Below, one piece after another: positions 1 to 64,000 of a stretch of 64,000 nucleotides of DNA. The translations under genes and the position numbers were made by a program. The DNA is taken from assembly GCA_002747035.1 (NCBI GenBank), contig PDRZ01000016.1, forward strand, positions 124,001-188,000, written 5' to 3'. This stretch comes from Rhodobacterales bacterium (GTDB lineage: Bacteria > Pseudomonadota > Alphaproteobacteria > Rhodobacterales > Rhodobacteraceae). Under the pieces are notes generated by a model. The model was not told where the DNA came from. It was given only the letters and a program-made list of their open reading frames with translations, and did not search any database. Position 1 is the stretch's first letter, and every line of letters starts with the position of its first letter.

Positions 1-47
1 AAGACGAAACCACCAAAGGCACGAAAGACATTCGAGCGGCAGAATGA
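1..47 (+). CDS. 3' end of an unidentified upstream gene (partial)
   Basis: The third forward frame is open from the window edge and stops with TGA at 45-47, encoding the tail DETTKGTKDIRAAE. The charged composition and codon choice look coding, but 15 codons are too few to name a family. The call rests only on an open frame that ends just before a palindromic intergenic block, so it could be chance. Confidence 0.3.
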   Translation, partial: DETTKGTKDIRAAE

Positions 48-62
48 CACCGCCCCGCGCCA

Positions 63-133
63 CACGAATTACAAAGCGTTTCCGCATCACGTTGACTCGG
101 CGTGATGTGGAAACGCTTTAGCTAAAATTCGTG
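63..133. repeat. 47-bp palindromic repeat (copy 1) nested in a second palindrome
   Basis: Positions 73-119 form a near-perfect inverted repeat: the left arm starts AAAGCGTTTCC, the right arm ends GGAAACGCTTT, with one mismatch over 19-bp arms. It is flanked by CACGAATT (63-70) and AATTCGTG (126-133), the outer halves of an AT-rich palindrome that is present uninterrupted near 37751. Related copies of the 47-bp unit are at 5283 and 44867. Confidence 0.75.
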
Positions 134-158
134 CCCCCAGGTTGCGGGCGGACGCGAC

Positions 159-187
159 TTGGCAAGCGGGCTGCATCCATCTATGGT
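159..187 (+). promoter_or_regulatory. Predicted sigma-70 promoter of the cysS-cimA leader
   Basis: A TTGGCA box (159-164) and a TATGGT box (182-187) are separated by exactly 17 bp. Transcription would be expected to start about 6-8 bp after the -10 box, at or right beside the ATG of the leader peptide at 194. Seen directly: the two boxes and the spacing. Inferred: promoter activity and start site. Confidence 0.5.
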
Positions 188-193
188 AAACCC

Positions 194-235
194 ATGAACG
201 GAACGATCTGCATTATCTGCTGCATTATCCGCTGA
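194..235 (+). CDS. Ile/Cys-rich leader peptide (candidate attenuator ORF)
   Basis: The frame runs ATG at 194 to TGA at 233-235 and encodes MNGTICIICCIIR. Of 13 residues, five are Ile and three are Cys, packed into codons 5-12. The next genes are cysS, which charges tRNA-Cys, and cimA, which begins isoleucine synthesis from pyruvate and acetyl-CoA, so the codon content matches the two downstream products. No good Shine-Dalgarno precedes the ATG, but the predicted transcript start lies at or next to it, which would suit leaderless translation, a mode known for trp leader peptides in some rhizobia. A hairpin overlapping the stop codon follows. The function is inferred from this arrangement; translation is not proven. 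Confidence 0.6.
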   Translation: MNGTICIICCIIR

Positions 236-265
236 GACATCTCAGGCGGGCCGTTCTTCTATTTC
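229..265 (+). terminator. Candidate attenuator hairpin of the cysS leader
   Basis: CCGCTGAGA (229-237) pairs with TCTCAG and CGG (240-249) with one bulged G, and is followed by a U-rich stretch (254-265). The 5' arm overlaps the last Ile/Arg/stop codons of the leader peptide. The 3' arm region GGCGGGC (245-251) can instead pair perfectly with GCCCGCC at 288-294, giving a mutually exclusive structure. A ribosome stalled on the Ile/Cys codons would mask the 5' arm and favour the alternative pairing. The T-tract is interrupted, so intrinsic termination strength is uncertain. Confidence 0.5.
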
Positions 266-320
266 AAACATGTCATGAAGTTGCTAAGCCCGCCGCAGAC
301 TATACGCGTGCGAGGACGCC

Positions 321-1706
321 ATGATCACTATCAAGCTGCACAACACGAAAACCCGAAAGAAAGAGGTTTTCACTCCCATCGACCCTGACAATGTTCGGAT
401 GTATGTCTGTGGTCCCACGGTTTATGATCGCGCCCATATCGGCAACGCACGCCCCGTGATCGTGTTTGACACGCTCTACCGCCTGTTGCGCCATGCCTAT
501 GGGGCAAATCACGTGACCTATGTGCGCAATTTCACCGACGTGGATGACAAGATCAACGCCCGCGCCGCCGAAAGCGGACGTGCAATTGGCGAGATCACGG
601 CCGAAACCACCCAGTGGTATCTTGATGACATGAGTGCGCTGGGGGCTTTGGAACCCAATGCCATGCCCCGTGCCACTCAGTTCATTCCCCAGATGATTAC
701 GATGATCGAAGGTCTGATCGCCGCTGGCCATGCCTATGCCAGAGACGGGCACGTTCTGTTCCGGGTGCGGTCCTATGAAAACTATGGTGCGCTCTCGGGG
801 CGTTCGGTGGATGACATGATCGCCGGGGCGCGGGTCGAAATCGCCCCGTTCAAGGAGGATCCGATGGATTTCGTCCTTTGGAAACCCTCAACCGAGGATC
901 TTCCCGGCTGGGACAGCCCCTGGGGCCGCGGCCGCCCCGGCTGGCATATCGAATGCTCGGCCATGTCTTACGAATTGCTGGGGCCAAGCTTTGATATCCA
1001 CGGCGGCGGCAATGATCTGATGTTCCCTCACCACGAAAACGAAATTGCCCAAAGCTGCTGTGCCCATCCCGAAAGTGATTTTGCCCAGATCTGGATGCAT
1101 AACGAGATGCTACAGGTCGAAGGCAAGAAGATGTCCAAATCGCTTGGCAACTTCTTTACCGTGCGCGACCTGCTTGACGGTCATGATGGCGCCCCCCCCG
1201 TGCCCGGCGAAGTCATCCGCTTCGTGTTCCTGTCGACCCATTACCGCAAACCCATGGACTGGACCGCGAAAAAGGCCGCCGAGGCCCAGGCGACCCTGCG
1301 CAAGTGGAGGGCGCTCACAGCGGGCATCGAACCCGCCGCAAGCGCCGCCCCCTCTGTGATCGAAGCACTTTGTGACGACCTCAACACTGCGGGGGCGATT
1401 ACAGCGTTGCACCAGCTTGCGGCGTCCGGTGACGGGGCCTCGTTAAAGGCCTCTGCCGCGCTGTTGGGACTGCTTGGCGATGACATGGGCGACTGGGCGG
1501 TGTCCGGCACCCCGGACCTCTCTGCCTATGAAACCCTGCTGTTCAACGCCCGAACTCAGGCCCTGCGAACCAAAGATTTCGCCGAGGTCGACCGGATCAA
1601 ATCCGCCCTTCTTGACGCCGGGCTTGAGGTGCGCATGTCCAAAACCGAAGTCACGCTGGAGCCCAGGCCCGGATTTGATCCATCCCGGCTGGAGGGTCTG
1701 GTATGA
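321..1706 (+). CDS. cysS: Cysteinyl-tRNA synthetase
   Basis: Class I aminoacyl-tRNA synthetase that activates cysteine with ATP and transfers it to tRNA-Cys in the cytoplasm. At 461 residues it has the family length. The HIGH-type motif HIGN is at residues 39-42 and KMSKS at 270-274. The zinc ligands expected for CysRS are visible as Cys30, Cys212, His237 and Glu241. The ATG at 321 is preceded by GAGGA at a normal spacing. The stop overlaps the ATG of cimA in an ATGA junction, so the two are almost certainly cotranscribed and translationally coupled. An Ile/Cys-rich leader frame with a hairpin sits directly upstream and is the likely control element. Confidence 0.97.
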
Positions 1707-3334
1707 CCCGCGAACGGCTCTTTATCTATGACACCACCCTGCGGGACGGACAGCAAACCCAGGGCGTGCAGTTTTCGACCCCCGAGAAGCAACAGATCGC
1801 TGAAACCCTCGACGCGCTCGGCGTGGATTACATCGAAGGCGGCTGGCCCGGAGCCAACCCGACGGACAGCGCGTTTTTCGAAACCGCACCGAAAACCCGC
1901 GCCACCTTTACCGCCTTTGGCATGACCAAACGCGCCGGGCGCTCGGCGGACAACGATGATGTTCTGGCCGAAGTTCTGAACGCGGGCACCCAAGCCGTCT
2001 GTCTCGTCGGCAAAACCCATGACTTCCATGTCACCACCGCCCTTGGCATCACGCTGGATGAAAACACCGAAAACATCCGCGCCACCATGGCCCACCTTGT
2101 GACCCGGGGCCGCGAAGCCCTGTTTGATGCCGAGCACTTCTTTGACGGTTACAAATCCAACCCGGATTATGCGTTGGAAGCGGTCAAGGCCGCCCATGAC
2201 GCCGGGGCGCGCTGGATCGTGCTCTGTGACACCAATGGCGGCACCCTTCCGGCGGAAATCCACGCCATCACCCGCGCGGTGATCGACGCAGGGATCCCCG
2301 GCACCCATCTGGGCATCCACACCCATAACGACACGGAAAACGCCGTGGCCGGCAGTCTTGCCGCCATCGACGCCGGCGCGCGACAGGTGCAGGGGACGCT
2401 CAACGGGCTTGGCGAACGCTGTGGCAACGCCAATCTCACCACGCTGATTCCCACCCTGCTGCTGAAAGAACCCTATGCCAGCCGTTTTGACACCGGCATT
2501 ACCCGCGACGCGCTTAAAACCCTGACCCAGGCCAGCCGTCAGCTGGATGACATCCTCAACCGCGTCCCCCTGCGACAGGCCCCTTACGTGGGGGCCAGCG
2601 CCTTTGCCCACAAGGCGGGGCTCCATGCCAGCGCGATCCTCAAGGACCCGACCACATACGAACATATCGACCCGGGCATGGTGGGCAATACACGCATCAT
2701 CCCCATGTCAAATCAGGCCGGCCAATCCAACCTGCGCCGCCGACTGGCCGATGCCGGGATCACGGTGGCCAGGGACAACCCGGCCCTCTCCCGCATCCTC
2801 GACACGATCAAATCGCGCGAGGCGATGGGATACACCTATGACAGCGCCCAAGCCTCGTTTGAATTGCTGGCCCGCCGTGAATTGGGGGACCTGCCCGAGT
2901 TTTTCGAGGTCAAACGCTACAAGGTCACGGTCGAACGCCGCAAGAACAAGTATAACAAAATGGTCTCGCTCTCCGAAGCGGTCGTGGTGGTCAAGGTGGA
3001 CGGGGAAAAGAAACTCTCGGTCTCGGAATCCATGGATGATACCGGATCGGACCGTGGTCCGGTCAATGCGCTCTCCAAGGCGCTGGCCAAGGATCTGGGC
3101 CGCTACCAATCCGCCATTGCCGACATGAAACTTGTCGATTTCAAGGTCCGCATCACCCAAGGCGGAACCGAGGCCGTGACTCGCGTGATCATCGACAGCG
3201 AAGATGATCAGGGGAGACGCTGGTCGACCGTGGGAGTCAGCCCCAATATCGTCGACGCCTCGTTCGAGGCGCTGCTGGATGCGATCACTTGGAAACTCCT
3301 GCGTGATGGCCCGGCAAACGACCCCGGCGCATAA
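1703..3334 (+). CDS. cimA: Citramalate synthase (2-isopropylmalate synthase family)
   Basis: Condenses pyruvate and acetyl-CoA to (R)-citramalate, the entry to threonine-independent isoleucine synthesis. The N-terminal HMGL-type TIM barrel starts with DTTLRDGQ (residues 10-17), and HTHND near residues 206-210 supplies metal ligands. The C-terminal part from about residue 390 looks like the LeuA-type allosteric dimer domain, the usual site of isoleucine feedback. The 543-residue length fits the CimA branch rather than the shorter homocitrate synthases. It overlaps cysS by 4 bp. Homocitrate or 2-isopropylmalate synthase is the alternative, but the WPGANPTD segment near residue 50 and the overall layout favour CimA. 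Confidence 0.92.
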
Positions 3335-3385
3335 CCGCCACACGGGTCGGAACCGGGCGCGCGCCCTGCCTCTTCGTCTTTCTCC

Positions 3386-3500
3386 TAAAGCGTCCTGCCA
3401 AAAACCTGACTCACGGGGTGTTGGCAGAACGCGCGAAACACATAAATGTCGCGCTGCCTTCGCCCTTTTCCCTGTCTCAGGTTAAAGGTCGAACGCTTTA
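3386..3500. repeat. 115-bp element with terminal and subterminal inverted repeats
   Basis: The element begins TAAAGCGT (3386-3393) and ends ACGCTTTA (3493-3500), a perfect 8-bp terminal inverted repeat. At the same offset of 17 bp from each end lie AACCTGA (3403-3409) and TCAGGTT (3477-3483), also perfect. An inner hairpin, CTGCCAA with TTGGCAG (3421-3427), sits near the left end. It occupies the gap between cimA and a small membrane-protein gene and contains no convincing reading frame. The layout resembles a MITE or a structured RNA; no second copy is seen in this window. Confidence 0.5.
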
Positions 3501-3527
3501 TCCTGGATCCTGGCCCTGATCTGGAAT

Positions 3528-3836
3528 GTGCCCAACCCCATGCCGTGGTGGGTGCCTGCCCTGTGCGGACTGACCTCGGCCGCGGCGATCACGCTCGCCG
3601 CGCAAAACGCAGATAAACGCGCCATCCGGATGGCCATGGACGAAGGCCACGCCGCCGAAACACGCGCGGCACAGGCGACGGCCTATTGGATCGCGCTCCT
3701 GCTCTACCCCGTTTTCGCCCTGCCGCTGGCGCGGGGCTGGATCACCCCGCAAACCGGTTTTGCCGCCATGGGCACGCTGACCGGGGCGGCCTTCCTGCTC
3801 CTGTTCGTCTGGCACGATTTGCGGGGGCGGGGATGA
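3528..3836 (+). CDS. Small membrane protein of unknown function
   Basis: A 102-residue protein starting at GTG (3528). It has a hydrophobic segment near residues 7-25, a charged, Ala-rich stretch (DKRAIRMAMDEGHAAETRAA), then two hydrophobic segments (about 51-68 and 76-95) and the basic tail WHDLRGRG, so two to three membrane passes. I do not recognise the family. It lies between a MITE-like repeat and the remains of a hydrolase gene, and its stop abuts the breakpoint of that gene. Codon use matches the neighbours. A GTG start without a strong Shine-Dalgarno leaves the exact N-terminus open. Confidence 0.5.
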   Translation: MPNPMPWWVPALCGLTSAAAITLAAQNADKRAIRMAMDEGHAAETRAAQATAYWIALLLYPVFALPLARGWITPQTGFAAMGTLTGAAFLLLFVWHDLRGRG

Positions 3837-3842
3837 GCCTGA

Positions 3843-4268
3843 TCCCCCACCTCGGCACCCATCGCAAAGCCGCCAAGCTGGGCGCATGTGCTTGTGCGCC
3901 GGATGATCGGGCTTTCGATGCTGAACGCGGTGGGCCTCCATTGGTTCGATGATCGCACCGTGATCCAGTTCGCCCTGCCGCGCAGGGTGCTGGACGGCCC
4001 CATGGGCCACACCGCCACGACCGGCTATAGCTGGCGATTGAACAAATCCTACCACCCCCGTGACGATTGTAAGGCGGATATCGCCGCCCTGCCCCGGTTC
4101 CTGCTGATTGCCGGGCGCAAGGACGAAGCCTTTGTCGCCGGGCAGTATGAACCGCTCATGTCCCCGCTGAATGGGAACGATTCTTATACGCTGCTGGATG
4201 GCGTGGGCCATCTTGACGTGGTAAACGCCCCGGCAACGGCAGCGCGGATCAAAGAATTTCTCAAGTGA
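3843..4268 (+). pseudogene. 5'-truncated alpha/beta hydrolase
   Basis: The frame from 3843 to the TGA at 4266-4268 encodes only the C-terminal half of an alpha/beta hydrolase. Recognisable are a cap-domain stretch (RRMIGLSMLNAVG), the strand with acidic residue FLLIAGRKDEAF, and the catalytic-His region LLDGVGHLDVV. The N-terminal half, with the oxyanion region and the nucleophile elbow (GxSxG), is absent. The frame has a stop at 3840-3842 and the small membrane-protein gene ends at 3836, which marks the likely deletion junction. A GTG at 3888 could start a 126-residue product, but it would lack the nucleophile. The 3' end overlaps the next gene by 4 bp, so the original operon junction survives. 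Confidence 0.65.
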
Positions 4269-5080
4269 CCACCCAAGACATTGAAAAACCCGGTGACGAT
4301 GACCTTAACGCCTGTGCGGCCATCGTGGAAAAAGGGGACCCGGAAAGGTTCATGGCCACCATGGCCGCACCGGTGGCGGCGCGGGCGAAGCTGTTCCCGC
4401 TTTATGCCTTCAACGTCGAGATGGCCCGCGCACCCTGGGTGACGCAAGAGGCGATGATCGCAGAGATCCGACTGCAGTGGTGGCACGATGCGCTGGGAGA
4501 GATCGCGCAGGGCGGCAGCGCACGGCGGCACGAGGTGGTGACCCCGCTGGCCACAATCCTGACCCCCGCAACGGCGCGGATGTTGCAGGCGCTGGTGGAC
4601 GCACGCCAGCACGATATCTACCCGGACCCGTTCACAGATATGGCCGCGCTGGAGGCATATCTTGACCAGACCTCCGGGCATCTCATGGTGGCAGCCTGTG
4701 ATGTGTTGGCAAAGGGCGGCGTCCCCGAAACCCTCTCGCGCCAGGTGGGACGGGCGCAGGGGCTGGCCAACCTCTTACGCGCGCTGCCCGCACTGACCTC
4801 CCTTGGCCGATCGCCATTACCCCCGAACCTGCCGAGCGGCACTCAATCCGCACTTCAAACGCTTGCAAAGTCCCGGTTAAACGATCTTCGAATGGCCCGC
4901 GCACGCCGGGGCGAGGTTGCACGGCCTGCCCACCCTGCTCTCCTTTCGGCCTGGGCCTCTGGCCCGGTATTGAAACACGCCGTCAAAGCCCCCGAAAAGA
5001 TTCTCGCCGGTGCCCTGGCCCCCCGTGAGCTTTCCAGCCGCACCCGCCTGATCCTGCGCGCCGCCACAGGCTATTGGTAA
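4265..5080 (+). CDS. Squalene/phytoene synthase family protein
   Basis: A 271-residue all-alpha protein of the trans-isoprenyl diphosphate synthase head-to-head family. Features seen are FPLYAFNVEMARAPW near residue 41, RLQWWHDALGEI near residue 68, and a second helix pair around EAYLDQTSGHLMVAACDVL. The DxxxD metal motifs typical of true phytoene synthases are not well preserved, so this resembles the divergent NDUFAF6-like branch, proposed to help complex I assembly, rather than a carotenoid enzyme. It starts at GTG 4265, overlapping the hydrolase remnant by 4 bp. The substrate is unknown. Confidence 0.75.
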   Translation: MTTQDIEKPGDDDLNACAAIVEKGDPERFMATMAAPVAARAKLFPLYAFNVEMARAPWVTQEAMIAEIRLQWWHDALGEIAQGGSARRHEVVTPLATILTPATARMLQALVDARQHDIYPDPFTDMAALEAYLDQTSGHLMVAACDVLAKGGVPETLSRQVGRAQGLANLLRALPALTSLGRSPLPPNLPSGTQSALQTLAKSRLNDLRMARARRGEVARPAHPALLSAWASGPVLKHAVKAPEKILAGALAPRELSSRTRLILRAATGYW

Positions 5081-5183
5081 ACGACCCTCGCCCCGCCTCC
5101 CCGCCCCGTCTCAACGTCAGGAACAGCCAGCCCTCCCGCCCACTGCGGTCACATCAAAGATGTGATCCTCGATGGTTGGGCCC

Positions 5184-5266
5184 GGCGCGTGCGCGGCTGT
5201 GTGCAACGCACACAGCCGCGCACGCGCCCCCCGCTCGCCGCAGGCGGCGTGCCCCATAGGGCATGC
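5184..5266. repeat. Tripartite palindromic element, copy A
   Basis: Hairpin 1 has perfect 21-bp arms (5184-5204 and 5208-5228) around an AAC loop. Next come the shared 20-bp core (5229-5248, CCCCGCTCGCCGCAGGCGGC) and a smaller hairpin 2 (TGCCC with GGGCA, 5250-5263). Copies with the same hairpin-core-hairpin order but different hairpin sequences occur at 7176, 11697, 44752 and 51146. This copy lies between two convergent genes. Confidence 0.75.
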
Positions 5267-5282
5267 AAAGCGGGAACCTACA

Positions 5283-5325
5283 GCGTTTCCGCATTACGTT
5301 GACTCGACGTGATGTGAGTCCGCTT
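5283..5325. repeat. 47-bp palindromic repeat, copy 2 (degenerate)
   Basis: GCGTTTCCGCATTACGTTGA matches the left arm of the copy at 73, and the right arm is decayed (GTGAGTCCGCTT instead of GTGGAAACGCTT). It follows the tripartite element by 16 bp in the gap between convergent genes; the pair of families recurs in the same order near 44.8 kb. Confidence 0.65.
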
Positions 5326-5353
5326 CACAGGAAATCAGGGAAAATGCCTCATT

Positions 5354-6571
5354 TCATACTTCATCGCGCCGAAAGGCCAGCCAGATCAGCGCGCCCCCCG
5401 CCAGCATCAGAAACGGTGCCATGGCAAGGCTCACGCTCGCCCACCCTGTCGCAGCATCACCGCCCGAACAGTTCATCAACCCACCCGAGGCCAGCGACGC
5501 CATCGTCACCCCCCCGAACACGATCAGGTCATTCATGCCCTGCACCCTGCCCCGCTCGGACGGTTCGTGCGATCCGGCCAGCATGGTCGTTGCGCCAATA
5601 AACCCGAAATTCCACCCGAGTCCCAACAGGATCAGCGCGATATAGAAGTTTTCCAGCGCCACGCCCTGTAACGCCACCGCGCCCGCCCCGGCCAGGATCA
5701 CAAGCCCCGTTGCCACAACCGCCCGCACTCCGAACCGGACAATCAGGTGGCCGGTAAAGAAGCTCGGCACATACATCGCCAACACGTGGGCCGACACGAT
5801 ATTCGCCGCCGTATCGGTGTCAAAACCGCACCCGACCACCGCCAGTGGGGTCGAGGTCATCACAAGGTTCATCAACGCATAAGACACCATCGCCACGATG
5901 ATCGACACGGCCACGGTCGGGGATTGCAGCAACTCGCGCCGCGTCCGCCCCTTGGGCGCATCCGCATGAGCGACCTCGGGCTTGGGAATGTCCAGAAACA
6001 GGAACAGCGCCGACCCGACCACATTCACCGCGATCACCGCCAAATAGGTGCCCATAAACGGGATCACCATCGCGTCCGCCGTCACCTTCACCACCTGTGG
6101 ACCTATGATCGCACTCGCCAGCCCTCCGGCCATAACATAGGAAATCGCCTTGGGCCGGAACGCATCACTGGCTGTATCCGCAGCGGCAAACCGGTAGAAC
6201 CCGTGCGCCGACATATAGACCCCGGTCAACAAAGACCCGATCAGGAAGATCGGAAACGACGCATGATAAAGCCCATAGGCCCCCACCATGCCCCCGACCG
6301 CACCAAACGTGGCACCGATGAAAAACCCGGTCTTCCGCCCGTATTTCTGCATGATCCCCGACACTGGCGTCGCAGCCAGCATGGACCCCAGAACGATCAG
6401 AGAAATCGGCAGGGTGGCAAAACACGGGTTGCTGGCCAGCGTCTGCCCCGCCAATCCACCAATGGTGAAAATCATCGGCATTTGTGACCCAAGGATGGCC
6501 TGAGCCAGCACCAGAATGATTACGTTGCGCCTGGCGCGGCTGTCGTCATGCGTTTGGGTCAAATCTGTCAT
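5354..6571 (-). CDS. MFS transporter, YbfB/OFA-like 12-helix permease
   Basis: A 405-residue major facilitator with about 12 predicted membrane helices. The loop 2-3 signature is seen as GIMQKYGRKTGFFIGA near residue 75. The first helix runs from about residue 18 (IILVLAQAILGSQMPMIFTI), after a short polar N-terminus. A cytoplasmic loop in the middle (IPKPEVAHADAPKGRTRREL) separates the two six-helix halves. Substrate cannot be read from the sequence. The ATG at 6571 is followed by MTDLTQTHDD. It points toward the squalene synthase-family gene and shares the repeat-rich gap with it; cobB lies just upstream on the same strand. Confidence 0.88.
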   Translation of the reverse strand: MTDLTQTHDDSRARRNVIILVLAQAILGSQMPMIFTIGGLAGQTLASNPCFATLPISLIVLGSMLAATPVSGIMQKYGRKTGFFIGATFGAVGGMVGAYGLYHASFPIFLIGSLLTGVYMSAHGFYRFAAADTASDAFRPKAISYVMAGGLASAIIGPQVVKVTADAMVIPFMGTYLAVIAVNVVGSALFLFLDIPKPEVAHADAPKGRTRRELLQSPTVAVSIIVAMVSYALMNLVMTSTPLAVVGCGFDTDTAANIVSAHVLAMYVPSFFTGHLIVRFGVRAVVATGLVILAGAGAVALQGVALENFYIALILLGLGWNFGFIGATTMLAGSHEPSERGRVQGMNDLIVFGGVTMASLASGGLMNCSGGDAATGWASVSLAMAPFLMLAGGALIWLAFRRDEV

Positions 6572-6610
6572 GGCTCCGCCGTATCCCTTTGCGCGCCGCC
6601 CTGCAAGGTC

Positions 6611-7888
6611 TCACCTGACGTCGACAAGATGCAGGAACGACCCGGCCACCCGCCCTTCGACCAACCCCGCATCGGGCATCTCACTGCCTTCCGCGTCACA
6701 GTTCCGGAACATCGGCTGTCCCCTGGCCTCAAGCGTGCTGGCATAGTGAAACTCGTGACCGTTGAATTCCCCCTGAAACGGCCCGCGCAAGGCGCGCATC
6801 CTGCGGTATCCAAGATGCAACCGGCGGCGTTCGAAGGACGTCACCAGGGGCAACAACCCGGCCATGGAATGCGCCACCCCGCCGGCATCAACCAAACTCT
6901 CCCCAAGCATCATGTAGCCGCCGCATTCTCCATATATATCAATAGATTGCGCTGCCATCCTCAATGACTTCATGAACACAGATGCCGCGCTCAACCGCCC
7001 GGCATGAAGCTCCGGATACCCGCCCGGCAAAAAAACGAAATCCGCCGCAGGCACCGGCTCATCCGCCAGCGGTGAGAAAAACGAAATCTCCGCACCCGCG
7101 ACCCGCCAGTCGTTCAGCATGTGGGGATAAGCAAAGGCAAAGGCCGCGTCCCGCGCCACCGCGATCCGTTGACCCGGCGGCGCAAAGCGCCGCCCCCCGC
7201 CCGCCGCAGGCGGCTGCACCAAAGGTGCAGCGAGGGACAGCACCCGCTCAACCTCCAGCGTTTCGCCCAATGCCCCTGCCGCACGGTCCAGAAACGCATC
7301 AAGGTCGCCCCGTTCCCCGGCCTGAACCAACCCCAGATGGCGCGAGGGCAAGGCCAGATTCCCATTGCGCCGCAACGCCGCCAGCACGGGCAGACGCACG
7401 CGCTCCAGCGCCGCGCGCAACATGCGTTCGTGCCGTTCCGAGCCCACATTGTTCAAAATCACCCCGGCAACGGTCACCCGCGGATCATGATGTGCAAACC
7501 CCGCAACCAGCGCCGCCACCGATTGCGCCATATGGCTGGCATTAACCACCAATACAACAGGAAGCCCCAAAACCCGCGCCAGCTCCGCCGCCGAGCCGCG
7601 CCCCTCGGGCGGCGCACCGTCAAACAGGCCCATGGCCGCTTCGACAATCAACGTGCCCGGTCCTTCGGCCAGATGAAGCAGCCGCGCGGGTGTCATCGAC
7701 CACGCATCAAGGTTCACGCATTCCACCCCGCACGCCGCCGCGTGAAACCGGGGGTCAATGTAATCCGGTCCCGACTTGGCCCCGCGCACCTCGTGCCCCA
7801 GATTGCGCAGAAATCGCAACAGCGCCAGCGTCACCGTGGTCTTGCCGCTTCCCGATCCGGGCGCGGCAATCATCAGCCCGCGCGCCAC
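6611..7888 (-). CDS. cobB: Cobyrinate/hydrogenobyrinate a,c-diamide synthase
   Basis: Glutamine- and ATP-dependent amidation of the a and c carboxylates of the corrin ring in B12 synthesis. The P-loop APGSGSGKTT is at residues 9-18 in an N-terminal dethiobiotin synthetase-like ATPase domain. The C-terminal class I glutamine amidotransferase domain shows the nucleophile region YGECGGYMML and a terminal GSFLHL segment. The GTG start at 7888 has GAGGGG in front and lies 2 bp after cobA, so the pair is an operon. The linker near residues 220-237 is enlarged by a repeat element read in frame (7176-7229), encoding a Pro/Gly/Ala/Arg stretch. Whether the product is the cobalt-containing or cobalt-free intermediate cannot be told here. 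Confidence 0.92.
   Translation of the reverse strand: MARGLMIAAPGSGSGKTTVTLALLRFLRNLGHEVRGAKSGPDYIDPRFHAAACGVECVNLDAWSMTPARLLHLAEGPGTLIVEAAMGLFDGAPPEGRGSAAELARVLGLPVVLVVNASHMAQSVAALVAGFAHHDPRVTVAGVILNNVGSERHERMLRAALERVRLPVLAALRRNGNLALPSRHLGLVQAGERGDLDAFLDRAAGALGETLEVERVLSLAAPLVQPPAAGGGRRFAPPGQRIAVARDAAFAFAYPHMLNDWRVAGAEISFFSPLADEPVPAADFVFLPGGYPELHAGRLSAASVFMKSLRMAAQSIDIYGECGGYMMLGESLVDAGGVAHSMAGLLPLVTSFERRRLHLGYRRMRALRGPFQGEFNGHEFHYASTLEARGQPMFRNCDAEGSEMPDAGLVEGRVAGSFLHLVDVR
7176..7229. repeat. Tripartite palindromic element, copy B, inside cobB
   Basis: Hairpin 1 (GGCGGCGC with GCGCCGCC, AAA loop, 7176-7194), core CCCCGCCCGCCGCAGGCGGC (7195-7214) and hairpin 2 (TGCACC with GGTGCA, 7215-7229). 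The element keeps the cobB reading frame open and encodes part of its interdomain linker. Confidence 0.7.
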
Positions 7889-7890
7889 GG

Positions 7891-8751
7891 CTACCCCTCT
7901 TCTGCCGGACGACCACGCCCCAGCGGATCAAGATCCCGAGGTCCCCCCCCCGCCGCCATGCCCTGCCAATCCAGCACCTGGCGCATCAACACCGACCGCC
8001 CGATACAGAACACCGCCGGCGGCTCCATACCGCTATCCGCTACATCACCGGCCATCCGGCTCAGGGTGGTCTCCAACACCTGTTGCCGCGCGGTTGTGGC
8101 ATTGCTGACCACCGCCACCGGCTCGTCCCCGGGACGTCCCGCCGCAATCAGTGACGCGGAAATCCGCGCGGCATGTTTCATGCCCATATAGACCACAAGA
8201 ACCTGCGACCCCTGCGCCAGAGCGTCCCAATTCAACGACGACGGTGCCTCGCCCGACTGATCATGGCCGGTGACAAAGGTCACCGACTGGTTCACATCGC
8301 GGTGGGTCACCGGAATTCCGGCATAGGCCAGCCCGCCAATACCGGCGGAAATACCCGGAATGATCCGAACGGGCACGCCATGCTGTACAAGGGTCTGGGC
8401 CTCTTCCCCACCGCGACCAAACACGAAAGGATCGCCGCCCTTAAGACGCAACACCCGCTTGCCCGCCCTGGCCATATCAACCAACCGCAGGGAAATATCC
8501 TTCTGTTTGGCCGACGGTTTGCCGCCCCGCTTGCCCGCATAGATATGCTCGGCCTGTGGTGCCCAGTCCAGAATGCTCTTCTGCACCAAGGCGTCGTAAA
8601 TCACCACATCCGCCTGCCCCAATGCGTTCAGCGCATGAAGCGTCAACAGCCCCGGATCCCCCGGGCCAGCCCCACAGAGCCAGACCCAGCCGGGTTCCAG
8701 CACCGGCCACTTCCCGCCCGGAAGGGCAATCTGTTGTCCTGAATCACTCAT
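7891..8751 (-). CDS. cobA: Uroporphyrinogen-III C-methyltransferase
   Basis: SAM-dependent methylation of uroporphyrinogen III at C2 and C7 to precorrin-2, the branch to B12 and siroheme. The 286-residue protein shows the SUMT motifs VWLCGAGPGDPGLLTLHAL near the N-terminus, RLKGGDPFVFGRGGEE in the middle, and VTFVTGHDQSG. The start is set at the ATG at 8751 (MSDSGQQIAL), which has AAGGGG 5-6 bp in front; a longer upstream frame exists but has no family-like residues. There is no CysG-type dehydrogenase fusion. cobB follows after 2 bp. No B12-box riboswitch is visible upstream. Confidence 0.94.
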   Translation of the reverse strand: MSDSGQQIALPGGKWPVLEPGWVWLCGAGPGDPGLLTLHALNALGQADVVIYDALVQKSILDWAPQAEHIYAGKRGGKPSAKQKDISLRLVDMARAGKRVLRLKGGDPFVFGRGGEEAQTLVQHGVPVRIIPGISAGIGGLAYAGIPVTHRDVNQSVTFVTGHDQSGEAPSSLNWDALAQGSQVLVVYMGMKHAARISASLIAAGRPGDEPVAVVSNATTARQQVLETTLSRMAGDVADSGMEPPAVFCIGRSVLMRQVLDWQGMAAGGGPRDLDPLGRGRPAEEG

Positions 8752-9002
8752 AAGCCCCTTATCTGCCCTTTGGCGCGCCTTGAAAAGCCGCCAAAACGGC
8801 ACCTGCGGACAGGTCGCGACCGCTCCCACACCCGTCCAACATCGGCGCGGGGCCGACAAATTGCACAATCGTCGCGGTTTTTTGCCAGGAATTGCGCGCC
8901 CTGCGGCCCTTTGCATCTTTCATCCCTGCCCCCCAACGACTAGATAGCAGTTAAGCAGACAATTCACGCGCGCCCGCTCGCGCGCGACAAGGGAGAAGAC
9001 AC

Positions 9003-9218
9003 ATGCTGAACAATATCGGCCTTCCGGGCATCCTTCTGATCGCAATCGTTGTGCTCGTCCTGTTTGGACGCGGCAAGATCAGTTCGCTGATGGGCGAAGT
9101 GGGCAAGGGTATCACCTCGTTCAAAAAAGGTATCAACGAAGGCCAGGCCGAGCTGGAAGAAGACCTGGCCGAAGCGGCCAAGGACGTCACCCCGGCCGAC
9201 GAAAAAGACAAGGTCTAA
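9003..9218 (+). CDS. tatA: Sec-independent translocase protein TatA
   Basis: A 71-residue subunit that forms the protein-conducting assembly of the twin-arginine translocon. A single N-terminal membrane helix ([18 protein letters not shown]) is followed by the FGRGKI hinge and an amphipathic helix ([16 protein letters not shown]), then an acidic tail. The ATG at 9003 has GGGAGAAGACAC upstream. It is the first gene of a tight tatA-tatB-tatC run with a 9-bp gap to tatB. Confidence 0.96.
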
Positions 9219-9227
9219 GGCGCGCCC

Positions 9228-9740
9228 ATGTTCGATCTGGGCATGACCGAGCTTATGGTGATCGGCGTTGTGGCGCTGATCGTCGTGGGTCCGAAGGATC
9301 TGCCGATGCTGTTCCGCCGCGTCGGACAATTTGTGGGCAAAGCCAGGGGCATGGCCCGCGAATTCAGCCGCGCCATGGAACAGGCGGCGGATGAAAGCGG
9401 CATGAAAGAAACCGCCGACAACCTGCGTACCATTGGCAAGACCGCCGCGAACCCGGTCAAGGCCGGGCTGGATCAGGTGATAAACGCCACCGAAGACGCC
9501 GCCGAATCCTTTCAAAAATGGGACCCGGAAAGCGAAACCGGCAAGCTGGCCGCCGAACGGCAAGAGGCCAAGCAAAAAATCCAGGACGCCGCCGCCAAAC
9601 GCGCCCGCGAACGCAAGGCCAAAGAAGCGACCGAGGAACGCGCCCGCGCCGCGGCACGCCAGACCGATGCCAAAGCGGCCCGGGCCGCGACGGAAGAGGC
9701 CCCCGCCTCTAAGGCTGACACCCCCAGAGACCAAGCATGA
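9228..9740 (+). CDS. tatB: Sec-independent translocase protein TatB
   Basis: A 170-residue TatB that works with TatC in binding twin-arginine signal peptides. The N-terminus [26 protein letters not shown] shows the TatB-type Glu in the membrane helix and the GPKDLP hinge. A long amphipathic region follows, then an Ala/Lys/Arg/Glu-rich tail that is poorly conserved in the family. The stop overlaps the tatC start by 4 bp. Confidence 0.95.
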
Positions 9741-10804
9741 CCGACACCCCAAACGAGATCGAAGACAGCTCAGCCCCGCTGATCGAACACCTGGCCGAGC
9801 TGCGCACACGCCTGATCCGTTCGGTCATTGCCTTTGTTATCGGCATCGTTCTGGCCTTTGCCGTGGCCGAACCGATCCTGCAATTCCTGCTGACCCCGAT
9901 CGAAGAAACCCTGCGCGAACTGGGCGACCCGGCCCCGACGCTGCAATATACCAGCCCCCAGGAATACCTGTTCACACTGTTCCGAATCTCGATGGTGTTC
10001 GGCTTTGCCCTCGCCTTCCCGGTGATTGCACACCAGATGTGGCGCTTCGTGGCCCCCGGCCTTTATCGCAATGAAAAGTCGGCTTTCCTGCCGTTCCTCG
10101 TGGCCTCGCCGCTGATGTTCCTTCTGGGGGCCTCCTTTGCCCATTTCGTCGTGACCCCGCTGGCCATGGCGTTTTTTCTCGGCTTTGCGGATGTCAGCTC
10201 GATCTTCGCCAACCTGCTGTCCGGCACGGTTGACACCCTGCCCCCCGAGGCGGCCGTGGTCCCGGAAAGCGAAGAAGGCATCAGGATCACCTTCTTCGGC
10301 AAGGTGAATGAAAGCCTTGATATCACGCTGAAATTCATCATCGCCTTCGGGCTCTGCTTCCAGCTCCCCGTGCTGTTGGCCCTGATGGGCAAGGCCGGCA
10401 TGGTCAGCGCCAAGGGCCTTGGTGCCGTGCGCAAATACGCGGTGGTGGCCATCCTGATGCTGGCCGCTCTGGTGACACCGCCGGATGTGGTGACCCAGTT
10501 GATCCTGTTCACGGTGGTCTACGGGCTTTATGAAATCTCGATCTTTCTCGTGGGCCGCGTCGAAAAAAGCCGCGAGGCGAAACTGCGCGCCGAAGGGCTG
10601 TGGTTCGAGGATGATGAGGATGATGAGGATGACGGGAATACCGACCCCGAAGCCGCCTTTGACGAAGAAGAAGACTTCGACGACCCGCTTCTGAAAGAGT
10701 TCGACGAAGAGGACGAGTTGGACGATACCGCAAGCGCCGACCCCCATGCCCAACGCGACGATGAAGAAGACGACCCAGGCATGGTGGACGACAGTAACAA
10801 ATGA
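9737..10804 (+). CDS. tatC: Sec-independent translocase protein TatC with acidic C-terminal tail
   Basis: The six-helix core of the Tat translocase and primary receptor for RR signal peptides. Seen are the N-terminal [12 protein letters not shown] motif, the conserved cytoplasmic and periplasmic loops around [23 protein letters not shown], and the final helices. The family normally ends near residue 260-280, whereas this protein has 355 residues because of a tail of about 75 residues from [11 protein letters not shown] onward that is dominated by Asp and Glu. The tail is cytosolic by topology. Overlaps of 4 bp at both ends link it to tatB and to the DUF815 gene. Confidence 0.96.
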
Positions 10805-11646
10805 CCAGGAAGACCCTGAAACGCATCGCAACGGCGCTGGAACGCATGTCCCCCGCGCCGCTCGCAGCCCCGGATTTCTCTGCGGCCTCGGCCTTTGTGT
10901 GGCATGTGGACCCGGATCGGCTTGAACCGGTCAAGCGGATCAGCCGCGTGCCGCTGTCCCTGCTGTTGGGAGTCAACCGGTCACGTGATACGCTTCTGGC
11001 CAATACCGAACAATTCGCCGCTGGCCTGCCCGCCAACAACGCGCTTCTGTGGGGCGCGCGGGGCATGGGGAAATCTTCGCTGGTCAAGGCGGTGCATGGC
11101 GATGTCCAGACCCGCCATAACGGGCTGAAGCTTGTCGAATTGCAACGCGAAGACCTGCCCTCGGTCGGGCGGCTGCTGAACCTGCTCCGCGCCAGCGACG
11201 CGCGGTTCATCCTGTTTTGTGACGACCTGTCATTTTCCCATGATGATCAGCATTACAAATCCCTGAAGGCGGTGCTGGACGGCGGAATCGAAGGGCGACC
11301 CGACAACGTGGTCTTCTATGCCACGTCGAACCGCCGCCATTTGATGCCGCGGGACATGATCGAAAACGAACGCTCTTCGGCCATCAATCCGGCCGAAGCG
11401 GTGGAAGAAAAAGTTTCGCTCTCGGATCGGTTCGGGGTGTGGCTGGGTTTCCATCCCTGCGATCAGGACGATTTCCTTGGCATGATCCGCGGCTATTGCG
11501 ATCACTACGGCATCGACATTGACGACGACACGCTGCGCGCAGAAGCCATCGAATGGCAGGCCACGCGCGGAGCCCGCTCTGGCCGGGTGGCATGGCAATA
11601 CATCACGGACCTTGCCGGACGCAGAGGCGTGTCGCTCGGGTCCTGA
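10801..11646 (+). CDS. DUF815-family AAA ATPase
   Basis: A 281-residue P-loop ATPase. Walker A is GARGMGKSSL at about residues 82-91 and Walker B-like ILFCDDLSF near residue 140; SNRRHLMPRDM and a DRFGVWLGF segment are typical of DUF815 proteins. The biochemical role of this family is not settled. It overlaps tatC by 4 bp and so belongs to the tat operon here; a link to membrane-protein or export quality control is only guilt by association. The gene ends before a long repeat-bearing gap shared with a convergent antiporter gene. Confidence 0.88.
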   Translation: MTRKTLKRIATALERMSPAPLAAPDFSAASAFVWHVDPDRLEPVKRISRVPLSLLLGVNRSRDTLLANTEQFAAGLPANNALLWGARGMGKSSLVKAVHGDVQTRHNGLKLVELQREDLPSVGRLLNLLRASDARFILFCDDLSFSHDDQHYKSLKAVLDGGIEGRPDNVVFYATSNRRHLMPRDMIENERSSAINPAEAVEEKVSLSDRFGVWLGFHPCDQDDFLGMIRGYCDHYGIDIDDDTLRAEAIEWQATRGARSGRVAWQYITDLAGRRGVSLGS

Positions 11647-11696
11647 CCCTCTGCTCTGTTTTCCATGCTCCTGCCATGCTCCGCTATGGGCCACCC

Positions 11697-11789
11697 GATG
11701 ATCTTTTTCAAAAAATCATCGACGCCTGCGGCGGGCGGGGGGCGGTTTCACCGCTATGCGCGCAAGGCGCGCATAGCGGTGAAACCGCC
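11697..11789. repeat. Tripartite palindromic element, copy D
   Basis: Read on the minus strand: hairpin 1 with perfect 23-bp arms (11741-11763 and 11767-11789, 3-nt loop), the core (11721-11740, complement of CCCCGCCCGCCGCAGGCGTC) and hairpin 2 (11697-11720, GATGAT with ATCATC). It lies in the gap between the convergent DUF815 and antiporter genes. The rest of the gap to 12098 holds no convincing reading frame, only the 40-bp repeat listed separately. Confidence 0.75.
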
Positions 11790-11944
11790 GGGCCCAACCT
11801 GAAATGCTGCATTTCAATGCAGCGTTTCCGGGCGGGAGCGCCTGACCGCTCTCTTGACCAGGTCTCAGGGCAATCAAAAGAGCCTGCCCCATCGACCGTA
11901 CGCGGGATTAACCCAATTTTCCTTTAACAGATGCCGCACTGCGG

Positions 11945-11984
11945 CGGTGCCGTCCCGGTGCCGCCTTGATGCGCAAAAGTCACC
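11945..11984 (-). repeat. 40-bp dispersed repeat, copy 1
   Basis: On the minus strand this reads GGTGACTTTTGCGCATC followed by a GGCGGCACCGG-ACGGCACCG segment. The plus-strand copy at 33133-33172 matches at 37 of 40 positions. Both lie in non-coding gaps, and each has a GTTAAC sequence within about 50 bp on the upstream side. Confidence 0.65.
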
Positions 11985-12098
11985 CTGTTTCCCAAAGGTT
12001 AATTCGGCCCCGTTAACCCAGTGGGTCGGTCCGTTGGCCCCATTCCGAAACACGGACCCAAACACAGGCCACAGGCCCCAACAAATCGCAAAACAGGC

Positions 12099-13370
12099 TC
12101 ACACCAAATCCGGTTCACGGCCCACACGATTGGCCACGCGAGTGACCGTAAGACCCTGAATTACAATGGAAAATATCACGATCACATAGGTTACAGCCAG
12201 GATCACAGGTTTCCATTCACTATCCGGCAACGACAGGGCCAGCGCGACCGATATACCACCCTTTAACCCCCCCCATGTCATGATCGGGATCACACCGCGC
12301 GAAAAGTTGCGAAAGGGTCTGAGCAGCAAAACAGGCAGCGCCACTGCCGCCAGGCGGCCAACCAGCGCCAAAGCAATCGAAAGGACCGCAACCACAAGGA
12401 AATCCATTTCAAAGGCAACTGCAAACACTTCGAACCCGATCAACAGGAACAAAACCGCGTTCAGAATTTCGTCGATCAGCTTCCAGAACGCGTCGACATA
12501 TTTGCGCGTTTCCTCGGACATGCCGTGTTTTGCGCCGATATCCCCGATCAACAGCCCCGCACAGACCGCCATGATCGGCGCGCTGGCATGAAGATAAACC
12601 GAAAGCTGATAGCCGCCGAATGCCAATCCGAGTGTGATCAGAACCTCCAGCGAGTAATCGTCGATCCGGCGCATGACCCGAAAGGTCAGCCAACCCAGAA
12701 CGATGCCCAGAACCGCACCGCCCACGGCCTCTTGCAGGAACAGTTTCACCGCGCCCATCAGCGCAGTTTCGTTGCCATGCCCTCCATGGGTTCCGTGGGC
12801 ATCCATCGCGGGAAAGGCCAGGCCAACCAGCACCAGAAACACCACATATCCCACGCCATCATTGAACAACGACTCGCCCGCAATCTTTGTTTCCAGAGAC
12901 TTACGCAGGTTCGCCTCGCGCAAAACCCCCAGCACGGCAACCGGGTCCGTAGGCGAAATCAGCGCCCCGAACACCAGCGCGATCATGATCGGCGCACCAG
13001 TCAGCCAGTGGAAGCCAAACCCGACGATCACGGTAGACAGTGCAACGCCGATCGTTGCCATCAAAAAGACAAGCCGCCACTGTTCCCTGAGATCCGACAG
13101 CTTCACATGCAGCGCCCCGGCAAACAGCAACAGACCCAGCATCCCCTCCAACAGCGCGTCCGAAAAGTCGATACCGCCGATCACCGCGCGCATGGTTTCG
13201 GCCATGGTCAACTGGGGCCAGATCAGATCGGTGATCAGCACCCCGAAGGACGCAAACAGCGCCACAACAAGAATGCCAATAGCCGAGGGAAGCTTTAAAA
13301 ACAAATAGTTGATGGTACCAAAGGCCCCAGCCAGCACGATAAGAAGGGATGTGATCTGAAGAAGCGTCAT
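12099..13370 (-). CDS. Sodium/proton antiporter, CPA1 (NhaP-like) family
   Basis: A 423-residue cation:proton antiporter with about 12-13 membrane helices, exporting Na+ (or K+) in exchange for protons. The CPA1 signature region is seen in FGALISPTDPVAVLGVLRE, and the ESLFNDGVGYVVFLV motif carries the Asn-Asp-type ion site. The start is placed at the ATG at 13370 (MTLLQITSL), right before the first helix; a longer frame upstream reads poorly. The Shine-Dalgarno is weak. The gene converges on the tat operon. Confidence 0.92.
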   Translation of the reverse strand: MTLLQITSLLIVLAGAFGTINYLFLKLPSAIGILVVALFASFGVLITDLIWPQLTMAETMRAVIGGIDFSDALLEGMLGLLLFAGALHVKLSDLREQWRLVFLMATIGVALSTVIVGFGFHWLTGAPIMIALVFGALISPTDPVAVLGVLREANLRKSLETKIAGESLFNDGVGYVVFLVLVGLAFPAMDAHGTHGGHGNETALMGAVKLFLQEAVGGAVLGIVLGWLTFRVMRRIDDYSLEVLITLGLAFGGYQLSVYLHASAPIMAVCAGLLIGDIGAKHGMSEETRKYVDAFWKLIDEILNAVLFLLIGFEVFAVAFEMDFLVVAVLSIALALVGRLAAVALPVLLLRPFRNFSRGVIPIMTWGGLKGGISVALALSLPDSEWKPVILAVTYVIVIFSIVIQGLTVTRVANRVGREPDLV

Positions 13371-13480
13371 GGGGAGTAACCTGTTGTCCTGTCGCAAATC
13401 TGAACCGCGACCTATCATGGATTTTGAATATTTCAAAGTGCGGGCTTTACAGTCGTGCCGTTGGGGCACACCCTGCGGCG

Positions 13481-13709
13481 ATGACGGACCAGATCAATGG
13501 CCTTCTGATCACCCTGTTCGGTGTCTTGTCCATGGTGCCCGCCGTGCCGCCGGCCTATATCTGGACCTCGCTGCTGCTTTTTGCCCTTTATCGACCCGCT
13601 GTCTGTGCCGGATGCAGAACGGGCGCTAGCTGATGGTGCGGTTGTGATGGGGACGCTCGCCATTTCAAACCTTGTGGCGATCCGCAGAGTCCGCCGTGTA
13701 ACCGCCTGA
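13481..13709 (+). pseudogene. Possible frameshifted small membrane-protein gene
   Basis: The plus strand reads MTDQINGLLITLFGVLSMVPAVPPAYIWTSLLLF from 13481 and then degenerates, while the adjacent frame from about 13580 reads FIDPLSVPDAERALADGAVVMGTLAISNLVAIRRVRRVTA to a stop at 13709. Joined by a frameshift they would give a plausible protein of about 75 residues. This is the only candidate in the 346-bp gap between the antiporter and mipZ. No homologue is recognised and the call is weak. Confidence 0.25.
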
Positions 13710-13716
13710 CAAGGCA

Positions 13717-14526
13717 TCAGAAATCCACATTCACCCCGGGCAGGTTCAACGCTTTCACAAGGTCGCGCAGCTCTTGCCGCGCCGCCACGTTTGAAATGTT
13801 CATACCCTTCACCCCGATATCCTTGAGGTCAAGCAAGGTCAGCCCCCGTGGGAAAAGCTCGCGGAAAATCACCCGTTCGTTGAACCCCGGTCCCACACGG
13901 AACCCGATCCGTTTGGACAGCGCCTCCAGCGCCGCCTCCATCTTTTCCTTGTTGACCATCCGTTGCGCCCCCATGCGGTTGCGCAGCACGATCCAGTCAA
14001 TGGGCTTCAACCCCGCCTGCGCACGCAGTTGGCGCGCCGACCACACCATTTCGGAATAAACCGAGGGGCCAAGGATCTTCTGCCCGTCCTCGTCGATATG
14101 GGCCAACAGGTCGAAATCGACAAAACTGTCATTCAGCGGGGTGATCAGCGTATCGGCGAGCGAATGCGCCACCTGGGACAGGCGGGTATGCGAGCCGGGA
14201 CAGTCAATCAGGATGAAATCATTGTCCGGCTCCAATGTGGCCACGGCTGCCGACAGGCGGTGGTCATAGATGTTTTCACCGGGTTTTAGCGTGGCTTTGT
14301 CGATCTCGGGCAGGTCGTGATACTCGGGGCCGGGAAGGTCCAAACCCGCTTTCTCCATGAACCGCGCCCGGTTTTCCACATAGCGGCCAAATGTCTTCTG
14401 GCGCAGGTCCAGATCCAGCACCGAAATCTTGTGCCCCATCCGGGCCAATGCGGTGGCCACGTGCATGGACACGGTGGATTTTCCCGCCCCGCCCTTTTCG
14501 TTCCCCACAACGATGATATGTGCCAT
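13717..14526 (-). CDS. mipZ: Division-plane positioning ATPase MipZ
   Basis: A 269-residue ParA/MinD-type ATPase that in alphaproteobacteria forms a gradient from the poles through ParB and inhibits FtsZ away from midcell. The deviant Walker A NEKGGAGKST is at residues 8-17; FILIDCPGSHTRLSQVAHSLADTLITPLNDSFVDFDLL carries the Walker B region and the MipZ-specific continuation. MipZ rather than ParA is supported by the length, the DWIVLRNRM segment and the absence of a partner parB. The gene is monocistronic and divergent from the aminotransferase gene. Confidence 0.93.
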   Translation of the reverse strand: MAHIIVVGNEKGGAGKSTVSMHVATALARMGHKISVLDLDLRQKTFGRYVENRARFMEKAGLDLPGPEYHDLPEIDKATLKPGENIYDHRLSAAVATLEPDNDFILIDCPGSHTRLSQVAHSLADTLITPLNDSFVDFDLLAHIDEDGQKILGPSVYSEMVWSARQLRAQAGLKPIDWIVLRNRMGAQRMVNKEKMEAALEALSKRIGFRVGPGFNERVIFRELFPRGLTLLDLKDIGVKGMNISNVAARQELRDLVKALNLPGVNVDF

Positions 14527-14701
14527 GGCCTGCCTGTTTCCCTGCCGTGTCTTGTGATTGGATCAGACTATATGTCGTGTCCGCACACAAGGAAAGCGGA
14601 ACTGATGGGGAAAATCACTTCCTCTGACGCAACGAGACGAATTGACAAAACCCCGGATTGCTGGCCTGTCTCGGGAACAGAGAATAGGCGAGGAAGACAA
14701 A

Positions 14702-15880
14702 ATGCGGCTTTCCAGAACAATCACCGGGCTGACCGGCGGGGGGGACGACGGGTGGTCGGTATTTTACAAGGCCCGCGCCATGGTGGCGGCGGGCGAGCCG
14801 GTGATCGAACTGACCATTGGCGAACACGACATCAAAACCTCGCGCGACATTCTGGACGCGATGCATGACAGCGCGGTGGGCGGGCGCACGGGCTATGCCA
14901 TCGTGCCCGGCATCCCCGATTTGCGTGACGAGGTGGCAAAGCGGCTGACCGAACGCACAGGTGTGCCCACCACCCGCGGCAACGTGCTGATCACGCCCGG
15001 AGGTCAGGCGGCGCTGTTTGCCAGCCATATGGCCGTGCTTGATCCCGGCGACATTGCGCTTTACGTCGACCCCTATTATGCCACCTACCCCGGCACCCTG
15101 CGCGCTGCGGGCGGGATTGCGCGCAGCGTTGCGGCGCTGGCCGAAAACGGGTTTCAGCCCCGCGCCGAAGACATCAGCGCCGCCTGTGAGGGTGACGGCA
15201 AGGTCAAATCGCTGCTGCTCAATTCCCCCAACAATCCCACCGGGGTGATCTATTCCCGCGAAACCCTTGATCAGATTGCAGAGGTCGCCGTGGCCCGCGA
15301 CTTCTGGGTGATTTCGGACGAGGTGTATGACACCCAGATCTGGGAGGGCGAACATGTCTCGATCCGCAGCATCCCTAACATGGACGAACGCACGCTGGTG
15401 GTTGGCTCGATGTCCAAAAGCCATGCCATGACAGGGTCCCGTGTTGGCTGGATTGTGGGGCCGGAACACGCGATCCAACATCTGATCAACCTTGCCACCC
15501 ACACCACCTATGGCGTGGCCGGTTTCATCCAGGACGCCGCGCTCTATGCTCTGCGTCAGGGGATTGAACCGGAAGAGAAAATCGCCGCGCCCTTCCTGCG
15601 CCGCCGGGATCTTGCGCTTGACCTTCTCGCCAAACAGAACCTTGTGAAAGCCGTGCCGCCACAGGGGGCCATGTACATGATGCTGGACCTGCGCGCGACC
15701 GGGCTTTCCGGCGAAGACTTCGCCAACCGGCTGCTCAACGCCCACAGAATCGCGGTGATGCCGGGGGAAAGCTTTGGCAAGGCCGCAGCGGGGCATATCC
15801 GCGTGGCCATGACGGTTGATGATGACCGGTTCGTGGCGGCGTTCCAGACCCTGCTCGACTTTGCCGCCGAACAGGTTTGA
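14702..15880 (+). CDS. Class I/II PLP aminotransferase, AruH-like
   Basis: A 392-residue fold-type I transaminase. The Schiff-base Lys is in SMSKSHAMTGSRVGW, the NSPNNPTG motif contacts the substrate, and SDEVYDTQIWEGEH carries the cofactor Asp/Tyr. The tail GLSGEDFANRLLNAHRIAVMPGESFG and overall pattern resemble the arginine:pyruvate transaminase AruH, but specificity cannot be fixed from sequence. The start at ATG 14702 follows AGGAAGACAA; a frame open further upstream is ignored. It stands alone, divergent from mipZ. Confidence 0.88.
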   Translation: MRLSRTITGLTGGGDDGWSVFYKARAMVAAGEPVIELTIGEHDIKTSRDILDAMHDSAVGGRTGYAIVPGIPDLRDEVAKRLTERTGVPTTRGNVLITPGGQAALFASHMAVLDPGDIALYVDPYYATYPGTLRAAGGIARSVAALAENGFQPRAEDISAACEGDGKVKSLLLNSPNNPTGVIYSRETLDQIAEVAVARDFWVISDEVYDTQIWEGEHVSIRSIPNMDERTLVVGSMSKSHAMTGSRVGWIVGPEHAIQHLINLATHTTYGVAGFIQDAALYALRQGIEPEEKIAAPFLRRRDLALDLLAKQNLVKAVPPQGAMYMMLDLRATGLSGEDFANRLLNAHRIAVMPGESFGKAAAGHIRVAMTVDDDRFVAAFQTLLDFAAEQV

Positions 15881-15945
15881 TTGCCCCATGAGGTGAAAAA
15901 ACTACCCTTGGGGCATTCATTTAGAACGACCCAGGGTTTATTGAT

Positions 15946-16647
15946 ATGAAACGCATTCTGCTTGGCTGGTGGCTGGCTTTGTTCGCCGCAACCGCTTTGA
16001 CCGCCCAGAGCTATCCCGACTACAAAACCACAACCGTAAACGATTTTGCCGGGATCATCGACGACGCCACGCAACAGGAGATCACCCGCCAGCTTCGCGA
16101 CTTGCGTCAGGAAACCGGGGTGGAAGTGACCGTTGTTAACCTGTTGAACAAGGCCACGTACACGCCGAATGAAACCTTAGAAAAATTCGCCACTGGCCTG
16201 TTCAATTATTGGAGCGTCGGAGATGCAGAGCGCAACGACGGCGTGATGTTCCTGATCCTGCGACAAGACCGGGAAGTGCGGATCGAACTGGGCCGCGCCT
16301 TTCACCGCGATTGGGACCGCGCAGCGGCGCGGGTTCTGGACAACGAGGTCCTGCCGGAATTCCGCGAAAATCGCTATAGTCAGGGCATTCACCGCGGGGT
16401 GAACGGTATCATCAACGACATCGTGCGCCCCTATCTGGACGGAGCCGAACCACCAAGGAATGGCTCCGGCGGGCTTTGGCCCCTTCTCCTTGTCACCGTG
16501 CCCATGGGGCTTGTGGTGCGCTGTACCAACTGCGATGATGCCGATGAAACCACCTATATGATTGCGAAACTCCGCAAAAAAACGCGATCCTCGTCAAGCT
16601 TTGGGGGTGGCTCCTCGGGCGGCGGAAGGGCATCCGGGCGCTGGTAA
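15946..16647 (+). CDS. TPM-domain (YgcG-like) secreted/membrane protein
   Basis: A 233-residue protein with a signal peptide (residues 1-21, cleavage near LTAQS). A TPM domain (about 25-165: VNDFAGIIDDATQQEITRQLRDL, VEVTVVNLLNKA, NDGVMFLILRQDREVRIELG) is followed by one membrane helix (LWPLLLVTVPMGLVV). The cytoplasmic tail contains a CTNCDD pair and ends in the Gly/Ser-rich GGGSSGGGRASGRW that is typical of the family. TPM proteins have been linked to photosystem repair and phosphatase-like activity in plants; the bacterial role is unclear. Confidence 0.85.
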   Translation: MKRILLGWWLALFAATALTAQSYPDYKTTTVNDFAGIIDDATQQEITRQLRDLRQETGVEVTVVNLLNKATYTPNETLEKFATGLFNYWSVGDAERNDGVMFLILRQDREVRIELGRAFHRDWDRAAARVLDNEVLPEFRENRYSQGIHRGVNGIINDIVRPYLDGAEPPRNGSGGLWPLLLVTVPMGLVVRCTNCDDADETTYMIAKLRKKTRSSSSFGGGSSGGGRASGRW

Positions 16648-16859
16648 GGTCCGAAAGGTCCGAAAACGGCATCTTGTCGCAAACGGGAAAGAAACGCGTA
16701 AATTTCCCCGGTTTTCTTGGAGTCATGCAAGCACCTGACTGCAAAATATCCCTGGTGATCGTCACCATTGGTGCCGAACGCGGACGTGCCGCGCGTGGGC
16801 GGCCCTGATCTTTTCTGAACGCTCAAACCTTCAGAAACAGTTCAAGGAGCACACGGCAA

Positions 16860-18398
16860 ATGACACCACGTTCCACACGTCGCTCGGGTGGCCGCGCCGC
16901 CCGTCAGGCGCTTCGCGCCGCCCCGTTGAGCGAAGATATCCGCCCCATCCGCGCCGGGATGGACGGTGGGTTTTACAAACCCCTGACCCAGCCCCAGATG
17001 CAGAGGATCCACCACGCCGCGCTTGAGGCGCTGGAAACCATCGGGCTTGCCGACGCACCACCATCGGGTGTGACCTATCTGACCGGCGCGGGGGCTATTC
17101 CGGGCGACGATGGCCGCATCCGGTTTCCCCGCGCCTTGATCGAAGACACGCTGGCCAGGGCCAACCGCGAAATCACCCTGTTTAGCCGGGATGGCCAGAA
17201 CGACCTGTTGCTCAAGGGTAATAGGGTTCATTACGGCACGGCGGGGGCCGCCGTGAGCATCGTGGATGTGCAGGGGCGCGCATACCGTGACTCCACGCTA
17301 CAGGATCTTCACGACGCCGCCCGCATCACCGACCGGCTGGACAATGTCCATTTCCTGCAACGGCCCATGGTGGCGCGGGATATCACCGATAACCACGAGA
17401 TGGACCTGAACACGGTCTACGCCTGTTGCGCAGGCACCACAAAGCATATCGGCACCTCGTTTACCGAACCCGGTTTCGTCTCCGGGGCGCTGGAAATGCT
17501 GCACATGATCGCGGGGGGAGAAGACAAGTGGCGCGCGACCCCTTTCGTGTCCAATTCCAACTGTTTCGTCGTGCCGCCAATGAAATTCGCCACCGAGTCC
17601 TGTGGGGTGATGGAGCGGTGTATCGAAGGCGGAATGCCGGTTCTGCTTCTGTCGGCGGGCATGGCAGGGGCAACCGCGCCCTCCACGATTGCCGGTGCGA
17701 TCACCCAGGCCGTGGCGGAATGTCTGGCCGGGCTGGTCTATGTCAACGCGGTGAAACCGGGGCATCCGGCGATTATGGGCACATGGCCTTTCGGGTTGGA
17801 CCTGCGCAGCGGTGCAATGACCGTGGGGTCCGGGGAACAGGCGCTGCTGACCGCCGGATGCGCGCAGATGCACAAGTTTTACGACCTTCCCGGCGGCGCA
17901 GCCGCAGGGGCGGCGGATTCCAAACTGCCCGACATGCAGGCCGGGTGGGAACAGATGTGTTCCAATGTCATGGCCGGGCTGTCGGGATTGAACATGGTCT
18001 ATGAAGCGGCGGGAATGCATGCCTCGCTTTTGGGGTTTTGCCATGAATCCCTGATCCTGTCTGACGATTTGATTGGCCAGGCGATGCGCTGTGTGCGCGG
18101 GATCGAGGTCACGGATGAGACACTCGCGCTGGATCAGATGGCCGCCGTTTGCATGGGCGGGCCGGGGCATTACCTTGGCACCGATCAAACCCTTGGCCGG
18201 ATGCAGGCCGATCACGTCTATCCCCGCTTTGGCGACCGCAGTTCACCGAAAGAATGGGCAGAACTGGGCAAACCTGACCTTGTTGAAAAAGCCATCGCGC
18301 GCAAAGAGGAAATCCTGTCAGAACGCGCAGCGGCCCGGTTCGATCCGGTGACGGATCAGGCAATCCGCGAGCGTTTCAACATCCACCTGCCCGTTTGA
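16860..18398 (+). CDS. Trimethylamine methyltransferase (MttB) superfamily protein, non-pyrrolysine
   Basis: A 512-residue TIM-barrel corrinoid methyltransferase homologue. The MttB family pattern is seen in KPLTQPQMQRIHHAALEALETIG, NCFVVPPMKFA, and PGGAAAGAADSKLPDMQAGWEQ. No in-frame TAG occurs, so unlike the archaeal enzymes it does not use pyrrolysine; such homologues include betaine-type demethylases. There is no adjacent corrinoid protein gene. Glycine betaine is a tempting substrate given the bet/cho block 20 kb away, but that is inference. The start at ATG 16860 has AAGGAGCACACGGCA upstream. Confidence 0.88.
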   Translation: MTPRSTRRSGGRAARQALRAAPLSEDIRPIRAGMDGGFYKPLTQPQMQRIHHAALEALETIGLADAPPSGVTYLTGAGAIPGDDGRIRFPRALIEDTLARANREITLFSRDGQNDLLLKGNRVHYGTAGAAVSIVDVQGRAYRDSTLQDLHDAARITDRLDNVHFLQRPMVARDITDNHEMDLNTVYACCAGTTKHIGTSFTEPGFVSGALEMLHMIAGGEDKWRATPFVSNSNCFVVPPMKFATESCGVMERCIEGGMPVLLLSAGMAGATAPSTIAGAITQAVAECLAGLVYVNAVKPGHPAIMGTWPFGLDLRSGAMTVGSGEQALLTAGCAQMHKFYDLPGGAAAGAADSKLPDMQAGWEQMCSNVMAGLSGLNMVYEAAGMHASLLGFCHESLILSDDLIGQAMRCVRGIEVTDETLALDQMAAVCMGGPGHYLGTDQTLGRMQADHVYPRFGDRSSPKEWAELGKPDLVEKAIARKEEILSERAAARFDPVTDQAIRERFNIHLPV

Positions 18399-18425
18399 CA
18401 AAACGGGAGCGATCGGCCCCGGGGC

Positions 18426-18791
18426 TCAAAGCTCGATCTCTTCCTGTTCTCCTTGCGGGGTGTCCATTTCCTGCGGCGTTTTGCGTCGCAGGATAATGTC
18501 CCCATTGGGCAGCAATTCGGGCGGGTGATAGGCATTCAGATCGTCGATCTTGCCCATCAGATCGGCAAAGGCCGGCCCCATCTGTTCGACGAACTGCTTC
18601 AACGCCGGCTCCACCCCTTCGACAAAACCACGCAGATCGTCAATCGCGGGTTCCATCTCCTGAACTATGCCTTTGAAAAACAGGCGTGCCCCCTCTTCCA
18701 TGAGGGACAACCCCTCCTCTTCCGCCTTTACAGGCGACATCGGAGCCAACAGGACCGCGCACGCGGTCAACAGGATCGCAAATTTGTTCAT
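18426..18791 (-). CDS. Secreted hypothetical protein
   Basis: A 121-residue protein with a signal peptide (MNKFAILLTACAVLLAPMSPVKA, cleavage after AEE or KA). The mature part is acidic and helical (EEGARLFFKGIVQEMEPAIDDLRGFVEGVEPALKQFVEQ) and ends in an ILRRK and Glu-rich tail. I know similar proteins from Rhodobacterales but no function. The start could also be the ATG at 18800, three codons upstream. It lies 37 bp from the EEP-family gene on the same strand, with opposite-strand mttB-like gene ending just before. Confidence 0.65.
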   Translation of the reverse strand: MNKFAILLTACAVLLAPMSPVKAEEEGLSLMEEGARLFFKGIVQEMEPAIDDLRGFVEGVEPALKQFVEQMGPAFADLMGKIDDLNAYHPPELLPNGDIILRRKTPQEMDTPQGEQEEIEL

Positions 18792-18828
18792 AAGTGCCAT
18801 ATAGGCACGATATGTGACGTTGTTAAGA

Positions 18829-19854
18829 TCACAGGTCCAGATCAAGCGTCACCGGAAAATGATCAGAGGCCGTCAGCAGTGCCTCGCGCAGTTCAGACAG
18901 AAGCCAGCATTCCGGGTCATCAAACGGGTGCCAGATCCGCCAATGCGGGTTCAGCCTGCGAAGGTCCGGGGAAATCATCACGTAATCCAACAACGCCTGA
19001 AGATAGCGCGCGGCCCCATCCAACAGGAACCGCGCCGTGGTTGGCGGAGCCCCCAGCCGGGTTCTCAGCGCCTGACGCGCATGAGAATCAAAGAGACAGT
19101 CGCGCCCCTCCTCTCCCATAACGATTTCAACAGACGAACGCCCGAACAGGTCCTCGAATTCATCCAGCCCCGGACCGTCATTCAGGTCGCCCATAACAAT
19201 CAACGATTCCCCTGCCGCAAGGTGGGTTTCGATCCTGCGCCGAAGCCAGATCGCCTGGGCCAGTTGCTTGCGCCGGTTCTGGATCGAAAGTTTCATGACC
19301 TCTTCGCGGCTCCGCGCGCCATGCGGTGCCTTGGATTTCAAATGCGCCCCGATCATGCGAAACCCCACCCCCGATGCCGTTGTCGCGGCCAGTTCCAGGG
19401 GTGGTTTGGAGAACCTCACAAGATCCTCGGTGGCATCCACGTCCAGATCAATCCGTAACACACCGTCAAACCGGGGGGCCTCGGACGACCCTTTCTTGCC
19501 GGTTTCCCCCCCAATCGGGTCATGATGCGCATTCATCACGTCCGGATCGTAAAGCAGCGCGATTTCCTGTTGTGTATCATTCACAAACCCCACAACCGCC
19601 CTGCGCGCCCGCAGATCAAAGGTCTTGGCAAAGTTTTCCAACGCCAGCACAGTCGAACGCCGCCCGTTCTGATCCGGCGCTTCGATCACCATGACCGCGT
19701 CGGCATCCATCGCGGTAAAGACGATGCCAAGCGCCTCGGCCTGTTGTGCGCGTTTCACATCCCGGCGGGACGACCATTTGTCATCCACCATCATGGTGCC
19801 ACCATCGTCAAACAGGGAATTGAACCATTCCACGTTATAGGTGGCGATGCGCAT
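18829..19854 (-). CDS. Endonuclease/exonuclease/phosphatase family protein
   Basis: A 341-residue EEP-fold metal-dependent phosphoesterase. It starts RIATYNVEWFNSLF, with the family Asn; VMVIEAPDQ carries the metal-binding Glu; VIMGDLNDGP supplies the Asp/Asn pair; and LLTASDHFPVTLDLDL holds the terminal SDHFP His. Substrate (DNA, phosphoinositide-like or other) is unknown. The ATG at 19854 overlaps the stop of the TerB/DnaJ gene in an ATGA junction, so the two are cotranscribed. Confidence 0.85.
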   Translation of the reverse strand: MRIATYNVEWFNSLFDDGGTMMVDDKWSSRRDVKRAQQAEALGIVFTAMDADAVMVIEAPDQNGRRSTVLALENFAKTFDLRARRAVVGFVNDTQQEIALLYDPDVMNAHHDPIGGETGKKGSSEAPRFDGVLRIDLDVDATEDLVRFSKPPLELAATTASGVGFRMIGAHLKSKAPHGARSREEVMKLSIQNRRKQLAQAIWLRRRIETHLAAGESLIVMGDLNDGPGLDEFEDLFGRSSVEIVMGEEGRDCLFDSHARQALRTRLGAPPTTARFLLDGAARYLQALLDYVMISPDLRRLNPHWRIWHPFDDPECWLLSELREALLTASDHFPVTLDLDL

Positions 19855-20555
19855 CAGCCGGTCCCTTTGTCGGTTGTGTCCATTCTGGCGCTGATCTCTT
19901 TCCAGGCCGCGTTGATGGCAACCAAGCGGCTTTCCGCCAGCTTCAGCGCCTCTTCGGGCACGCCGCGCGCCAGCATCTGATCCGGGTGGGTGTCGCGCAC
20001 CAACTGGCGCCACGCCTTGCGGATCTCGTCCAGCGGCGCGTCCCGGGACACACCCAGCACATCATAGGGGTCTTGTACCGCCTCCGGCACGAAACGCGCG
20101 CGCATCTGGCGGAACTGCTGCTCGGACACTCCGAAAATTTCGCCCACCTGTTCCAGAAACGCGTCTTCGTTGGGGTGATAGGTGCCATCGGCCATGGCGA
20201 TGTGGAACAATCCTTCCATCAAATCGCAGAGTGCCGCAATTTCATCGCCGAACATCGCCTTGATCTTGCGCGCATAGTCTTTGAACCCGGCCACGTCCTG
20301 CCGCGCAAGGTTGAACACACGCGCCGCGCCCGCTTCGTCTTCTTGTGCAATCTGGAACACTTCGCGAAACGCGGTCACCTCGTCGCGCGTCACCTGACCA
20401 TCCGCCTTGGCCATCTTGGCCCCAAGCGCGATAACGGCGATGGCAAAGGCCACACTGCGTTCCGGCGGAGTGCGCAAATGCTCGAACACGGTCGAAAGCG
20501 GTTCCCCAGCGGCAAGCGAGGAAACGGCGGCGGATATGCGGGTCCAGATCGACAT
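19854..20555 (-). CDS. TerB/DjlA-type J-domain co-chaperone
   Basis: A 233-residue protein with an N-terminal TerB-like helical domain (about 35-155, including AIALGAKMAKADGQVTRDEV and FHIAMADGTYHPNEDAFL with their acidic metal-like motifs) and a C-terminal J domain (about 162-230: DPYDVLGVSRDAPLDEIRKAWRQLVRDTHPD with the HPD tripeptide). This is the DjlA layout without its N-terminal membrane helix. It probably stimulates DnaK on a specific client. It is the first gene of the pair with the EEP hydrolase. Confidence 0.88.
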   Translation of the reverse strand: MSIWTRISAAVSSLAAGEPLSTVFEHLRTPPERSVAFAIAVIALGAKMAKADGQVTRDEVTAFREVFQIAQEDEAGAARVFNLARQDVAGFKDYARKIKAMFGDEIAALCDLMEGLFHIAMADGTYHPNEDAFLEQVGEIFGVSEQQFRQMRARFVPEAVQDPYDVLGVSRDAPLDEIRKAWRQLVRDTHPDQMLARGVPEEALKLAESRLVAINAAWKEISARMDTTDKGTG

Positions 20556-20586
20556 ACCCCCACGATACCGCCGCGACGCAGCAAAG

Positions 20587-20679
20587 TCAGGTCACAAACT
20601 CCCTATCCTTCACAGATTTTTCCGCAGGAGGATCGGACCCGTCGCCCCTGCGATAGTCCGGCAAGGGTATTTCGGGCAC
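20587..20679 (-). CDS. Candidate 30-residue small protein
   Basis: GTG at 20679 with AAGGAT about 5 bp upstream opens a frame encoding MPEIPLPDYRRGDGSDPPAEKSVKDREFVT, read in two halves: MPEIPLPDYRRGDG then SDPPAEKSVKDREFVT, ending TGA at 20587-20589. The composition (balanced charge, Pro-rich, no Cys) is protein-like and the frame sits alone in the 246-bp gap between the J-domain gene and the VOC gene. No family is recognised. Confidence 0.35.
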   Translation of the reverse strand: MPEIPLPDYRRGDGSDPPAEKSVKDREFVT

Positions 20680-20801
20680 GGGTATCCTTGTGTATTTTCA
20701 ACTCGGTGGAGAATGTGGTCGCGGTGTCCGTGATGACAGGGGGCCAGATCGTGGCGAACCCTTCGACATCCCCTTGGAGTGGCGACGGGTTGTGGCGCGT
20801 A

Positions 20802-21413
20802 TCATAGCAGCACTTTTGGCCCGTCAGGCCCGGAAAACGTGGCGCGCATCCTGTTTTCACCCGGTTGAAAGACCACCCTTGGATCATCAAAAAACGGGGC
20901 CATATCCCTGGCCAACCGGTCGGCTGCGGGCCTGAAAATCTCCAGCTTTTCCAACCTCAACCCGCTTTGCGCAAGGCGAGAGGACGGGTGCGGGGTCTTG
21001 CCCCAGTCGATGATCGCCGGTGCCCCCTGATCATAGGGCAGTTCCCCATTTGCTGCGGCCATGTCCCATTCCAGATCGCCCCGGCGCAACCGTTCCACCG
21101 GCCCCATATCATACGGAAAACGGTCGAGTGTCTTGGCCATCCCGTCGGTTCTGCAAATCCAGTTGGTCACCCGTGGCCCCCCGGTAAACCGGTCCAATGC
21201 GAACCACCGCGCGCCCTTGGGCGCCGGGGCATCAGGGTCAATGGCAATCACCTCAAGATAAATGCCATCGGCCAGCCCAAGCAAAAGATTGTGAGACCCG
21301 AACCGCGCATGTTGCCCCCCGGCCTCCAACGACACCCCAAGCGCCGATTCCACGTGACGCCGCCCCTCGTCCAGCGATCCACATGCCACCGCGATATGAT
21401 CCAGCGCCAACAT
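20802..21413 (-). CDS. VOC-family (glyoxalase-like) protein
   Basis: A 203-residue protein beginning LALDHIAVACGSLDEGRRHVESALGV, the first strand-helix unit of a vicinal oxygen chelate domain, with GQHARFGSHNLLLGLADGIYLEVIAID as the second. The pattern matches the Glyoxalase-like family PF13468. The C-terminal half is more divergent. The reaction is unknown. The start at ATG 21413 overlaps the stop of the MAPEG gene by an ATGA junction; a much longer open frame upstream is not family-like. Confidence 0.8.
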   Translation of the reverse strand: MLALDHIAVACGSLDEGRRHVESALGVSLEAGGQHARFGSHNLLLGLADGIYLEVIAIDPDAPAPKGARWFALDRFTGGPRVTNWICRTDGMAKTLDRFPYDMGPVERLRRGDLEWDMAAANGELPYDQGAPAIIDWGKTPHPSSRLAQSGLRLEKLEIFRPAADRLARDMAPFFDDPRVVFQPGENRMRATFSGPDGPKVLL

Positions 21414-21898
21414 CACACGGCCCAGACAGCAATGGCCCAGACCATGGCAACCACGGTTGGATAAAAGCTTGCCGCGAAGCCAAATGCCCGCAACGGGGGG
21501 GAAAGATGGTAGCCAGCCCAGAACAGAAGCCGCGCCACCGCAAAGGCCCCCCCCATGACCACGACAAGGAACCCGCCAAGGGTCAGACCAACAAAGGGCC
21601 AAAGGGCCATGGCCAGAAGCAGCTGTTCCACGGTATTGGTCAAAACACGCTGGTCGATATCGCCCCCGGACCCCGGGGCAAACCCGACCCCGTCAATCGT
21701 GGCCTCGTCGAAAAACCGACGCTGCGCCAAGCGCGCAATCAACAGCAAAAGCACCAGCCCCCCGGGTAAAAACCCGGTAATCAACGCCACATTGATCGGC
21801 ATGAAGGGCGGTTTCAACGTCTGGGGATACCAGATCACCCCAAACGCCCAAACAAGACCAAGCCCCATTCCGATCAAAACCTGTCTACGTTTGCTCAT
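21413..21898 (-). CDS. MAPEG-family membrane protein
   Basis: A 161-residue protein with four membrane helices (about 7-25, 33-52, 95-116, 138-158). The loop ERFFDE-like RRFFDEATIDG and the NTVEQLLLAMALWPF segment are the MAPEG hallmark, as in eicosanoid and glutathione metabolism proteins; bacterial members may have glutathione transferase activity. The ATG at 21898 follows AGAGGTGCAGG. It is the first gene of a two-gene operon with the VOC protein. Confidence 0.82.
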   Translation of the reverse strand: MSKRRQVLIGMGLGLVWAFGVIWYPQTLKPPFMPINVALITGFLPGGLVLLLLIARLAQRRFFDEATIDGVGFAPGSGGDIDQRVLTNTVEQLLLAMALWPFVGLTLGGFLVVVMGGAFAVARLLFWAGYHLSPPLRAFGFAASFYPTVVAMVWAIAVWAV

Positions 21899-22042
21899 CC
21901 TGCACCTCTGCTTTCTGTGTGGCATATCCTTGGCCAACTGCAAATAATTGCAAGCCGCAAGCGCGTAGTTCTTTGAACATGTCAAAGCCATGCACCATTT
22001 TGCCAATCAGGGCGAACCGGATATTTCGAATTTGCACGAAAG

Positions 22043-22069
22043 CGCACGGCCCGTTTCGGGGGCCGTGCG
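22043..22069 (-). terminator. Intrinsic terminator-like hairpin after mcm
   Basis: CGCACGGCCC (22043-22052) and GGGCCGTGCG (22060-22069) are perfect 10-bp arms. On the minus strand the stem follows the mcm stop by about 13 bp and is trailed by CTTTCG, only a short U-tract. Confidence 0.55.
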
Positions 22070-22081
22070 ATCGGGGTGGTG

Positions 22082-24214
22082 TCAGGCCCGTGCTTCGCGG
22101 ATCAGGGACAGGATGTCCTGTGCCGCCTCGGGGATATTGGTACCGGGACCAAAGATGGCCTTGACCCCCGCCTGCTTGAGGAAGTCATAATCCTGCTGTG
22201 GGATAACCCCACCGCAGATCACGATGATATCCTCGGCATCCTTGTCTTTCAGCGCGGCGATCAGTTGGGGGGCCAGCGTCTTGTGACCTGCCGCCTGGGA
22301 AGAAATGCCCACAACGTGTACATCGTTATCCACGGCGTCCTGCGCCGCTTCTTCCGGGGTCTGGAACAGCGGGCCAACATCAACGTCAAACCCAATATCA
22401 GCAAAGGCAGTGGCAATCACCTTGGCCCCGCGATCATGGCCATCCTGCCCCATCTTGACCACCAACAGGCGCGGACGGCGGCCTTCTTCGGCGGCAAAGT
22501 CGTCAATGCTCTTCTGGATCGCGGCAAAACCTTCGTCCCCTTCATAAGCTGCGCCATAAACCCCGGCCAGGGTCTTCACCTCGGCGCGGTGACGTCCGAA
22601 TTCCTTTTCCATCGCCATGCTGATTTCTCCTACGGATGCACGCGCGCGCGCCGCTTCCACGGCGGCTTCCAACAGGTTTCCACCCTCTTTTGACCGGCGG
22701 GTCACTTCGTCCAACGCCGCCTGACAGGCCGCATCATCCCGGGTTTTGCGCATATTCTCCAGACGCGCGATCTGGCTTTCGCGTACGGCCATGTTGTCCA
22801 CGTCAAGAATGTCAATCGGGTCTTCCTTTTCAAGCCGGTATTTGTTGACGCCGACGATCACCTCGTCGCCGCGGTCAATCATCGCCTGGCGCTTGGCCGC
22901 CGATTCCTCGATGCGCAGCTTGGGCATGCCAGAAGTCACGGCCTTGGTCATGCCGCCCATTTCCTCGACCTCTTTCATCAATTCCCAGGCCTTGTCGGCC
23001 AGTTCGGCGGTCAGGCTTTCCACATAGTAAGATCCCGCCAGCGGATCGACCACATTGGTCACGCCGGTTTCCTCTTGCAGGATGATCTGGGTGTTTCGCG
23101 CGATGCGGGCGCTGAATTCGGTGGGCAGTGCAATCGCTTCGTCCAACGCGTTGGTATGCAGCGACTGGGTGCCACCCAGAACCGCCGACATCGCCTCGTA
23201 TGCTGTGCGGATCACATTGTTATAGGGGTCTTGTTCCTGCAAGCTGACACCGCTGGTCTGGCAATGGGTGCGCAGCATTTTCGAGCGTTCCGATTTGGCG
23301 CCGAACTCGGTCATCACCCGATGCCACAGCATCCGCGCGGCGCGCAGTTTGGCGGCCTCCATGAAGAAATTCATGCCGATGGCGAAGAAAAAGCTGAGCC
23401 GCCCGGCGAATTTATCCACATCCATACCCGCATTCAGCGCCGCACGCACATATTCGCGCCCATCCGCCAGAGTATAGGCCAGTTCCTGCACCAGGTTCGC
23501 ACCCGCCTCTTGCATGTGATAGCCCGAGATCGAAATCGAATTGAATTTCGGCATCTCATTCGAGGTGTATTCGATGATGTCCGAGATGATCCGCATCGAC
23601 GGTTCAGGCGGATAAATATAGGTATTGCGCACCATAAATTCCTTCAGAACATCATTCTGAATGGTGCCCGCCAGCAGAGATTTGTCGTGGCCCTGCTCTT
23701 CACCGGCAACGATGAAATTCGCGAGGATCGGAATAACCGCACCGTTCATGGTCATCGACACCGACACCTTGTCCAACGGGATGCCGTCAAACAGAATCTT
23801 CATGTCCTCAACACTGTCGATCGCCACGCCGGCCTTGCCCACATCGCCAACCACGCGGGGGTGGTCGCTGTCATATCCGCGGTGGGTCGCCAGATCGAAA
23901 GCCACCGACACACCCTGCTGACCTGCGGCAAGGTTTTTGCGATAGAATGCGTTGGATTCTTCGGCGGTTGAAAACCCGGCATATTGGCGGATGGTCCAAG
24001 GACGCCCGGCATACATCGTCGCCTTGACCCCACGGGTAAACGGCCCGAAACCGGGCATTTCGCCCATTTGAGGCAGATCGGCCGTATCATCCGCCGTATA
24101 GACCGGCTTGACCTTGATCCCTTCCAGCGTGTTCCAGGTCAGGTCATCCAGAGGCCTGCCCCGCAGTTCTTTTTCAGCCAGCTCCCGCCAAGCGTCCATC
24201 TTCTCTGTCATCAT
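22082..24214 (-). CDS. mcm: Methylmalonyl-CoA mutase
   Basis: Adenosylcobalamin-dependent rearrangement of (R)-methylmalonyl-CoA to succinyl-CoA, the last step of propionyl-CoA assimilation. The 710-residue homodimer-type protein has the substrate barrel ([53 protein letters not shown]) and a C-terminal B12 domain with the DxHxxG motif in [14 protein letters not shown]. Close MeaA/Ccr-type mutases are excluded by these signatures. ATG codons at 24214 and 24211 follow GAAGAGGAC. The 5' end overlaps the sulfotransferase-like gene by about 40 bp. cobA and cobB nearby serve its cofactor. Confidence 0.96.
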
Positions 24215-25124
24215 CAAGTCCTCTTCCTATCGCACCGCCCAAACGGTTGAACCCGCCCATGTCCGGTTGCATTTCTTCGGTAAGTGTTGCGATGCCCCCA
24301 GCCCCGGCACGGAGCCAGAACAGGTCATCGGCGTAAAGTTCGTTAAAAGCCGCTGTGTGATGCGGTTTGAATGGGGTCCATTGGCCTTCCCCATCAGGAA
24401 GGCCGGACGCGCTGCCCTCCCGCAATTCAACAACCTTGCGCAGGTTCTCAAGATCGGGAGATCGGTTGAGCCACGCCCGCGCCTCCTGCATGGGTGGGGC
24501 AAACCCTTTGCCCGCCATGTGCCACAGGCGGCGTTCGGGGCGAGCGGCAAACTCTTCAAAGGTCTGAACCTGGATCGGTGTGCCGGGAAATGCCCGGGCC
24601 GTATTTTCGATCACATCGCGCCAACTGCGCGGCTGTGTCACCAGTTGGTCCAGCAACGCCTCGTCCGGAACTGCCTGCCCGCGCGCAACCGCGTGGCTGA
24701 TCGTTGAGGTCCAGAACCCATCAAGCGCCCGGATCGACAGGACAATCCGCGACACCCGTCCGTCAAACGCCCTGGCAAAATGCCCAAGTCGCGTTTCGGC
24801 ATCGTTGTAAAGCCCCGCCTCTCGCAAACATTTTCGCGGGTTGCCCAACATGTTCTCATCGCTGATCACAAGGGTTTCGATCCCTTTGCGTTCCAGCAAT
24901 TCAAGCTGTATCGCGATCCGCCCCCTGGCCAGCATCTGACGACGCTCGGCCCTGGCATCCTGCTTCCCCGGTACGACACCGCTAAGCAACCCGCCATGGC
25001 GCGTGCGCAGGGGGCCGAAAAACGCCACCCCCTTGTGCCGCAATATCGGCGCATTCGCCCGCATGTAATGTTGGAATGTGGTCGAAGCAGTGCGATGCGC
25101 ACCGATATGCAGGATAACGTCCAT
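24174..25124 (-). CDS. Sulfotransferase-like protein
   Basis: A 316-residue protein beginning [21 protein letters not shown], a P-loop-like 5'-phosphosulfate (PAPS) binding motif, with the second conserved segment in [20 protein letters not shown]. This suggests a PAPS-dependent sulfotransferase, acceptor unknown. The ATG at 25124 with AAGGTGGAA upstream is preferred; the frame is open to an ATG at 25187 that would add 21 residues. The 3' end overlaps mcm, so both are one transcript despite having no obvious metabolic link. Confidence 0.65.
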
Positions 25125-25301
25125 GGCCGGTTCCACCTTGGTGTTCGGGGCCACCAAACGCAGCCCGGGGGAGAATCTCTGCATCACCCTGCCCCCCCAG
25201 TTCTGACATTTCGCTTAAAGCGCAAGAAAAATTGCGCCGCCATCAACTGATCGCTCGCAATTGCGGTCCACTCGCATATATCATGACGAGAGGGAGACAG
25301 C

Positions 25302-25763
25302 ATGAAACCACTCTTATCACTTGTTTTAACAGCACTAATCGGAGTTTCGGCACAGGCGGAAACACAGGCGGAAGCCACGCTGCCAGAGGCGCTTTTGCCC
25401 TCTTCGGAGGTGACCGACCCAACCGATTTATCGCAATTTTTCTGGAAAAACCGGGTGCTGGTGGTCTTTGCGGACTCGCCAAACGACCCGCGATACATGG
25501 AACAGCTTAAACGGCTGTCGATGCGACCCCAGGACCTTGTCGACAGGGATGTCGTCATCCTGCTGGATAGCGATCCCGCAGCCAAAAGCGCATTGCGTGA
25601 AAAGCTGCGCCCGCGTGGGTTCATGCTGATGCTGTTGGCCAAGGACGGCACCGTGTACCTGCGCAAACCGCTGCCCTGGACCACGCGCGAGATTTCGCGC
25701 TCCATCGACAAGCTTCCCCTGCGCCAGCAGGAGTTGCGCGACCGTCCCTTGAACAGCGAGTGA
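25302..25763 (+). CDS. DUF4174-domain secreted protein
   Basis: A 153-residue protein with a signal peptide (KPLLSLVLTALIGVSAQA). The mature part shows the DUF4174 pattern: LSQFFWKNRVLVVFADSPNDPRYMEQLKRL, VVILLDSDP and GFMLMLLAKDGTVYLRKPLPW, with a thioredoxin-like strand order but no CxxC. The role is unknown. It is monocistronic, divergent from the sulfotransferase-like gene and convergent with the lipoprotein gene 4 bp away. Confidence 0.82.
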   Translation: MKPLLSLVLTALIGVSAQAETQAEATLPEALLPSSEVTDPTDLSQFFWKNRVLVVFADSPNDPRYMEQLKRLSMRPQDLVDRDVVILLDSDPAAKSALREKLRPRGFMLMLLAKDGTVYLRKPLPWTTREISRSIDKLPLRQQELRDRPLNSE

Positions 25764-25767
25764 CGCA

Positions 25768-26295
25768 TCACACCGCTCCGCTTGTCAGAACAACAAGCCC
25801 GGATTGGGGGTCAAGCACCGCAAAGGCCCCCGCCTCGCGCGAAAAAACAACAACACCCCCCTCCGTGCGCAGGGCATTGTAAAACGCTGTACGCGTGGCT
25901 TCGTCCATACAATTACGCGCTTCCAGCCCTGCGGCCTGCATCGCCACCCCCGTAGGGCGGTCGGCATTCATCACGTCAATGAACATCTGATCCGCCGTCA
26001 TCCCGTCAACCGACAGGGCAAAGGCATTTTGCCGGCCATTGGCCATCACCGCCTCTACCGAGGAAAACAGGGGCATTTGCGCCTTCAACGCGCCTGATTT
26101 GGCCCTGAACACAGCCGCTGTACAGGCGCTGTGCGAGTTGAAGTATACTGTTTCCCCCAGATCGAACCACTGTGCGGCCAAACTTCGCGCACCGGTTTCG
26201 TCATGGCGATCACACCCGGCGAGGGCCGCCATTCCCGCCAGGCCAAGCGCAAGCCCGGCCTGACGAATGTCGATATGCTGCAAAGGCGCGCACAT
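25768..26295 (-). CDS. Lipoprotein of unknown function
   Basis: A 175-residue protein. The N-terminus AGLALGLAGMAALAGC is a type II signal peptide with lipobox LAGC. The mature domain (AAQWFDLGETVYFNSHSACTAAVFR to GLVVLTSGAV) resembles small Rhodobacterales lipoproteins without assigned function. The ATG at 26295 lies 5 bp after the pccA stop, so it is translated from the pcc transcript. Confidence 0.72.
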   Translation of the reverse strand: MCAPLQHIDIRQAGLALGLAGMAALAGCDRHDETGARSLAAQWFDLGETVYFNSHSACTAAVFRAKSGALKAQMPLFSSVEAVMANGRQNAFALSVDGMTADQMFIDVMNADRPTGVAMQAAGLEARNCMDEATRTAFYNALRTEGGVVVFSREAGAFAVLDPQSGLVVLTSGAV

Positions 26296-26300
26296 GGCGC

Positions 26301-28346
26301 TTATTCGAACTCCATGATCACTTCGTCGACGGCCAGGCTGTCCCCTGCCCCCGCGTTGATTTTGGTCACGAACGCCTTCTTCTCGGCCCGCAGGATATTT
26401 TCCATTTTCATCGCTTCGATGGTGCACAGCGCCTGGCCCTCCTGAACCTCTTGCCCCACCTCGACATCGACCTTCACGACAAGGCCGGGCATCGGACAAA
26501 GCAGCATTTTGGAGGTATCAGGCGGAAGTTTCTCAGGCATTAATGCGGCCAGTTCGGCCTGACGCGGCGTGCGTACATGCACCTTGAGATCCGCGCCACG
26601 GCTGCGGATGCGGAACCCACCCGAGATTTTGCCAACCTTCAACACCAGCGGCGCACCGTCGATGTCAAGTGTCGCCAAGCTATCCCCCGGGGTCCAGTCA
26701 CTTGTCACACGCATGGACGTGCCATCGTCAAAGGTCACTGTCGACCCTTCGGGATCGGCGGCGATGGTGACGGGATAGGATTGCCCCTGCAGCGTCACCA
26801 CCCAGTCGGTGCCCACCCGGCGTTCGTGGTTATCCATACGACCCGATACGCGGGTGCGGCGGATTTCGGCAACCCGGTGCATGGCCGCCGCGGATACGGC
26901 AATCTTGCGCAGAGTATCTTCGGGCAGTTCAACGCCTTCGAACCCATCGGGATACTGTTCCTCGATAAAGGCCGTGGTCATCTCACCCGCAATAAAGATC
27001 GGGTGATCCATCACCGCGCTGACAAATGGCAGGTTGTGGCCAATGCCTTCCAGCTCGAACCCGTCCAGCGCGTTACGCATTGATTCAATCGCCGCGTCCC
27101 GGGTCGGGGCCCAGGTACAGAGCTTGGCGATCATCGGGTCGTAATACATGCTGATTTCACCCCCCTCGTAAACGCCAGTGTCATTGCGCACGGCCGTCGG
27201 CCCTTCGGTGGCGTCATCCGCCCATTTGCCGTTGATCTGCATCGGGCCAGCGGCAATTTCCGCAGGCGGGCGATAGCGGGTCAGACGGCCAATCGACGGC
27301 AGAAAGTTCCGATAAGGATCTTCCGCATAAACCCGGTTCTCGATGGCCCAACCGTTCAGCTGAACGTCATCCTGAGTGATGCTCAGCGGTTCGCCATTGG
27401 CCACGCGGATCATCTGTTCCACAAGATCGACACCGGTGATCAGCTCGGTCACAGGGTGTTCCACCTGCAAACGTGTGTTCATTTCAAGGAAATAGAAGTT
27501 CTTTTCCCCATCCACGATGAATTCCACGGTGCCCGCGCTGGCGTAGCCCACGGCCTTGGCCAGCGCCACCGCCTGTTCGCCCATGGCCTTGCGGGTGGCT
27601 TCATCAAGGAACGGCGACGGGGCCTCTTCCACAACCTTCTGGTTCCGGCGCTGGATCGAGCATTCGCGCTCGCCCAGATAGATACCGTTGCCGTGGCTGT
27701 CACACAGCACCTGGATTTCGATGTGGCGCGGCTGGGTCACGAATTTCTCGATGAAAATCCGGTCATCGCCAAAAGAACTGGCCGCCTCGTTCTTGGAGGA
27801 CTGGAAACCTTCGCGGGCTTCGTCATCGTTCCAGGCAATCCGCATGCCCTTGCCGCCGCCACCTGCAGAGGCCTTGATCATCACCGGGTAGCCGATTTCG
27901 TTGGAAATCTTCACCGCCTCTTCGGCGTCCTCGATCAACCCCATATAGCCGGGCACGGTCGACACATTGGCTTCCTGGGCGATTTTCTTGGAGGTAATCT
28001 TGTCCCCCATGCTTTCGATGGCCCCTTTGGGCGGCCCGACAAAGGCGACGCCGGCCGCTTCCAGAGCCTCGGCAAATTTGCTGTTTTCCGACAGGAAGCC
28101 ATAGCCCGGATGCACCGCTTCGGCACCGGTTTGTTTGATCGCATCCATCACCTTGTCGATGACGATATATGACTGGTTCGCCGGGGGCGGGCCGATGTGG
28201 ACGGCTTCGTCCGCCATCTGAACATGCAACGCCTGCTTGTCGGCGTCCGAATAGATCGCAACCGTCTTGATACCCATCTTACGGGCGGTCTTGATCACCC
28301 GACAGGCGATTTCGCCCCGATTTGCAATCAGGATCTTGTTGAACAT
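26301..28346 (-). CDS. pccA: Propionyl-CoA carboxylase alpha (biotin) subunit
   Basis: ATP-dependent carboxylation of biotin for conversion of propionyl-CoA to methylmalonyl-CoA. The 681-residue protein starts MFNKILIANRGEIACRVIKTA, the biotin carboxylase N-domain; an ATP-grasp glycine loop KASAGGGGKGMRIAW is near residue 160, a BT domain follows, and the biotinyl motif EAMKMEN is near the C-terminus. The longer upstream frame is not family-like; the ATG at 28346 is preceded by AAGGGACAGACC. PccA rather than acetyl-CoA carboxylase is supported by the pccB, pccR and mcm neighbours. Confidence 0.95.
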   Translation of the reverse strand: MFNKILIANRGEIACRVIKTARKMGIKTVAIYSDADKQALHVQMADEAVHIGPPPANQSYIVIDKVMDAIKQTGAEAVHPGYGFLSENSKFAEALEAAGVAFVGPPKGAIESMGDKITSKKIAQEANVSTVPGYMGLIEDAEEAVKISNEIGYPVMIKASAGGGGKGMRIAWNDDEAREGFQSSKNEAASSFGDDRIFIEKFVTQPRHIEIQVLCDSHGNGIYLGERECSIQRRNQKVVEEAPSPFLDEATRKAMGEQAVALAKAVGYASAGTVEFIVDGEKNFYFLEMNTRLQVEHPVTELITGVDLVEQMIRVANGEPLSITQDDVQLNGWAIENRVYAEDPYRNFLPSIGRLTRYRPPAEIAAGPMQINGKWADDATEGPTAVRNDTGVYEGGEISMYYDPMIAKLCTWAPTRDAAIESMRNALDGFELEGIGHNLPFVSAVMDHPIFIAGEMTTAFIEEQYPDGFEGVELPEDTLRKIAVSAAAMHRVAEIRRTRVSGRMDNHERRVGTDWVVTLQGQSYPVTIAADPEGSTVTFDDGTSMRVTSDWTPGDSLATLDIDGAPLVLKVGKISGGFRIRSRGADLKVHVRTPRQAELAALMPEKLPPDTSKMLLCPMPGLVVKVDVEVGQEVQEGQALCTIEAMKMENILRAEKKAFVTKINAGAGDSLAVDEVIMEFE

Positions 28347-28710
28347 GGTCTGTCCCTTCCGGTTCTTGGCGCAGACGGGATGACCCCGGGCGCAATGGCT
28401 GTTTGAGTGCCGGACACGCCCCAGCGTGATCCGGTGATGTGACACACACGGGCAAAGCTTTGCGCAACGCGTGAGCATCGGGCGGAAAGCTGTTGTGATA
28501 TATGGAAAAATCGGGGCGAACTGTCTTGGGGATAATCAGCCCGCCCCGAAGGGAATGGGTAACGGAAAAGGCCAGATGCCTCGACCTTTTGGGGGAAGGC
28601 CGCCACTACGGCATTCACCGTGACGGCATTTGAACTGCCTGCCAAGAATGCAACGTCAGAGCGCATATTTTGGGCCGGTTCCCGCCGGATCGCTGAAAGG
28701 CTGCGCAAAT
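28347..28710. other. 364-bp gap upstream of pccA with a PccR-like half palindrome
   Basis: No convincing gene is seen. A 128-codon minus-strand frame spans the gap (28328-28714), but its product is Arg/Ser-rich, lacks family features and runs into the pccA start. GCAAAGCTTTGC (28452-28463), the same core as the pccR-upstream site at 33231, lies about 105 bp before pccA and may be a regulator site. Confidence 0.4.
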
Positions 28711-29067
28711 TCATGCCGACCCTCCATTAAAAATGTCGGGAAAACTCCGCGATGCGACATCAACGTCAATTCGCAACAACGCCTCGTAACTTTCAGGATC
28801 AAAAGGATCTTCAGCCGCAATCACTTCGCGCCCAAAGAACCAGCTGAGCCGCCCGGCATCCAGGTTGCCGCGTTCAAACGGCGCATCCCCGAAATGCTCC
28901 CAAAGCGCGCGCAGGAATCCTTCGTCCGCGCGCCGATCTGGCGGGCGACGATCACGGAACCGTTCACGCGCCACAAGCGGCGTGATCCCTTTCGGGTTGG
29001 GTCGGCGAATTGTGAATTGAAAGTCCGTTCCCGGAAGACGCCCGGGAAAACCGCGATGTTTCAGCAT
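28711..29067 (-). CDS. Conserved hypothetical protein of the pcc cluster
   Basis: A 118-residue, Arg- and Asp-rich soluble protein (MLKHRGFPGRLPGTDFQFTI, then RRPNPKGITPLVARERFRDR, later GRLSWFFGREVIAAEDPFDP). I recall similar proteins beside pccA in other Rhodobacterales, but no function. No signal peptide or membrane segment. It follows the 48-residue lipoprotein by 65 bp on the same strand. The ATG at 29067 is preferred over an upstream one because the residues before it are not family-like. Confidence 0.68.
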   Translation of the reverse strand: MLKHRGFPGRLPGTDFQFTIRRPNPKGITPLVARERFRDRRPPDRRADEGFLRALWEHFGDAPFERGNLDAGRLSWFFGREVIAAEDPFDPESYEALLRIDVDVASRSFPDIFNGGSA

Positions 29068-29132
29068 GTTACCCCCCTGGACCATGGGGGAGGCAATGCG
29101 GGACGGGCGCGAACGCCCGCCCCAAGTACAGA

Positions 29133-29279
29133 TTACTTGTACTTGCCTGTGTAGGTTGGCTCGGTCGAAATCGGTTCCGGGTCAACCACGACAAACTCTT
29201 CTTCTGCTGACTGCTGGGCACATGCTGCCACGAGGGCAACCAGGCCGAGCACCAGAACGCTCTTGATGCTTTTCGACAT
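29133..29279 (-). CDS. Small 48-residue lipoprotein
   Basis: MSKSIKSVLVLGLVALVAAC is a complete type II signal peptide with lipobox VAAC, leaving a mature peptide of about 29 residues (CAQQSAEEEFVVVDPEPI, then STEPTYTGKYK). ATG 29279 has a strong AGGAG 7-8 bp upstream. It belongs to the gene group between pccB and pccA. Function unknown; short lipoproteins of this type are common in Rhodobacterales. Confidence 0.75.
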   Translation of the reverse strand: MSKSIKSVLVLGLVALVAACAQQSAEEEFVVVDPEPISTEPTYTGKYK

Positions 29280-29493
29280 CTGTTTCTCCTGTCTCTTGTT
29301 ACGGACATGTCCGGGCAATCACACCCGTCCTGCCCCTCGTACGAGGTATGTGGGCTCTGGAGAGAACCCGAGCGCAACATACCGGAATCACAGGCAGAAA
29401 GATACTTATCCACAGAGAGAACACTCCCCTGTGTCGATTTCGCATCAATCGGCGCGGGAAACCCGCATTCCGCCCCAAGATATTGTGGTTGCA

Positions 29494-29988
29494 TCAAAAT
29501 TCCTCCCAGATGCAGACACCGTTTTCCACCCGGTAGGCTTCAAAAAACTGTGTTGCCTCGGGATCGGCAAACCCGAATTCGGTTTCCCGGTCGGATATCG
29601 ACACCACGATCCGGTCAATGGGTCGTGGCTCCGCCTCGGCCAACGGGCGGCCGTATTCGTTGCACAACACCTCAAGATCCCTGATCAGATCAGCAAATTC
29701 GGGCCCGTCTTCGCCGCCGATTTCGGGCGCAACGAAACGCAGGCGCAGATAGTCGTGTTTGCCGTCGGGCTTTTCGTCCAACAAGGCTTCCTGAAGATAG
29801 GGTTCAAGCCCCGAAGGCAGAACCGGAATGTCGAAAGGCTCCGTCGCCTGCCCCATTCCGGCCCCCATTGTGGCCCACACCAATACCACCCCCGCCAGAC
29901 CACCACGCAATGCTGCGCTGGCTCCTCCGGTTGGACAGGGGTGGTCCGCGCCGCATGGGCGGCGGACTATGGCATGTTTCAGACGCAT
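29494..29988 (-). CDS. DUF6497-like exported protein
   Basis: A 164-residue protein with a basic N-terminus, a hydrophobic segment (LAGVVLVWATMGAGMGQA) and a mature part with PFDIPVLPSGLEPYLQEALLDEK and a C-terminal VENGVCIWEEF. This matches what I recall of the DUF6497 family. It starts 11 bp after pccB, with GAGG overlapping the pccB stop, so it is cotranscribed. Start: ATG 29988; a TTG at 29997 is possible. Confidence 0.7.
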   Translation of the reverse strand: MRLKHAIVRRPCGADHPCPTGGASAALRGGLAGVVLVWATMGAGMGQATEPFDIPVLPSGLEPYLQEALLDEKPDGKHDYLRLRFVAPEIGGEDGPEFADLIRDLEVLCNEYGRPLAEAEPRPIDRIVVSISDRETEFGFADPEATQFFEAYRVENGVCIWEEF

Positions 29989-29999
29989 CAACAGCAACC

Positions 30000-31532
30000 T
30001 CAGAGCGGGATATTGTCGTGCTTTTTCCAGGGGTTCTGGATTTTCTTGTTGCGCAGCGAGGCAAAGGCGCGTGCCACCCGTTTGCGGGTCGAATGGGGCA
30101 TGATCACCTCATCAATGAACCCCCGTTCGGCTGCCACGAAGGGGTTGGCAAACCGGTCTTCGTAATCCGCCGTGTGGGCCGCAATCCTGTCGGCATCGCC
30201 AAGGTCGGCACGATGGATGATCTCGGTCGCGCCCTTGGCCCCCATCACCGCGATTTCCGCGGTCGGCCAGGCATAGTTGAAATCGCCGCGCAGGTGCTTG
30301 GACGCCATCACGTCATAAGCGCCACCATAAGCCTTGCGGGTGATCACGGTCACCTTCGGCACCGTCGCTTCCCCATAGGCAAAGAGCAGCTTCGCACCAT
30401 GCTTGATCACGCCGCCATATTCCTGGCTGGTACCAGGCAGGAAGCCGGGCACGTCCACAAGCGTCAGGATCGGGATTTCAAACGCATCACAGAAGCGCAC
30501 AAACCGGGCTGCCTTGCGCGAACTGTCAATGTCCAGACACCCGGCCAGCACCATCGGCTGATTGGCGACAACGCCTACGGTCTGGCCCTCAAGACGCACG
30601 AAACCGATGATGATGTTCTTCGCGTAATCCTCTTGAATCTCATAGAAATCGCCCTCATCCCCCAGTTTGGTGATAAGCTCTTTCATGTCATAGGGCGAGT
30701 TCGGATTTTCGGGGATCAGCGTATCAAGGCTGCTTTCCAACCGGGCCGGATCGTCAAAGAACGGACGCACGGGCGGCTTTTCGCGGTTGTTGAGCGGCAG
30801 GAAGTCCACCAGGCGACGCACCTCGGCCAGAGCCTCGACATCATTTTCGAACGCGCCATCGGCGACGCTGGATTTTTTGGTGTGAGTCGACGCCCCGCCA
30901 AGCTCTTCTGCCGTCACCACTTCGTTGGTCACGGTTTTCACAACATCAGGCCCGGTCACGAACATATAAGAGCTGTCCTTGACCATGAAAATGAAGTCGG
31001 TCATCGCGGGCGAATAAACCGCACCACCGGCGCAAGGGCCCATGATGACAGAGATCTGCGGCACCACGCCCGAGGCCATGATATTGCGCTGGAACACCTC
31101 GGCATAGCCGGCAAGAGAGGCAACCCCCTCTTGAATCCGCGCCCCGCCCGAGTCGTTCAAACCAATCACGGGCGCGCCGTTTTGAACGGCCATGTCCATG
31201 ATTTTACATATCTTTTGAGCATGTGTCTCCGACAGAGAGCCACCGAACACGGTGAAATCCTGACTAAAGACATATACCATGCGGCCGTTGATCGTGCCCC
31301 ATCCGGTGACAACACCGTCGCCTGCGGGCTTGTCCTTCTCCATACCGAAATCGGTACAGCGGTGACTGACGAACATGTCGAATTCTTCAAAACTGTCTTC
31401 ATCAAGAAGCAGTTCGATACGCTCGCGCGCCGTCAGCTTTCCCTTGGCATGTTGCGAGTCGATCCGGCGCTGACCGCCGCCCAGACGCGCCGCGCTGCGG
31501 CGATTGTCAAGCTCCTGGAGAATGTCTTTCAT
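30000..31532 (-). CDS. pccB: Propionyl-CoA carboxylase beta (carboxyltransferase) subunit
   Basis: Transfers the carboxyl group from biotin on PccA to propionyl-CoA. The 510-residue protein begins [20 protein letters not shown] and has two crotonase-fold halves with oxyanion glycines in [16 protein letters not shown] and [16 protein letters not shown]. The ATG at 31532 has AAAGGGGCCCTCC before it. The order pccB, small genes, pccA reads leftward as one probable operon. TTTGCAAA-type sites lie 70-105 bp upstream, matching control by PccR encoded 2 kb away. Confidence 0.96.
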
Positions 31533-31602
31533 GGAGGGCCCCTTTTTGGATTTGGAGCAATATATCGCCTGAAGACCGGGCAAAAAAGCAAAAACCCGCA
31601 AA

Positions 31603-31635
31603 TTTGCAAACTTATGCTAATAGCAAAATTGCAAA
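31603..31635. promoter_or_regulatory. Candidate PccR site upstream of pccB
   Basis: TTTGCAAA (31603-31610) and ATTGCAAA (31628-31635) flank a small TGCTAATAGCA palindrome. The motif reported for Rhodobacter PccR, as I recall it, is TTTGCAAA-N4-TTTGCAAA. The first half-site is perfect; its N4 partner (31615-31622) is poor, and the second good half-site is 17 bp away. Confidence 0.55.
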
Positions 31636-31690
31636 CTGCTAACTTGAATACTCACCCCATGCAACGCGACGTTATTGACCTCCTTTCCTG

Positions 31691-31733
31691 CTTTGGCCCG
31701 GCTTTGGCACAACTTTGGCCCAACTTTGGGTGG
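31691..31733. repeat. Four tandem 11-bp CTTTGG repeats
   Basis: CTTTGG starts at 31691, 31702, 31713 and 31724, an exact 11-bp period, with the following bases drifting (CCCGG, CACAA, CCCAA, GTGGT). The array lies between the divergent pccB and MFS genes. One helical turn of spacing is what a cooperatively bound operator would show. Confidence 0.6.
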
Positions 31734-31841
31734 TGTTTTCTGCGCCTAACTGCTCAACTCAGCGAAAGAAATGCGTCTGATCCGCAAAAATTAATGTGCG
31801 ACGTCTGACCCAGCTTACCTGACCGAGATTGAAACCCGTTT

Positions 31842-33062
31842 ATGGCACCGCACGCCCCTTCCATGTTCCTGTCCCGCCGTACACCGCCGCATATCGTGAC
31901 GTTGATGTGCATGGCGGGACTGTCGGCGCTGGCGATGAACGTGTTCCTGCCCTCTCTTCCCGGCATGACCGCGTGGTTTGACAGCTCGGCTGCGGTCATG
32001 GGGCTTTCCGTCGGGGTCTATCTGTTCGTGAATGGGGTGATTCAGCTGATCATCGGCCCGGTCTCGGACAAATATGGCCGCAGACCCGTTGTTCTGTGGG
32101 GAATCGGATTCTATTTGCTGGCCACGCTGGGCTGTATATTTTCGCCCACCGCCGCGATTTTCCTAAGCTTTCGGATGCTGCAAGCCACCGTCGCCACGGC
32201 CATGGTTCTAAGCCGCGCGATCGTGCGCGACACCACCCCGGCCGAAGAAGCAGGGTCGCGCGTCGCCTATGTGACCATGGGCATGGCCATCGTGCCAATG
32301 ATCGGTCCCGCCATTGGCGGATTTCTTGAACAGAGCTTTGGCTGGCACGCCAATTTCTGGATGCTGTTCGGCGCGGGGCTGGCGATCTGGGTGCTGGTCT
32401 GGGCCGATCTGGGCGAAACCACCACCCCAAGCGGCAATACATTGACCCAGCAGTTCCGCGAATATCCCGAGCTTTTGACCAGCCCACGGTTCTGGGGATA
32501 CTGCCTTGCCTCGGCCTGTGCCTCGGGCGCGTTCTTTGCATTCCTGGGCGGTGCCCCATTCATTTCCGCACAGGTTTTTGACCTGTCCCCGCATGAATTT
32601 GGCATGTATTTCGCTGCGCCTTCAGTGGGTTACTTCGTTGGCAATTTCCTCTCCGGGCGCTACTCCCAACGTATCGGCATCAATCGCATGGTGCTTTGGG
32701 GATTGGTGATCACCGCGCTCGCCATGGTGGTCGGACTGGGATTTTCGGCCTTGGGCCTGATGGGGGCCAACCTGTTTTTCGCCTGTATGGTGCCCTTGGG
32801 CATCGGCAACGGCATGACCATCCCGAACGCAACAGCCGGGATGCTGTCGGTGCGGCCCCATCTGGCGGGGACCGCCTCGGGGTTGGGCGGAGCGATCATG
32901 TTGGGCGGGGGGGCCGGTCTTTCTGCGCTGTCCGGGGTCATCTTGCCGGGGGTCGGGTCGGCGGCACCGCTGCTTTGGATTATGGGGATCGTATCGGTGC
33001 TGGGCATTGTGGCGATCCTGATCGTCATGCGCCGGGAACGGCATATCCTGCCACAGCTGTAA
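31842..33062 (+). CDS. Bcr/CflA-type multidrug MFS transporter
   Basis: A 406-residue drug:proton antiporter with 12 predicted helices. MFS motif A is seen as GPVSDKYGRRPVVLWG near residue 70 and the antiporter motif C as GPAIGGFLEQ near residue 157. The N-terminal MAGLSALAMNVFLPSLPGM is characteristic of the Bcr/CflA (DHA1) group. It is divergent from pccB across a 309-bp control region that holds PccR-like sites and an 11-bp repeat array; no gene is seen in that gap. Confidence 0.9.
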   Translation: MAPHAPSMFLSRRTPPHIVTLMCMAGLSALAMNVFLPSLPGMTAWFDSSAAVMGLSVGVYLFVNGVIQLIIGPVSDKYGRRPVVLWGIGFYLLATLGCIFSPTAAIFLSFRMLQATVATAMVLSRAIVRDTTPAEEAGSRVAYVTMGMAIVPMIGPAIGGFLEQSFGWHANFWMLFGAGLAIWVLVWADLGETTTPSGNTLTQQFREYPELLTSPRFWGYCLASACASGAFFAFLGGAPFISAQVFDLSPHEFGMYFAAPSVGYFVGNFLSGRYSQRIGINRMVLWGLVITALAMVVGLGFSALGLMGANLFFACMVPLGIGNGMTIPNATAGMLSVRPHLAGTASGLGGAIMLGGGAGLSALSGVILPGVGSAAPLLWIMGIVSVLGIVAILIVMRRERHILPQL

Positions 33063-33132
33063 GGATCAGGGGTCAGAATCCGGCCCTGTGGGTCCAGACG
33101 TTAACATCCGGGCAAACCGGTCGAATCAGGGG

Positions 33133-33172
33133 GGTGACTTTTGCGCATCCCGGCGGCACCGGAACGGCACCG
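33133..33172 (+). repeat. 40-bp dispersed repeat, copy 2
   Basis: GGTGACTTTTGCGCATC followed by CCGGCGGCACCGG and AACGGCACCG; 37 of 40 positions match the minus-strand copy at 11945-11984. It lies 70 bp after the MFS stop, between that gene and the pccR control region. Confidence 0.65.
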
Positions 33173-33230
33173 TGAGAACACCCCCCGGGCAAGCGTTTCA
33201 TCGTGAACAGGGCGTACGGTGCAAAAAGGG

Positions 33231-33330
33231 TTTGCAAAGCTTTGCAAGCCGCCTGCAAACCGCAATTTGTATACAGATTGCAATCCGGCGACTTTCAAAT
33301 TTTGCAAACAACCTTTCAAACTTTGCAAAC
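33231..33330. promoter_or_regulatory. Cluster of PccR-type sites upstream of pccR
   Basis: TTTGCAAAGCTTTGCAAG at 33231-33248 is followed by a 21-bp direct repeat whose units read TTTCAAAnTTTGCAAAC (33293-33309 and 33314-33330). Three perfect TTTGCAAA boxes (33231, 33301, 33322) thus precede the gene; another partial one (TTTGGCAAATATGCAAA) overlaps the 5' end. The dense array suggests autoregulation. Confidence 0.65.
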
Positions 33331-33390
33331 CATAGTAGAATGCCCCGCTAACGACCTTTGGCAAATATGCAAACACGTCTGGAGCACCCC

Positions 33391-34791
33391 ATGGCCAACC
33401 CGAAAATCTATGCCGGTGCCAAGCTGCGCGAAACCCGTCGCCGCCTTGCGCTTACCCAAAAGGATTTCGCGGCCAAGCTGGGGGTGAGCCTGCCCTATCT
33501 GAACCAGATGGAGAACAACAAGCGCCCGGTCAGCACAACCGTGGTTCTGGCTCTGGCCCAGGAGTTCGGGTTTGACGTGACCGAGCTGTCCAGCGGCGAT
33601 GGCGAACGGTTGGTCAGCGACATGCGCGAAGCGATGGCAGACCCGGTTTTTGCAGATGACCCACCCCCGCTTGCCGATCTGCGCCTGACCGCGTCCAACG
33701 CACCGGGATTGGCGCGGGCCTTTCTTGAGCTTCACCGCGCCTATCGCCAGAGCCAGGAGCGGTTGGCAAGTCTGGACGAAGCGTTGGGGCGCGAGGATGC
33801 GCGGATGCAGGCCAGCCCCTGGGAAGAGGTGCGCGACTTTTTCCATTATTGCGACAACTATCTGGACGCCGTGGACCGGGCGGCGGAACATTTCGTCAGC
33901 AGCCGTAACCGCGAGCAAAGCGTGCGCATGGCCGCAATTGCCCGGCTTGGCAATCTGGGGATCCGGGTGAAAATGGCCGATACCGAGCTGATGCGCCATT
34001 ATGACGGGGAGGCCGGGGTGCTGACCATGTCGAGCCGGGCCGAACCCGCGTCGGTCACGTTCCAGTTGCTGTTGCAGGTGGCGCTTTTGACCCAGGATAA
34101 ACTGTTGGACGCCACGCTTGATCTGGCCCGGTTTCACTCGGACGAGGCGCGGGGGATCGCCAAGATCGGATTGGCCAATTATTTCGCCGGGGCGGCGTTG
34201 ATGCCCTATGCGGCGTTTTTGCAGGCGGCACAGGATACGCGCCATGACCTTGAATTATTGGCCCAGAGGTTCGGGGCCTCGATCGAACAGGTCTGTCACC
34301 GCCTGTCGACCCTGCAACGCCCGGGTGCCAAGGGGGTGCCGTTCTTCTTTGTCCGGGTGGATCAGGCTGGAACGATCACCAAGCGCCATTCGGCGACCCG
34401 GTTGCAATTCGCCCGATTCGGCGGGGCCTGCCCCCTGTGGAACGTGCATCAGGCGTTTGAAACACCCGGGCGGTTCCTGCGTCAGTTGGCGGAAACGCCG
34501 GACGGGGTGCGCTATATCTCGATTGCGCGGGATGTGAGCAAACCGGGCGGTTCCTTTGGCGCGCCCGTGCGGCGGTTTGCCATCGCCCTTGGCTGTGAAG
34601 TGGCCCATTCCGACGCTTTGGTCTATGCCGATGGGATGGACATGAGCGACGGGCAAGCGTTTGAACCTATTGGTATTTCCTGTCGCATCTGTGAACGCAC
34701 CGGGTGCCATCAGAGATCGGTTCCACCCCTGGAGCGGCGGTTGAGCATTGATGCGGACCGGCGCGGCCTGCTGCCCTACGAGGTGGCCTGA
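33391..34791 (+). CDS. pccR: Short-chain fatty acyl-CoA regulator, PccR/ScfR type
   Basis: A 466-residue transcription factor. The N-terminal XRE-type helix-turn-helix (KLRETRRRLALTQKDFAAKLGVSLPYLNQMENNKRPVS) is near residues 8-46. A long IrrE-peptidase-like middle and a C-terminal domain with a Cys-rich segment (GISCRICERTGCHQR) follow, as in the ScfR family (PccR, RamB). In Rhodobacter sphaeroides PccR controls propionyl-CoA carboxylase. ATG 33391 has TGGAG 6 bp upstream; the earlier ATG at 33367 is less well placed. TTTGCAAA-type sites stand before this gene and before pccB, so it probably controls both. Confidence 0.9.
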   Translation: MANPKIYAGAKLRETRRRLALTQKDFAAKLGVSLPYLNQMENNKRPVSTTVVLALAQEFGFDVTELSSGDGERLVSDMREAMADPVFADDPPPLADLRLTASNAPGLARAFLELHRAYRQSQERLASLDEALGREDARMQASPWEEVRDFFHYCDNYLDAVDRAAEHFVSSRNREQSVRMAAIARLGNLGIRVKMADTELMRHYDGEAGVLTMSSRAEPASVTFQLLLQVALLTQDKLLDATLDLARFHSDEARGIAKIGLANYFAGAALMPYAAFLQAAQDTRHDLELLAQRFGASIEQVCHRLSTLQRPGAKGVPFFFVRVDQAGTITKRHSATRLQFARFGGACPLWNVHQAFETPGRFLRQLAETPDGVRYISIARDVSKPGGSFGAPVRRFAIALGCEVAHSDALVYADGMDMSDGQAFEPIGISCRICERTGCHQRSVPPLERRLSIDADRRGLLPYEVA

Positions 34792-35607
34792 ATGCTGCGC
34801 GTGGTTGCGATTCTGGCGGTGATCGGGTTCGGCGGGCTGTTCGGGCTGGCCCGGATCGAACGCGAGATGGTCTATCAGTTTGACCCCCGGAAGGTCGCCC
34901 CCAGCGACGCACGGCTACAGGAGACGCGGTTTGAAAGCGGCGGGCATGATCTTGTTCTATGGGTGGGCGCGCCAAAGCCGGGCAAGCCGGTTATCCTTTA
35001 TTTTCATGGCAATGCGGGCGGGTTGACGGATCGCGCGGGCCGTTTCACGCGGTTTCTTGATCGCGGCTACGGGGTGATTGCCATGGGGTATCGCGGTTCC
35101 TCGGGGTCGGGCGGTGTGCCCGGTGAGAAAGGAATCACCCATGACGCAAGGCGGCTGCTGGAGCGGGTGGATCGTTTTGCCAAAGAGGCGCCTGTGGTGA
35201 TCTATGGCGAAAGCCTTGGCACAGGCGTGGCCATCGCCGCCCTTGCAGGTGTTGGTGCCGAGACGCGCGCGGGCGTGGCGGCCGTAATTCTGGAGGCACC
35301 CTATACCTCGATCGCCGACGTGGCGCGCAACGCCGATCCGCGGCTGGACCCCTTGATTGCCCGGATGAAAAACCGCTGGGACAGCCTGACACGGGCTCAT
35401 GTGCTGACCATGCCGCTTTTGGTGATACACGGCACGGAGGATACTCTGATTCCCATAAGACAGGGGCGGTCGGTTTTCGCCGCCGCCCCGTCAGATCGCA
35501 AGCAGTTCGTCACCGTCAAAGGCGGCGGGCATACGGATCTGTGGAGGTCCGACACCCTGCCCCGCCTGTGGCGGTTCATCGACGATTACGCGCTGAGCAT
35601 CCCATAG
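34792..35607 (+). CDS. Alpha/beta hydrolase (BEM46/ABHD13-like)
   Basis: A 271-residue hydrolase with an N-terminal membrane anchor (LRVVAILAVIGFGGLFGLA). The oxyanion motif is YFHGNAGG, the nucleophile elbow VVIYGESLGTGVA (GESLG), the acid in LVIHGTEDTLIP and the His in VKGGGHTDLW: a complete triad. Substrate unknown. The ATG directly follows the pccR stop, so it is probably cotranscribed. Its 3' end overlaps the convergent DUF465 gene by 22 bp. Confidence 0.87.
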   Translation: MLRVVAILAVIGFGGLFGLARIEREMVYQFDPRKVAPSDARLQETRFESGGHDLVLWVGAPKPGKPVILYFHGNAGGLTDRAGRFTRFLDRGYGVIAMGYRGSSGSGGVPGEKGITHDARRLLERVDRFAKEAPVVIYGESLGTGVAIAALAGVGAETRAGVAAVILEAPYTSIADVARNADPRLDPLIARMKNRWDSLTRAHVLTMPLLVIHGTEDTLIPIRQGRSVFAAAPSDRKQFVTVKGGGHTDLWRSDTLPRLWRFIDDYALSIP

Positions 35608-35822
35608 ATTTCGTCTTTCAGCGCCGCGCGTTTCTTGCGCAATTCGCCTTCGGCCAGATCTTCCATCGGTTCCACGTTGGTTTCGGCCCGGTGCACGGCG
35701 CGGTTCACTTCGTGATACTCTCCCGCAAGCTTGGCAAAATGCGCGTTCGCGGTTTTGAGCTCGGTGATCTTGTCGGCGAATTCCGGGAATTCCTCGTGCA
35801 GTTCATGCGGGGTGTGGGACAT
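35586..35822 (-). CDS. YdcH-family (DUF465) small protein
   Basis: A 78-residue helical hairpin protein: ELHEEFPEFADKITELKTANAHFAKLAGEYHEVNRAVHRAE matches the DUF465/YdcH pattern. Function is unknown although the family is widespread. The ATG at 35822 follows GGAGAGACGCGC. The C-terminal end overlaps the hydrolase gene on the other strand. Confidence 0.87.
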   Translation of the reverse strand: MSHTPHELHEEFPEFADKITELKTANAHFAKLAGEYHEVNRAVHRAETNVEPMEDLAEGELRKKRAALKDEIYGMLSA

Positions 35823-36053
35823 TGCGCGTCTCTCCTGTTTATGTTTGCGTTCTGATCCTAGACAGAGTTGTCGCCGCCCACTTTGATCGTGATCAAACAG
35901 CGGCCTGAATCGCGGGCCTGAATTACGGGGTCCTGGCGGCTTAGAGCTTGGCTTTGCGCCATCCGGCGCGGCGCGGCTGTGGCCCCTGGGGTAGCGCAAT
36001 TTGGGGTGGGGCAAGCAGGGCCGTGGATCACGCGCCCCGCTGCCACCGCCGCC

Positions 36054-37715
36054 TTATCGTTGCTGCGTTTGCCAGTCCGGGTGAATCCAGGGCACGACAT
36101 TGGCCGCCGCCAACCGCCGCCCAAGGATGTGATCCGCAGCTTTCTCCCCGGTCATGATCGAGGGGCCGTTGAGATTGCCATTGGTGATGCGCGGGAAAAT
36201 CGAGCTGTCGGCGAGTCGCAGCCCCTCGACCCCAATCACCCGGCAGTCCGGATCAACCACGGCACCGGGGTCATCCGCCGCGCCCATCCTGCAGGTGCCA
36301 CAGGGGTGATAGGCGCTTTCGGCATGGTCGCGGATGAAACCGTCAAGCTCGTCATCCGTCTGTAGGTCCGCCCCCGGTTGGATTTCATGTTTGACGAAAG
36401 GTTTGAACGCGTCCTGCGAGAAGATTTCGCGGGTCAGGCGCAGACATTGACGAAAGTCGATCCAGTCCTGTTCCTCGCTCATGTAATTGAAGAAAATCCG
36501 TGGCGCTTCGCGCGGGTCGGCGGATTTGAGCGTGATTTCCCCGCGCGACTGGGCGCGCATGGGGCCGGTATGGGCCTGGAACCCGTGACCTTCCGCCGCC
36601 GTCTGCCCATCATAACGCACGGCAATAGGCAGGAAGTGGTATTGGATATCCGGGTATTCCACCCCGGCACGCGAGCGGATGAAAGCGCAGCTTTCGAATT
36701 GGTTGGACGCGCCAAGCCCGGTTTTGGTGAACAGCCATTGCGCCCCGATCAGACCTTTCCAGAAAAGGCTCCAATAGCGATAAAGCGTGACCGGTTGCGA
36801 GGCGGCCATCTGAAAGTAAACTTCAAGGTGATCCTGAAGGTTCTGCCCCACACCGGGGCGGTCGGCGATCACGTCGATACCATGTTCGGCCAGATGCGCA
36901 GCAGGGCCAATGCCCGAAAGCATAAGAAGCTTGGGTGAGTTGATCGAGCTGGCGGCAAGGATCACCTCGACCCGGGCGTGGATCACCTCGCGTTTGCCAC
37001 CGCGTTCGATTTCCACACCGGTGGCGCGGCCATTTTCGATGACGACCTTGCAGGCCAGCCCCCGGATCAGATCGCAATTGTCGCGTTTGAGAGCGGGACG
37101 GAGGTAAGCATTGGCAGCGGACCAGCGACGCCCCTTGTAGACGGTTTGTTCAAAGGGGCCGAACCCTTCCTGTTGCTGACCGTTATAGTCGTCGGTCACC
37201 TGGTATCCGGCCTGTCGCCCGGATTCGACAAAGGCCGCATGAAGCGGATTGGTGCGCGGACCACGTGTGACGTGGAGCGGTCCGTCCTTACCGCGCCAGT
37301 CGGGATCGCCGCCATGGCCACCGTTGTGCCAGGTCTCCATCCGTTTGAAATAGGGCTGAACATCCGCATAGGACCACCCGGACGCGCCAGTGTCGGCCCA
37401 ATGGTCAAAGTCACGCGCATGGCCGCGCACATAGACCATGCCGTTGATGGACGAAGACCCGCCAATCACCTTGCCCCGGGGCGTCACCAGTTCGCGATTG
37501 CCCAGATGGGGTTCGGGTTCGGATTTATAGCCCCAGTCGTAACGCCCCATATTCATGGGGTAACTCAGCGCGGCGGGCATCTGGATGAGGGGGCCCGCAT
37601 CCGTGCCGCCATGCTCGATCACCAACACCGACTTTCCAGCCTCGGACAGACGATAGGCCATGGCACAGCCTGCACTGCCCGCGCCAACAATTACATAATC
37701 CGCTTGCATCGACAT
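36054..37715 (-). CDS. betA: Choline dehydrogenase
   Basis: FAD-dependent GMC oxidoreductase that oxidises choline to betaine aldehyde, membrane-associated. The 553-residue protein shows the Rossmann motif [20 protein letters not shown] near the N-terminus, [18 protein letters not shown], and the C-terminal His/Asn region [12 protein letters not shown] and [20 protein letters not shown]. The start is set at ATG 37715 (MSMQADYV), preceded by AAGG at good spacing; ATG 37730 would add KKVK. It is the last gene of betI-betC-betB-betA; an AT-rich palindrome (37751) separates it from betB. Confidence 0.96.
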
Positions 37716-37750
37716 TTTTACCTTTTTCATTCGGTTGCCCCACGCGGTGA

Positions 37751-37774
37751 CACGAATTTTAGCTAAAATTAGTG
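37751..37774. repeat. AT-rich 24-bp palindrome between betB and betA
   Basis: CACGAATTTTAG and CTAAAATTAGTG form 12-bp arms with one mismatch, centred on AGCT. The outer halves of the same palindrome flank the repeat at 63-133, and a decayed relative is at 53128-53152. Confidence 0.65.
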
Positions 37775-37794
37775 CGCGCGACGGGACGGAGAGG

Positions 37795-39246
37795 TTAGAA
37801 CGGGGCTTCCAGCGTGGACATGCGCACATAGACGGTTTTCACCTCGCTATAATGCTCGATCGCCGCCTTGGAGTTTTCACGCCCCACGCCGGACATCTTG
37901 GACCCACCAAAGGGGGCTTCGACCGGCGCGTCATTATAGGTGTTGATGTAGCAGGTCCCCGCCTCGAACCCCGCCACCACGCGGTGGGCGCGTTTGAGGT
38001 CGTTGGTAAAGACCCCTGCGGCCAGTCCGAATTCGGTGGCGTTGGCGCGGGCCAGCACTTCGGTCTCGTCCTCGAACTCAAGCACCGACATGACCGGGCC
38101 AAAGATCTCTTCGCGCGCAATGGTCATGTCGTCGGTTACATCCGCAAACACCGTGGGTTCGATCCAGCAGCCCGGTTTGTCGATCCGCTTGCCACCATAG
38201 GCCAGCCGCGCCCCTTCGGCTTTGCCCTGTTCGATATAGCGCAGCACGATGCCCAGCTGACCTTCGGACACCATCGGGCCAAAGTTGGTCGCCTCGTCCA
38301 GCGGATCGCCGATCACCGCCGATGCCAGACGTTCGCAGAGCCGGGACAGGAACGCCTCTTTGATACCTTTTTGCACGAACACCCGTGTGCCGTTGGAGCA
38401 GACCTGACCCGAGGAATAGAAGTTCCCGAGGATCGCGCCCGACACCGCGTCCTCAAGATCGGCGTCGTCAAAGATGATCAGCGGCGATTTGCCGCCAAGT
38501 TCCATGGTCACGTGTTTCATGTTTTCGGCAGCCGCCGCATAGACCTTTTTGCCGGTGGGGACCGAGCCGGTCAGGGAGACCTTGTCCACACGCGGATCGG
38601 TGACGAGAGAAGCTCCGACCTCGCCCAGCCCCTGGATCACGTTGTAAACTCCCGCAGGCGCACCGGCCTCGTGCAGAATCTCGGCCACTTTCAACGCCGA
38701 AAGCGGCGTGGTTTCGGAAGGTTTGAACACCATCGTATTGCCACAGGCCAGCGCGGGTGCGCCTTTCCAACAGGCGATCTGGGTCGGGTAATTCCATGCC
38801 CCGATACCTACGCAGACCCCCAGAGGTTCGCGACGGGTATAGACCCAGTCTTCGCCCAGCTGGATATGTTCGCCGGTCAGCGACGCGGCCAGTCCGCCGA
38901 AATATTCCAGCGCATCGGCCCCCGAGGTGGCATCCACGTAAACTGTTTCGGAAAACGGTTTGCCGGTGTCATGGGTTTCCAGGATCGACAGGTCGTGATT
39001 ACGTTCGCGGATGATGTCAGCGGCGCGGCGCAGCACCCGGCCACGTTCGGTTCCGGTCATCGCCGCCCATTGTTTTTGCGCGCGCTCTGCTGCGGCCAGC
39101 GCCCGGTCAACGATGGCCGGAGTGGCCGCGTAGACGGTGGCGATCTGTTCACCTGTGGCAGGATAAATCACCGGGATCGGGGTTCCGGTCGTGTCTTCGA
39201 CATATGCGCCATCAATAAAGTGGCTGGCCGTGGGTTGGATTTGCAT
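37795..39246 (-). CDS. betB: Betaine-aldehyde dehydrogenase
   Basis: NAD(P)+-dependent oxidation of betaine aldehyde to glycine betaine. The 483-residue ALDH has the catalytic Glu in [12 protein letters not shown] and catalytic Cys in [15 protein letters not shown]; the NAD-binding [10 protein letters not shown] and the C-terminal [18 protein letters not shown] fit BetB. Preceded by betC and followed after 80 bp by betA. Confidence 0.96.
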
Positions 39247-39340
39247 GTGTGGTCTCGTTTGTTGTCGCGTGTTTGGTTTTGAGTATCAGGAGTAATCCGA
39301 AGGAAGAGCAAGCGCCGGGGGGCGGCCCCCACCCTCCCCT

Positions 39341-40849
39341 TTATTCATTTCGTGGAAAGCGCTGGTCCTCTTCCAGCAGGTTCAGGTTCATATGGTTGCG
39401 CATGTAGCGTTCCGACGCTTTTTGCAGGGGCTGGTAGTCCCAGGGGAAATAACCGCCCTGACGCAACGCCTCGTAAACCACCCGGCGCCTGGCCTGGCTT
39501 TGGCGCACATCGGCATCGAACCGGTCCAGATCCCAGCGCGCTTCGGCCCTGGCCCTGAGCGTTTGCAGTGTGCCCTGATGTTCGGGGGAAAGCGCAAGGT
39601 TGGTAAGTTCCTGCGGATCGGCCTCCATGTCAAAAAGCTGATCCGGGTCAAGTCTGCACAGGTTCAGTTTCCATTTGCCATGGCGCAGGGACACCATGGG
39701 CGCATAAGAGGCTTCGGCGGCGTATTCCATGGCGACGGGGGTCGTACGGTCCCCGCCCTGTCCCAAAGGCACCAGAGTTTCCCCGGTGGTCCAGGGGGCG
39801 ACCTCCTCCATGCTGACCCCGGCCAGATCACAGAGCGTGGGACAGACGTCGATATTCGAAACAGGCACGGTGACAAGGCCCGGTTCCATCTGTGGCGCGG
39901 CAATCATCATCGGCACGCGCGACGCGCCTTCGTAAAACGACATCTTGAACCACAGCCCGCGGTCGCCCAGCATGTCACCATGGTCCGAAACGAAGAGAAT
40001 AATCGCCTCTTGTCGCGTGGCCTCCAACGCCTCCATCACCTCGCCAATCCTGTCGTCGATATATGAGATATTGGCGAAATAAGCCCGGCGCGAGCGCATC
40101 ACGTCATCATCGGTCAGATCAAACGAGCGCCAGTCATTGGCGTCAAATATCCGTTTGGAATGGGGGTCATGGGCATCATACGGGATCGGCGCAACCTCGG
40201 GCATCAGGTGATCGCCGTCTTCGTACAAATCCCAGTATTTTCTGCGCGCCACGTATGGATCATGGGGGTGGGTAAAGGAAACGGTCAGACACCACGGGCG
40301 CGCGTCGTGACCGCGCGCGAGATCGTAAACCTTGCGGGTAGCGTGATACGCCACCTCGTCATCATATTCGAGCTGATTGGTGATTTCGGCCACGCCCGCG
40401 CCGGTCACCGAGCCCATATTGTGATACCACCAGTCGATCCGTTCGCCCGGCTTTCGGTAATCCGGGGTCCAGCCGAAATCGGGGGGATAGATGTCGGTGG
40501 TCAGGCGTTCTTCGAACCCGTGCAACTGGTCCGGGCCGACAAAGTGCATCTTGCCCGAAAGGCAGGTCTGATACCCGGCCCGGCGCAGATGGTGGGCATA
40601 GGTGGGGATCGACGACGCGAATTCGGCGGCATTGTCATAAACGCCATTCTGCGACGGCAACTGGCCCGACATGAAGGCCGCCCGTCCCGGCGCACACAGC
40701 GGAGAGGCAGTATAGGCATTTTGAAACCGGGTCGAACGTTCGGCCAGCCTGCGCAGGTTCGGCGTATGCAGCCAATCGGCGGGACCGTCGGGGAACAGGG
40801 TTCCATTCAGCTGATCCACCATGAAGATCAGGATATTGGGGCTGCTCAT
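39341..40849 (-). CDS. betC: Choline-sulfatase
   Basis: Hydrolyses choline-O-sulfate to choline and sulfate. The 502-residue arylsulfatase-family protein has the formylglycine signature in SPLCAPGRAAFMSGQ (CxPxR, with Cys as the modified residue), metal-binding NILIFMVDQLNG near the N-terminus and LFVSDHGDMLGDRGLW. The C-terminal extension (RRVVYEALRQGGYFPWDYQP, then ERYMRNHMNL) is specific to choline sulfatases. It overlaps betI by 4 bp (ATGA), so choline-O-sulfate is a native osmolyte source. Confidence 0.95.
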   Translation of the reverse strand: MSSPNILIFMVDQLNGTLFPDGPADWLHTPNLRRLAERSTRFQNAYTASPLCAPGRAAFMSGQLPSQNGVYDNAAEFASSIPTYAHHLRRAGYQTCLSGKMHFVGPDQLHGFEERLTTDIYPPDFGWTPDYRKPGERIDWWYHNMGSVTGAGVAEITNQLEYDDEVAYHATRKVYDLARGHDARPWCLTVSFTHPHDPYVARRKYWDLYEDGDHLMPEVAPIPYDAHDPHSKRIFDANDWRSFDLTDDDVMRSRRAYFANISYIDDRIGEVMEALEATRQEAIILFVSDHGDMLGDRGLWFKMSFYEGASRVPMMIAAPQMEPGLVTVPVSNIDVCPTLCDLAGVSMEEVAPWTTGETLVPLGQGGDRTTPVAMEYAAEASYAPMVSLRHGKWKLNLCRLDPDQLFDMEADPQELTNLALSPEHQGTLQTLRARAEARWDLDRFDADVRQSQARRRVVYEALRQGGYFPWDYQPLQKASERYMRNHMNLNLLEEDQRFPRNE

Positions 40850-41430
40850 TGCACGCGCCTTTCCTGTTCAAGGTCCAGATAATCCAGCACCACGCGTACC
40901 GCCTCTTCCGCGTTGGGCGCGTCATGGGCCAGCCCCTGGCGCAGGTAAACGCCATCAATCAGCGCGGCCATACGTTCCGCAACATGAGGCGCGCGTGGGC
41001 CGACAAGCGGGCGCAGCCCATGGGCCAGGTTGGATTTGATGCGCCGCTGATAGATATGCAGCAGCCGCTTGGCTTCGGTCGAACTTTGCGCCAGCACATA
41101 GAAGTTGAGCCATGCGGCGATCACCTCGGGTTTGAAATGGCTGGCCGAAAAGCTCACCCGCACGATGGCGCGCACCCGGTCGGCGGGAGTGTCGGCCATG
41201 ACCAGCGCGCCGCGCACCCCGGCCCCGTAAAGCGACAGGGTATGACGCATGGCGGCCAGAAAAATCTGGTCCTTGCCCCCGAAATAGTGATGCGCCAACG
41301 CCGAGGACATGCCCGCCCGCCTGGCAATCTGGCTGACCGTCACATCCAGCGACCCGGCCCGCCCGATTTCAGCGATTGTCGCCTTGACCAGCGCCTCGCG
41401 CCGGATCGGCTCCATCCCGAGTTTTGGCAT
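40846..41430 (-). CDS. betI: Transcriptional repressor BetI
   Basis: A 194-residue TetR-type regulator that represses bet genes and is relieved by choline. The HTH is LDVTVSQIARRAGMSSALAHHYFGGKDQIFLAA. The N-terminus MPKLGMEPIRREALVKATI is characteristic of BetI. The ATG at 41430 is preferred over an upstream frame start. It is the first gene of betICBA, and a BetI-like palindrome lies 52-65 bp upstream, shared with choX on the other strand. Confidence 0.95.
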   Translation of the reverse strand: MPKLGMEPIRREALVKATIAEIGRAGSLDVTVSQIARRAGMSSALAHHYFGGKDQIFLAAMRHTLSLYGAGVRGALVMADTPADRVRAIVRVSFSASHFKPEVIAAWLNFYVLAQSSTEAKRLLHIYQRRIKSNLAHGLRPLVGPRAPHVAERMAALIDGVYLRQGLAHDAPNAEEAVRVVLDYLDLEQERRVQ

Positions 41431-41481
41431 GGGGTTCCCCCCCTCATTGTTCACACGTCCGGTCAAGGGTGACGGTTTTTA

Positions 41482-41495
41482 ATTGACCAGTCAAT
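41482..41495. promoter_or_regulatory. Candidate BetI operator between betI and choX
   Basis: ATTGAC-CA-GTCAAT is a perfect inverted repeat in an AT-rich stretch followed by CAATAAAA. It resembles the E. coli BetI operator as I recall it and sits between the divergent betICBA and choXWV operons. A nearby direct repeat, GTTAATAACC/GTTAATAACA (41517-41537), may be a second site. Confidence 0.55.
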
Positions 41496-41631
41496 CAATA
41501 AAAGACATCTTCATGCGTTAATAACCGTTAATAACATCAGCCATTCTGCCCCGACCCTAATAAGGTTGCGGTTGGGCCGCAGACATGGCTTAACAACGAC
41601 AGACCAGAAATACCTTACAGGGAGTATTGTC

Positions 41632-42558
41632 ATGACCTTTAAATCCACCATTTCCGCACTGGCTCTGGCCGCCATGGGCACCGCCGCGGCCGCCGATTGC
41701 GGCAAAGTCACCTTTTCGGATGTGGGCTGGACCGATATCACCGCCACCACTGCGGCCACCTCGGTTGTGTTGCAGGCGCTTGGCTATGAAACCGACGTCA
41801 AGGTTCTGTCCGTGCCGGTGACCTATACCGCCATGGCCGAAGGGGATATCGACATCTTCCTTGGCAACTGGATGCCCACCATGGAAGGCGACATTGCCCC
41901 CTATCGCGAAGCCGGTACCGTGGACACCGTGCGCGAAAATCTGGAAGGTGCGAAATACACGCTGGCGGTGAACAAGGCGGCGATGGACCTTGGCATCAGG
42001 GATTTCGCGGATATCGCGAAACACAAAGACGCGCTGGAAGGCAAGATTTTCGGCATCGAGCCGGGCAATGACGGCAACCGGTTGATCCAGTCGATGATTG
42101 ACGACAATGCCTTTGGTCTCAAAGGGTTCGAAGTGGCAGAGTCCAGCGAGCAAGGCATGTTGGCGCAGGTCAAGCGCAACTCGAAAAAAGGTAAGCCGAT
42201 CGTGTTTTTGGGATGGGAACCCCACCCGATGAACGCCAATTTCGACATGGGCTATCTGACCGGTGGTGACGATTTCTTTGGTCCCAATCTGGGTGGGGCC
42301 ACGGTGTATACCAATACCCGCGCCGGATATGCGGCAGAATGCAAGAACGTCGGCGCGCTGCTGGGCAACCTGAAGTTCACCCTCGCCATGGAAAACGAGA
42401 TCATGGGCGCGATTCTGGATGACGGCGAAGAGCCGAACAAGGCCGCCGCGGCGTGGCTCAAGGCCAACCCGGACGCCTTCATGGCATGGCTGGACGGCGT
42501 GACCACCAGGGACGGCGGCGACGCGGTTGCGGCGGTCAAGGCCAGGCTGGATATGTAA
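41632..42558 (+). CDS. choX: Choline ABC transporter substrate-binding protein
   Basis: A 308-residue periplasmic protein with signal peptide (FKSTISALALAAMGTAAAA). The ligand-binding pattern (DVGWTDITATTAATSVVLQALGYETD and GDIDIFLGNWMPTMEGDI, with aromatic box residues) is that of ChoX/ProX. The ATG at 41632 has AGGGAG upstream. Hairpins between this gene and choW probably trim or attenuate the transcript so that the binding protein exceeds the membrane parts. Confidence 0.94.
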   Translation: MTFKSTISALALAAMGTAAAADCGKVTFSDVGWTDITATTAATSVVLQALGYETDVKVLSVPVTYTAMAEGDIDIFLGNWMPTMEGDIAPYREAGTVDTVRENLEGAKYTLAVNKAAMDLGIRDFADIAKHKDALEGKIFGIEPGNDGNRLIQSMIDDNAFGLKGFEVAESSEQGMLAQVKRNSKKGKPIVFLGWEPHPMNANFDMGYLTGGDDFFGPNLGGATVYTNTRAGYAAECKNVGALLGNLKFTLAMENEIMGAILDDGEEPNKAAAAWLKANPDAFMAWLDGVTTRDGGDAVAAVKARLDM

Positions 42559-42566
42559 GGCACTGA

Positions 42567-42627
42567 GCCCGGGCCTGAATTCCCGGGCCAAATACGTGTC
42601 ACACCCGGAGGTTTCCCGGTGTGACAC
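42567..42627 (+). terminator. Two hairpins between choX and choW (attenuation or mRNA end)
   Basis: GCCCGGG (42567-42573) pairs with CCCGGGC (42582-42588), and GTGTCACACC (42596-42605) with GGTGTGACAC (42618-42627). The second stem is followed by CCCCCTTTTGC. The 171-bp choX-choW gap has no gene. Confidence 0.55.
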
Positions 42628-42729
42628 CCCCTTTTGCCCGCCTGTTCACACCCAAAGCCGGCACCGGGGGCCGAACGCCCCAAAAGGATACCGCCCACTG
42701 CCCGGTTCCACAATCACAGGATATCCCAC

Positions 42730-43569
42730 ATGAGTTGGCTCAACAGCGACGGCAAACTGCTGATCGGCAAAAAGATTTCCGATGCGTTTGATTGGCTTAT
42801 CGATACGTTCGGCGACTTTTTCGACATTCTTGAAACGGTGTTGAGCGGGATCATTGACGGGGTGCTTGCCCTTCTGCAATTTCCGCCCGCGCTGGTTATG
42901 GTGGCCCTGTTTGCCGGGCTCACCTGGGTCATCCAGAAAGATTGGAAGCGGGTCGTTCTTGTCGTGCTCTGCTTTCTTTACGTGATCAATCAGGGCTATT
43001 GGGAGGAGACCACCGAAAGCCTGACCCTGATCCTGTTTGCCGGGCTGTTCTGTATGGGGGTGGGCGTGCCCATCGGCATCTATGCCGCGCACAGACCCAA
43101 GTTTTTTCAGGCGATCCTGCCTGTTCTGGACATGATGCAGACCATCCCCACGTTCGTCTACCTGATCCCGATGATCGTGCTGTTCGGTATTGGCATGGTG
43201 CCCGGGCTGGTGGCGACGTTCATCTTCGTGCTGCCCGCGCCGATCCGGCTGACCCAGCTGGGGGTCAGCCAGGTGCCCGATGCGCTGACCGAAGCCGCGC
43301 GGGCCTTTGGGGCCACCTCGCGCCAAACCCTGTGGAAGGTCGAGCTTCCCTATGCCTTTCCCCAGATCATGACCGGGTTGAACCAGACGATCATGCTGTC
43401 GCTGTCGATGGTGGTGATTGCCGGTATGGTGGGGGCCGACGGGCTTGGCGTGCCGGTGGTGCGCGCGCTGAACACCGTGAACGCCCCATTGGGATTTGAA
43501 AGCGGCATCGTCATCGTGGCAGTGGCCATCGCCCTTGACCGTATGCTGCGCGTGGAGACAGACCAATGA
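42730..43569 (+). CDS. choW: Choline ABC transporter permease
   Basis: A 279-residue integral membrane permease with about six helices. The EAA loop is seen in LTEAARAFGATSRQTLWKVELPYAFPQIMTGLNQ. The N-terminal DWLIDTFGDFFDILETVLSGIIDGV is typical of ProW/ChoW. ATG 42730 (MSWLNSDGKLL) is chosen; the frame upstream is not family-like. Its stop overlaps choV by 4 bp. Confidence 0.94.
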   Translation: MSWLNSDGKLLIGKKISDAFDWLIDTFGDFFDILETVLSGIIDGVLALLQFPPALVMVALFAGLTWVIQKDWKRVVLVVLCFLYVINQGYWEETTESLTLILFAGLFCMGVGVPIGIYAAHRPKFFQAILPVLDMMQTIPTFVYLIPMIVLFGIGMVPGLVATFIFVLPAPIRLTQLGVSQVPDALTEAARAFGATSRQTLWKVELPYAFPQIMTGLNQTIMLSLSMVVIAGMVGADGLGVPVVRALNTVNAPLGFESGIVIVAVAIALDRMLRVETDQ

Positions 43570-44603
43570 GCACATCCAGGGAAACGGCCGTGAAATTCGA
43601 CGCGGTGTCCATCGTATTTGGCGACGCGCCCCAGTCTGCCCTGCCGCTGATGGACGAGGGTATGGACCGGACCGGGGTCAAGGCCCAGTGCGGTCAGGTG
43701 CTTGGGGTGCATGACTGTTCGCTGGATGTGGCCGAGGGCGAGATCCTTGTGCTCATGGGGCTGTCCGGGTCGGGGAAATCCACGCTGTTGCGCGCCGTGA
43801 ACGGGTTGAACCCGGTGGTGCGGGGCGCGGTGCATGTGAGTGACGGCACACAGATGGTGGACGTCACCCATGCCGATGAGAAAACCCTGCGCCATATCCG
43901 GCAAAGCCAGGTGGCGATGGTGTTCCAGCAGTTTGGCCTGCTGCCCTGGCGCACGGTACGCGACAATGTGGGGCTGGGGCTGGAGCTGGCCGGTGTTTCG
44001 GTGTCGGACCGTGCCGAACGGGTGGATGAACAGCTTGCGCTTGTCGGGCTGGCCGATTGGGCGGATCGCAAGGTGGGCGAGTTGTCGGGGGGGATGCAAC
44101 AGCGTGTCGGCCTGGCCCGCGCCTTTGTAACCGAGGCACCGATCCTGTTAATGGACGAACCCTTTTCGGCGCTGGACCCTCTGATCCGCACCAAGCTTCA
44201 GGACGAATTGCTGGACCTTCAGCAACGGCTCAGACGCACGATCATCTTTGTCAGCCACGATCTGGACGAAGCATTCAAGATCGGCAACCGCATCGCCATC
44301 ATGGAAGGCGGGCGGATCGTGCAATGCGGCACACCCCAGGACATCTATTCCAACCCGGTGAATGCCTATGTCGCCGATTTCGTTGCCCATATGAACCCGC
44401 TGGGAGTTCTTTGTGCGCGCGACGTGATGGAACCCGCCACGGGTACGCCCGGGGTGACGGTGCCCCCGGATCACGACATTCGCGAGGTGATGGAGATGAT
44501 CGGTAAAACCGACGCTCCGGTGGGGGTAATTGAAAACGGAGAGCTTCTGGGTCAGGTCAGCCGCGACCGGGTGTTGGCCAAGCTGCTCGACCCGCGGGCA
44601 TAA
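43566..44603 (+). CDS. choV: Choline ABC transporter ATP-binding protein
   Basis: A 345-residue ATPase of the quaternary-amine (QAT) ABC group. Walker A is GLSGSGKSTLLRA, the signature LSGGMQQRVGLARA, Walker B ILLMDEPFSAL. An N-terminal insert before the Walker A (DEGMDRTGVKAQCGQVLGVHD) and a single C-terminal CBS-like remnant (ARDVMEPATGTPG, DHDIREVMEMIG) are as in ChoV. It completes choXWV. Confidence 0.95.
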   Translation: MSTSRETAVKFDAVSIVFGDAPQSALPLMDEGMDRTGVKAQCGQVLGVHDCSLDVAEGEILVLMGLSGSGKSTLLRAVNGLNPVVRGAVHVSDGTQMVDVTHADEKTLRHIRQSQVAMVFQQFGLLPWRTVRDNVGLGLELAGVSVSDRAERVDEQLALVGLADWADRKVGELSGGMQQRVGLARAFVTEAPILLMDEPFSALDPLIRTKLQDELLDLQQRLRRTIIFVSHDLDEAFKIGNRIAIMEGGRIVQCGTPQDIYSNPVNAYVADFVAHMNPLGVLCARDVMEPATGTPGVTVPPDHDIREVMEMIGKTDAPVGVIENGELLGQVSRDRVLAKLLDPRA

Positions 44604-44751
44604 GCGAAAAACACCTCTCTGTTGGCGCGTGTTGAAGAGGCGCTTGCCCCGAGCGCCCCCTTCGGCCCCATCAGAGCCCGTGATATTGCATGGATACTCT
44701 TCCCGGTCCCGGGATCGTCTGCGAAAACCGGGCTGACGTCCCTGTTGTCAC

Positions 44752-44810
44752 GCATCCCTCTTTCAGAGCGATGCCGCCTGCGGCGGGCGGAGCCCCCTGC
44801 CCTTTCGGGG
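44752..44810. repeat. Tripartite palindromic element, copy E (degenerate)
   Basis: Read on the minus strand: core (44773-44792, complement of CTCCGCCCGCCGCAGGCGGC) and a good hairpin 2 (44752-44774, GCATC-CTCT with AGAG-GATGC). Hairpin 1 is decayed to CCCC/GGGG (44793-44810). It lies in the 309-bp gap between convergent choV and the EamA gene; no gene is seen there. Confidence 0.6.
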
Positions 44811-44866
44811 TTGCGGTCGAGGTTGCGGCGTGAGGGCTGGAGCGTGGAGCTCTGTTTGGGTGTCCC

Positions 44867-44915
44867 TAAAGCAATTCCACATCACGCCGTGTCAACGTAA
44901 TGCGGAAACGTTTTA
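44867..44915. repeat. 47-bp palindromic repeat, copy 3
   Basis: On the minus strand it reads TAAAACGTTTCCGCATTACG then TTGACACGGCGTGATGTGG and AATTGCTTTA, matching copies at 73 and 5283. It lies 56 bp from the tripartite element, as the two families do near 5.2 kb, and its left end overlaps the end of the EamA gene by 3 bp. Confidence 0.7.
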
Positions 44916-45827
44916 AACCTTGGTCGCGGTCACCACCGGGGTGCGCATCCGACGCTTCAACACCGCTTCGCGCCAGGTGATGAACCCTACGGAGCCAAAA
45001 ATCACCGCACCCCCGACCAGAACCCAGACATCGACGGCTTCGCCAAACACGAACACGCCCAGCATCGTGGCCCAGACCAGTTGCAGGAAACTGACCGGCT
45101 GTGTTGCCGTCACCGGCGCGGCCGCCAGGCCCAGTGACATCGTATAATGCCCCGCCGTAGCCAGCGCCGCCACAAGCGCCAGCATCGCCAGTTCACCGAA
45201 TGTGGGTGTCACCCAGACTGCGGCCGCCAGCGGTGCCAGCCCGATGGTCACGGTAATCGACAACATCGCCACCACCACCACCGCGTTGGTTTCATCCGCC
45301 ATCAGCTTGGCCAACAAATAGGACGCCCCGAAAAACATCGCCGTGAACACCATGGCAAGATGCCCCGGCCCCACTTCGCGAAACCCCGGGCGCAGGATGA
45401 TCAGCGCCCCAAGCAACGCCGCCACCACCGCCAAAACCCGCCGCATCGCCAGAGGTTCGCCCAAAAACAGCGCCGCCCCGAGAGTGACATAGACTGGCGA
45501 CAGGTAATTCATCGCCGTTACATCCGCGATCGGGATGCGCGCCATGGCAAAGAACCACAGCGTCACGCCGCCCGTATGCATCAGCCCCCGCGCACCGAAA
45601 AGCGCAAGCTGCCGCCCCGTCAACCGTGCCCGGAGCAACGGGCGCAACATGGGGATCAGGAACACCAGCCCGATAACATAGCGCAAAAACGCGCTTTCTG
45701 CTGCCGGGATACGTGTGCCCATGGCCTTGACCACCGCCGTCACGCCAACGAACAGAAGGCCGGTGACAAACATCCAGAAGACGCCCACAAGAGGCCGGTT
45801 TTGCGGTTCGATTTCCATAGGGGACAT
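44913..45827 (-). CDS. EamA/DMT-family transporter
   Basis: A 304-residue protein with ten predicted helices in two EamA repeats (WMFVTGLLFVGVTAVVKAMG, HTGGVTLWFFAMARIPIADVTAMNYLSPVYVTLGAALFLGEPL, and the second half AMVFTAMFFGASYLLAKLM). A drug/metabolite transporter of unknown substrate. ATG 45827 (MSPMEIEPQ) is preferred. An eroded Lrp/AsnC regulator fragment lies just upstream on the same strand. Confidence 0.86.
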   Translation of the reverse strand: MSPMEIEPQNRPLVGVFWMFVTGLLFVGVTAVVKAMGTRIPAAESAFLRYVIGLVFLIPMLRPLLRARLTGRQLALFGARGLMHTGGVTLWFFAMARIPIADVTAMNYLSPVYVTLGAALFLGEPLAMRRVLAVVAALLGALIILRPGFREVGPGHLAMVFTAMFFGASYLLAKLMADETNAVVVVAMLSITVTIGLAPLAAAVWVTPTFGELAMLALVAALATAGHYTMSLGLAAAPVTATQPVSFLQLVWATMLGVFVFGEAVDVWVLVGGAVIFGSVGFITWREAVLKRRMRTPVVTATKV

Positions 45828-45974
45828 GAAGACCCCATTCGCGTACCGGTGCAAGCGCCATTTCAGGGACCCCGTTCCGGGACCATTTCCCGAACCAATG
45901 CCGCCCCTCCTGCATCTGGCGACCGCCCGGATTCAACCCGCGCGTTGTTCCCTGCCGTGGCGGCCAGCGACAGG

Positions 45975-46048
45975 CGGCCAGACAGGCAGCCAGCGGTCGA
46001 AAGCACCTCAAGGATATGACGGTCAATTCCATCCAAATCCCCAGACAA
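45975..46048 (-). pseudogene. N-terminal remnant of an Lrp/AsnC-type regulator
   Basis: The minus-strand frame from 46048 reads SGDLDGIDRHILEVLSTAG then CLSGRLSLAATA. LDxIDRxILxxLxxxGRLS is the start of the Lrp/AsnC winged helix. The recognition helix and the RAM domain are missing; the frame ends in unrelated sequence at 45863. EamA transporters are often paired with an Lrp regulator, which supports decay of an original partner. Confidence 0.4.
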
Positions 46049-46053
46049 CAGAG

Positions 46054-46088
46054 ATATTCCCTGTCTTTGACGCGCTTCCAGGGAATAT
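46054..46088. promoter_or_regulatory. 10-bp inverted repeat upstream of the Lrp remnant
   Basis: ATATTCCCTG (46054-46063) and CAGGGAATAT (46079-46088) are perfect arms 15 bp apart. They lie 6 bp before the Lrp fragment and about 160 bp upstream of the universal stress protein gene on the other strand. An operator is likely; the regulator is unknown. Confidence 0.4.
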
Positions 46089-46249
46089 TAACCTCAACAC
46101 CCCGAATAAAAGACCCAATACCCGGAAAAAATCGCTAATACTCTTTCATGAGACAGCACAAGATTCGATTTTGTCGCAGGGGCTGTCCGAAGCAATGGGG
46201 AATGCACCTCTTTCGCCAACAAGAAACGATACCGAACTCGGAGGAAAAC

Positions 46250-46687
46250 ATGACAGTTAAAATTGTCGTCGGACTGGACGGGACCGACACAGGCGACCGG
46301 GCGCTGGCCTTTGCCAAGGATTTGGCCTCGCATTTGGATGCGAGCGAAATTCTGGTGGTTTATGTCATCGAATGGTCGCCCTTCACCTTCCAGACCGCAG
46401 AAGAAAACGCGCTGCGCCACAAACGCCGCGAGCAAGAGATCGAACTGGCCACCAACCGGATCGTCAACCCGGCGGTCGAAGGTTTGACCAGTGCAGGGTT
46501 CAACGCCCGTGGCATCGTGCGCCATGGCGACGTGGCAGAGACGCTTAACCAGCTGACCTTGGAAAACGGCGGCACCCAGATCGTTGTGGGCCGCGTGTCC
46601 GCAGGCGGGCTTACCAAGCGGATCTTTGGCAGCTCGACCCAGAACCTGGTGATGAGCGCAGACGTCCCCGTGACGGTTGTGGGATAA
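46250..46687 (+). CDS. Universal stress protein (UspA family)
   Basis: A 145-residue single-domain Usp. The N-terminal strand KIVVGLDGTDTGDRALAFAKDLA and the C-terminal nucleotide-binding GGTQIVVGRVSAGGLTKRIFGSSTQNLVMSADVPVTVVG are the family ends. The ATG at 46250 follows GGAGGAAAAC. The AGCS symporter gene starts 11 bp later, so the pair is an operon; Usp may modulate the transporter. Confidence 0.9.
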   Translation: MTVKIVVGLDGTDTGDRALAFAKDLASHLDASEILVVYVIEWSPFTFQTAEENALRHKRREQEIELATNRIVNPAVEGLTSAGFNARGIVRHGDVAETLNQLTLENGGTQIVVGRVSAGGLTKRIFGSSTQNLVMSADVPVTVVG

Positions 46688-46698
46688 GGGAAAGCACA

Positions 46699-48249
46699 AT
46701 GAAACATTTGAAAACCCTGGCCAGTGCGGCAACCATTGCCGTGACCGCAAACCCCGTTATCGCCCAAGAGGCGATGGGGATCGACGAAAAGGTAAACCAG
46801 GCCTTTGCAACAGCCACCGGCCCGTTTGTCAGCCTGATCTTTGCCCCCTTCCCCGGCACCAGTTTCCCGTGGATCGTGATGTGGCTGGTCATTGCCGCCT
46901 CTGTGTTCACGCTCTATTTCGGGTTCGTGCAGTTCCGCTTCTTCAAACATGCGATACAGTTGGTGAAAGGCGACTATTCCAACCCCAATGACGCGGGCGA
47001 AGTCAGCCACTTCCAGGCGCTGGCGACCGCGCTCTCTGGCACTGTCGGGCTTGGCAACATCGCCGGTGTCGCCGTGGCCGTGGGCATTGGTGGGCCGGGC
47101 GCGACCTTCTGGATGATCCTTGCCGGTCTTCTGGGCATGGCGTCGAAGTTCACCGAATGTACGCTGGGTGTGAAATACCGCAATGAATACGAAGACGGCA
47201 CCGTGTCCGGTGGCCCGATGTATTACATCTCGAAAGGGTTCAGGGAACTGGGCCTGCCCGGCGGCAGGTTACTGGCCGTGCTGTTTTCGATCTTCTGTAT
47301 CCTTGGCGCTTTTGGCGGTGGCAACATGTTCCAGGCCAACCAGGCCCATGCCCAGATTTCCAGCATCGTCGGCGACTATCCCGGCTGGATCACGGGCATC
47401 GTGTTTGCGGCCATTGTGTTTGCGGTGATCGTGGGCGGCATCAAATCCATCGCGCAGGTGACCGAAAAAGTGGTGCCCTTTATGGGAATCCTTTACGTCG
47501 GGGCGGCACTGGTCATCCTGATTGCCAATTACAACATGATCGGCTGGGCCTTTGGTCAGATCTTTGCCGGGGCCTTTACCGGTCTGGGCGTTGCGGGCGG
47601 CATGGTTGGCGCGCTGATCCAGGGCTTTAAACGGGCGGCGTTTTCGAACGAAGCCGGGGTTGGCTCGGCCGCCATCGCCCACTCGGCGGTGCGCACCAAA
47701 GAGCCGATCACCGAAGGGTTCGTTTCGCTGCTGGAGCCGCTGATTGACACCGTTGTGATCTGTACCATGACCGCGTTGGTCATCACCATTTCGCAGCAGT
47801 TGATCATTGACCCGGCCACCGGCAATTACATACTGAACGAAGCGGGCAGCGCGATTGCGACCGTTGACGGCAATAGCGGTGTGGCGCTGACCTCGGCGGC
47901 CTTTGGGGCAAGCATCGGCTGGTTCCCCTATATCCTGGCCATCGCCGTGATTCTGTTTGCCTTCTCGACCATGATTTCGTGGTCCTACTATGGGCTCAAG
48001 GCCTGGACCTATCTGTTTGGCGAAGGCAAGGGGGCGGAGCTGTCCTTCAAGATTCTGTTCTGTGTCTTTATCGTGATTGGCGCGTCGGCAAGCCTTGGCC
48101 CGGTCATCGACTTCTCGGATGCGGCGATCTTTGCCATGGCCGTGGTCAATATCTTCGCGCTCTACTTCCTGATGAAGCTGGTGCGTAAAGAGCTGGCCTC
48201 GTATTCCGAGCGTCTGCGCAGCGGTGAGATCAAGAAGTACAGCCACTAA
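46699..48249 (+). CDS. Sodium:alanine symporter (AGCS) family transporter
   Basis: A 516-residue Na+-coupled amino-acid symporter with about 11 helices. The AGCS hallmarks are FQALATALSGTVGLGNIAGVAVAVGIGGPGATFWM, GGPMYYISKGFRE and FKRAAFSNEAGVGSAAIAHSAVRTKEP. Unusually the N-terminus (KHLKTLASAATIAVTANPVIAQEA) looks like a cleavable signal peptide before the first helix. Alanine or glycine is the usual substrate. A strong terminator follows. Confidence 0.92.
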   Translation: MKHLKTLASAATIAVTANPVIAQEAMGIDEKVNQAFATATGPFVSLIFAPFPGTSFPWIVMWLVIAASVFTLYFGFVQFRFFKHAIQLVKGDYSNPNDAGEVSHFQALATALSGTVGLGNIAGVAVAVGIGGPGATFWMILAGLLGMASKFTECTLGVKYRNEYEDGTVSGGPMYYISKGFRELGLPGGRLLAVLFSIFCILGAFGGGNMFQANQAHAQISSIVGDYPGWITGIVFAAIVFAVIVGGIKSIAQVTEKVVPFMGILYVGAALVILIANYNMIGWAFGQIFAGAFTGLGVAGGMVGALIQGFKRAAFSNEAGVGSAAIAHSAVRTKEPITEGFVSLLEPLIDTVVICTMTALVITISQQLIIDPATGNYILNEAGSAIATVDGNSGVALTSAAFGASIGWFPYILAIAVILFAFSTMISWSYYGLKAWTYLFGEGKGAELSFKILFCVFIVIGASASLGPVIDFSDAAIFAMAVVNIFALYFLMKLVRKELASYSERLRSGEIKKYSH

Positions 48250-48278
48250 GGTCTTATCCAGACCTCTGAAAACACTGG

Positions 48279-48309
48279 CCCCGGCGCGACCCCCTCGCGC
48301 CGGGGTTTT
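48279..48309 (+). terminator. Intrinsic terminator after the AGCS gene
   Basis: CCCCGGCGCGA (48279-48289) and TCGCGCCGGGG (48295-48305) are perfect 11-bp arms with a 5-nt loop, followed by TTTT. Confidence 0.9.
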
Positions 48310-48312
48310 CAT

Positions 48313-48912
48313 TTACCCGATCAGCAACCTGACCACGATGGCCCACATGGTCAGCCCCACAACCACATCCAGCACGCGCCACGACACGGGCCGGGCAAAT
48401 AGCGGCGTCAGCAAGCGCGCGCCAAAGCCCAGCGAAAAGAAGAACACGAAACTGGCCGTCATCGCCCCAAGGGCAAAGCCCAGCCGGTCGTCATACTGCG
48501 CCGAGATCGACCCGATCAACATCACCGTATCCAGATAGACATGCGGGTTGAGCCAGGTCAGCAACAGCACGGTGGACAGCACGCCGCGCAGGGAATGGCG
48601 GGGCTCGCCGCCCACATCCATGGCCGCGCCCCCCTTCCACGCCGCCCAGAAGTTGCGCAGCCCATACCACAGCAGAAACGCCGCCCCGCCATAGCGCATC
48701 ACCGGTTCCAACCACGGCAGCGCCCGGGCCAAGGCCCCGAATCCCGCCACGCCGGCGGCAATCAGAAGCGCATCGGAAAGGGCACAGAACAGCACCGTCG
48801 CCAACACATGTTCTCGCCGAATGCCCTGACGCAACACAAAGGCGTTTTGCGCGCCAATGGCGAGGATGAGGGAAAAGCCAAGGGCGAACCCGGCAGGGAA
48901 TGAAGATGTCAT
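48313..48912 (-). CDS. lysE: LysE-family amino-acid exporter (ArgO/LysE)
   Basis: A 199-residue exporter with five to six helices: AGFALGFSLILAIGAQNAFVLRQGIRREH is the LysE signature (GAQNAFVLRQG), and LLLTWLNPHVYLDTVMLIGSI the second conserved region. It exports lysine and/or arginine. The divergent LysR gene on the other side of a 92-bp gap is its expected activator. The stop is 3 bp from the terminator of the convergent AGCS operon. Confidence 0.92.
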   Translation of the reverse strand: MTSSFPAGFALGFSLILAIGAQNAFVLRQGIRREHVLATVLFCALSDALLIAAGVAGFGALARALPWLEPVMRYGGAAFLLWYGLRNFWAAWKGGAAMDVGGEPRHSLRGVLSTVLLLTWLNPHVYLDTVMLIGSISAQYDDRLGFALGAMTASFVFFFSLGFGARLLTPLFARPVSWRVLDVVVGLTMWAIVVRLLIG

Positions 48913-49004
48913 GTGCGTGGGCCTTGTTCAGGTCTGGGCCATGGACTACCCCGGGCAAGGCAGCTACACAAATTAAACTATCTCTATCTACATAAGGATT
49001 TCTT

Positions 49005-49895
49005 ATGCACTTCGACCCGCGACAGCTCAACACCCTTGCCGCCATTTTGCACCATGGCAGCTTTGAAAGCGCGGCGCGGGTGCTGGGGCTTACCCAATCG
49101 GCGGTGTCCCAACGGTTGAAAGCACTGGAGGAACAGACGGGCAGCATCCTTGTGCTGCGCGAAACCCCCTGTCGCGGCACCCGTGCCGGGCGGCGGCTGG
49201 CGGCCCATGCGGAAAACGTGCGGCTGCTGGAGCAACAGGTGCAGGCCGATCTTGGGGGAGATCCGGGGGGCGACGCGGGGTTTGCGCGGCTGCGCATCGC
49301 GGTGAATGCCGACAGTCTGGACAGTTGGTTCCTGCCCGCCCTTGCGCAAATCGAGGGGGTGGTGTTCGAACTTGTCGTGGATGATCAGGATCATTCCGTT
49401 GGCTGGCTGCGCCGGGGCGAGGTGGTGGCGGCGGTCACCTCCCACGCCGCCCCGGTTCAGGGCTGTGACAGCCTCGCTCTGGGCGCCTTGTCCTATGAGG
49501 CGACGGCCAGCCCGGACTTCATCGCGCGATGGTTTGCAACAGGGGTGACGGTGGACACGATCGCGCGGGCCCCCATGCTGCGGTTTGATGCCAAGGACAC
49601 GCTTCAGGCCAGTTGGATGCGCGCCCATCTGGGCCGTGCGGTGGATGCGCCAAGCCACCAACTGCCCTCGACCCGGGGGTTCGTGACAGCGGCGCAGCTG
49701 GGGTTGGGCTGGGGCATGAACCCCGCACCTTTGGTCGCCGGTGATATCGAGGCGGGGCGTCTGGTGCCGCTGTTGCCCGACAGCACCTATCACACCCCGC
49801 TTTTCTGGCAATCCAGCCGCATGTTGGCCCAGGCCTTGCGCCCCATCACCCGCGCGCTGCGACGGGAAGCACGGCGGGCTCTGACGCAACTGTGA
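49005..49895 (+). CDS. lysG: LysR-family activator, LysG/ArgP type
   Basis: A 296-residue regulator that senses lysine/arginine and activates the exporter gene. The HTH (RQLNTLAAILHHGSFESAARVLGLTQSAVSQRLKALEEQTGSILVLRE) is at the N-terminus; the ArgP-like RGTRAGRRLAAHAENVRLLEQQ and an effector domain follow. It is divergent from lysE across 92 bp that must hold the shared operator. Confidence 0.92.
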   Translation: MHFDPRQLNTLAAILHHGSFESAARVLGLTQSAVSQRLKALEEQTGSILVLRETPCRGTRAGRRLAAHAENVRLLEQQVQADLGGDPGGDAGFARLRIAVNADSLDSWFLPALAQIEGVVFELVVDDQDHSVGWLRRGEVVAAVTSHAAPVQGCDSLALGALSYEATASPDFIARWFATGVTVDTIARAPMLRFDAKDTLQASWMRAHLGRAVDAPSHQLPSTRGFVTAAQLGLGWGMNPAPLVAGDIEAGRLVPLLPDSTYHTPLFWQSSRMLAQALRPITRALRREARRALTQL

Positions 49896-49933
49896 GCCTG
49901 TCCGTGCAAACCGCAATCGGAACGCCAAACCAA

Positions 49934-49960
49934 AAAAGCCCCCGAAAATCGGGGGCTTTT
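49934..49960. terminator. Bidirectional terminator between lysG and yebC
   Basis: AAAAGCCCCCGA and TCGGGGGCTTTT are perfect 12-bp arms with an AAA loop; A-tract and T-tract ends let it serve both convergent genes. Confidence 0.92.
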
Positions 49961-49981
49961 GCGGTAAAGTTCATGTAATAC

Positions 49982-50722
49982 TTAAAGCTGTTCCATCACC
50001 TCGTCCGAGGCTTCGAAATTGGCCGTGACCCGCTGAACATCATCGTCATCTTCCAGCGCGTCAATCAGCTTCATCAGCTTCTGCATACCCTCAAGGTCCA
50101 ATTCGGTCGTGGTGGTGGGTTTCCAGACCAGCTTGGTGCTGTCGCTTTCGCCCAACGCCGCCTCCAACGCGTTGGACACGTCATTCAGTTCACTGTCTTC
50201 GCACCAGATGACATGCCCGTCTTCCGAGCTTTCCACATCTTCTGCCCCGGCCTCGATCGCGGCCTCGAACACGGTGTCGGCATCCCCCACGGAGGCCGGG
50301 TAGGTCACTTCGCCCTTGCGGTCGAACATGAACCCAACCGAACCGGTTTCGCCAAGGTTGCCGCCATTCTTGGAGAAGGTCGAACGCACGGTGGACGCGG
50401 TGCGGTTGCGGTTGTCGGTCATCGCCTCGACGATCACCGCCACGCCGTTGGGGCCATAGCCTTCATAGCGGATTTCTTCGTAATCATCCCCTTCCCCGGC
50501 GGTGGACTTCTTGATCGCGCGTTCGATCACGTCCTTGGGCACCGATTGGGATTTCGCCTCTTTCACAGCAAGGCGCAGGCGCGGGTTCTTGTCGGGGTCC
50601 GGGTCCCCCATCTTGGCCGCAACGGTGATCTCTTTGCTGAGTTTCGAAAACAGCTTGGAACGCAGTTTGTCCTGACGCCCTTTGCGGTGCTGGATGTTTG
50701 CCCATTTTGAATGGCCTGCCAT
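49982..50722 (-). CDS. yebC: YebC/PmpR-family protein
   Basis: A 246-residue protein starting [28 protein letters not shown], the classic YebC opening, with [28 protein letters not shown] and [19 protein letters not shown]. Long listed as a transcription regulator; recent work on the family points to helping ribosomes through difficult proline-rich stretches. The ATG at 50722 has GAGGAGATCCCC upstream. Confidence 0.95.
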
Positions 50723-50843
50723 GGGGATCTCCTCAGGGAAATTCGGGTTTGGGGTTCTATAGGGGCCGGGGCGCGAAATCTCAACCCACCGATGCGGGTT
50801 TGACATGCCGGGCGGGTACGCGACAAGCTGCGCGACAGGGGGC

Positions 50844-50893
50844 CGGACAAAGGTGTTGGCAAAGGAACGGACAAAGAGCCGGGCAAAGGAGCG
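50844..50893 (+). repeat. Degenerate 11-13-bp tandem repeat before a small gene
   Basis: Units GGACAAAGGTGTT, GGCAAAGGAAC, GGACAAAGAGCC and GGGCAAAGGAGC follow each other; the last unit supplies the AAGGAG Shine-Dalgarno of the next gene. Two weaker CGCGACA units precede it. Confidence 0.5.
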
Positions 50894-50897
50894 CGAC

Positions 50898-51098
50898 ATG
50901 AGCACATTCGACGGCGCGTCGCGGGTGTTCCGCTTTGCCACTCAAGGCCCGCGCCGGATGACCGGGCACAGGGCGGCACAGGGCGGCGGGCTGGTCGATG
51001 ACCTCTCAGAGGCCGAACTTGCCAGGGGTCTGGCCCGGGCGCTCTCTGCCGGTGGTGCGCGGATCGGGCCAATGTCGGACGGCATCAGCAGATCCTGA
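50898..51098 (+). CDS. Small 66-residue hypothetical protein
   Basis: ATG 50898 with AAGGAG 7 bp upstream encodes [20 protein letters not shown], then [20 protein letters not shown] and a helical [20 protein letters not shown]. Soluble, slightly basic. No family recognised. The same frame is open upstream to 50805 across a tandem repeat, but the ribosome site favours this start. Confidence 0.5.
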
Positions 51099-51145
51099 AG
51101 CGGTGCAAAACGCCCGAACCCTGTGAGTCCCTGTCAGTTGGGCAA

Positions 51146-51230
51146 GGCGGATCCCCGTATGGGCGCAACGTGCCCATACGGGGATCCGCCCCCGCCCGCC
51201 GCAGGCGACACCGCTCTGCCAGGAGCGGTG
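51146..51230. repeat. Tripartite palindromic element, copy C
   Basis: Hairpin 1 with perfect 19-bp arms (51146-51164 and 51172-51190, loop containing AAC), core CCCGCCCGCCGCAGGCG (51191-51207) and hairpin 2 (CACCGCTC with GAGCGGTG, 51209-51230). It fills the gap between the convergent 66-residue gene and SLC13 gene. Confidence 0.75.
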
Positions 51231-51234
51231 CCCC

Positions 51235-53007
51235 CTACATGGGCCAGAATATCAGGATCAACGGGATCGACACGGCCACCACCAACACCTCCAGCGGCAA
51301 ACCGATCCGCCAATAATCCCCGAAGCGGTATCCGCCGGGGCCAAGGATCAGCGTGTTGTTCTTATGCCCGATGGGGGTCAGGAACGCCGAGGAGGCCGCA
51401 ATCGCCACGGCCATGAGGAACGGATCGGGCGAGACCCCCAAACTGTTGGCCATCTGAATAGCCACCGGGGCCGCAACAATCGTGGTTGCGGTGTTGTTGA
51501 GCACATCCGAAAGCGTCATGGTCACGATCATCAACACGGTCAGGATCGCCCAGGGGGCCAGCCCGTCGGTCAGCCCGATCAACGCCCCCGCGATCAACTC
51601 GGTGCCACCCGATTGCTCAAGCGCCGCGCCCAGTGGGATCATCGACCCCAGCAGGACCACAACCGGCCATTCAATGTGATCGTAGAGTTCGGACAGGGGC
51701 AGGATTTTAGCCAGCACATAGGCCACAACAACCAGGCCCAGCGCGATGGGCAGGTAGATCAGTCCAAAACTGGCCGCCGCCACGGCCGCAGCAAAAAGAC
51801 CGATAGCGACCCAGGTTTTCGAGTTCTCGGTCACCGCAAGGCCGCGATCGGCCAGCGCATGACAGCCCAACCAATCGGTCACATCCGCGCCGGTGCCTTT
51901 CGGCACCAACACCAAAAGGATATCCCCGGCCTCGATTTCGGTTTTGCGCAGACGTTCGGAGATCCGCCGGCCCCGGCGCGAAATCCCCATCAACACGGCG
52001 CGTTTTCGCCAGTGCAACCCGATGGCAAGCGCCGTCTTGCCAGTGATCCGCGCCTCGGTCGGGACGACAACCTCAAGGATATCCAACCCCTCCCCTTCTG
52101 CCCGCAACAGCTCTTCGCGTTGTTCATCGGAAAAGGCGAGGTTGAGGGTGGTGCGAAACTCGTCCAGCGCCTCGGGCGTGGCTTCCAGGACAAGTGCGTC
52201 CCCCGACATAAGCACCGTGTTGCGCGCCCGCCCGTAGCGCCGTCTGCCGTCGCGGATCAGACCCAGAATGGCGACGTCGGCCTTTTCCGCCGCCTCGTCC
52301 AGCTCGAACAACCGCTTGCCGATCTGTTTGGACTCTTCAGGAAGGGTGAGTTCGGCGATATAGGCCCCCATGTCTTCGACCGCCGACAACGGGTCTTCAC
52401 GCTGGGGAATCAAGCGCCAGCCAACCAGCGCAACAAAGGCCAGACCGGCGATGGCCGTTAACCCGCCGACCGGGGCAAAGTCGAACATGGAAAACGGTTC
52501 GCCCACCGCATCCTGACGAATCGAGGCGATGATGATATTGGGCGGCGTCCCGATCAGGGTGGCCATGCCACCAAGGATGGTCGCGAAGGACAGCGGCATC
52601 AGCGACAGGCCGGGAGCCCGCCCCGCCTTGCGCGCGGTCTGAATATCCACCGGCATCAGAAGCGCCAGCGCAGCGACATTGTTCATGAAGGCGCTCAGCA
52701 CCCCGCCAACAAGCCCCATCAACCCGATATGCGCCCCCAACTGGCGCGTGCTGTCCACAAGGGTGCGGGTGATCAGGAACACAGCCCCCGAACGCACCAG
52801 CCCGGCAGACACCACAAGCACCAGCGCCACCACAAGCGTGGCCGGGTGGCCAAAGCCGTCAAAGGCATGTTTGCTGTCCACCACACCCAGCACCACCCCC
52901 AGCATGAGCGCGCTGAACGCAACAAGGTCATAGCGAAACCGCCCCCAGAGAAGCATCGCGAATACACCGCCGAACAAGGCGAAAAGAATGATCTGATCCT
53001 GTGTCAT
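51235..53007 (-). CDS. SLC13-type permease with TrkA-C (RCK-C) domains
   Basis: A 590-residue transporter. Two blocks of membrane helices (about 1-185 and 400-590, including LMGLVGGVLSAFMNNVAALALLMPVDI and TMTLSDVLNNTATTIVAAPVAIQMA, the paired SLC13 hairpins) flank two soluble RCK-C/TrkA-C domains (about 205-380, GKRLFELDEAAEKADVAILGLIRDGRR and LDILEVVVPTEARITGKTA). Substrate is a dicarboxylate, sulfate or similar anion; not decidable here. It stands alone. Confidence 0.9.
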   Translation of the reverse strand: MTQDQIILFALFGGVFAMLLWGRFRYDLVAFSALMLGVVLGVVDSKHAFDGFGHPATLVVALVLVVSAGLVRSGAVFLITRTLVDSTRQLGAHIGLMGLVGGVLSAFMNNVAALALLMPVDIQTARKAGRAPGLSLMPLSFATILGGMATLIGTPPNIIIASIRQDAVGEPFSMFDFAPVGGLTAIAGLAFVALVGWRLIPQREDPLSAVEDMGAYIAELTLPEESKQIGKRLFELDEAAEKADVAILGLIRDGRRRYGRARNTVLMSGDALVLEATPEALDEFRTTLNLAFSDEQREELLRAEGEGLDILEVVVPTEARITGKTALAIGLHWRKRAVLMGISRRGRRISERLRKTEIEAGDILLVLVPKGTGADVTDWLGCHALADRGLAVTENSKTWVAIGLFAAAVAAASFGLIYLPIALGLVVVAYVLAKILPLSELYDHIEWPVVVLLGSMIPLGAALEQSGGTELIAGALIGLTDGLAPWAILTVLMIVTMTLSDVLNNTATTIVAAPVAIQMANSLGVSPDPFLMAVAIAASSAFLTPIGHKNNTLILGPGGYRFGDYWRIGLPLEVLVVAVSIPLILIFWPM

Positions 53008-53127
53008 GAGAACAGGTTAGAAGGTTTTCACAGAAGGTTCGATGGGGAAAATGCGATACGCGTCCCCCTAACACTTCCCTCCGCTGGCACGTCCCCAAAG
53101 TCTCTCCCGCGCTCCCGGCAAGCGGCA

Positions 53128-53152
53128 CACGATTTTTAGGCCAAGAATCGTG
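53128..53152. repeat. Decayed relative of the AT-rich palindrome
   Basis: CACGATT (53128-53134) and AATCGTG (53146-53152) flank an 11-bp centre with TTTAGGCC. It resembles the palindrome at 37751 and the flanks at 63/126. Confidence 0.4.
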
Positions 53153-53170
53153 ACGCGCCCAATAGTGGGG

Positions 53171-53340
53171 TCACGGCCCCAACATCCATGTTCCCTTGGG
53201 CCAGAAGGCGTGGAAGGCAAAGGCGAACATGACGTCATGGGGCAGGTCGCGCCCCGCCTCGTCGCGCACGCGGACGTTGCCCACGTCACGCCCCCTGGCA
53301 GGATGCGCCTGATCGCCATGAAGGCAATGCCCCACACGCA
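53171..53340 (-). pseudogene. Possible broken small gene between SLC13 and ppiA
   Basis: Two minus-strand frames look coding in succession: MAIRRILPGG (start near 53322) and, after an apparent frameshift, VRVRDEAGRDLPHDVMFAFA then FHAFWPKGTWMLGP ending at 53171. The joined peptide is plausible but no family is recognised. The rest of the 562-bp gap holds only small palindromes (TCAGGCGCGCCTGA at 53388-53401) and nothing else I can name. Confidence 0.25.
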
Positions 53341-53569
53341 GATGTGAAGCAAAACGCGCGCACAGACTGCCCCGCTCGCTGCCCCGGTCAGGCGCGCCTG
53401 ACGCCCCGGCCCCCGGCCTCCTCCAAGGCTGTTCAACGGTTTCAAGTGACAAAAAACACAAAAGACAAGGGCCGGCTGTTTCCAACCGGCCCTGTTCATT
53501 TACAGCCAGACGACACAATTCTGATTGTGCCTTTTGACTATAAGCATCAGTTGCAGGCAAAGCCTTGCG

Positions 53570-54151
53570 TCACCGGGACACCGTGACTTTTTTCATATAG
53601 TCGGGCTTGCCCGTCACCGCGCCGGACCGGGAATGGCCCCGCTTGATCGCGTCCACCACGTCCATGCCCGAGATCACCTTGCCCACAACCGTGTACTGGT
53701 TGTTCAGGAAATGCCCATCTTCGAACATGATAAAGAACTGCGAGTTGGCCGAATTCGGGTTCTGTGAGCGGGCCATGCCGACGACGCCACGGTCAAATGG
53801 CACGCTGGAAAATTCGGCCTTGAGGTTGGGTTTGTCCGACCCGCCGGTACCAACACGGCGCATGTCCAGCCCGCCATTCAGAACGCCGAACTGGACATCC
53901 CCGGTCTGGGCCATGAACCCGTCGATCACCCGGTGGAACACCACGTTGTCATAGGCCCCGGAATTGGCCAGCTCGGTCAACCGCGCGACGTGGCCCGGCG
54001 CCACATCTTCCAACAGGTCGATGACCACGGTGCCATTGGCCGCCTTGCCTGCCACTTCGATTGTCATCTCGGTGGCGAGAGTCGGGCTGGCCGTGCAAAG
54101 CGCCGCAAACGACGTGGCCGCACAGGCCAAGGCAAGGGCAAGCTTACGCAT
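53570..54151 (-). CDS. Periplasmic peptidyl-prolyl cis-trans isomerase (cyclophilin)
   Basis: A 193-residue cyclophilin with a signal peptide ([25 protein letters not shown]). The catalytic region [20 protein letters not shown] and the ligand-site [31 protein letters not shown] are intact. It catalyses prolyl isomerisation in the periplasm. Its start overlaps the end of the cytoplasmic paralogue by 8 bp, a tandem pair from duplication. Confidence 0.93.
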   Translation of the reverse strand: MRKLALALACAATSFAALCTASPTLATEMTIEVAGKAANGTVVIDLLEDVAPGHVARLTELANSGAYDNVVFHRVIDGFMAQTGDVQFGVLNGGLDMRRVGTGGSDKPNLKAEFSSVPFDRGVVGMARSQNPNSANSQFFIMFEDGHFLNNQYTVVGKVISGMDVVDAIKRGHSRSGAVTGKPDYMKKVTVSR

Positions 54152-54650
54152 CGGCGGCCACCTTGACGCTGATCATGCGGTCGGGATTCGCGGGCGGTTC
54201 GCCTTTTACGATGGCATCCACATATTCCATGCCTTCGATCACCTGACCGTAAACGGTGTATTGACCGTTCAGGAAATCATTGTCCTTGAAGTTGATGAAG
54301 AACTGCGAGTTGGCCGAATTCGGGTTTTGCGACCGGGCCGCACCCAGAGATCCGCGCGCATGGGGGATCTTGGAGAACTCGGCCGGAAGGTCGGGCATGT
54401 CCGATCCGCCGGTGCCCGCGCGGCCCGGGTTGTAGTCCTTTTCCATGTTGGCGTGCTGCACATCGCCGGTCTGGGCCATGAACCCGTCGATCACCCGGTG
54501 AAAGGCCACATTGTCATAGGCCCCGGCGCGGGCCAGCTCTTTCATCCGCTCCACGTGCTTGGGTGCCACGTCAGGCAACAGTTCGATGGTAACGGTGCCG
54601 TCTTTCAGCTCTATGAGGATCGTGTTTTCGGGATCTTTGATTTCGGCCAT
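54144..54650 (-). CDS. Cytoplasmic peptidyl-prolyl cis-trans isomerase (cyclophilin)
   Basis: A 168-residue cyclophilin without signal peptide ([27 protein letters not shown]). [20 protein letters not shown] and [31 protein letters not shown] match the exported paralogue downstream. ATG 54650 has AGGAGGGCCCG upstream. First gene of the two-gene operon. Confidence 0.93.
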
Positions 54651-54740
54651 CGGGCCCTCCTGTCGTTTGTCTTACCTCCCATGTAGGCGGTTTCGCCACA
54701 GGTTTGAAGCGCGACGTTGTTCCGGGTCGTGTATTTGCGC

Positions 54741-54765
54741 GGTCAAAGGCCGGTTTGACCGGTTT
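54741..54765. promoter_or_regulatory. Operator-like palindrome upstream of pgk
   Basis: GGTCAAAGGC and CGGTTTGACC (54741-54760) form an imperfect 20-bp inverted repeat whose outer 7 bp are perfect, overlapping a direct repeat CCGGTTT-GA-CCGGTTT (54750-54765) followed by AAAACGCG. It lies about 165 bp before pgk and 90 bp before the cyclophilin operon start. Regulator unknown. Confidence 0.4.
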
Positions 54766-54928
54766 AAAACGCGATCTTTCGCGCAGGACACAGGACGGGA
54801 TGCGGGGTGGGCACAGCGCCGCTCTCTTCATGTTTGCGTTCACACTGTTGACCTTGGGTGCCAACCCCGCCAAGAGAGGCGCGAAAGTGTTAAAGCCTGC
54901 CCTTGCGCGGGAACTGGAGACGAAAGAC

Positions 54929-56113
54929 ATGGCCTGGCTCACCCTCGACGACCTTGATCTGAACGGCAAACGCGTGTTGATCCGCGTCGATATAAACGTG
55001 CCGGTGAAAGACGGGGTGGTGACCGATGCCACGCGGATCGAACGCATCGTGCCCACGGTCCGGGACGTGATCGCCAAGGGCGGGATCCCCATGCTGTTGG
55101 CGCATTTCGGACGGCCAAAGGGCAAGGTGGTGCTGGACATGTCGCTGCGCGTGACCCTGCCCGCGCTGGAACAGGCGCTGGGACTGAAAGTTGCGCTGGT
55201 TGAAACATTGGAAGGGGCGGAAAACCTGACGGACGAGGCGTTGAACGCCGATGTCATCCTGCTCGAAAACATCCGTTTCCACCCGGGCGAAGAGGCCAAC
55301 GACCCCGAATTTGCCGCCCGCCTTGCCGGGCTGGGCGATGTTTATGTCAACGATGCCTTTTCCGCGGCGCACCGCGCCCATGCCTCGACCACTGGCGTGG
55401 CCGAACGCCTGCCTTCCTGTGCCGGTCGCCTGATGCAGGCCGAGCTTGAGGCATTGGAAACCGCATTGGGCACCCCCAAACGCCCCGTGGTGGCCGTGGT
55501 GGGCGGGGCCAAGGTGTCGACCAAGCTCGACCTGTTGGGCAACCTTGTGGAAAAGGTCGATCATCTGGTGATCGGCGGCGGCATGGCCAACACATTCCTG
55601 GCGGCGCAGGGCGTGGATGTGGGCAAATCCCTGTGCGAACACGACATGGCCGACACTGCACGTGAAATCCTGACCAAGGCAGGGACCACAGGGTGCCAGA
55701 TCGCCCTGCCCGTGGACGTGGTGGTTGCGCGTGAATTCGCCGCCAATGCCGCCAGCGAAACCGTAGCTGCTGGTGCCTGTCCCGAAGACGCGATGATCCT
55801 GGACGCAGGCCCCGACTCCGTGGCGCGGATCGTGGATATTTTTGACACTGCTGAAACGCTGATCTGGAACGGCCCGCTGGGCGCGTTTGAAATCGAACCT
55901 TTCGACACGGCCACCAACGCCGCCGCCGCCAAGGCCGCCGAAATGACCACGCAGGGCAAGCTGATCTCGGTCGCGGGCGGGGGCGATACGGTCGCCGCGC
56001 TGAACAAGGCCGGAGCGGCCGAAAGCTTTACCTATATCTCGACTGCGGGCGGGGCTTTCCTGGAATGGATGGAAGGCAAAACGCTTCCCGGTGTCGCCGC
56101 GCTTGGTGGCTGA
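54929..56113 (+). CDS. pgk: Phosphoglycerate kinase
   Basis: Interconverts 1,3-bisphosphoglycerate and 3-phosphoglycerate with ADP/ATP. The 394-residue protein has [15 protein letters not shown] (the family RVDFNVP signature), [19 protein letters not shown], and the C-terminal [13 protein letters not shown] nucleotide site. ATG 54929 ([11 protein letters not shown]) is selected with GGAG upstream; the frame is open further 5' but not family-like. Followed by fda after 128 bp on the same strand. Confidence 0.97.
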
Positions 56114-56241
56114 GGGGTGGTTGAGGTGAGCGGACACGGCCCCAAATGGCACCGTTAGCGCCACCACATTTGCATCCCCGAACGCCCCCCAATAGAAGGG
56201 GGAGAACGGCAGTCTTGCCAGATTTCATGACGGAGTATTCC

Positions 56242-57135
56242 ATGGCCAATCCAGACCAGATCAAACAGATGCAATCCGCCCCCGGCTTTGTTGCCGCGCT
56301 GGACCAATCGGGCGGCTCGACCCCCAAGGCGCTTGGACTTTACGGGATTGAGGCCGATGCCTATTCCTCGGATGCCGAAATGTTCGACCTGATCCACGCC
56401 ATGCGCAGCCGCATTGCCAGAGCCCCGGCCTTTAACGGCGACAAGGTGATTGGCGCGATCCTGTTCGAAATGACCATGGACCGCGAAATCGACGGCATAC
56501 CAACGGCGCAATACATGTGGGAAAAGCGCGGCGTTGTGCCTTTTCTGAAATGCGACAAGGGTTTGGCCGATGACGAAGGCGGGGTGCAGGTCATGAAACC
56601 CATGCCCGACCTTGATGCCCTGCTGGAGCGGGCGGTCAAAGCCGGGATTTTCGGCACCAAGATGCGTTCGGTCATCAACGCCGCCACACCCGAAGGGATC
56701 AAGGCCGTCGTCGATCAGCAGTTCGAAGTGGGTCAACAGATCCTTGGCCACGGGCTGACTCCGATCATCGAACCCGAAGTGACCATTTCCATCGCCGACA
56801 AGGCCGAGGCCGAGGATATCCTGTTGGGCGAACTCAAGGCCCATCTGGACGCGATGCCCGGGGACGCACAGGTCATGCTGAAACTGACCCTCCCCGAAAA
56901 ACCCAACCTCTACAAAGAGCTGGTGGATCACCCCCGGGTAATGCGCGTTGTCGCCCTGTCCGGTGGATACAGCCGCAAAGAGGCCAACACCCGTCTGTCG
57001 AAGAACACCGGCATGATTGCCAGCTTCAGCCGCGCCCTGACCGAAGGGCTGAGCGCACAGCAATCGGATGACGCGTTCAACAGCAGGATTGCCGCGACAA
57101 TCGACGAAATCCACGCCGCTTCGATTGCTGGCTGA
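56242..57135 (+). CDS. fda: Class I fructose-bisphosphate aldolase (FdaB-like)
   Basis: Cleaves fructose 1,6-bisphosphate to DHAP and glyceraldehyde 3-phosphate by a Schiff-base lysine. At 297 residues it fits the bacterial class I form: FVAALDQSGGSTPKALGLYG near the N-terminus, VPFLKCDKGLADDEGGVQ and VMLKLTLPEKPNLY with the candidate Schiff-base Lys region, and RVVALSGGYSRKEAN. ATG 56242 has CGGAG upstream. Beside pgk and near tkt it serves glycolysis/gluconeogenesis. Confidence 0.94.
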   Translation: MANPDQIKQMQSAPGFVAALDQSGGSTPKALGLYGIEADAYSSDAEMFDLIHAMRSRIARAPAFNGDKVIGAILFEMTMDREIDGIPTAQYMWEKRGVVPFLKCDKGLADDEGGVQVMKPMPDLDALLERAVKAGIFGTKMRSVINAATPEGIKAVVDQQFEVGQQILGHGLTPIIEPEVTISIADKAEAEDILLGELKAHLDAMPGDAQVMLKLTLPEKPNLYKELVDHPRVMRVVALSGGYSRKEANTRLSKNTGMIASFSRALTEGLSAQQSDDAFNSRIAATIDEIHAASIAG

Positions 57136-57156
57136 GGCCCGGGTTTCAAGTTCACA

Positions 57157-57266
57157 GCGGGGGCGCGGCCCCCGCAAAGCTTTGCTTCTGAAGGGAAAAT
57201 CCTCTCTCCAGATCAAACCATCTGAAAGTTGTCAGCGAAAGGCGCGCCGCCCCGATCACGGGGCGG
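57157..57266. terminator. Two hairpins between convergent fda and zapA
   Basis: GCGGGGGC/GCCCCCGC (57157-57175, GCG loop) lies next to the fda side and is followed by AAAGCTTTGC; CCGCCCCG/CGGGGCGG (57247-57266, ATCA loop) lies next to zapA. Neither has a clear T-tract. The 141-bp gap has no gene; the site next to zapA is where 6S RNA lies in some bacteria, but I cannot recognise it here. Confidence 0.45.
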
Positions 57267-57276
57267 GAGAATGACG

Positions 57277-57672
57277 TTACCCGGCGGCCTTTTCTTCCAC
57301 TGCCGCCGCCAACGCCTCGGTCCGTGCAGCGATTTCGGCCAGGGTTTCGGTGACCGTCTCCGGCACCACCGGCACCTCGATCCGCTGGGGCTCGGGGAGC
57401 GGCGCATTTCTCAATTGCTCAAGCTCGCGCTGCATCGCGTCCATTTCGGCCTGCGCGGCGCGCAATCTGTCTTCGACACCCGCCGTTTTGTCGGCCAGCA
57501 TCAGCCCGGCCATCAGCAACATGCGCGGTTCGGGCAGCCGCCCGATCTGGCTGGTCAGGGTCGAGGCCTCTTCATCCAGCATCCGCGCCGCGGATTGCAG
57601 GTAGTGTTCTTCGCCTTCCTGACAGGCAACCTCGAAGGTCCGGCCTCCGATCTGAATATTTACCTCTGGCAT
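57277..57672 (-). CDS. zapA: Cell division protein ZapA
   Basis: A 131-residue FtsZ-ring stabiliser: MPEVNIQIGGRTFEVACQEGEEHYLQSAARMLDEEASTL is the globular ZapA head, RMLLMAGLMLADKTA the conserved helix, then a coiled-coil (EDRLRAAQAEMDAMQRELEQL). The C-terminal tail is longer than in E. coli. It overlaps the upstream coiled-coil gene by 1 bp (TAATG). Confidence 0.92.
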   Translation of the reverse strand: MPEVNIQIGGRTFEVACQEGEEHYLQSAARMLDEEASTLTSQIGRLPEPRMLLMAGLMLADKTAGVEDRLRAAQAEMDAMQRELEQLRNAPLPEPQRIEVPVVPETVTETLAEIAARTEALAAAVEEKAAG

Positions 57673-58166
57673 TAAACCGCCTCCCCGCTTTTATCCGCGC
57701 CGTTCAAAAGCGGCTCCATGGCCCCAAGGATCGCGCCGACCTCGGCCTGATCGGCCGCGCGGGCGGCACGTACGCCCTCCAACTCGGCCAACATCGCCTT
57801 GTTGATCAGGTGGGGTTCGCCCACCCCGGCCTCATTTGCTTCGCGCAGGGCCTGGTTGGACGCGCGCAGCTGATCGTTTGCCGCGCGCAACCGCTGCAAC
57901 TCACCATCCAGCTTTTCCATCAACGCCCGGGCTTCCGACGCCTGTTTCTCGGCTTCGGCCAGCTTGCGGTCCTGTTTTTCATGCAGCGCCTTGATGCGCT
58001 CTTCCAATTGCGCCGTGACCAGCTTTTCATCTTCCAGCGCCGCTTTCAGCGTTTCGATCTCTCCGGCATCTTCCTGTTCGGGGGCTGTGACCAATGCCTC
58101 TGCGCCTTTGTCGATCCGGTCCAGCGCCGCCGTGATCCGCCGCTCAAGCTCTACGATATCGCTCAT
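57672..58166 (-). CDS. Coiled-coil protein cotranscribed with zapA
   Basis: A 164-residue protein that is almost entirely heptad-like (VELERRITAALDRIDKG, ALEDEKLVTAQLEERIKALHEKQDRKLAEAEKQASEAR, LDGELQRLRAANDQLRASNQALREANEAG), with no signal peptide. Position before zapA and composition suggest a ZapB-like partner of the Z-ring, but no homology claim is made. ATG 58166; one-base overlap with zapA. Confidence 0.78.
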   Translation of the reverse strand: MSDIVELERRITAALDRIDKGAEALVTAPEQEDAGEIETLKAALEDEKLVTAQLEERIKALHEKQDRKLAEAEKQASEARALMEKLDGELQRLRAANDQLRASNQALREANEAGVGEPHLINKAMLAELEGVRAARAADQAEVGAILGAMEPLLNGADKSGEAV

Positions 58167-58401
58167 CTTGATGTCCTTAACTCAGGCCTCTTTTGTTGCT
58201 GCCGTCCCCTTCGCTTTTATGGCAACCGATGCGCGGGCTTCGCGGATCGAATCAACATCTGGCGGCCGGTTGGGCAGATTCTGGCCAAGCTTTGCATAAT
58301 TTGTCCCCCTTTTGCACCCTCTGGCCCGAATTGCGCATTGATCCTGTACGCGTTGGTGTTATGCAACGCGCAACTTTGCTCTTTGATAAGGATCCGAGTC
58401 C

Positions 58402-60417
58402 GTGGATATCGCTGCTCTGCGCAAGGCGCACCCTGAACACTGGATGCGTGCTGCCGCCATTCGTGCCCTGACCCTCGACGCGGTTCATGCCGCCAATTCC
58501 GGCCACTCCGGTATGCCCATGGGCATGGCCGACGTGGCCACCGTGTTGTTTGAAAAGCACCTCAAATTCGATGCCTCCGCGCCGCGTTGGGCGGATCGTG
58601 ACCGGTTCATCCTGTCTGCGGGCCATGGTTCGATGCTGCTTTATTCGCTGCTGCACCTGACCGGCTATGCGGACATGCCGATCGAAGAGATCAAGAATTT
58701 CCGCCAATGGGGCGCTCGCACGGCGGGTCACCCGGAATTTGGCCACGCCGCCGGGATCGAAGCCACCGCCGGGCCACTCGGCCAGGGGCTTGCCATGGCC
58801 GTGGGTTTCGCCATGGCCGAAGAAATTCAGCGCGCGCGCTATGGCAGGAAGATCGTGGATCACTATACCTATGTCATCGCCGGGGATGGCTGTCTGATGG
58901 AAGGCGTCAGCCAGGAAAGCATCGGCATTGCCGGGCGTCACGCGCTTTCCAAGCTGATCCTGCTGTGGGACAACAACGACATCACCATTGATGGCAAAGT
59001 GTCCCTGTCGGACCGCACGGATCAGGTGCAGCGGTTCAAGGCTTCGGGCTGGCATGTGATCGAAATCGACGGCCATGATCCACAAGCGATTGACGCGGCG
59101 ATTACCAAGGCCAAGTCGACCAGCAAGCCTTCGATGATTGCCTGTAAAACCCATATCGCCCTGGGTCACGCGGCCCAGGATACGTCCAAGGGCCACGGCG
59201 CACTGACCGATGTGGATCAGATGGCGGCAGCGAAAGAGGCCTATGGCTGGACCACCGGCCCCTTCGTGGTGCCCTCTGATATCAAATCCCAGTGGGAAGA
59301 GATTGGCGCACGTGGCGCGGCGGATCGCGCGGCGTGGGAAGAGCGGTTTGCCGGGATTTCCGAACGTAAGCAGGCCGAATTTACCCGGGCCTATGATCTT
59401 GACGCCCCCAAACGCCTCTCGGCCGTGGTTAAGGCGCTGAAGAAACAGGTGTCGGACGAAGCCCCCAAGGTCGCCACTCGCAAGTCCAGCGAGATGGCGC
59501 TTGAGGTGATCAACCCAATCATGTCCGAAACCGTGGGCGGCTCGGCCGACCTGACGGGCTCGAACAACACCAAGACCGGTGATCTGGGCATGTTCGACAC
59601 GGATAACCGCAAAGGGCGTTACGTCTATTGGGGTATCCGCGAACATGGTATGGCCGCAGCCATGAACGGCATGGCACTGCATGGCGGAATGCGCCCTTAT
59701 GGCGGTACGTTCTTCTGTTTCACCGACTATGCCCGCCCGGCCATGCGCATGGCCGCGCTGATGGGGATTCCGTCGGTATTTGTGATGACCCATGACAGCA
59801 TCGGTGTGGGCGAAGACGGCCCGACCCACCAGCCGGTAGAACATCTGGCGATCTGCCGGGCCACACCGAACTCCTATACATTCCGCCCTGCGGATACGGT
59901 GGAAACCGCCGAAGCGTGGGAAATCGCCCTGACCGCGAAAACCACGCCCTCGGTTCTGGCCCTGACCCGTCAGGGGCTGCCGACCGTGCGCACCGAGCAC
60001 AAGAACAAGAACATGGTGGCCCAGGGTGCCTATGTTCTGGCCGACGCCACCGGCAAACGTCAGGCGATCATCATGGCTACTGGCTCGGAAGTCTCTGTCG
60101 CCATGGCCGCGCGGGATCTGCTTGAGGCCGAAGGTATTGGTACCCGTGTCGTGTCCATGCCCTGCTGGGAACTGTTCGAAGAACAAGACGAAGCGGTGCG
60201 CCGTCGTGTCCTGCCCGGTGGCCCCGTGCGCGTCGCGGTGGAGGCGGCGGGTCAATTGGGCTGGGACAAATGGTTGACCGGCGAACGTGGCAAATCCAAC
60301 AAGGCGGGGTTTGTCGGCATGGAAGGTTTCGGCGGCTCGGCCCCGGCAGAGGTGCTTTACGACAAATTCGGTATCACGGCCGAAGCAGTGGCCGACAAGG
60401 TCAAATCCCTGCTCTGA
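58402..60417 (+). CDS. tkt: Transketolase
   Basis: Thiamine-diphosphate enzyme moving two-carbon units in the pentose phosphate (and, in autotrophs, Calvin) pathway. The 671-residue protein has the N-terminal [14 protein letters not shown], the ThDP motif [34 protein letters not shown], the catalytic Glu in [22 protein letters not shown], and [18 protein letters not shown]. The GTG start at 58402 follows AAGGATCCGAGTCC. It stands alone, divergent from the zapA operon. Confidence 0.97.
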
Positions 60418-60443
60418 TCCCTTCTGGTCAATGTGACCCCACA

Positions 60444-60475
60444 GCCGCCCGGTTCCATCCGGGCGGCGATTTTGT
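60444..60475 (+). terminator. Intrinsic terminator after tkt
   Basis: GCCGCCCGG (60444-60452) pairs with CCGGGCGGC (60459-60467) and is followed by GATTTTGTT. Confidence 0.85.
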
Positions 60476-60549
60476 TGACAACACCCCTCCGCCCCTTTGC
60501 GGCACGCCCGATCATTTCAGGCCCAGTCATTTCGGTTGGAGAGGATGAA

Positions 60550-60645
60550 GCCAGACCGCACAACCGGTCTGGCCTCCGCCTTCAATACCAATTTCCGCTA
60601 TCAACCAAGAGGTTCCGGTCCAAAGCTGATGTATTAAAATACATC
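60550..60645. repeat. Two further perfect hairpins between tkt and the kinase gene
   Basis: GCCAGACCG/CGGTCTGGC (60550-60573, 9-bp arms) and the AT-rich GATGTATT/AATACATC (60628-60645, 2-bp loop). The 262-bp convergent gap has no gene. Confidence 0.5.
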
Positions 60646-60679
60646 GGGTCTGGTTGGGCATGGCGATTTCATCTGGCCG

Positions 60680-61984
60680 TCACCGCGCAATCACGATATC
60701 CGCGCGCAGCCCACCAAGCGTGGCGCTGTCCCCCAACCGCAGCACGCCACCATGGGCGCGCGCCACATCAGTGGCAATGGACAGGCCCAACCCCACACCG
60801 GAGCCCCTGTTCTGGTTCCGGGCGGCGTCTAGCCGGGTAAAGGGGCGCAGCGCCTCTTCCCTCTGTTCCGCCGGAATGCCCGGCCCGTCGTCTTCGACGC
60901 GGATACGCAGCGACCGGTCGGTCAGCACCACCGAAACAACCGCATGTGTACCATAGCGCACGGCATTGTTGATCAGGTTCTCAATCGCCCGGCGGAACGC
61001 AACGCGGCGAAGCTCGACTTCGCCCTGCCCTTCCATATCTCCCAGCACCACCGCGATATCGGCGCGCTGGCAATCCTCGACGATTTTCTGCACCAGTTCG
61101 ATCGGATCGGTTGGCTCCGCCTCGCCCTCACTGGCATCGCGGGCGAAAGACAGAAACTCGTCCATCATCCGCTGCATCTCATCCACGTCCTGCTCAAGCG
61201 GTTTGCGCTCATCATCCTCCAGAAGGGACAGACCCAGCCGCAACCGCGTGAGCGGCGTGCGCAGATCGTGGCTGACCCCCGACAACATCAATGTTCGCTG
61301 CTCGATCTGCCGTTCTATACGGTTGCGCATGTCGATGAACGCACTGCCCGCCGCGCGCACTTCCAACGCGCCCGAAGGGCGGTAATTCACATGGCGGCCG
61401 CGCCCAAATGCCTCTGCCGCCCGCGCCAATCGCTTGATCGGACGCAGTTGATTGCGCAGGTAAATAAAGGCAATGATCGTCATCAACGCCCCAAAGCCAA
61501 CCATGTGTACGAAAAGCTGGTGCGGGTTGCTGGCCGATACCCGGCGGCGATCAAACATCATTTCCACCGGCCCTTGGGTGGTTTGCACAAACACCTTCAC
61601 ATCGGAATCGTCAGGCAGTTGCAAAGCAATAAGCCCGGGTATTACCTCGCGCAGTTCCCGCAACACGATCCGCCCGGAAAAATCATACCAGCGGCGCTGA
61701 TTTCCAATCGCCGTCCCCGGTGCCACGGGCTGAAGCTTCACACTCAGCCCGGTGGCCAGCACACCTCCCGTCACCGGCTCGCGCCCGTCATTGATCGCCT
61801 GAAGGATCAAGCCGATCTCGCGACTCGTGGATTGGGTCATCTGCTGTGTGACCCCCTCAAAATGGCGTTGGATGAACACCACCGACACGACCAGCTGTAA
61901 CACCACGACGGGCAGAACAAGGATCAACGCCGCGCGCCCATAAAGCGACCGTGGCATATATGATTTGAGCCAGGAGAAAAACAT
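60680..61984 (-). CDS. EnvZ-like sensor histidine kinase
   Basis: A 434-residue membrane kinase. Two membrane segments (about 16-36 and 158-178) bracket a periplasmic domain; HAMP (LRPIKRLARAAEAFGRGRHVNY) leads to the H-box VSHDLRTPLTRLRLGLSLL, with N-box NLINNAVRYG, G1 DDGPGIP and G2 GSGVGLGLSIA. ATG 61984 (MFFSWLKSYMPRSLYGRAAL) is chosen; a long upstream frame is a shadow of the MBL gene. The order of domains matches EnvZ-type kinases, but no response regulator gene is adjacent in this window. Confidence 0.92.
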   Translation of the reverse strand: MFFSWLKSYMPRSLYGRAALILVLPVVVLQLVVSVVFIQRHFEGVTQQMTQSTSREIGLILQAINDGREPVTGGVLATGLSVKLQPVAPGTAIGNQRRWYDFSGRIVLRELREVIPGLIALQLPDDSDVKVFVQTTQGPVEMMFDRRRVSASNPHQLFVHMVGFGALMTIIAFIYLRNQLRPIKRLARAAEAFGRGRHVNYRPSGALEVRAAGSAFIDMRNRIERQIEQRTLMLSGVSHDLRTPLTRLRLGLSLLEDDERKPLEQDVDEMQRMMDEFLSFARDASEGEAEPTDPIELVQKIVEDCQRADIAVVLGDMEGQGEVELRRVAFRRAIENLINNAVRYGTHAVVSVVLTDRSLRIRVEDDGPGIPAEQREEALRPFTRLDAARNQNRGSGVGLGLSIATDVARAHGGVLRLGDSATLGGLRADIVIAR

Positions 61985-62023
61985 GCCTATTCCTAGCGGT
62001 TGAAACAGACGAGAGGAAGAGCG

Positions 62024-62944
62024 ATGCAGGCCCCAGACGATTTCAACCCGCCCCCGGGACGCGCCGAAACGCTGGAACCCGGACTGCGACGGGTGCTCGC
62101 GCCCAACCCCTCGCCCATGACCTATCGCGGCACGAATACCTATCTGCTTGGGGACACTGACATCGCCGTGATCGACCCGGGCCCGGATCTTCCCGTGCAT
62201 ATGGAGGCCCTGCTGGCCGCGCTTGGACCGGGACAGACCATCACCCATATCATCGTCACCCATTCCCACCTCGACCACTCCCCGCTTGCCCGCCCGCTCG
62301 CCAACGCGACCGGCGCACCGATCTATGCGTTTGGAGATGCCTATGCCGGCCGGTCGACGGTCATGCAACAGCTTGCCGATCAGGGCCTGACCGGAGGCGG
62401 TGAAGGCGTGGACGAAACCTTTGTGCCGGATCAGATCGTAGCCGAAGGCGACCGAATCTCGGGCGCGGGATGGTCCCTTGAGGTCATCCACACCCCCGGT
62501 CATTATGGCAACCACATCGCCCTGGCCTGGGGCGATGCCCTGTTTTGCGGAGACCACGTCATGGGCTGGGCCAGTTCTCTGGTCTCCCCCCCCGATGGCG
62601 ACCTCAGCGATTTCATGGCCTCTTGTGAGAAGCTTCAAAAACGGGAGTGGCGCATCTTTCACGCTGGCCACGGCGCACCGATAGACACCCCCAACGCCCG
62701 GCTCGACTGGCTCATCACCCACCGAAAGGGCCGGAAAAGCGAAATCCTCAAGGCGCTCGCCACAGGCCCGGCAAGCGCATCTGACCTGGCCAAGCGCATC
62801 TACACGGACACCCCCCCGGCCCTGATCCCCGCCGCCACCCGCAACGTTTTTGCACACCTGGTTGATTTAGCAGAAAAAAACGTGGTTACTCCACGCCCTC
62901 ACCTCTCCGAAAATGCCGAATTTCACCTTTCTCCAGAGCCCTGA
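62024..62944 (+). CDS. MBL-fold metallo-hydrolase (LACTB2-like)
   Basis: A 306-residue metallo-beta-lactamase fold protein. The zinc motif is THSHLDHS (HxHxDH), with FCGDHVMGW as the bridging region and HAGHG near the end of the domain. A C-terminal winged-helix part (LAKRIYTDTPPALIPAATRNVFAHLVDLAEKN) matches LACTB2/glyoxalase-II-like RNA hydrolases. ATG 62024 follows GAGAGGAAGAGCG. Divergent from the kinase gene by 39 bp. Confidence 0.87.
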   Translation: MQAPDDFNPPPGRAETLEPGLRRVLAPNPSPMTYRGTNTYLLGDTDIAVIDPGPDLPVHMEALLAALGPGQTITHIIVTHSHLDHSPLARPLANATGAPIYAFGDAYAGRSTVMQQLADQGLTGGGEGVDETFVPDQIVAEGDRISGAGWSLEVIHTPGHYGNHIALAWGDALFCGDHVMGWASSLVSPPDGDLSDFMASCEKLQKREWRIFHAGHGAPIDTPNARLDWLITHRKGRKSEILKALATGPASASDLAKRIYTDTPPALIPAATRNVFAHLVDLAEKNVVTPRPHLSENAEFHLSPEP

Positions 62945-63014
62945 ATTTTTTCCAATCTTTGTCAAAAAACCCTCTGGACGGCCCGTATCGGCATTGCTAT
63001 ACGGTCCCTCGTGT

Positions 63015-63089
63015 TCCGGCGTAGCTCAGCGGTAGAGCAGTTGACTGTTAATCAATTGGTCGTAGGTTCGATCCCTACCGCCGGAGCCA
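63015..63089 (+). tRNA. tRNA-Asn (GTT), CCA encoded
   Basis: 75 nt. Acceptor arm TCCGGCG (63015-63021) pairs with CGCCGGA (63079-63085), followed by G discriminator and encoded CCA (63087-63089). The D-arm GTAGCTCAGCGGTAGAGC, an anticodon loop CTGTTAA (anticodon GTT), and GGTTCGATCCC T-arm are all present. It ends in a strong hairpin and marks the border to a predicted restriction gene. Confidence 0.97.
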
Positions 63090-63129
63090 AGAAAAGCTCT
63101 CTAGGTCACTGACTTAGAGGGCTTTTCTT
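63089..63129 (+). terminator. Terminator after tRNA-Asn
   Basis: AAGAAAAGC (63089-63097) pairs with GCTTTTCTT (63121-63129), with inner CTCTA/TAGAG pairing; the 3' arm itself supplies a U-rich end. Confidence 0.75.
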
Positions 63130-63141
63130 CGCCCGCAACTT

Positions 63142-63178
63142 CTCGCGTAAGGCTGAAAAGTAAGGCTCGCGTAAGGCT
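63142..63178 (+). repeat. 13-bp direct repeat downstream of tRNA-Asn
   Basis: CTCGCGTAAGGCT occurs at 63142-63154 and 63166-63178, a 24-bp period, with a third AGTAAGGCTC between them (63159-63168). It lies 53 bp after the tRNA. Confidence 0.5.
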
Positions 63179-63316
63179 CGGGGAGTTGCTGGAAGTGCCC
63201 GCCACTCTGACATCTGAACGCCTAACAACGCGCTGAGCAGCCACAATATATAGTGCAATCCCTGCCCCTCTCATCCATAATATACGAAAAGACGTGATTC
63301 CGGGGATTTTCAACTT

Positions 63317-64000
63317 ATGACTGCACTTGCCGACCATATGCCCATCATAACTCCGTCGAAAGACGCGCTGAAAGAATGGGGCACACTCTGGCTAGGCGAA
63401 GAAGGATCGAATGGCAAAGCCAAGAAGGCCAATCGCTTCGACCGAAAACAGAGCATGGACTTCGGCAAGGTCTTTGATCAGGCATTTGGAGAAGCCCTTG
63501 CTGTGATGCTGGGCGGCATTACCCTGCGGAACATCAGCAGTCCATCACTCGTGCCCCCAGAGGCGAATTGTGTGGAAGTCGGGGAGACCCGGATAATCGG
63601 AGGCATCCGCCCGCAAAACTTCGATGCTGCATACCGACCTGACGGCCCACGGGTTGTCTATGACAGCAAGACTTTGAACGACACGGACAGCGTCCGCAAG
63701 AACTGGCAGAACATGGTGAATGACCTCGGCACCGAGGCAACCACCTGCCATACCCGTTTCCCCTACTGTGTTGTCGTGTTGGTTGTCGCGATACCACGCG
63801 ATGCCCTCCCTGCGAACCAAGAGCGTGACCTCATCAGGACGCTGGAACGTCTGGGCTCGCGAAACGATGTCCTTGACCAAGCTCACCTAGCCGAGGCCAT
63901 CGCATTCGTGGTCTGGGACCCGCACACCGGCGAACTGGACCCGGCAGCCCCAGCCCCTGACTCCCCTATCCGGTTGGAGAACGTGAGCAAGCGCATCTAT
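63317..64000 (+). CDS. Predicted PD-(D/E)XK restriction-type endonuclease (partial, cut by window end)
   Basis: From ATG 63317 the frame is open for 228 codons to the window edge. The segment FDAAYRPDGPRVVYDSKTLN (about residues 102-121) has Asp103 followed after 12 residues by D-S-K (Asp116, Lys118), a PD-(D/E)XK-like active site, and KNWQNMVNDLGTEATTCHTRFPYCVVVLVVAIP follows. Residues 183-205 (NDVLDQAHLAEAIAFVVWDP) look family-like. Codon use is less GC-extreme than in the core genes. I read it as a restriction-like nuclease gene, the first of an island; a methylase or other partner would lie past 64000. The Shine-Dalgarno is weak and the start is not certain. Confidence 0.6.
   Translation, partial: MTALADHMPIITPSKDALKEWGTLWLGEEGSNGKAKKANRFDRKQSMDFGKVFDQAFGEALAVMLGGITLRNISSPSLVPPEANCVEVGETRIIGGIRPQNFDAAYRPDGPRVVYDSKTLNDTDSVRKNWQNMVNDLGTEATTCHTRFPYCVVVLVVAIPRDALPANQERDLIRTLERLGSRNDVLDQAHLAEAIAFVVWDPHTGELDPAAPAPDSPIRLENVSKRIY

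Follow-up and report, generated by a model that had tools for sequence, protein, structure and literature searches.

Does the short reading frame in front of cysS and cimA, rich in isoleucine and cysteine codons, sense two amino acids at once on behalf of both genes? The window, i.e., the whole stretch of DNA analysed here (64,000 nucleotides of a Rhodobacterales contig, PDRZ01000016.1), had earlier been interpreted from its letters only. That sequence-only reading proposed an attenuator-type leader whose Ile and Cys codons fit both downstream genes, and this core of the proposal has stood up to comparison, the leader being conserved, covarying and split where the genes are split. Comparison of sequences shows the peptide with its two codon sets, covariation in three helices and a match of the codons to operon content; an attenuator for Ile plus Cys is well supported by comparison, and we put the probability that a ribosome-mediated attenuator reads these two unrelated amino acids here at about 0.7.

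The leader frame and the two genes

The coding features at the start of the window are as follows.

194..235, + strand: leader peptide frame MNGTICIICCIIR with putative Ile/Cys sensor codons (equivalents in 111 of 127 family genomes examined)
312..315, + strand: GAGG, Shine-Dalgarno-like motif of cysS (sequence; such a motif is there in 59/63 relatives)
321..1706, + strand: cysS, cysteine--tRNA ligase (TIGR00435, 424.7 bits, cut-off 340)
1703..3334, + strand: cimA, citramalate synthase, with a 4-base overlap with cysS (TIGR00977, 596.7 bits, cut-off 450)

The frame, read directly off the sequence, starts with ATG at 194 and stops with TGA at 233-235; the peptide MNGTICIICCIIR contains 5 Ile and 3 Cys, i.e., 8 of 13 residues, just as the sequence-only reading had it. 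Of 20000 single-base shuffles of window 1-320, one produced an ATG frame (8-17 codons) in which Ile plus Cys made up 8/13 or more. The gene names cysS and cimA, also given in that reading, are upheld by TIGR00435 and TIGR00977, both NCBIfam equivalogs. A structured leader before an aminoacyl-tRNA synthetase gene would also fit a T-box or a small-molecule riboswitch; however, the conserved feature is a coding frame, and we give this explanation practically no chance. No Rfam 15 family came near its gathering score in window 1-2000. Directly upstream of the leader promoter, at 73-120, the window also carries a palindromic repeat of a REP-like family, with at least about 40 matching places in the 2.5 Mb assembly, mostly at 88-98% identity (40 of 151 candidates were scored).

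Conservation of the leader and the fit of its codons to the operon

CysS was matched in 144 of the 149 genomes of the window's family (its own genome counted), and 127 of these 144 made up the sample surveyed for leaders. Under a strict rule (ATG frame, 8-17 codons, at least 4 Ile/Cys), a leader preceded cysS in 108/127 genomes versus 12/2540 dinucleotide shuffles of the same stretches; the first 70 genomes contributed 63 such frames. A relaxed rule (ATG frame, 7-18 codons, at least 3 Ile/Cys) yielded 112 genomes with a frame, and removal of a spurious one (L135) left 111/127; applied without the same distance limits, the relaxed rule gave 115/127 genomes versus 113/2540 shuffles. Judged by these counts, the Ile/Cys leader before cysS is not a matter of chance, and its conservation in relatives, which the sequence-only reading had left to a comparison of Rhodobacterales, is confirmed, together with the covariation of three helices (see below). 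The absence of the leader, by rule, from 16/127 genomes counts against a two-amino-acid attenuator. Some genomes without a leader (such as G020, locus L055) still have cimA after cysS, and decayed versions of the leader were recognised by eye in L056, L059 and L078.

A second set was collected from species genomes by the DNA pattern GCGGGC-gap-TTGCTAAGCCCGC, which contains no peptide letters; it overlaps the family set, some of its records being genomes already counted there, and is thus not independent of it. At least 118 stretches matched, 80 of which were examined as loci. In 77 of these 80, cysS lay 19-76 nt downstream, and one stretch (L155) ended before any gene was visible. Two matches, L162 (Hymenobacter) and L188 (a Clostridiaceae MAG), have no cysS and no frame and were rejected as chance. 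The richest upstream ATG frame contained both Ile and Cys in all 78 remaining loci, whose titles include Roseovarius, Ruegeria, Leisingera, Phaeobacter and Octadecabacter; the relatives named in this way belong to the Rhodobacteraceae. One record with this Rhodobacterales element (L196) is titled Enemella evansiae, an actinobacterial name, and is probably mislabelled.

Among the 111 family leaders, 108 belong to fused operons, the other three being those of G104, G101 and G113; cimA lies on the same contig by coordinates in 106 of the 108, and the contigs of L068 and L124 end before cimA. Both Ile and Cys occur in 108/108 fused-operon leaders and at least two of each in 94, with means of 3.72 Ile and 2.81 Cys in about 12 codons. 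Their 1337 codons include 228 ATT, 173 ATC, 1 ATA, 284 TGC and 20 TGT, and synonymous switching is seen at Ile and at Cys codons. By this comparison the Ile codons are as constant as the Cys codons, which is new here. The rival reading closest to the literature is an attenuator for cysteine only, as published for the motif uORFC-8-2, with the Ile codons incidental or structural; in the passages on that motif, the published reading has tandem Cys codons and names only cysS (PMC8632094). A nucleotide constraint is indeed hinted at by the Ile codon three before the stop: of 111 leaders, 97 use ATT there and 6 use ATC (cysS genes favour ATC over ATT, 943 to 251). Against this reading, Ile is the commonest leader residue counting all codons, with both ATT and ATC in use, and the Ile codons follow cimA, as set out below; we consider it decidedly unlikely. 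The ATT preference at that position is an observation in its own right and is explained by none of the helices P1, PA and P2.

What becomes of the Ile codons where the two genes are apart can be seen within and outside the family. Within it, G104, with no cimA match, has a Cys-type leader (MDWICCLCRA), and G011 and G047 (no cimA match) as well as G045 (cimA elsewhere) have no leader. G101 and G113, with no cimA match and cysS near a contig end, carry Ile plus Cys leaders with 3-4 Ile, which speaks against a two-amino-acid attenuator. A class-wide draw, as a rule one genome per family, comprised 142 genomes, with cysS matched in 138 and cimA in 81. From outside the window's family, 30 adjacent loci, in which by coordinates cimA follows cysS at a distance of up to about 1.5 kb, were compared with 29 non-adjacent ones; a leader at p<=0.02 (shuffling, p uncorrected) was found in 10/30 and 3/29, respectively; that only 10 of the 30 adjacent loci have one likewise counts against the two-amino-acid reading. 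The clearest leaders at adjacent loci are MKTAATIWCICCTIIIS (L261), MSNAHTIFICPIICR (L262), MLGSTFCIIDWIICDR (L264) and MSARIAQIIITAGNTCCCRSKICA (L270). The non-adjacent loci with a leader comprise two of Cys type (L289, L304) and one with 2 Ile and 2 Cys (L317). Upstream of 20 cimA genes that do not stand beside cysS, a leader was found in one (G157, at p<=0.025), and this type of cimA leader was subsequently found throughout the family of G157.

In family f10 the genes are apart, no cimA being within the cysS loci and no cysS within the cimA loci. Here, 29/30 cimA loci (all except L371) have an Ile-only leader, e.g., MNPAHSIIQGLIISG or MNIINAIITKGLIISG, whose last 14 residues hold 3-7 Ile and lack Cys. 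The cysS genes of this family have a Cys leader, e.g., MTCRCCRKNTTESPA or ..TTCCRTS.., in 23/29 loci with upstream sequence (missing in L341, L346, L347, L349, L354 and L361), a count that describes rather than tests, because the motif was picked after looking. In family f4, the cysS leaders are of Cys type in all three genomes, and the two checked for cimA, G151 and G287, have no match. Altogether, at least three Ile occur in 93/108 fused-operon leaders versus 0/27 leaders of cysS without adjacent cimA (23 from f10, 3 from f4 and G104; the ambiguous G101 and G113 left out), although these are related sequences and not independent trials. As far as sequences tell, the split of Ile and Cys codons in f10 goes the expected way for both genes. 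This natural experiment across families suggests that which codons an attenuator carries depends on which genes its operon contains.

Two further observations concern f10. The leaders before its stand-alone cimA genes (L368-L397) are Ile-only and of the ..IIQGLIISG type; in the sequences inspected, stretches of the GCCGCCGC and GGCGGTGGC/GGCGGC types, which could pair, often come after them, and the f10 cimA leader is a candidate for a separate Ile attenuator. Upstream of cysS (L338-L367), many of the Cys leaders share a nucleotide core around TGTCGAAC, unlike the Rhodobacterales structure.

Helices, message start and the proposed switch

Three covarying helices and two promoter-like elements are assigned to the leader region.

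159..187, + strand: promoter-like TTGGCA-17-TATGGT, inferred +1 on A194, the first base of the leader ATG (9/12 consensus matches)
196..201, + strand: 5' arm of helix PA, GAACGG, within the first codons (swap test)
229..249, + strand: stop-codon hairpin P1, 232-236:241-245, with extension 229-231:247-249 (swap test)
245..251, + strand: 5' arm of helix P2, GGCGGGC (sequence, swap test)
250..265, + strand: pyrimidine-rich tract, candidate termination region (composition over relatives)
251..256, + strand: 3' arm of helix PA, CCGTTC, early in the pyrimidine tract (swap test, window-pair scan)
262..290, + strand: promoter-like TTTCAA-17-TAAGCC with TTGCTAA (281-287), just upstream of cysS (conserved spacing)
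288..294, + strand: 3' arm of helix P2, GCCCGCC (sequence, swap test)

The case for the RNA rests on covariation, since folding energy alone is ordinary (z -0.75 for 180-325). RNAalifold on a raw MAFFT alignment of 63 leaders returned no pairs, the likely cause being gaps and register shifts, and anchored-segment swap tests were used instead, in which segments are exchanged between genomes and pairing is tested without an alignment. The strongest covariation found, new here, is that between the peptide's first codons and the tract that follows GCGGG: PA has -9.12 kcal/mol with its own partner versus -6.30 with swapped ones in 106 leaders (0/5000 permutations reach it) and -8.80 versus -6.25 with one sequence per distinct start (72). 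The 106 are the 112 relaxed-rule leaders less the spurious L135 and five with odd anchors (L045, L066, L026, L111, L123); for P1 and P2 only L135 was dropped, leaving 111. P1 is formed by CTGAG (232-236) and CTCAG (241-245), followed by CCGTTCTTCTATTTC, and gave z -7.0 (0/3000; 52 distinct sequences, z -4.9). The last two sense codons of the leader end in C in 93% and 98% of cases. The arms of P2, which the sequence-only reading had paired, are exactly complementary and covary. In a window-pair scan (1736 of 2016 pairs scored; eleven top rows set aside as artefacts of the no-structure energy value), PA and P2 stood out. As the anchors of that scan had been chosen for complementarity and biased the value of P2, this helix was retested with TTGCTAA-only anchors, blind to pairing, which gave z -7.0 (0/3000; 69/111 leaders anchorable). 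Controls run alongside P1 and P2 gave z +0.8, +2.3 and -2.0. The scan also gave a weaker signal for the end of the leader frame with GCGGG (z -3.9).

The arms follow each other in the order PA5', P2-5', PA3', P2-3', so PA and P2 together would form an H-type pseudoknot, and the P1 extension and P2 are mutually exclusive, as they share 247-249. A ribosome-dependent switch of the fold was computed. Without a ribosome, PA and P1 were each predicted in 96/106 leaders ending before P2. Masking up to the stop codon abolished both and raised P2 in the full leader from 18 to 74 of 106. With a mask ending nine bases before the stop, as in an early stall, P1 stayed in 76/106 and P2 was found in 37, so in these models late codons would matter more than early ones for P1. 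The earlier claim that a stalled ribosome favours the second helix agrees with the shift seen on masking to the stop, but not with the persistence of P1 after an early stall, which also counts against a two-amino-acid attenuator.

As to the start of the message, sites as good as TTGGCA-17-TATGGT occur 0.5 times on average in shuffles. Counted from the leader ATG, the best -10 hexamer begins at -13, -12 or -11 in 99/111 relatives (a count without a shuffle control), base -1 is C or T in 97% of the 111, and a Shine-Dalgarno-like motif precedes the leader ATG in 8/63 relatives versus 59/63 for cysS. We therefore place +1 on the leader ATG; on this sequence evidence the leader peptide is probably leaderless, which is new here. 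We lean, by a little, towards a more specific picture, in which the leaderless peptide is an OR gate for the metabolically unrelated Ile and Cys tRNAs, a split of the operon leads to rewritten codons, and the switch uses the message's own 5' end as one arm, capable of forming an H-type pseudoknot with the downstream helix.

The proposed cycle would begin with transcription from the A of the leader ATG. With ample Ile-tRNA and Cys-tRNA, the ribosome would complete the 13-codon peptide and depart; the freed first codons would then pair with 251-256 (PA), the stop-codon hairpin P1 would form, and the polymerase would halt within or close to the pyrimidine tract; alternatively, the message would be silenced there. 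If either tRNA were scarce, the ribosome would stall on the Ile/Cys run and occlude the 5' arm of PA (and that of P1 too if the stall came late), transcription would proceed into cysS-cimA, and P2 (245-251:288-294) would form and keep the message open. The leaderless start, the stalling, premature termination as the output and the part of P2 as a lock are what we infer.

The output step is the weak point of the two-amino-acid attenuator, as the T runs are short and the role of P2 is a guess. Over 106 relatives T makes up 47% and C 31% of the tract, the longest T run being 3 or 4 in 80/106, and a simple terminator scan of 1-700 found no terminator at 229-265. The hairpin with a U-rich tail that had been proposed for 229-265 thus stands as a hairpin on the stop codon, with a tail that is rather a pyrimidine tract; termination in this tract is plausible. 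The second helix, which the earlier reading had a stalled ribosome favour, cannot be a classical antiterminator for the tract: its 3' arm (288-294) is made after the tract, and P2 therefore cannot prevent termination there. Accordingly, the element works like, rather than is, a classical attenuator, and the masking of PA and P1 would have to suffice. Masking may do so by itself, with P2 only keeping the message open; alternatively, the decision may fall later, through Rho, decay or translation.

The latter alternative, i.e., the same sensor with a translational, Rho-dependent or RNA-decay output instead of intrinsic termination, is possible, though we would not favour it. It would account for the position of P2 beyond the tract, and short T runs in a C/U-rich, G-poor tract would suit Rho or an RNase; moreover, mycobacterial leaderless frames of Cys codons are described as controlling downstream translation by attenuation (cited in PMC9031893). 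Against it, P2 stands anywhere from 11 to 79 nt ahead of the cysS start, and pairings with the stretch immediately before this start show weak covariation (TTGCTAA with the bases before the start, z -3.6 to -4.8); for sequestration of the cysS ribosome-binding site, the window-pair scan gave weak signals only, with a best difference of about 0.7 kcal/mol.

A further possibility is that the peptide is conserved while amino-acid control is minor and cysS owes most of its expression to the promoter-like element at 262-290, through which the gene would escape an attenuator. TTGCTAA was matched at 5 or more of 7 bases in 66/106 leaders (36 exact) and is conserved there beyond pairing; in 96-98% of those 66 it is preceded by TT at exactly 19 nt, which equals the spacing of a promoter with a 17-nt spacer. 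GCTA resembles the alphaproteobacterial -10. The element (<=3 of 500 shuffles) is also found in 7/16 relatives without a leader (L025, L055, L078, L081, L095, L113, L139). On the other hand, its -35 part has no TTG of the kind seen in the upstream promoters, it is not clear in the other 9 of these 16 relatives, TTGCTAA could be an RNA element, and the conservation of the leader itself shows that the leader matters. The simplest reading of this element between attenuator and cysS, new here, is a cysS-proximal promoter, though we hold it unlikely that cysS depends mainly on it. In L055 (G020) and L081 (G047) the leader is gone, and the cysS-proximal element and GCCCGCC are kept; in L055 cimA still follows cysS. 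With regard to the two-amino-acid attenuator, the earlier account of two helices is right in that both are there, but it had overlooked PA, in which the first codons pair with 251-256, as well as the promoter-like element and the probably leaderless start.

Relation to known attenuators

In enterobacteria, one leader peptide can sense several amino acids, as thrL (Thr and Ile) and ilvL (Ile/Val/Leu) do; these amino acids share a pathway with the operon, and neither frame is known to be leaderless, whereas the present locus joins two genes and two amino acids from different pathways. The pheST operon with its leader peptide PheM resembles the window in placing a leader peptide ahead of a synthetase gene and differs in reading one amino acid. 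From the trp/his/ilv type, the window has the codon-rich frame and the mutually exclusive helices (the latter in silico only); P2 is no antiterminator helix of the kind that forms before the terminator is complete. If the two-amino-acid reading is true, a tRNA synthetase is coupled to an enzyme from the biosynthesis of another amino acid, and the system is suited to asking how a leaderless frame whose first codons are an arm of the switch controls expression.

The element of the window is almost certainly uORFC-8-2, for which Brewer et al. (2021) report, in the passages on the motif, 145 examples, exclusively upstream of cysS and in Rhodobacterales, with tandem Cys codons, two stems and presumed attenuation with an intrinsic terminator and a 3' U run (PMC8632094). 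The place, the tandem Cys codons and presumed ribosome-mediated attenuation are shared with it, and P1 and PA fit its text description of stems (PMC8632094). The Cys pair, usually at codons 14-15 there, is at codons 9-10 here, and pairing of the first codons, seen here as PA, is absent from those passages (PMC8632094). The words isoleucine, Ile, cimA, citramalate and leaderless are likewise absent from the main text of that paper (PMC8632094). The sequence-only reading had called its attenuator undescribed, which was mistaken for the Cys part, already published as uORFC-8-2 (PMC8632094). In the literature searched, subscription papers aside, that paper is the only report of the element, and no other uses the motif name; as the Cys part is published and the rest is absent, we have a known attenuator with a second amino acid, a second gene and a probable leaderless anatomy that are undescribed in the literature searched. 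That one leader serves two unrelated amino acids is suggested by the comparison and extends the published Cys-only reading.

A parallel in anatomy comes from mycobacteria, where leaderless poly-cysteine short ORFs with contiguous Cys codons confer cysteine-responsive attenuation (Canestrari et al. 2020, as cited in PMC9031893). They are leaderless, as the Rhodobacterales leader probably is, and Cys-rich, but belong to another phylum and, as cited there, read one amino acid; the Rhodobacterales leader, unlike them, has Ile codons too and precedes a synthetase gene together with a gene of the Ile pathway (PMC9031893).
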